Assembly (NCBI GenBank): GCA_001830475.1
Contig: MIAC01000134.1
Location: 561 to 11,476, forward strand
DNA from: Rhodospirillales bacterium RIFCSPLOWO2_12_FULL_67_15
GTDB lineage: Bacteria > Pseudomonadota > Alphaproteobacteria > Rhodospirillales > 2-12-FULL-67-15
DNA: 10,916 nucleotides
Reading direction: 5' to 3'
Of the stretch, positions 1 to 10,916 are shown one piece after another. The notes under the pieces are model-generated. The model was not told the DNA's origin. It made no database searches and saw only the letters and a program-made list of their open reading frames with translations. The position numbers and the translations under genes were made by a program. Position 1 is the stretch's first letter. Each line of letters begins with the position of its first letter.

Positions 1-1597
1 GGCTTTCCTTGCGCGCCAGCGCCGAGCGCACGATCAGTTCCGCCGTCACCACCATGTTGCGCAGCTCGATCAGCGCCGGAGTGACGCGAAACCGGGCGTA
101 ATATTCCTCGACTTCGCGCTGGAGCAACTCGACCCGGCTCAAGGCCCGCTTGAGGCGCTTTCCGGTGCGGACGATGCCGACGTAGTCCCACATGAAGCGG
201 CGGATTTCGTCCCGGTTATGGCTCAGCACTACTTCCTCGTCCGAATCCCGAACCTGGCTTTCGTCCCACGGCGGCAACGCGGGCGGCGGCGGCAGCGCGG
301 GAAGCGCATCCGCGGCGTCCGCCGCCGCCGCGCGGGCGAAGACGATGCACTCGAGCAGCGAGTTGGACGCCAGCCGGTTGGCGCCGTGCAGGCCGGTCGC
401 GGCACATTCCCCCGCGGCGTACAGCCCGGCGAGGTCGGTCCGTGCCGCGAGATCGGCGACGATGCCGCCGCAGGTGTAGTGAGCCGCCGGCACCACCGGG
501 ATCGGACCGGCGGTCATGTCGAAGCCGGCTTCGCGGCAGCGGCGGTAGAGCATCGGAAAATGTTCGCGCACGAATTCCGCCGGGCGGTGGCTGATGTCGA
601 GATGGACATAGGCGATGCCGAGCCGCTTCATCTCATGGTCGATGGCGCGAGCGACGATATCGCGCGGCGCGAGCTCGGCCCGCGCGTCGAACCGGTCCAT
701 GAAGCGCTCGCCGCCGGGCGCGCAAGCGCCAAAACCCGAAGACCCGGCGGCGAACTCCGCGCCCGGTTTGTTGTCTTCGCGGCCTGCGCCGCCGGGCAGG
801 CGGAGCAAGCCGCCTTCGCCCCGCACCGCCTCGCTGATCAAGAGCGGTTCGCCGTCGCGCAGGTAGAGGGAGGTCGGATGGAACTGGGTGAATTCCATGT
901 TGGCGACGCGGCAGCCGGCGCGCCAAGCCATGGCGATGCCGTCGCCTGCACCGGCGGCCGGGTTGGTGCAGTGCCGATAGACGCCGCTCGCTCCGCCGGT
1001 CGCCATCATGACCGCGCGCGCGCGCAAGGTCTCGACCCGGCCGGTGTCCTCGTTCAGCGCGTACGCCCCGACGCAGCGCGGCCGGCCGTCGTCGCCCGCG
1101 CGCAAAATTAAATCGATCGCCAGGCGGTTCTCGACCAGGCGCACGTTCGGGCGCCGGGCCGCCTCGTTCTCGAGGCACGCCTGCACCGCGCGCCCGGTCG
1201 CGTCCTCGGCGTGGGCGACGCGGCGGCGGCTGTGGCCGCCTTCGCGGGTGAGGTGCGGCCGCTTGCCCGTGGACCCCGGTTCCCACGTCAGCTCGATGCC
1301 GAGTCCGATCAGCCAGCGGATGACCTCGGGCCCGCGCTCGACCACGAAGCGGACCACCCGCTCGTCGCATAGGCCCGCGCCCGCCTCGAGCGTGTCGCGC
1401 ACGTGCGCTTCGATCGAGTCGTCCTCGCCGAGGACGGCGGCGATGCCGCCCTGGGCGCGGTTGGTGGCGCCCTGGTCGAGCCGGCCCTTCGACAGCACCG
1501 TGACGGCGACGCGGTCGGGCAGATCGAGGGCGAAGGCGAGGCCCGCGGCGCCGCTGCCGAGCACGAGGACGTCGCAGAGATGGTCGGAGATGGTCAT
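1..1597 (-). CDS. nadB: L-aspartate oxidase NadB (3' end cut by window edge)
   Basis: Flavoenzyme that oxidises L-aspartate to iminoaspartate, the first step of de novo NAD synthesis; iminoaspartate is passed to quinolinate synthase NadA. The N-terminus has the dinucleotide-binding motif GSGAAGL (residues 14-20). Family signatures follow in order: TNRAQGGIAA, SEAVRGEGG, RAELAPRDIVARAIDHEMKR, VPAAHYTCGGI, GANRLASNSLLE and, at the window edge, ELIVRSALARKES. 532 codons are present, and by analogy with E. coli NadB only about 20 residues are missing. The ATG at 1597 is the only reasonable start, because an in-frame TGA lies five codons upstream at 1610-1612; a weak AGAG stands 5 nt before the ATG. 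It is the last gene seen of the leftward run, 52 bp after the nitroreductase. The oddity is a 26-residue insertion between GGLLRLPGG and ERFMDRF (see the repeat at 709-797). Identification is very secure. Confidence 0.96.
   Translation of the reverse strand, partial: MTISDHLCDVLVLGSGAAGLAFALDLPDRVAVTVLSKGRLDQGATNRAQGGIAAVLGEDDSIEAHVRDTLEAGAGLCDERVVRFVVERGPEVIRWLIGLGIELTWEPGSTGKRPHLTREGGHSRRRVAHAEDATGRAVQACLENEAARRPNVRLVENRLAIDLILRAGDDGRPRCVGAYALNEDTGRVETLRARAVMMATGGASGVYRHCTNPAAGAGDGIAMAWRAGCRVANMEFTQFHPTSLYLRDGEPLLISEAVRGEGGLLRLPGGAGREDNKPGAEFAAGSSGFGACAPGGERFMDRFDARAELAPRDIVARAIDHEMKRLGIAYVHLDISHRPAEFVREHFPMLYRRCREAGFDMTAGPIPVVPAAHYTCGGIVADLAARTDLAGLYAAGECAATGLHGANRLASNSLLECIVFARAAAADAADALPALPPPPALPPWDESQVRDSDEEVVLSHNRDEIRRFMWDYVGIVRTGKRLKRALSRVELLQREVEEYYARFRVTPALIELRNMVVTAELIVRSALARKES
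709..797. repeat. 78-bp in-frame insertion in nadB with 11-bp direct repeats
   Basis: The 11-mer CGCCGCCGGGC occurs at 709-719 and again at 787-797, exactly 78 bp (26 codons) apart. Removing one repeat plus the intervening DNA gives GGLLRLPGGERFM, which aligns without gaps to the E. coli NadB segment GAYLKRPDGTRFM as I recall it. The intervening DNA is partly palindromic: CGAAGAC (737-743) is matched by GTCTTCG (773-779), GCGC occurs near both ends, and GCGG/CCGC pair inside. This looks like an inserted element with a target duplication, or a local expansion. The inserted peptide is rich in Gly and Ala and would sit as a loop. The insertion is inferred by comparison with remembered family sequence; the direct repeat itself is seen directly. 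Confidence 0.75.
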
Positions 1598-1602
1598 CGC
1601 GA

Positions 1603-1620
1603 CTCTAGATCATGCTCTAG
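1603..1620. repeat. CTCTAG direct repeat just upstream of nadB
   Basis: CTCTAG occurs at 1603-1608 and 1615-1620, separated by ATCATG, in the 52-bp gap between the nitroreductase stop and the nadB start. CTAG is normally scarce in GC-rich proteobacterial DNA, so two copies 12 bp apart stand out. The string AGAGCATGATC, on the minus strand here, resembles the end of intergenic palindromic repeats that I recall from Rhizobiales, but no second arm is visible. It could be a repeat remnant or simply leader sequence. Confidence 0.35.
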
Positions 1621-1649
1621 CCCGACGCCGGAAAACGTTCGCAGCCGCC

Positions 1650-2240
1650 TCATTCGATCCGGCAGGCTTCCGCGAAGGCGAAGCGCGGGCTGCGCGGAAA
1701 GAGATTTTTCGTGTCGCCGGAGCCGATGTTGCAGAGGAAGTTGGATTTCACCGAGCCTTCGGGAAAGAACAGCCGGTCGACCAGCGCGTTGTCGAACCCC
1801 GACATCGGACCGCAGTCGAGGCCGAGCGCGCGGGCGGCGAGGATGAGATAGGCGCCCTGAAGGGTGCCGTTGCGAAAGGCGGTCGTCTCGATCAAGGGCT
1901 GGTTGCCCGCGAACCAGGCGCGGGCGTCGGCGTGGGGGAAAAGCTTGGGCAGATGCTCGTGGAACTCGAGATCAAAGCCGATAATGGCGGTGACCGGCGC
2001 CGCCATCGTCTTCTCGACGTTGGTCGGAATCAGCGCGGGTTTCAGCTTCGCCTTGGCCGCGGGCGTGACGAGAAAGACGATCCGGGCCGGGCTGCAGTTG
2101 GCGCTGGTCGGGCCCATGCGCGCGAGGTCCCAAAGTTGGCGCAGCGTCGCCTCGGCGACGGGCTTGGCGCTCCAGGCATTGTAGGTGCGGGCTTCAAGAA
2201 AGAGCTGGTCGAGGACAGCGGGGCTGAGCGGTGCGGTCAT
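1650..2240 (-). CDS. RutE-type nitroreductase-family reductase (malonic semialdehyde reductase-like)
   Basis: A 196-residue protein, exactly the length of E. coli RutE, and very similar along its whole length. Shared blocks include [14 protein letters not shown], the APVTAI strand, [10 protein letters not shown], the ETAFRN segment, [16 protein letters not shown] and the KSN..NIG segment near the C-terminus. The family has the FMN-dependent nitroreductase fold. RutE itself is a cytoplasmic NAD(P)H-dependent enzyme that reduces malonic semialdehyde to 3-hydroxypropionate in the pyrimidine (Rut) pathway. No other rut genes are present, so the physiological substrate here is uncertain and I withhold a symbol. 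The ATG at 2240 follows a GAGAG sequence 4 nt upstream. The gene starts 35 bp after the phoX-like gene, suggesting co-transcription, and ends in TGA at 1650-1652. A longer upstream open frame overlaps the phoX 3' end and is not used. Confidence 0.93.
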
Positions 2241-2746
2241 GGGTCTCTCGGTTGTTCGGTTAATTTTTTGGTTACCTACGATCCGATCGGGCCTCCGTCT
2301 TTCTTGGTGAGGGCGACGACGGCGGGGCGCGGCGGCACGCCGGTCTTGAAGTCGGGCCAGCGGGTCGAGGGGGCTTCGAATGTCGAGCCCTCGCCCGGGT
2401 GCTGGACGGCGACGAACAAGGTGCGGTTGTCGGGGGTGAAGGCCGGGCCGCACATCTCGGCGCCCTTGGGGCAACCGTAGAAGAATTTCACCAGCCCGCG
2501 CCCATCGCCTTCGAGATCGCAGGCGTACATCCCGTCGGGAATGTTGTTGCGCGCTTGCGCCGAGCCCTGGTCGGTCGAGATCCAGAGCCGGCCCAGGTCG
2601 TCGAAAGCGACGTTGTCGGGGGCGGCGAGCCAGACGCCTTCCTCGGCTTGGGCTCCGTGGTACTGGGCGCCGTGCGCGGGAATTTTTGGATTACCCGCCA
2701 TGAGCAGGATAGTCCAACGGAAACGTTCGGCGTCGTGGCGGGCGGC

Positions 2747-2749
2747 CTA
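2747..2749 (-). other. In-frame amber codon inside the phoX-like gene
   Basis: On the minus strand the codons read GCC TAG GCC, and codon 4276-3x509 places the TAG in exactly the frame used on both sides. It sits in a family-variable linker between GHILELIPPG and AERFRWTILL. The surrounding 8 bp GCCTAGGC (2745-2752) is a perfect palindrome. No frameshift is needed to join the two halves. A single substitution such as CAG, GAG, AAG or TGG to TAG would explain it; a sequencing error or programmed readthrough remain possible. Confidence 0.9.
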
Positions 2750-4063
2750 GGCGGTCGCGCCCTCGCTTTCGGTTCCCGGGGGAATCAGTTCGAGGATATG
2801 GCCGAAGGGATTGGGCCCGCGCGGGTTGGCCGCGTCGGTCTGGTCGGGCTTGCGGTTCGGGTTGTTGGTGAGCGCGGCGTAGACCCGGCCCGAGCGGGGC
2901 GAAGGTTCCACGTCCTCGGGCCGGTCCATCGGTGTCGCGCCCAGGAGATCGGCGGCGCGGCGGGTTTCGATCAGCACGTCGGCTTGGCTCAGGAACCCGT
3001 TCGCCGGCGTAAGCGGGCCTTGGCCAAACGCCAGCGGCCGCCATTCCAACGTTCCGTCGGCGAAGAACTTGGCGACCGCAAGCGTGCCCCGATCGAGCAA
3101 ATCCGTGGCGGCGGCTGGGTTGGCGGGATCGTAGCGGCCGGCGCTGACGAAGCGGTAGAGGTACTCGCCCGCCTGGTCGTCGCCGGAATAGACGACGACG
3201 CGGCCGTCCTTGAGCAAAGCGCAGGTCGCGCCTTCGTGCTTGAAGCGTCCCAACGCGGTCCGCTTCACCGGCACCGATTTCGGGTCGAAGGGATCGAGCT
3301 CGACGATCCAGCCGAAGCGGTTGGGCTCGTGCGGTTCTTTCTCGACGTTGAAGCGGTCGTGATGGCGCCACCAGCCGTAACGCGACTTGGCCGAAAGCCC
3401 CATCCGCTTGTGATTGCGGGCTTCGTCGGTCATCGCCGGCTCGCCGCCGAAATAGCCGTGGATGTTTTCCTCGGCGATCAGGACCGTGCCCCACGGCGTC
3501 ACGCCGCCGGCGCAGTTGTTGAGGGTGCCGAGCACCTTGGTTCCGGCCGGATCGGCGTGGGTCTTGAGGCGGGGGTGGCCCGCGGCGGGACCCGATATCC
3601 GCATCTCGGTTGCGCCGGTGATGCGCCGGGCGAAGCGGCTTCCCGGGACGACCGCCCAGGTGGCGCCCGATTTCCTCACTTCGAGAATCGAATGGCCGTG
3701 CGCCGCGATTTCGACGTCGGCTTGCGCGCGGGTCACCTTCTCGGCGCGGGTCGAGACGGTGAGCCCCGGCCACATTAGTTCGGCCATGGTGTATTCGTGG
3801 CTGACGCAAAGAAGGCCGCGGTCGGAAGCGCCCGAGCCCCTCGGCAGCGGCATATAGGCCATAAAGTCGTTGTTGTAGCCGAACTGGCGCGCTTGCGCGG
3901 CGGCGTTTTGCCGGGTCGCGTCGAACGCGGGCGCGTCCGCCAACACCGGATCGCCCCAGCGGATCAATACCTGCCCCGCATGGCCGGGCGCGACCGCGTG
4001 GTTCTCGCCGATCGCGTGGCGGGGTGCGCGGAACGTCAGCGTGGAGGCGCCGCGGGTGGCGGC

Positions 4064-4113
4064 GCGCCCCGGTAGGGGCGCAATATTTGACGCGCGCGGG
4101 GATTCGCCCGCGC
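4064..4113. repeat. Two-hairpin palindromic motif in the phoX signal-peptide junction
   Basis: Hairpin 1 is GCGCCCC (4064-4070), loop GGTA, GGGGCGC (4075-4081). AATATT follows at 4082-4087, then hairpin 2: GCGCGGG (4094-4100), loop GATTCG, CCCGCGC (4107-4113). The central 16-mer GCGGGGATTCGCCCGC is identical to one in the mutS 5' region (see 7396-7486), which also has AATATT just before it and another 4-nt-loop hairpin further upstream. The element encodes about residues 55-71 of the PhoX-like protein, between the Tat signal and the mature domain, a place tolerant of insertions. The host gene runs on the opposite strand from mutS, so the element lies in opposite orientation relative to the two genes. 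Confidence 0.55.
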
Positions 4114-4282
4114 CCAGCCCGCCCGGCACGAGGCCCGCGACCGCCGCCCCGGCGGCGGGGGCGAGCAGGCCCATAACCATTTCGCGCCGGCCGATCCGCG
4201 CCGCGATCAGGCGCGCGAGCGAAGGCGCAAGGGAACGCTCGATCGGAACATCGTCCTCGTCGAATTCGCGCGTCATCGAATG

Positions 4283-4290
4283 CCTCACTC
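4283..4290 (-). promoter_or_regulatory. Ribosome binding site of the phoX-like gene
   Basis: GAGTGAGG ends 6 nt before the ATG at 4276 and begins immediately after the maeB stop codon (TAA at 4292-4294). It fixes the start at 4276 rather than at the GTG at 4288, which lies inside it, and suggests translational coupling with maeB. Confidence 0.7.
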
Positions 4291-4291
4291 G

Positions 4292-6568
4292 TTAGCGCAC
4301 CGCCTCGCAGGCGGCGAGCGCGGCCATGGTCACGATCTCGGAAACGGTCGAGCCCATCGGCACGATCTGCGCCGGGCGGGCGAGCCCGAGCAGGATCGGC
4401 CCCAGCACCGTATGCCCGCCGAGCTGGTGCAGGAGCTTCGACGAGATCTGCGAGCTGTGCAGCCCCGGCATGATCAGCACGTTGGCGGGCTCCTTGAGGC
4501 GGCAGAAGGGATAGAGCTTCAAGAGATCGGGGTCGAGCGCCACGTCCACCGCCATCTCGCCGTCGTACTCGAAATCGACTTTGCGTTGATCGAGAATCTG
4601 CACCGCCTGACGGATGACCTCGGCTTTTTTGAGCGGCGGATTGCCGAAATTGGCGAACGAGATCAACGCGACCCGGGGCTCGTGGCCGAGCCTGCGGGCT
4701 TCGCCCGCGGCTTGCTGGGCGAAGTCGGCGAGTTCGTTGGGCGTCGGGCTGTCGTGGACGGCGGTATCGGCGATGAACAGCGTCCGCCCGCCCGCCAACA
4801 CCATCGAGAGGCCGATCACGTGCTGGCCGGGCTTGGGCTCGATCACGCGCACGATGTCGTCGAGGGCGACGTTGTAGTTGCGGGTCACGCCGGTAATCAG
4901 CGCGTCCGCGTCCCCGAGCGCGACCATGCACGCGGCGAAGACGTTGCGGTTCTGGTTGACCAGCCGCTGGCAGTCGCGCAGCATCAGGCCGCTTCGTTGT
5001 TGGCGGCGATAGAGATATTCGCTGTAGCGCTGGTTCTCGGCGCTGGTTCCCGCGTTGACGATCTCGATTCCCTCGATTCCGGGAAGACCCAACGTCCGCG
5101 CCGTCTCGCGGATGCGATCATCCCGGCCGACCAGGACCGGAATGCCGTAAGCGGCGCTCTGGAAGGCGAGCGCGGCGCGGACGGTCTTTTCCTCCTCGCC
5201 CTCGGCGAAAACGACCCGGCGGGGATTGGCGCGGGCCGATTCGAAGATCGCCTGCAGGCTGCCGACCGTCGGGTTGAGCATGGCCGAGAGACGCTGCGCG
5301 TAGGCGCCCATGTCGATGATCGGACTCCGCGCGACGCCCGAATCCATCGCCGCCTTGGCGACCGCCTGCGGGATCGCCACGATCAGGCGCGGATCGAACG
5401 GTACCGGGATGATGTAGTCGGGCCCGAAGCGGAGCCGGCGCCCGGCGTAGGCCGCGTCGACCTCGTCGGGAACGTCCTCGCGGGCGAGCTGGGCGATCGC
5501 GTGCGCCGCGGCGATCTTCATCGCGTCGTTGATGGTGCTGGCCCGCACGTCGAGCGCGCCGCGGAAGATGTAGGGGAACCCGAGCACGTTGTTGATCTGG
5601 TTGGGATAGTCGGATCGGCCGGTGGCGACGATCGCATCCGAACGCACGGCGCGGACGTCTTCGGGCGTGATTTCGGGGTCGGGATTGGCCATGGCGAAGA
5701 TGATCGGCTTGGCCGCCATCGCCTTGACCATGTCTTTCGAAACCGCGTCCTTGGCCGAGAGGCCGAAGAAGACGTCGGCGCCCTCCAGGGCCTCGGCGAG
5801 CGTGCGCGCCTTGGTCTTGGCCGCATGCGCGCTTTTCCACTGGTTCATGTGCTCGCGGCGGTCCTGGTGGATGACGCCCTTGGTGTCGCACAGGATCACG
5901 TTGGCGGGTTTCATCCCCATCCTTTTGAGCAGCTCGACGCAGGCGATGCTCGCCGCGCCGGCGCCGTTCACGACCAGCTTGGCCTCGGCCAGCGTCCGGC
6001 CGGTGAGATGGAGCGCGTTGATCAGCCCGGCCGAAGCGATGATGGCGGTGCCGTGCTGGTCGTCGTGAAAGACGGGGATGTCGAGAAGCTCGCGCAGGCG
6101 CTGCTCGATCATGAAACATTCGGGCGCCTTGATGTCCTCGAGATTGATGCCGCCGAAAGTGGGCCCGAGAAAGCGGACGCAGTTGACGAATTCGTCCACG
6201 TCCTGGGTATCCACTTCGAGGTCGATGCCGTCGATGTCGGCGAAACGCTTGAACAGCACCACTTTGCCTTCCATCACCGGCTTGGCCCCGAGCGCGCCGA
6301 GATTGCCGAGCCCCAACACCGCGGTGCCGTTGGAGATCACGGCGACGAAGTTGCCCTTGGCGGTGTAGTCGTAGACCAGCGTGGGATCGCGGGCGATCTC
6401 CAGGCACGGCGCCGCGACGCCGGGCGAATAGGCGAGCGAAAGATCGCGCTGCGTCGTCAGCGGTTTGGTGGCGCGGATCTCGATCTTCCCCGGCCGCCCG
6501 GACGCATGCATCCGGAGCGCTTCGGCGAAGATTTCCCGGTTGTCGTGGCTGTCGGGTCGGTCGTTCAT
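4292..6568 (-). CDS. maeB: NADP-type malic enzyme with C-terminal phosphotransacetylase-like domain (MaeB/Tme type)
   Basis: Cytoplasmic enzyme catalysing oxidative decarboxylation of malate to pyruvate, supplying NAD(P)H and pyruvate from the TCA cycle. At 758 residues it is within one residue of E. coli MaeB. The malic domain (about 1-190) keeps the catalytic Tyr47 (SLAYSPGVA) and Lys102 (KPVMEGK), and the metal ligands Glu144, Asp145 (INLED) and Asp170 (FHDDQHGT); all are shifted by exactly 8 from the E. coli positions. The NAD(P)-binding domain follows with VVNGAGAASIA (about 199-209). The phosphotransacetylase-like domain covers roughly 430-758; in this family it is catalytically inactive and thought to be regulatory (acetyl-CoA response). 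NADP rather than NAD preference cannot be read from the sequence with certainty. The ATG at 6568 follows AAGGCGAGG about 9 nt upstream. The gene lies 22 bp after the small membrane protein gene and 15 bp before the phoX-like gene. Confidence 0.95.
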   Translation of the reverse strand: MNDRPDSHDNREIFAEALRMHASGRPGKIEIRATKPLTTQRDLSLAYSPGVAAPCLEIARDPTLVYDYTAKGNFVAVISNGTAVLGLGNLGALGAKPVMEGKVVLFKRFADIDGIDLEVDTQDVDEFVNCVRFLGPTFGGINLEDIKAPECFMIEQRLRELLDIPVFHDDQHGTAIIASAGLINALHLTGRTLAEAKLVVNGAGAASIACVELLKRMGMKPANVILCDTKGVIHQDRREHMNQWKSAHAAKTKARTLAEALEGADVFFGLSAKDAVSKDMVKAMAAKPIIFAMANPDPEITPEDVRAVRSDAIVATGRSDYPNQINNVLGFPYIFRGALDVRASTINDAMKIAAAHAIAQLAREDVPDEVDAAYAGRRLRFGPDYIIPVPFDPRLIVAIPQAVAKAAMDSGVARSPIIDMGAYAQRLSAMLNPTVGSLQAIFESARANPRRVVFAEGEEEKTVRAALAFQSAAYGIPVLVGRDDRIRETARTLGLPGIEGIEIVNAGTSAENQRYSEYLYRRQQRSGLMLRDCQRLVNQNRNVFAACMVALGDADALITGVTRNYNVALDDIVRVIEPKPGQHVIGLSMVLAGGRTLFIADTAVHDSPTPNELADFAQQAAGEARRLGHEPRVALISFANFGNPPLKKAEVIRQAVQILDQRKVDFEYDGEMAVDVALDPDLLKLYPFCRLKEPANVLIMPGLHSSQISSKLLHQLGGHTVLGPILLGLARPAQIVPMGSTVSEIVTMAALAACEAVR

Positions 6569-6590
6569 GGGGGCGCGCCTCGCCTTTCGC

Positions 6591-7151
6591 TCAGGGGGTA
6601 TAAACCATCTCGTGGGCATGGACGTTGAGCCCGCCGCAGTCCTGCATGATTTGGATCGCTTTCCGCTCGGTCGCCGCGTCGGCGACGCGCGCCCACAGGA
6701 TCACGCTGCCGGCGGCGAGCGCGCGCAAGTAGGCCTCGCGGTGCGAGGTGGACGTGACCTCGTCGACAACCTCCTTGATCGCGGCGCCGCCGACGGCGGC
6801 CGCGATCAGGGCGGCGACGCTCGCGGCGATCGGTCCGCCGACCAGGATCACCGCGCCGGCGGCCACCAGCGGCGCTTCGTACTTGATTTCGCCGGCGACC
6901 GCGATCAGCGCGTCCTTCCAGGGGCGCGATTCGCGCTCGACGGCATCGAGCGATTCGTGGGTCGAAAGCACGCTCAGATCGCTGCGCGCGAATCCGGCGG
7001 CGGTCAGCGCCTGGACCGCGCGCGCGAAGGACGTGTGGCTGGCAAAATGGCCGACGACTTCGAGGGTGCGGCCTTCGGTTCGCGAGGACACGTGTTTTCG
7101 AGGCTCCCCAGGGAAAAGCCTGTTGTTGGTTATCGTTGGAACTTCGGCCAT
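6591..7151 (-). CDS. Hypothetical glycine-rich membrane-associated protein, YflT/general-stress-like N-terminus
   Basis: A 186-residue protein that I cannot assign a function. The N-terminal half has the pattern SFARAVQALTAAGFARSDLS followed by VLSTHESLDAV, reminiscent of the YflT/general stress protein 17M domain (a small alpha/beta fold of unknown role). The middle (about 105-140) is a long hydrophobic Gly/Ala stretch, APLVAAGAVILVGGPIAASV and onward, likely a membrane hairpin or glycine zipper. The C-terminus has GSVILWARVADAATERKAIQ and ends GGLNVHAHEMVYTP, a pattern I associate with conserved uncharacterised alphaproteobacterial proteins. It is the first gene of the leftward run and ends 22 bp before maeB. 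The start is uncertain: the ATG at 7151 has no clear Shine-Dalgarno sequence, and the frame is open upstream, with another ATG at 7229 giving 212 residues. I prefer 7151 because recognisable sequence begins after it. Confidence 0.8.
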   Translation of the reverse strand: MAEVPTITNNRLFPGEPRKHVSSRTEGRTLEVVGHFASHTSFARAVQALTAAGFARSDLSVLSTHESLDAVERESRPWKDALIAVAGEIKYEAPLVAAGAVILVGGPIAASVAALIAAAVGGAAIKEVVDEVTSTSHREAYLRALAAGSVILWARVADAATERKAIQIMQDCGGLNVHAHEMVYTP

Positions 7152-7182
7152 TGTGCCCAACCGGCGGGCGGTGATGCAAGCC

Positions 7183-7205
7183 GCCGGAATCCCGGGGTTT
7201 CCGGC
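7183..7205. repeat. 23-bp near-perfect palindrome in the divergent region
   Basis: Arms GCCGGAA (7183-7189) and TTCCGGC (7199-7205) pair perfectly. Inside, a single T-T mismatch (7190/7198) is followed by CCC/GGG around G7194. The DNA is therefore a 23-bp dyad with one symmetric mismatch. It could be an operator or a repeat element; no known binding-site consensus is claimed. Confidence 0.6.
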
Positions 7206-7210
7206 ATGAA

Positions 7211-7226
7211 GGGGGCTTCGTCCCCC
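7211..7226. repeat. G5/C5 inverted repeat with CTTCGT loop
   Basis: GGGGG (7211-7215), loop CTTCGT, CCCCC (7222-7226). It is a short but very GC-strong hairpin on either strand, with a UUCG-like loop on the plus strand. There is no trailing T tract, so it is not a typical intrinsic terminator. Confidence 0.5.
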
Positions 7227-7233
7227 CATGATG

Positions 7234-7254
7234 ATCACGCTCTGCAAGCGTGAT
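7234..7254. promoter_or_regulatory. Perfect 8-bp dyad ATCACGCT/AGCGTGAT upstream of mutS
   Basis: ATCACGCT (7234-7241) and AGCGTGAT (7247-7254) are exact reverse complements around CTGCA. The 21-bp dyad has the size and symmetry of a dimeric repressor or activator site, and lies 26 bp before the mutS ATG. It could equally be a hairpin in the mutS leader. The regulator is unknown. Confidence 0.5.
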
Positions 7255-7268
7255 AAGGTCCGCACTTC

Positions 7269-7274
7269 AAGAGG
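7269..7274 (+). promoter_or_regulatory. Ribosome binding site of mutS
   Basis: AAGAGG stands 6 nt before the ATG at 7281. It decides the start in favour of the long form of MutS. An internal ATG at 7500, nearer to where the E. coli protein begins its conserved sequence, has no such site. Confidence 0.75.
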
Positions 7275-7280
7275 CTCGAC

Positions 7281-10118
7281 ATGGCGGAAAATGCGCGCGC
7301 GCGGACCAAGGGGCAGGGAAGCCTTTGGGAGGAGACCGAGGCTCCGTCCGAGGCGCCCTCCGACCCCCCCTCCGGGATACAGCCCACCGCCGCGAGCGAA
7401 TCGTCGTGCGAAGGCACGCCTAACGGCGTGACGCGGCAACAAAATATTGGCGGCGGGGATTCGCCCGCCGCCGCCGACGATTTCGCCGCGACCCCGGTGA
7501 TGGCCCAGTATCTCGCCCTCAAGCGCGAGCATCCCGAGACGCTGCTCTTCTTCCAGCTCGGCGATTTTTTCGAGATGTTCTTCGCAGACGCGATCGCCGC
7601 GGCGGGCGCGCTCGACATCGCGCTGACCAAGCGCGGCAAGCATCTCGGCCAGGACATCCCCATGTGCGGGGTGCCGGTGCACAGCTACGAGTCCTATCTC
7701 GCCCGGCTGATCCGCAAGGGCTTCAAGGTCGCGATCTGCGAGCAGCGCGAGGACCCGGCGGCGGCGAAAAAGCGCGGGCCCAAGGCGACGTTGCGCCGCG
7801 AGGTGACGCGGGTGATGACGGCGGGCACGTTGACCGAGGATGCGCTGCTCGATTCCCGGCGCAACAACTTCCTCGCCGCCGTGGCCGAAGCCGAAGGGGC
7901 GCTGGGGCTCGCTTGGCTCGACGTCTCGACCGGCGCGTTCTTCACCGAACCGGTCGGCGCCTTCGCGCTTCCGGCCGCGCTCGCCCGGATCGACCCGCGC
8001 GAGATCGTGCTCGGGGATCAGCTGCTCCAGAATCCCGCCCTGTTCGAGACGCTGCGCGACTGGAAGAAACGGCTTTCGCCGCTGCCCGCCGTCCGCTTCG
8101 ACAGCGCCAACGGCCGGAAACGCCTGGAATCGCTCTATGGGGTCGCCACGCTCGACGCTTTCGGCGCCTTCGGCCGCGCCGAAATCGCCGCCGCCGGCGC
8201 GCTCGTCGATTACGTCGCGCTGACGCAGAAAGGAAAGCTTCCGCGGCTCGCCCGCCCGGTCCGCCAGGGTTCAGGCACCACGATGGAGATGGACGCCGCG
8301 ACCCGGCGCAACCTCGAGCTCGAGGAATCGCTCGCCGGCGAGCGGCAGGGAAGCCTGCTCGGCGCGGTCGATCGCACCGTCTCCGGATTGGGCGCGCGGG
8401 CGCTCGCCGCCCGCCTGGCCGCGCCGCTCGCCGATGTCGCCGCCATCGACCGGCGCCTCGATGCGGTCGAGTTCTTTCTCAAGGACGAGAACATCCGGGA
8501 ACGAACGCGCGCGGCGCTCGCGCGGACCCCGGATATCGAGCGCGCGCTCGCGCGGATCGCCTTGGGCCGCGCCGGTCCGCGCGATCTCGCCGCGATGCGC
8601 GAAGGACTGACGCGCGCGGGCGAATTGCGCGAAATCGTCGCCGCCGCGCGCTTGCCTCCGCCCACGCTGGTCGCCGACGACGTCGAAGGACTCGGCCGGT
8701 GGGGCGCGCTGGTCGACCGGCTCGCCCGCGCGCTCGCCCCCGAACTGCCGGGGCTGCTTCGCGACGGCGGATTCATCGCCGCGGGATACAGCCCGGAGCT
8801 GGACGAGCTCAGAACCTTGCGCGACGAAAGCCGCCGCCTCGCCGCCGCGCTGCAGGCGCGCTACGCGGAAGTGACCGGCGTCGCGGCGCTGAAGGTCCGC
8901 CACAACAACGTGCTCGGTTATTTCATCGAGGTCCCGGCCAAGCAGGCCGATCGCCTGATATCACGTCCCGACCAGCTTTTCATTCATCGCCAGACGATGG
9001 CGAACGCGGTCCGCTTCTCGACCGTCGAGTTGGGCGAGCTCGAAGGACGCATCGCCACCGCGGCGGAAAAGGCGCTCGCCCTCGAACTCAAGCTCTTCGC
9101 CGATCTCAGCGGGGAAATCCTGGGCCGGGCCGAAGACATCGGCCGGACCGCCGCCGCGCTTGCCGGGCTCGACGTCGCCGCCGCGCTCGGCCTCGTCGCC
9201 GCGCGCGAGGGCTGGTGCCGCCCAAGCGTGGACCAAAGCGCGGACCTCTGGGTCGAAGGCGGCCGTCATCCGGTGGTCGAAGCGGCGCTCAAGCGCGAGG
9301 GCCGCGAATCCTTCGTCGCCAACGACTGCGCGTTGACCGACGGCGCCAGGCTCTGGCTCCTGACCGGGCCCAACATGGCGGGCAAGAGCACGTTCCTGCG
9401 CCAGAACGCGCTGATCGCGATCCTCGCCCAAATGGGCTCGTTCGTTCCGGCGCTGAGCGTCCGCCTCGGGATCGTCGATCGGCTGTTCTCGCGCGTCGGC
9501 GCCGCCGACGACCTCGCCCGGGGGCGCTCGACCTTCATGGTCGAGATGGTCGAAACCGCCGCGATTCTCAACCAGGCGGGCGCGCGCGCCTTGGTCATCC
9601 TCGACGAGATCGGGCGGGGCACCGCGACCTTCGACGGGCTCTCGATCGCCTGGGCGACGGTGGAACACCTGCACGAGGTCAATCGCTGCCGGGCGCTGTT
9701 CGCGACCCACTACCACGAGCTGACCGCGCTCGCCGAACGACTCTCCCGCCTCTCCTGCCACGTCCTCAAGGTGAAGGAGTGGAAAGGGGACGTGGTGTTC
9801 CTGCACGAGGTCGGGCCCGGCACCGCGGACCGCTCCTACGGCATCCACGTCGCGAGGCTCGCGGGGCTCCCTTCCGCGGTCGTCGCCCGGGCCGAGGAAA
9901 TCCTGGGCGCGCTCGAGAAATCGGACCGCGCCGACGCCGCCCTCAAGCTCGCGGGCGAGCTTTCGCTCTTCGCCGCGGAAGCCCCTGAACCCCGTTCCGC
10001 CGGAAATGTTAACGAAGCGGAACGAATTTTGCGGGAAACCAACCCCGATTCCCTTTCGCCCAAGGAGGCCCTCGAACTGATCTACCGCCTCAAGGCCGCG
10101 CTCGATCCGGTAAAATGA
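7281..10118 (+). CDS. mutS: DNA mismatch repair protein MutS
   Basis: ATP-dependent mismatch sensor that recruits MutL after replication. The protein has 945 residues. The mismatch-recognition motif is F96-F-E98 (GDFFEMF), offset by 60 from E. coli Phe36/Glu38. The connector contains [15 protein letters not shown], and the clamp/lever region contains [11 protein letters not shown]. The ATPase has Walker [10 protein letters not shown] at 696-704 and Walker B LVILDE ending at 776, then GRGTATFDG and FATHYHEL. Near the C-terminus ELSLF resembles the beta-clamp-binding motif, and the last residues [16 protein letters not shown] match the family's C-terminal dimer/tetramer region. The extra N-terminal 60 residues are low-complexity (Pro, Ser, Ala, Gly), include QGSLW at 12-16, and are partly encoded by palindromic DNA (7396-7486). 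The start is fixed by AAGAGG 6 nt upstream. Divergent from the malic-enzyme run and 39 bp before glnD. Confidence 0.97.
7396..7486. repeat. 91-bp nested palindromic element inside the mutS N-terminal extension
   Basis: The outer inverted repeat is GCGAATCGTCG (7396-7406) against CGACGATTTCGC (7475-7486), complementary except for one extra base. Nested inside are hairpin 1, CACGCC (7415-7420), loop TAAC, GGCGTG (7425-7430), and, after AATATT (7443-7448), hairpin 2, GGCGGCGGG (7449-7457), loop GATTCG, CCCGCCGCC (7464-7472). Hairpin 2 shares the 16-mer GCGGGGATTCGCCCGC and the preceding AATATT with the phoX-like gene (4064-4113). It encodes about residues 39-69, within the part of MutS that E. 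coli lacks. The structure is seen directly; that it is an inserted, dispersed element is inference. Confidence 0.6.
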
Positions 10119-10157
10119 TCCCGCGCGCCCCGCGCGTTCTTGCGAACGAACCTTCCC

Positions 10158-10916
10158 ATGACCGCCATTCCCAAGCCCCGCGCCATCCTCGACCGCAAGA
10201 CACTGCTTTCGCGCGCCGAGGCCGCGCTCGAGCCGAAAGCCGGTGAAACCAAAGCCCGCGCCGAGGTGCTGGCGCTGGTCAAGGAGGCGTACCGCAAGGG
10301 CTGGGACGAGGTCCGCCGGCGCTTCGAGAAAGACAGGCTTTCCGGCGTCGAGGCCGCGCGCCAGCACGCCTTTCTCGTCGACCAACTCGCGCGTGCGCTG
10401 CACGACCTGGCCGCGACCAAGTTGTTTCCCGCGCTCAAAACGTCGCCCGATCACATGGCGATCGTCGCCACCGGGGGCTACGGCCGGGGCCGGCTCGCGC
10501 CCTTCTCCGACGTCGATCTGATGTTCCTGCTGCCGAAGAAGATTTCTCCGCGCGGCAAGCAGATCGTCGAGTTCATGCTCTACATCCTCTGGGATCTGGG
10601 GCTGAAAGTCGGGCACGCGACCCGCACCGCCGACGAGGCGATCCGGCTCGCGCGTGGCGATCTCACCATCCGCACCAGCCTTTTGGAGGCGCGCTGGGTT
10701 TGGGGCGAGCGCGAGACGTTCGAGAATTTCCGCGCCCGCTTCGGCCGGGAAGTCGTGGCGGGTTCGGGACGCGCCTTCGTCGAGGCCAAGCTCGCCGAAC
10801 GCGACGCCCGCATCGAGCGCATGGGCGATTCCCGCTACGTCCTGGAACCCAACCTCAAGGAGGGCAAGGGGGGGCTGCGCGATCTGCAGACGCTGTTCTG
10901 GATCGTCAAGTACCTC
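10158..10916 (+). CDS. glnD: Bifunctional uridylyltransferase/uridylyl-removing enzyme GlnD (3' end outside window)
   Basis: GlnD senses glutamine and adds or removes UMP on PII proteins (GlnB/GlnK), setting nitrogen assimilation. The 253 codons present cover the start and the nucleotidyltransferase domain. TGGYGRGRLAPFSDVDLMFL (105-124) holds the GG motif and the catalytic Asp118 and Asp120. Downstream come LWDLGLKVGHATRT, DLTIRTSLLEAR and, near the window end, EPNLKEGKGGLRDLQTLFWI. The HD phosphohydrolase and two ACT domains expected for the family (about 900 residues in total) lie beyond the window. The ATG at 10158 has no strong Shine-Dalgarno sequence; it lies 39 bp after the mutS stop, so coupling to mutS transcription is likely. 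The mutS-glnD order is one I recall from other alphaproteobacteria. Confidence 0.96.
   Translation, partial: MTAIPKPRAILDRKTLLSRAEAALEPKAGETKARAEVLALVKEAYRKGWDEVRRRFEKDRLSGVEAARQHAFLVDQLARALHDLAATKLFPALKTSPDHMAIVATGGYGRGRLAPFSDVDLMFLLPKKISPRGKQIVEFMLYILWDLGLKVGHATRTADEAIRLARGDLTIRTSLLEARWVWGERETFENFRARFGREVVAGSGRAFVEAKLAERDARIERMGDSRYVLEPNLKEGKGGLRDLQTLFWIVKYL

Follow-up and report, generated by a model that had tools for sequence, protein, structure and literature searches.

Twin-hairpin palindromic repeats, probably mobile, lie between and within the genes of one Rhodospirillales genus

Palindromic repeats that insert in frame into protein-coding genes are familiar above all from Rickettsia, whose reduced genomes and weak selection offer an easy excuse for their presence. 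According to the available text of the source, Rickettsia palindromic elements (RPEs) are palindromes of 105-146 bp that occur as in-frame fusions in 19 reading frames (PMC2229807). CGTC REPs, found mostly in Alphaproteobacteria, are described in the accessible part of a second source as including RPE-4 and RPE-6, as lacking a dedicated transposase, and as residing inside some genes, DNA repair genes among them, with dimers or groups that encode 20-30 amino acids (PMC3733652). REPINs, in the portion of the source at hand, are inverted REP doublets that have been proposed to form a single replicating unit moved by RAYTs (PMC3116915). A literature search of open-licence papers returned, among the matches listed, no paper describing the twin-hairpin family reported here.

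This family reaches the outcome described for RPEs at high copy number in a Rhodospirillales genus with 67% GC, inside enzymes of DNA repair, replication and metabolism. On the combined grounds of high copy number, presence or absence between species, empty sites, both orientations, in-frame retention and repeated peptides, we consider it very probable that the copies are non-autonomous palindromic mobile elements, in one genus so far, that work like RPEs. As with RPEs in the available text of PMC2229807, the family is alphaproteobacterial and palindromic, is dispersed between and inside genes, and has open frames that are read in frame as part of conserved proteins; unlike RPEs, in a comparison by description only, it adds 48-54 nt, consists of two separate GC-rich hairpins and belongs to Rhodospirillales. 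Since three genomes can be compared (one member is from lake water, deep Lake Baikal) and empty sites are numerous, an old question becomes testable, namely which enzyme spreads tagless palindromes, as does the cost of a 16-18-residue insertion to a working protein.

The starting point was a sequence-only reading of the window, i.e., the whole 10,916-nt stretch of DNA analysed here, which had proposed that a phoX-like gene and mutS share a two-hairpin palindromic motif. The shared motif is genuine: both copies have a GATTCG loop and an identical 16-bp core, and a search of the window located the 16-mer GCGGGGATTCGCCCGC exactly on the + strand at 4096-4111 and 7453-7468, each occurrence lying within a hairpin predicted by folding. 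The phoX copy (4064-4115, + strand) belongs to a subfamily that we call A. Its hairpin 1 at 4064-4081 (GCGCCCC 4064-4070, loop GGTA 4071-4074, GGGGCGC 4075-4081) was delimited from sequence, fold and covariance model; it is followed by a 10-nt AT-rich linker, AATATTTGAC, at 4082-4091 (read from the sequence; consensus ATCATTTAAT) and by hairpin 2 at 4092-4115 (GCGCGCGGG 4092-4100, loop GATTCG 4101-4106, 3' arm 4107-4115), which contains the core at 4096-4111 and retains 7 of 9 consensus pairs. The A covariance model (R1) scores 74.4 bits at window positions 4060-4117 (L100:4620-4677). The host gene (2747-4288, - strand; PhoX, PF05787, by Pfam) carries the copy antisense and encodes from it about GAGESPRASNIAPLPGR, residues 59-75.

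The mutS copy spans 7389-7472 on the + strand, wider than the 7415-7472 first assigned to it, and belongs to a second subfamily, B, here with a nested module, D. Hairpin 1 at 7389-7437 (GCCGCG 7389-7394 paired with CGCGGC 7432-7437), defined from sequence and comparison with un-nested B copies, contains CGAATC at 7397-7402, the reverse complement of GATTCG, as well as module D, 30 nt at 7403-7432 on the + strand (GTGC-GAAG-GCAC 7406-7417; ACGCC-TAAC-GGCGT 7416-7429), the reverse complement of which, plus the adjoining base, starts with CGTC. An AT-rich linker, AACAAAATATT, follows at 7438-7448, as read from the sequence, and then hairpin 2 at 7449-7472 (GGCGGCGGG 7449-7457, loop GATTCG 7458-7463, CCCGCCGCC 7464-7472), with the core at 7453-7468. 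In mutS (7281-10118, + strand) the B copy adds 29 residues (36-64) to the N-terminal extension; the copies thus lie, as had been stated, in opposite orientation relative to their genes, antisense in phoX and sense in mutS.

Several details of the earlier description did not survive this dissection. The first hairpins with 4-nt loops, taken to correspond, are not homologous, the one in phoX being A-type hairpin 1 and the one in mutS (ACGCC-TAAC-GGCGT, 7416-7429) belonging to the third module nested within B-type hairpin 1. The shared AATATT is an agreement between two variable linkers, the A consensus linker being ATCATTTAAT, and the differing outer stems reflect subfamily A versus subfamily B rather than compensatory change within one lineage. 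An Rfam scan of the window gave no match. The phoX-like gene is split by an in-frame stop at 2747-2749 (minus strand) into a 513-codon ORF and a downstream ORF, and in both congeners PhoX reads through this position without interruption; the stop may be a genuine nonsense change or may stem from an error in the draft assembly.

Evidence from the window alone is indecisive as to whether such motifs are chance palindromes in a 67% GC genome, because the number of core matches at up to 3 mismatches is near the shuffle mean (3 versus 1.75) and the phoX copy has a stability ordinary for its composition, with 19/200 and 11/200 shuffles folding equally well on the two strands; the mutS copy is unusually stable for its composition (2/200 and 4/200). 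The genome-wide count decides. In the window's own genome (G000; 2,147,851 bases, 2.15 Mb, in 290 contigs, 76.8% complete), the core occurs 54 times exactly, compared to 0 in a reversed control, and 90 times at up to 2 mismatches (control 7). The exact core was found 53 times in one congener and 17 times in the other (the two congeners, G001 and G002, are drafts like G000) and in none of the 57 other relatives among the 60 genomes searched. Both hairpins and the linker are also shared among copies, and the chance explanation can for practical purposes be set aside.

A search with the A covariance model at E 0.1, with 150 candidates scored per genome, identified at least 105, 92, and 113 places in G000, G001, and G002, respectively. 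Around hits, 160 stretches totalling 1.9 Mb were fetched (532,802, 720,556, and 652,305 bases from G000, G001, and G002), a sample biased by design toward places with hits; nhmmer at 20 bits or more found 248 copies in them, with 67, 64, and 67 A copies and 20, 11, and 19 B copies in the three genomes in the same order. At E 1e-5, the A model matched only G000, G001, and G002 among 317 genomes of the order, in a search that used the stricter filters applied above 40 genomes and scored 17 candidates per listed genome. The B model, run over 385 genomes of the class in a sample from which the congeners are presumably absent, matched G000 and one other alphaproteobacterial genome, G402, which belongs to a different family. 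A pattern scan of named genomes for A returned six contig stretches, all from the MAG Rhodospirillales bacterium Baikal-deep-G60 (the window's own genome possibly having been left out), and viral carriage was looked for with the same pattern, which occurred in 0 viral contigs. The family has so far been found in one genus, and the search of genome and relatives that had been proposed for the motif did yield many copies beyond chance.

Both subfamilies follow a common plan, i.e., a GC-rich hairpin, an AT-rich linker, and a GC-rich hairpin with the loop GATTCG. In A (alignment of 24 copies), GCGCCCC-GATA or GGTA-GGGGCGC is followed by a linker near ATCATTTAAT and by GCGCGCGGG-GATTCG-CCCGCGCGC; in B (alignment of 8), GCCGCGAG-CGAATC-CTCGCGGC is followed by an 11-nt AT-rich linker and by GGCGGCGGG-GATTCG-CCCGCCGCC. 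A variant, C, has GCGGCGG-GATTCG-CCGCCGC as hairpin 2, and further nested copies were also found. Module D (CGTCACGCCGTTAGGCGTGCATTCGCACGACG and variants), seen in the window and in L057, L058, L069, L078, and L128, occurs both nested beside the loop GATTCG of A and B copies and apparently alone, with no A or B hairpin in the 85 nt inspected; hairpin modules thus seem to insert into hairpin modules. In an alignment of 59 A copies from G000, pairing is kept in 96.1% of cells. The covariation that had been proposed as a check is present within A, yet modest: 5 of 16 pairs changed on both sides (equalled by 3/500 shuffles), and 18 cells changed on both sides (0/500 shuffles, and fewer at every slide), 12 of which fall in two adjacent pairs and apparently reflect a single event, variant C. 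Covariation supports the hairpins without depth, since the copies are alike.

Presence and absence at orthologous sites were assessed for single copies with both flanks placeable in another genome, with many junctions ambiguous by several bases. In this set, 44 copies have an empty orthologous site, and the length difference is a multiple of 3 nt for 39 of them (25/27 in called ORFs, 6/7 at ORF edges, and 8/10 outside ORFs). The typical insertion measures 48 nt (A, 16 codons) or about 54 nt (un-nested B, 18 codons); A adds exactly 48 nt in 16 of 36 cases, and 16 of the remaining 20 A lengths are multiples of 3. Because copies outside ORFs also tend to be multiples of 3, this statistic is partly inherent in the 48-nt unit. 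The clearest insertion is a B copy of 54 nt in mutS of G002, which adds 18 codons in frame between GCCGCCGCG and GCCGCCGCG; the corresponding site in the domain III region of the window's mutS (8639-8650, + strand) is empty, as it is in G001. By protein alignment, PhoX and MutS of G001 and G002 lack the two copies seen in the window.

Ferrochelatase (HemH) provides a view across more distant proteins. In an alignment of 25 of 120 listed proteins, the G002 protein (P0001) among them, the insert is found in 4 (P0001, P0004, P0005, P0006) and is missing in 21, including both of the closest proteins (P0002, P0003) as well as the most distant. The best-matching solved sequences of ferrochelatase, MutS, and class II ribonucleotide reductase are likewise without an insert, and since most ferrochelatases, including the most distant, and the solved homologues do not have it, the insertion is derived. 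The patchy HemH pattern reflects either repeated insertion at a single site or loss. Homologues P0005, P0006, P0007, and P0018 show other length differences, from a few to about 26 residues and mainly in the C-terminal part, which are perhaps other inserted repeats in relatives.

To locate copies relative to genes, we used a home-made codon model, seeded with five genes of the window, which it recovered. By this model, 126 of 232 usable copies are flanked on either side by 8 or more codons of the ORF that contains them, and in 81 of the 232 both flanks are coding in one continuous frame; the other copies comprise 27 in an ORF near its end, 46 overlapping ORF ends, and 33 outside ORFs. The class with both flanks coding makes up 35% of copies, compared to 64% of 4,640 random 54-nt placements, and in-gene copies are hence about twofold under-represented yet plentiful. 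These classes presuppose an open frame through the copy, which the test on empty alleles does not. Where the empty allele is gene-covered (31 insertions, i.e., 29 single copies and two adjacent pairs), 26 of 31 leave the reading frame intact and show no stop in the insert or in the 60 nt flanking it on each side, and 5 break the frame or meet a stop; orientation is even, with 16 antisense and 15 sense. In-frame insertion into conserved protein genes, a feature of RPEs, is also found here, and the hosts can be named by their domains. Insertion into structural RNA genes, a further point of comparison with RPEs, was looked for with an Rfam scan of 40 loci covering part of the copies, which gave only five tRNAs and one RNase P; none of these genes overlaps the copy for which its locus was chosen, and in this set the copies match no known RNA family.

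The sequence-only reading had placed the copies in tolerant protein regions, but copies of the family are not confined to such regions, although in-gene copies occur at about half of random expectation. Of 22 host proteins listed, 18 were scanned with Pfam, and in 7 of these the insert lies within a domain. These are MutS (insert residues 416-435, inside domain III, 302-616), HemH (182-198, domain 4-333), GlnD (261-277, domain 211-365), CobD/CbiB (335-352, domain 116-427), a SpoU methylase (232-249, domain 154-313), RecG (411-428, DEAD domain 267-443), and class II ribonucleotide reductase (330-347, domain 198-767). In other hosts, including PriA (462-478), an HhH-GPD/NUDIX glycosylase, CobN, glutamate synthase, and an ABC protein, the insert is at a domain edge or between or before domains; one of the 18 proteins has no Pfam match.

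As a consequence of insertion, one of a few recurring peptides of 16-18 amino acids is encoded in many otherwise unrelated proteins. Recurrent strings are RAGESPRALNDAPLSGR (A, antisense frame 1), ARPDRGASFNARGDSPAR (A, sense frame 0), and a 15-residue string (B, sense), and GESPRALNDAPLSGR is one example of an encoded insert. When 64 A copies with both flanks coding were assigned to frame classes by pattern matching, 24 used antisense frame 1, 23 used sense frame 0, 13 used others, and only 4 used sense frame 1 (RAPIGAHHLMRAGIRPR), which is equally open. Blind insertion filtered by stops alone would use three open frames alike, and selection on the encoded peptide is thus the likely explanation of the frame bias; an insertion bias could also produce it. 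Just past the position of the window's right end, glnD of G001 (L168:9728-9780) carries an A copy, GARANPRARHMMRPYRG, that reads the frame with a stop in the consensus, the linker variant of this copy being stop-free. Taken with the copy number and the empty sites, frame retention and recurrent peptides agree with the earlier suggestion of a dispersed palindromic family able to enter coding sequence in frame.

With regard to mobilization, the copies could belong to the known REP/REPIN superfamilies, tagged with GTAG or CGTC and moved by a RAYT (Y1) transposase. B has the plan of a REPIN, with a single hairpin type repeated in inverted orientation (loops CGAATC and GATTCG), and an inverted hairpin doublet with a spacer, as REPINs are characterized in the available part of PMC3116915, is seen clearly in B and less so in A. 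CGTC REPs, for their part, are short stem-loops that mostly form head-to-head dimers and are sometimes inside ORFs; in the accessible text of the source they are, with RPE-4 and RPE-6, known in genes, common in Alphaproteobacteria, and without a dedicated transposase (PMC3733652). Canonical-looking CGTC REPs also occur in the same genomes, and nested module D bears CGTC. However, neither end of A or of B has a conserved tag. The A and B consensus sequences show no terminal CGTC (or TGTC/CCTC), no AT at the stem start, and no CCA tail; within the copy plus 8 nt on either side, CGTC is present in 47/198 A and 18/50 B copies (some via module D) and GACG in 48/198 and 14/50. GTAG occurs within the same limits in 54/198 A and 0/50 B copies (CTAC in 2 and 1), and in the A copies inspected it falls in the GGTA-G loop of hairpin 1, not outside the stem, where a GTAG end tag would be.

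The search for the transposase also speaks against this assignment. Y1 (RAYT) transposase genes (PF01797) were found in none of the three genomes of the genus, drafts of which two are 77-81% complete (control matches in 5 of 14), and a RAYT as mobiliser in this genus accordingly found no support. In G402, by contrast, four Y1 transposase genes accompany a look-alike doublet family, different in sequence and built from GGCGGCCG-CTGATC-CGGCCGCC, an AT-rich linker, and GGCGCGCG-GATCAG-CGCGCGCC; one of these Y1 genes (C3:21572-21904) lies 472 bases from a one-mismatch core match. REPINs, moreover, are defined in extragenic space with RAYTs, whereas here 81 of 232 copies are within a coding frame. 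We therefore regard membership in the REP/REPIN superfamilies as unlikely, and as far as tested the family is outside any named family, new but of a rare known kind. In G402 the look-alike family is dispersed and also present in tandem arrays (L210-L240), with a spacing of 57-60 nt in most of those examined, and its core has 379 matches at up to 2 mismatches versus 98 in the control. The canonical-looking CGTC REPs (CGTCATTCCCGCGAAAGCGGGAATCCA) lie beside the A/B family in stretches of G000-G002, e.g., L058, L060, L063, and L066; in several a second GC-rich arm follows. A loose pattern for these REPs has 19 matches, some of them by chance.

For an element of the RPE-like kind that we favour, the unit may extrude as hairpins on single-stranded DNA, where a trans-acting enzyme would recognize the hairpins and copy or move the unit. 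Insertion would then proceed without a detectable target-site duplication, perhaps favouring CGCGCC-like targets, and purging would remove insertions that disrupt the frame, run into a stop, or spoil the fold. Since the unit is a multiple of 3 and several of its frames are open and encode hydrophilic sequence, many insertions in genes are tolerated, and these remain as short additions to the protein. A duplication, as would be expected of an IS-derived MITE, was sought in 118 A copies, the sequence to the left of the hairpin-1 loop being set against that to the right of hairpin 2 (offsets 42-55), and showed no excess over shuffles. Exact CGCGCC lies close to the junction in 9 of 28 comparisons with empty sites (7 when the 25 distinct sites are each counted once), compared to 7.8% of random windows; this preference is a lead only, because the sites are alignment-chosen and the element ends resemble the motif.

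A different possibility is that the copies are selected functional RNA or DNA signals, such as terminators, mRNA stabilisers, or methylation or segregation sites, and not mobile DNA. Predicted hairpins with some covariation would suit such a role, as would an enrichment of GANTC sites in copies of G000 and the RAMA domain in G000 and G002; yet copies are present or absent at orthologous sites between species, stand in both orientations inside genes and at positions within enzyme domains, and in 6 of 30 classified intergenic cases lie between divergent genes. The loop sequence itself is also at odds with a methylation signal in that the GTTAAG loop of G002 loses GANTC and G001 keeps the GATTCG loop without a RAMA match. 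We judge the signal explanation highly improbable, and the mobile-element reading remains the one we follow.

The GATTC of the loop forms a GANTC site, which we take to be the CcrM target. In G000 stretches, 93 of 1,546 GANTC sites are within copies, which account for 0.87% of the DNA, and across the three genomes copies make up 0.5-0.9% of the stretches and hold 2-6% of GANTC sites. The RAMA domain, which presumably marks CcrM, was matched in G000 and G002, as well as in Caulobacter, and was not found in G001. The enrichment is real, but with the loop kept in G001 without a RAMA match and the site dropped from many copies in G002, CcrM and GANTC are at most a possible reason for the loop.

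Turnover of this loop may provide a handle on the recognition step. Among hairpin-2 loops that could be read (21, 20, and 20 copies remaining unread in G000, G001, and G002, respectively), GATTCG was found in 64/66 in G000 and 53/55 in G001; in G002 (n=66), 30 are GTTAAG, which is no GANTC site, and 21 are GATTCG. The GTTAAG change affects A, B, and nested copies (L122). A tentative and, in our estimation, rather doubtful proposal is that hairpin 2 is a recognition module that has been replaced family-wide, by hairpin-templated conversion or by re-insertion, with the loop read by a putative non-Y1 enzyme; if true, the genus would have a self-updating twin-hairpin system that continually rewrites short peptides within its own enzymes. 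Twelve A sites are filled in G002 and in another genome, and at 9 of them the loop is TTAA in G002 versus ATTC-type in the other (3 are otherwise). At 6 of the 9 the lengths are no more than 6 nt apart; at the other 3 they are 11 to 27 nt apart, and the copies there may be different insertions; re-insertion at hot spots could likewise give rise to loop differences. Linkers at shared sites differ on average at 2.7 of 10 positions, compared to 4.3 in random pairs (resampling 0.009; 7 of 13 listed pairs parsed), a small sample that favours old copies with an exchanged loop over fresh insertions.
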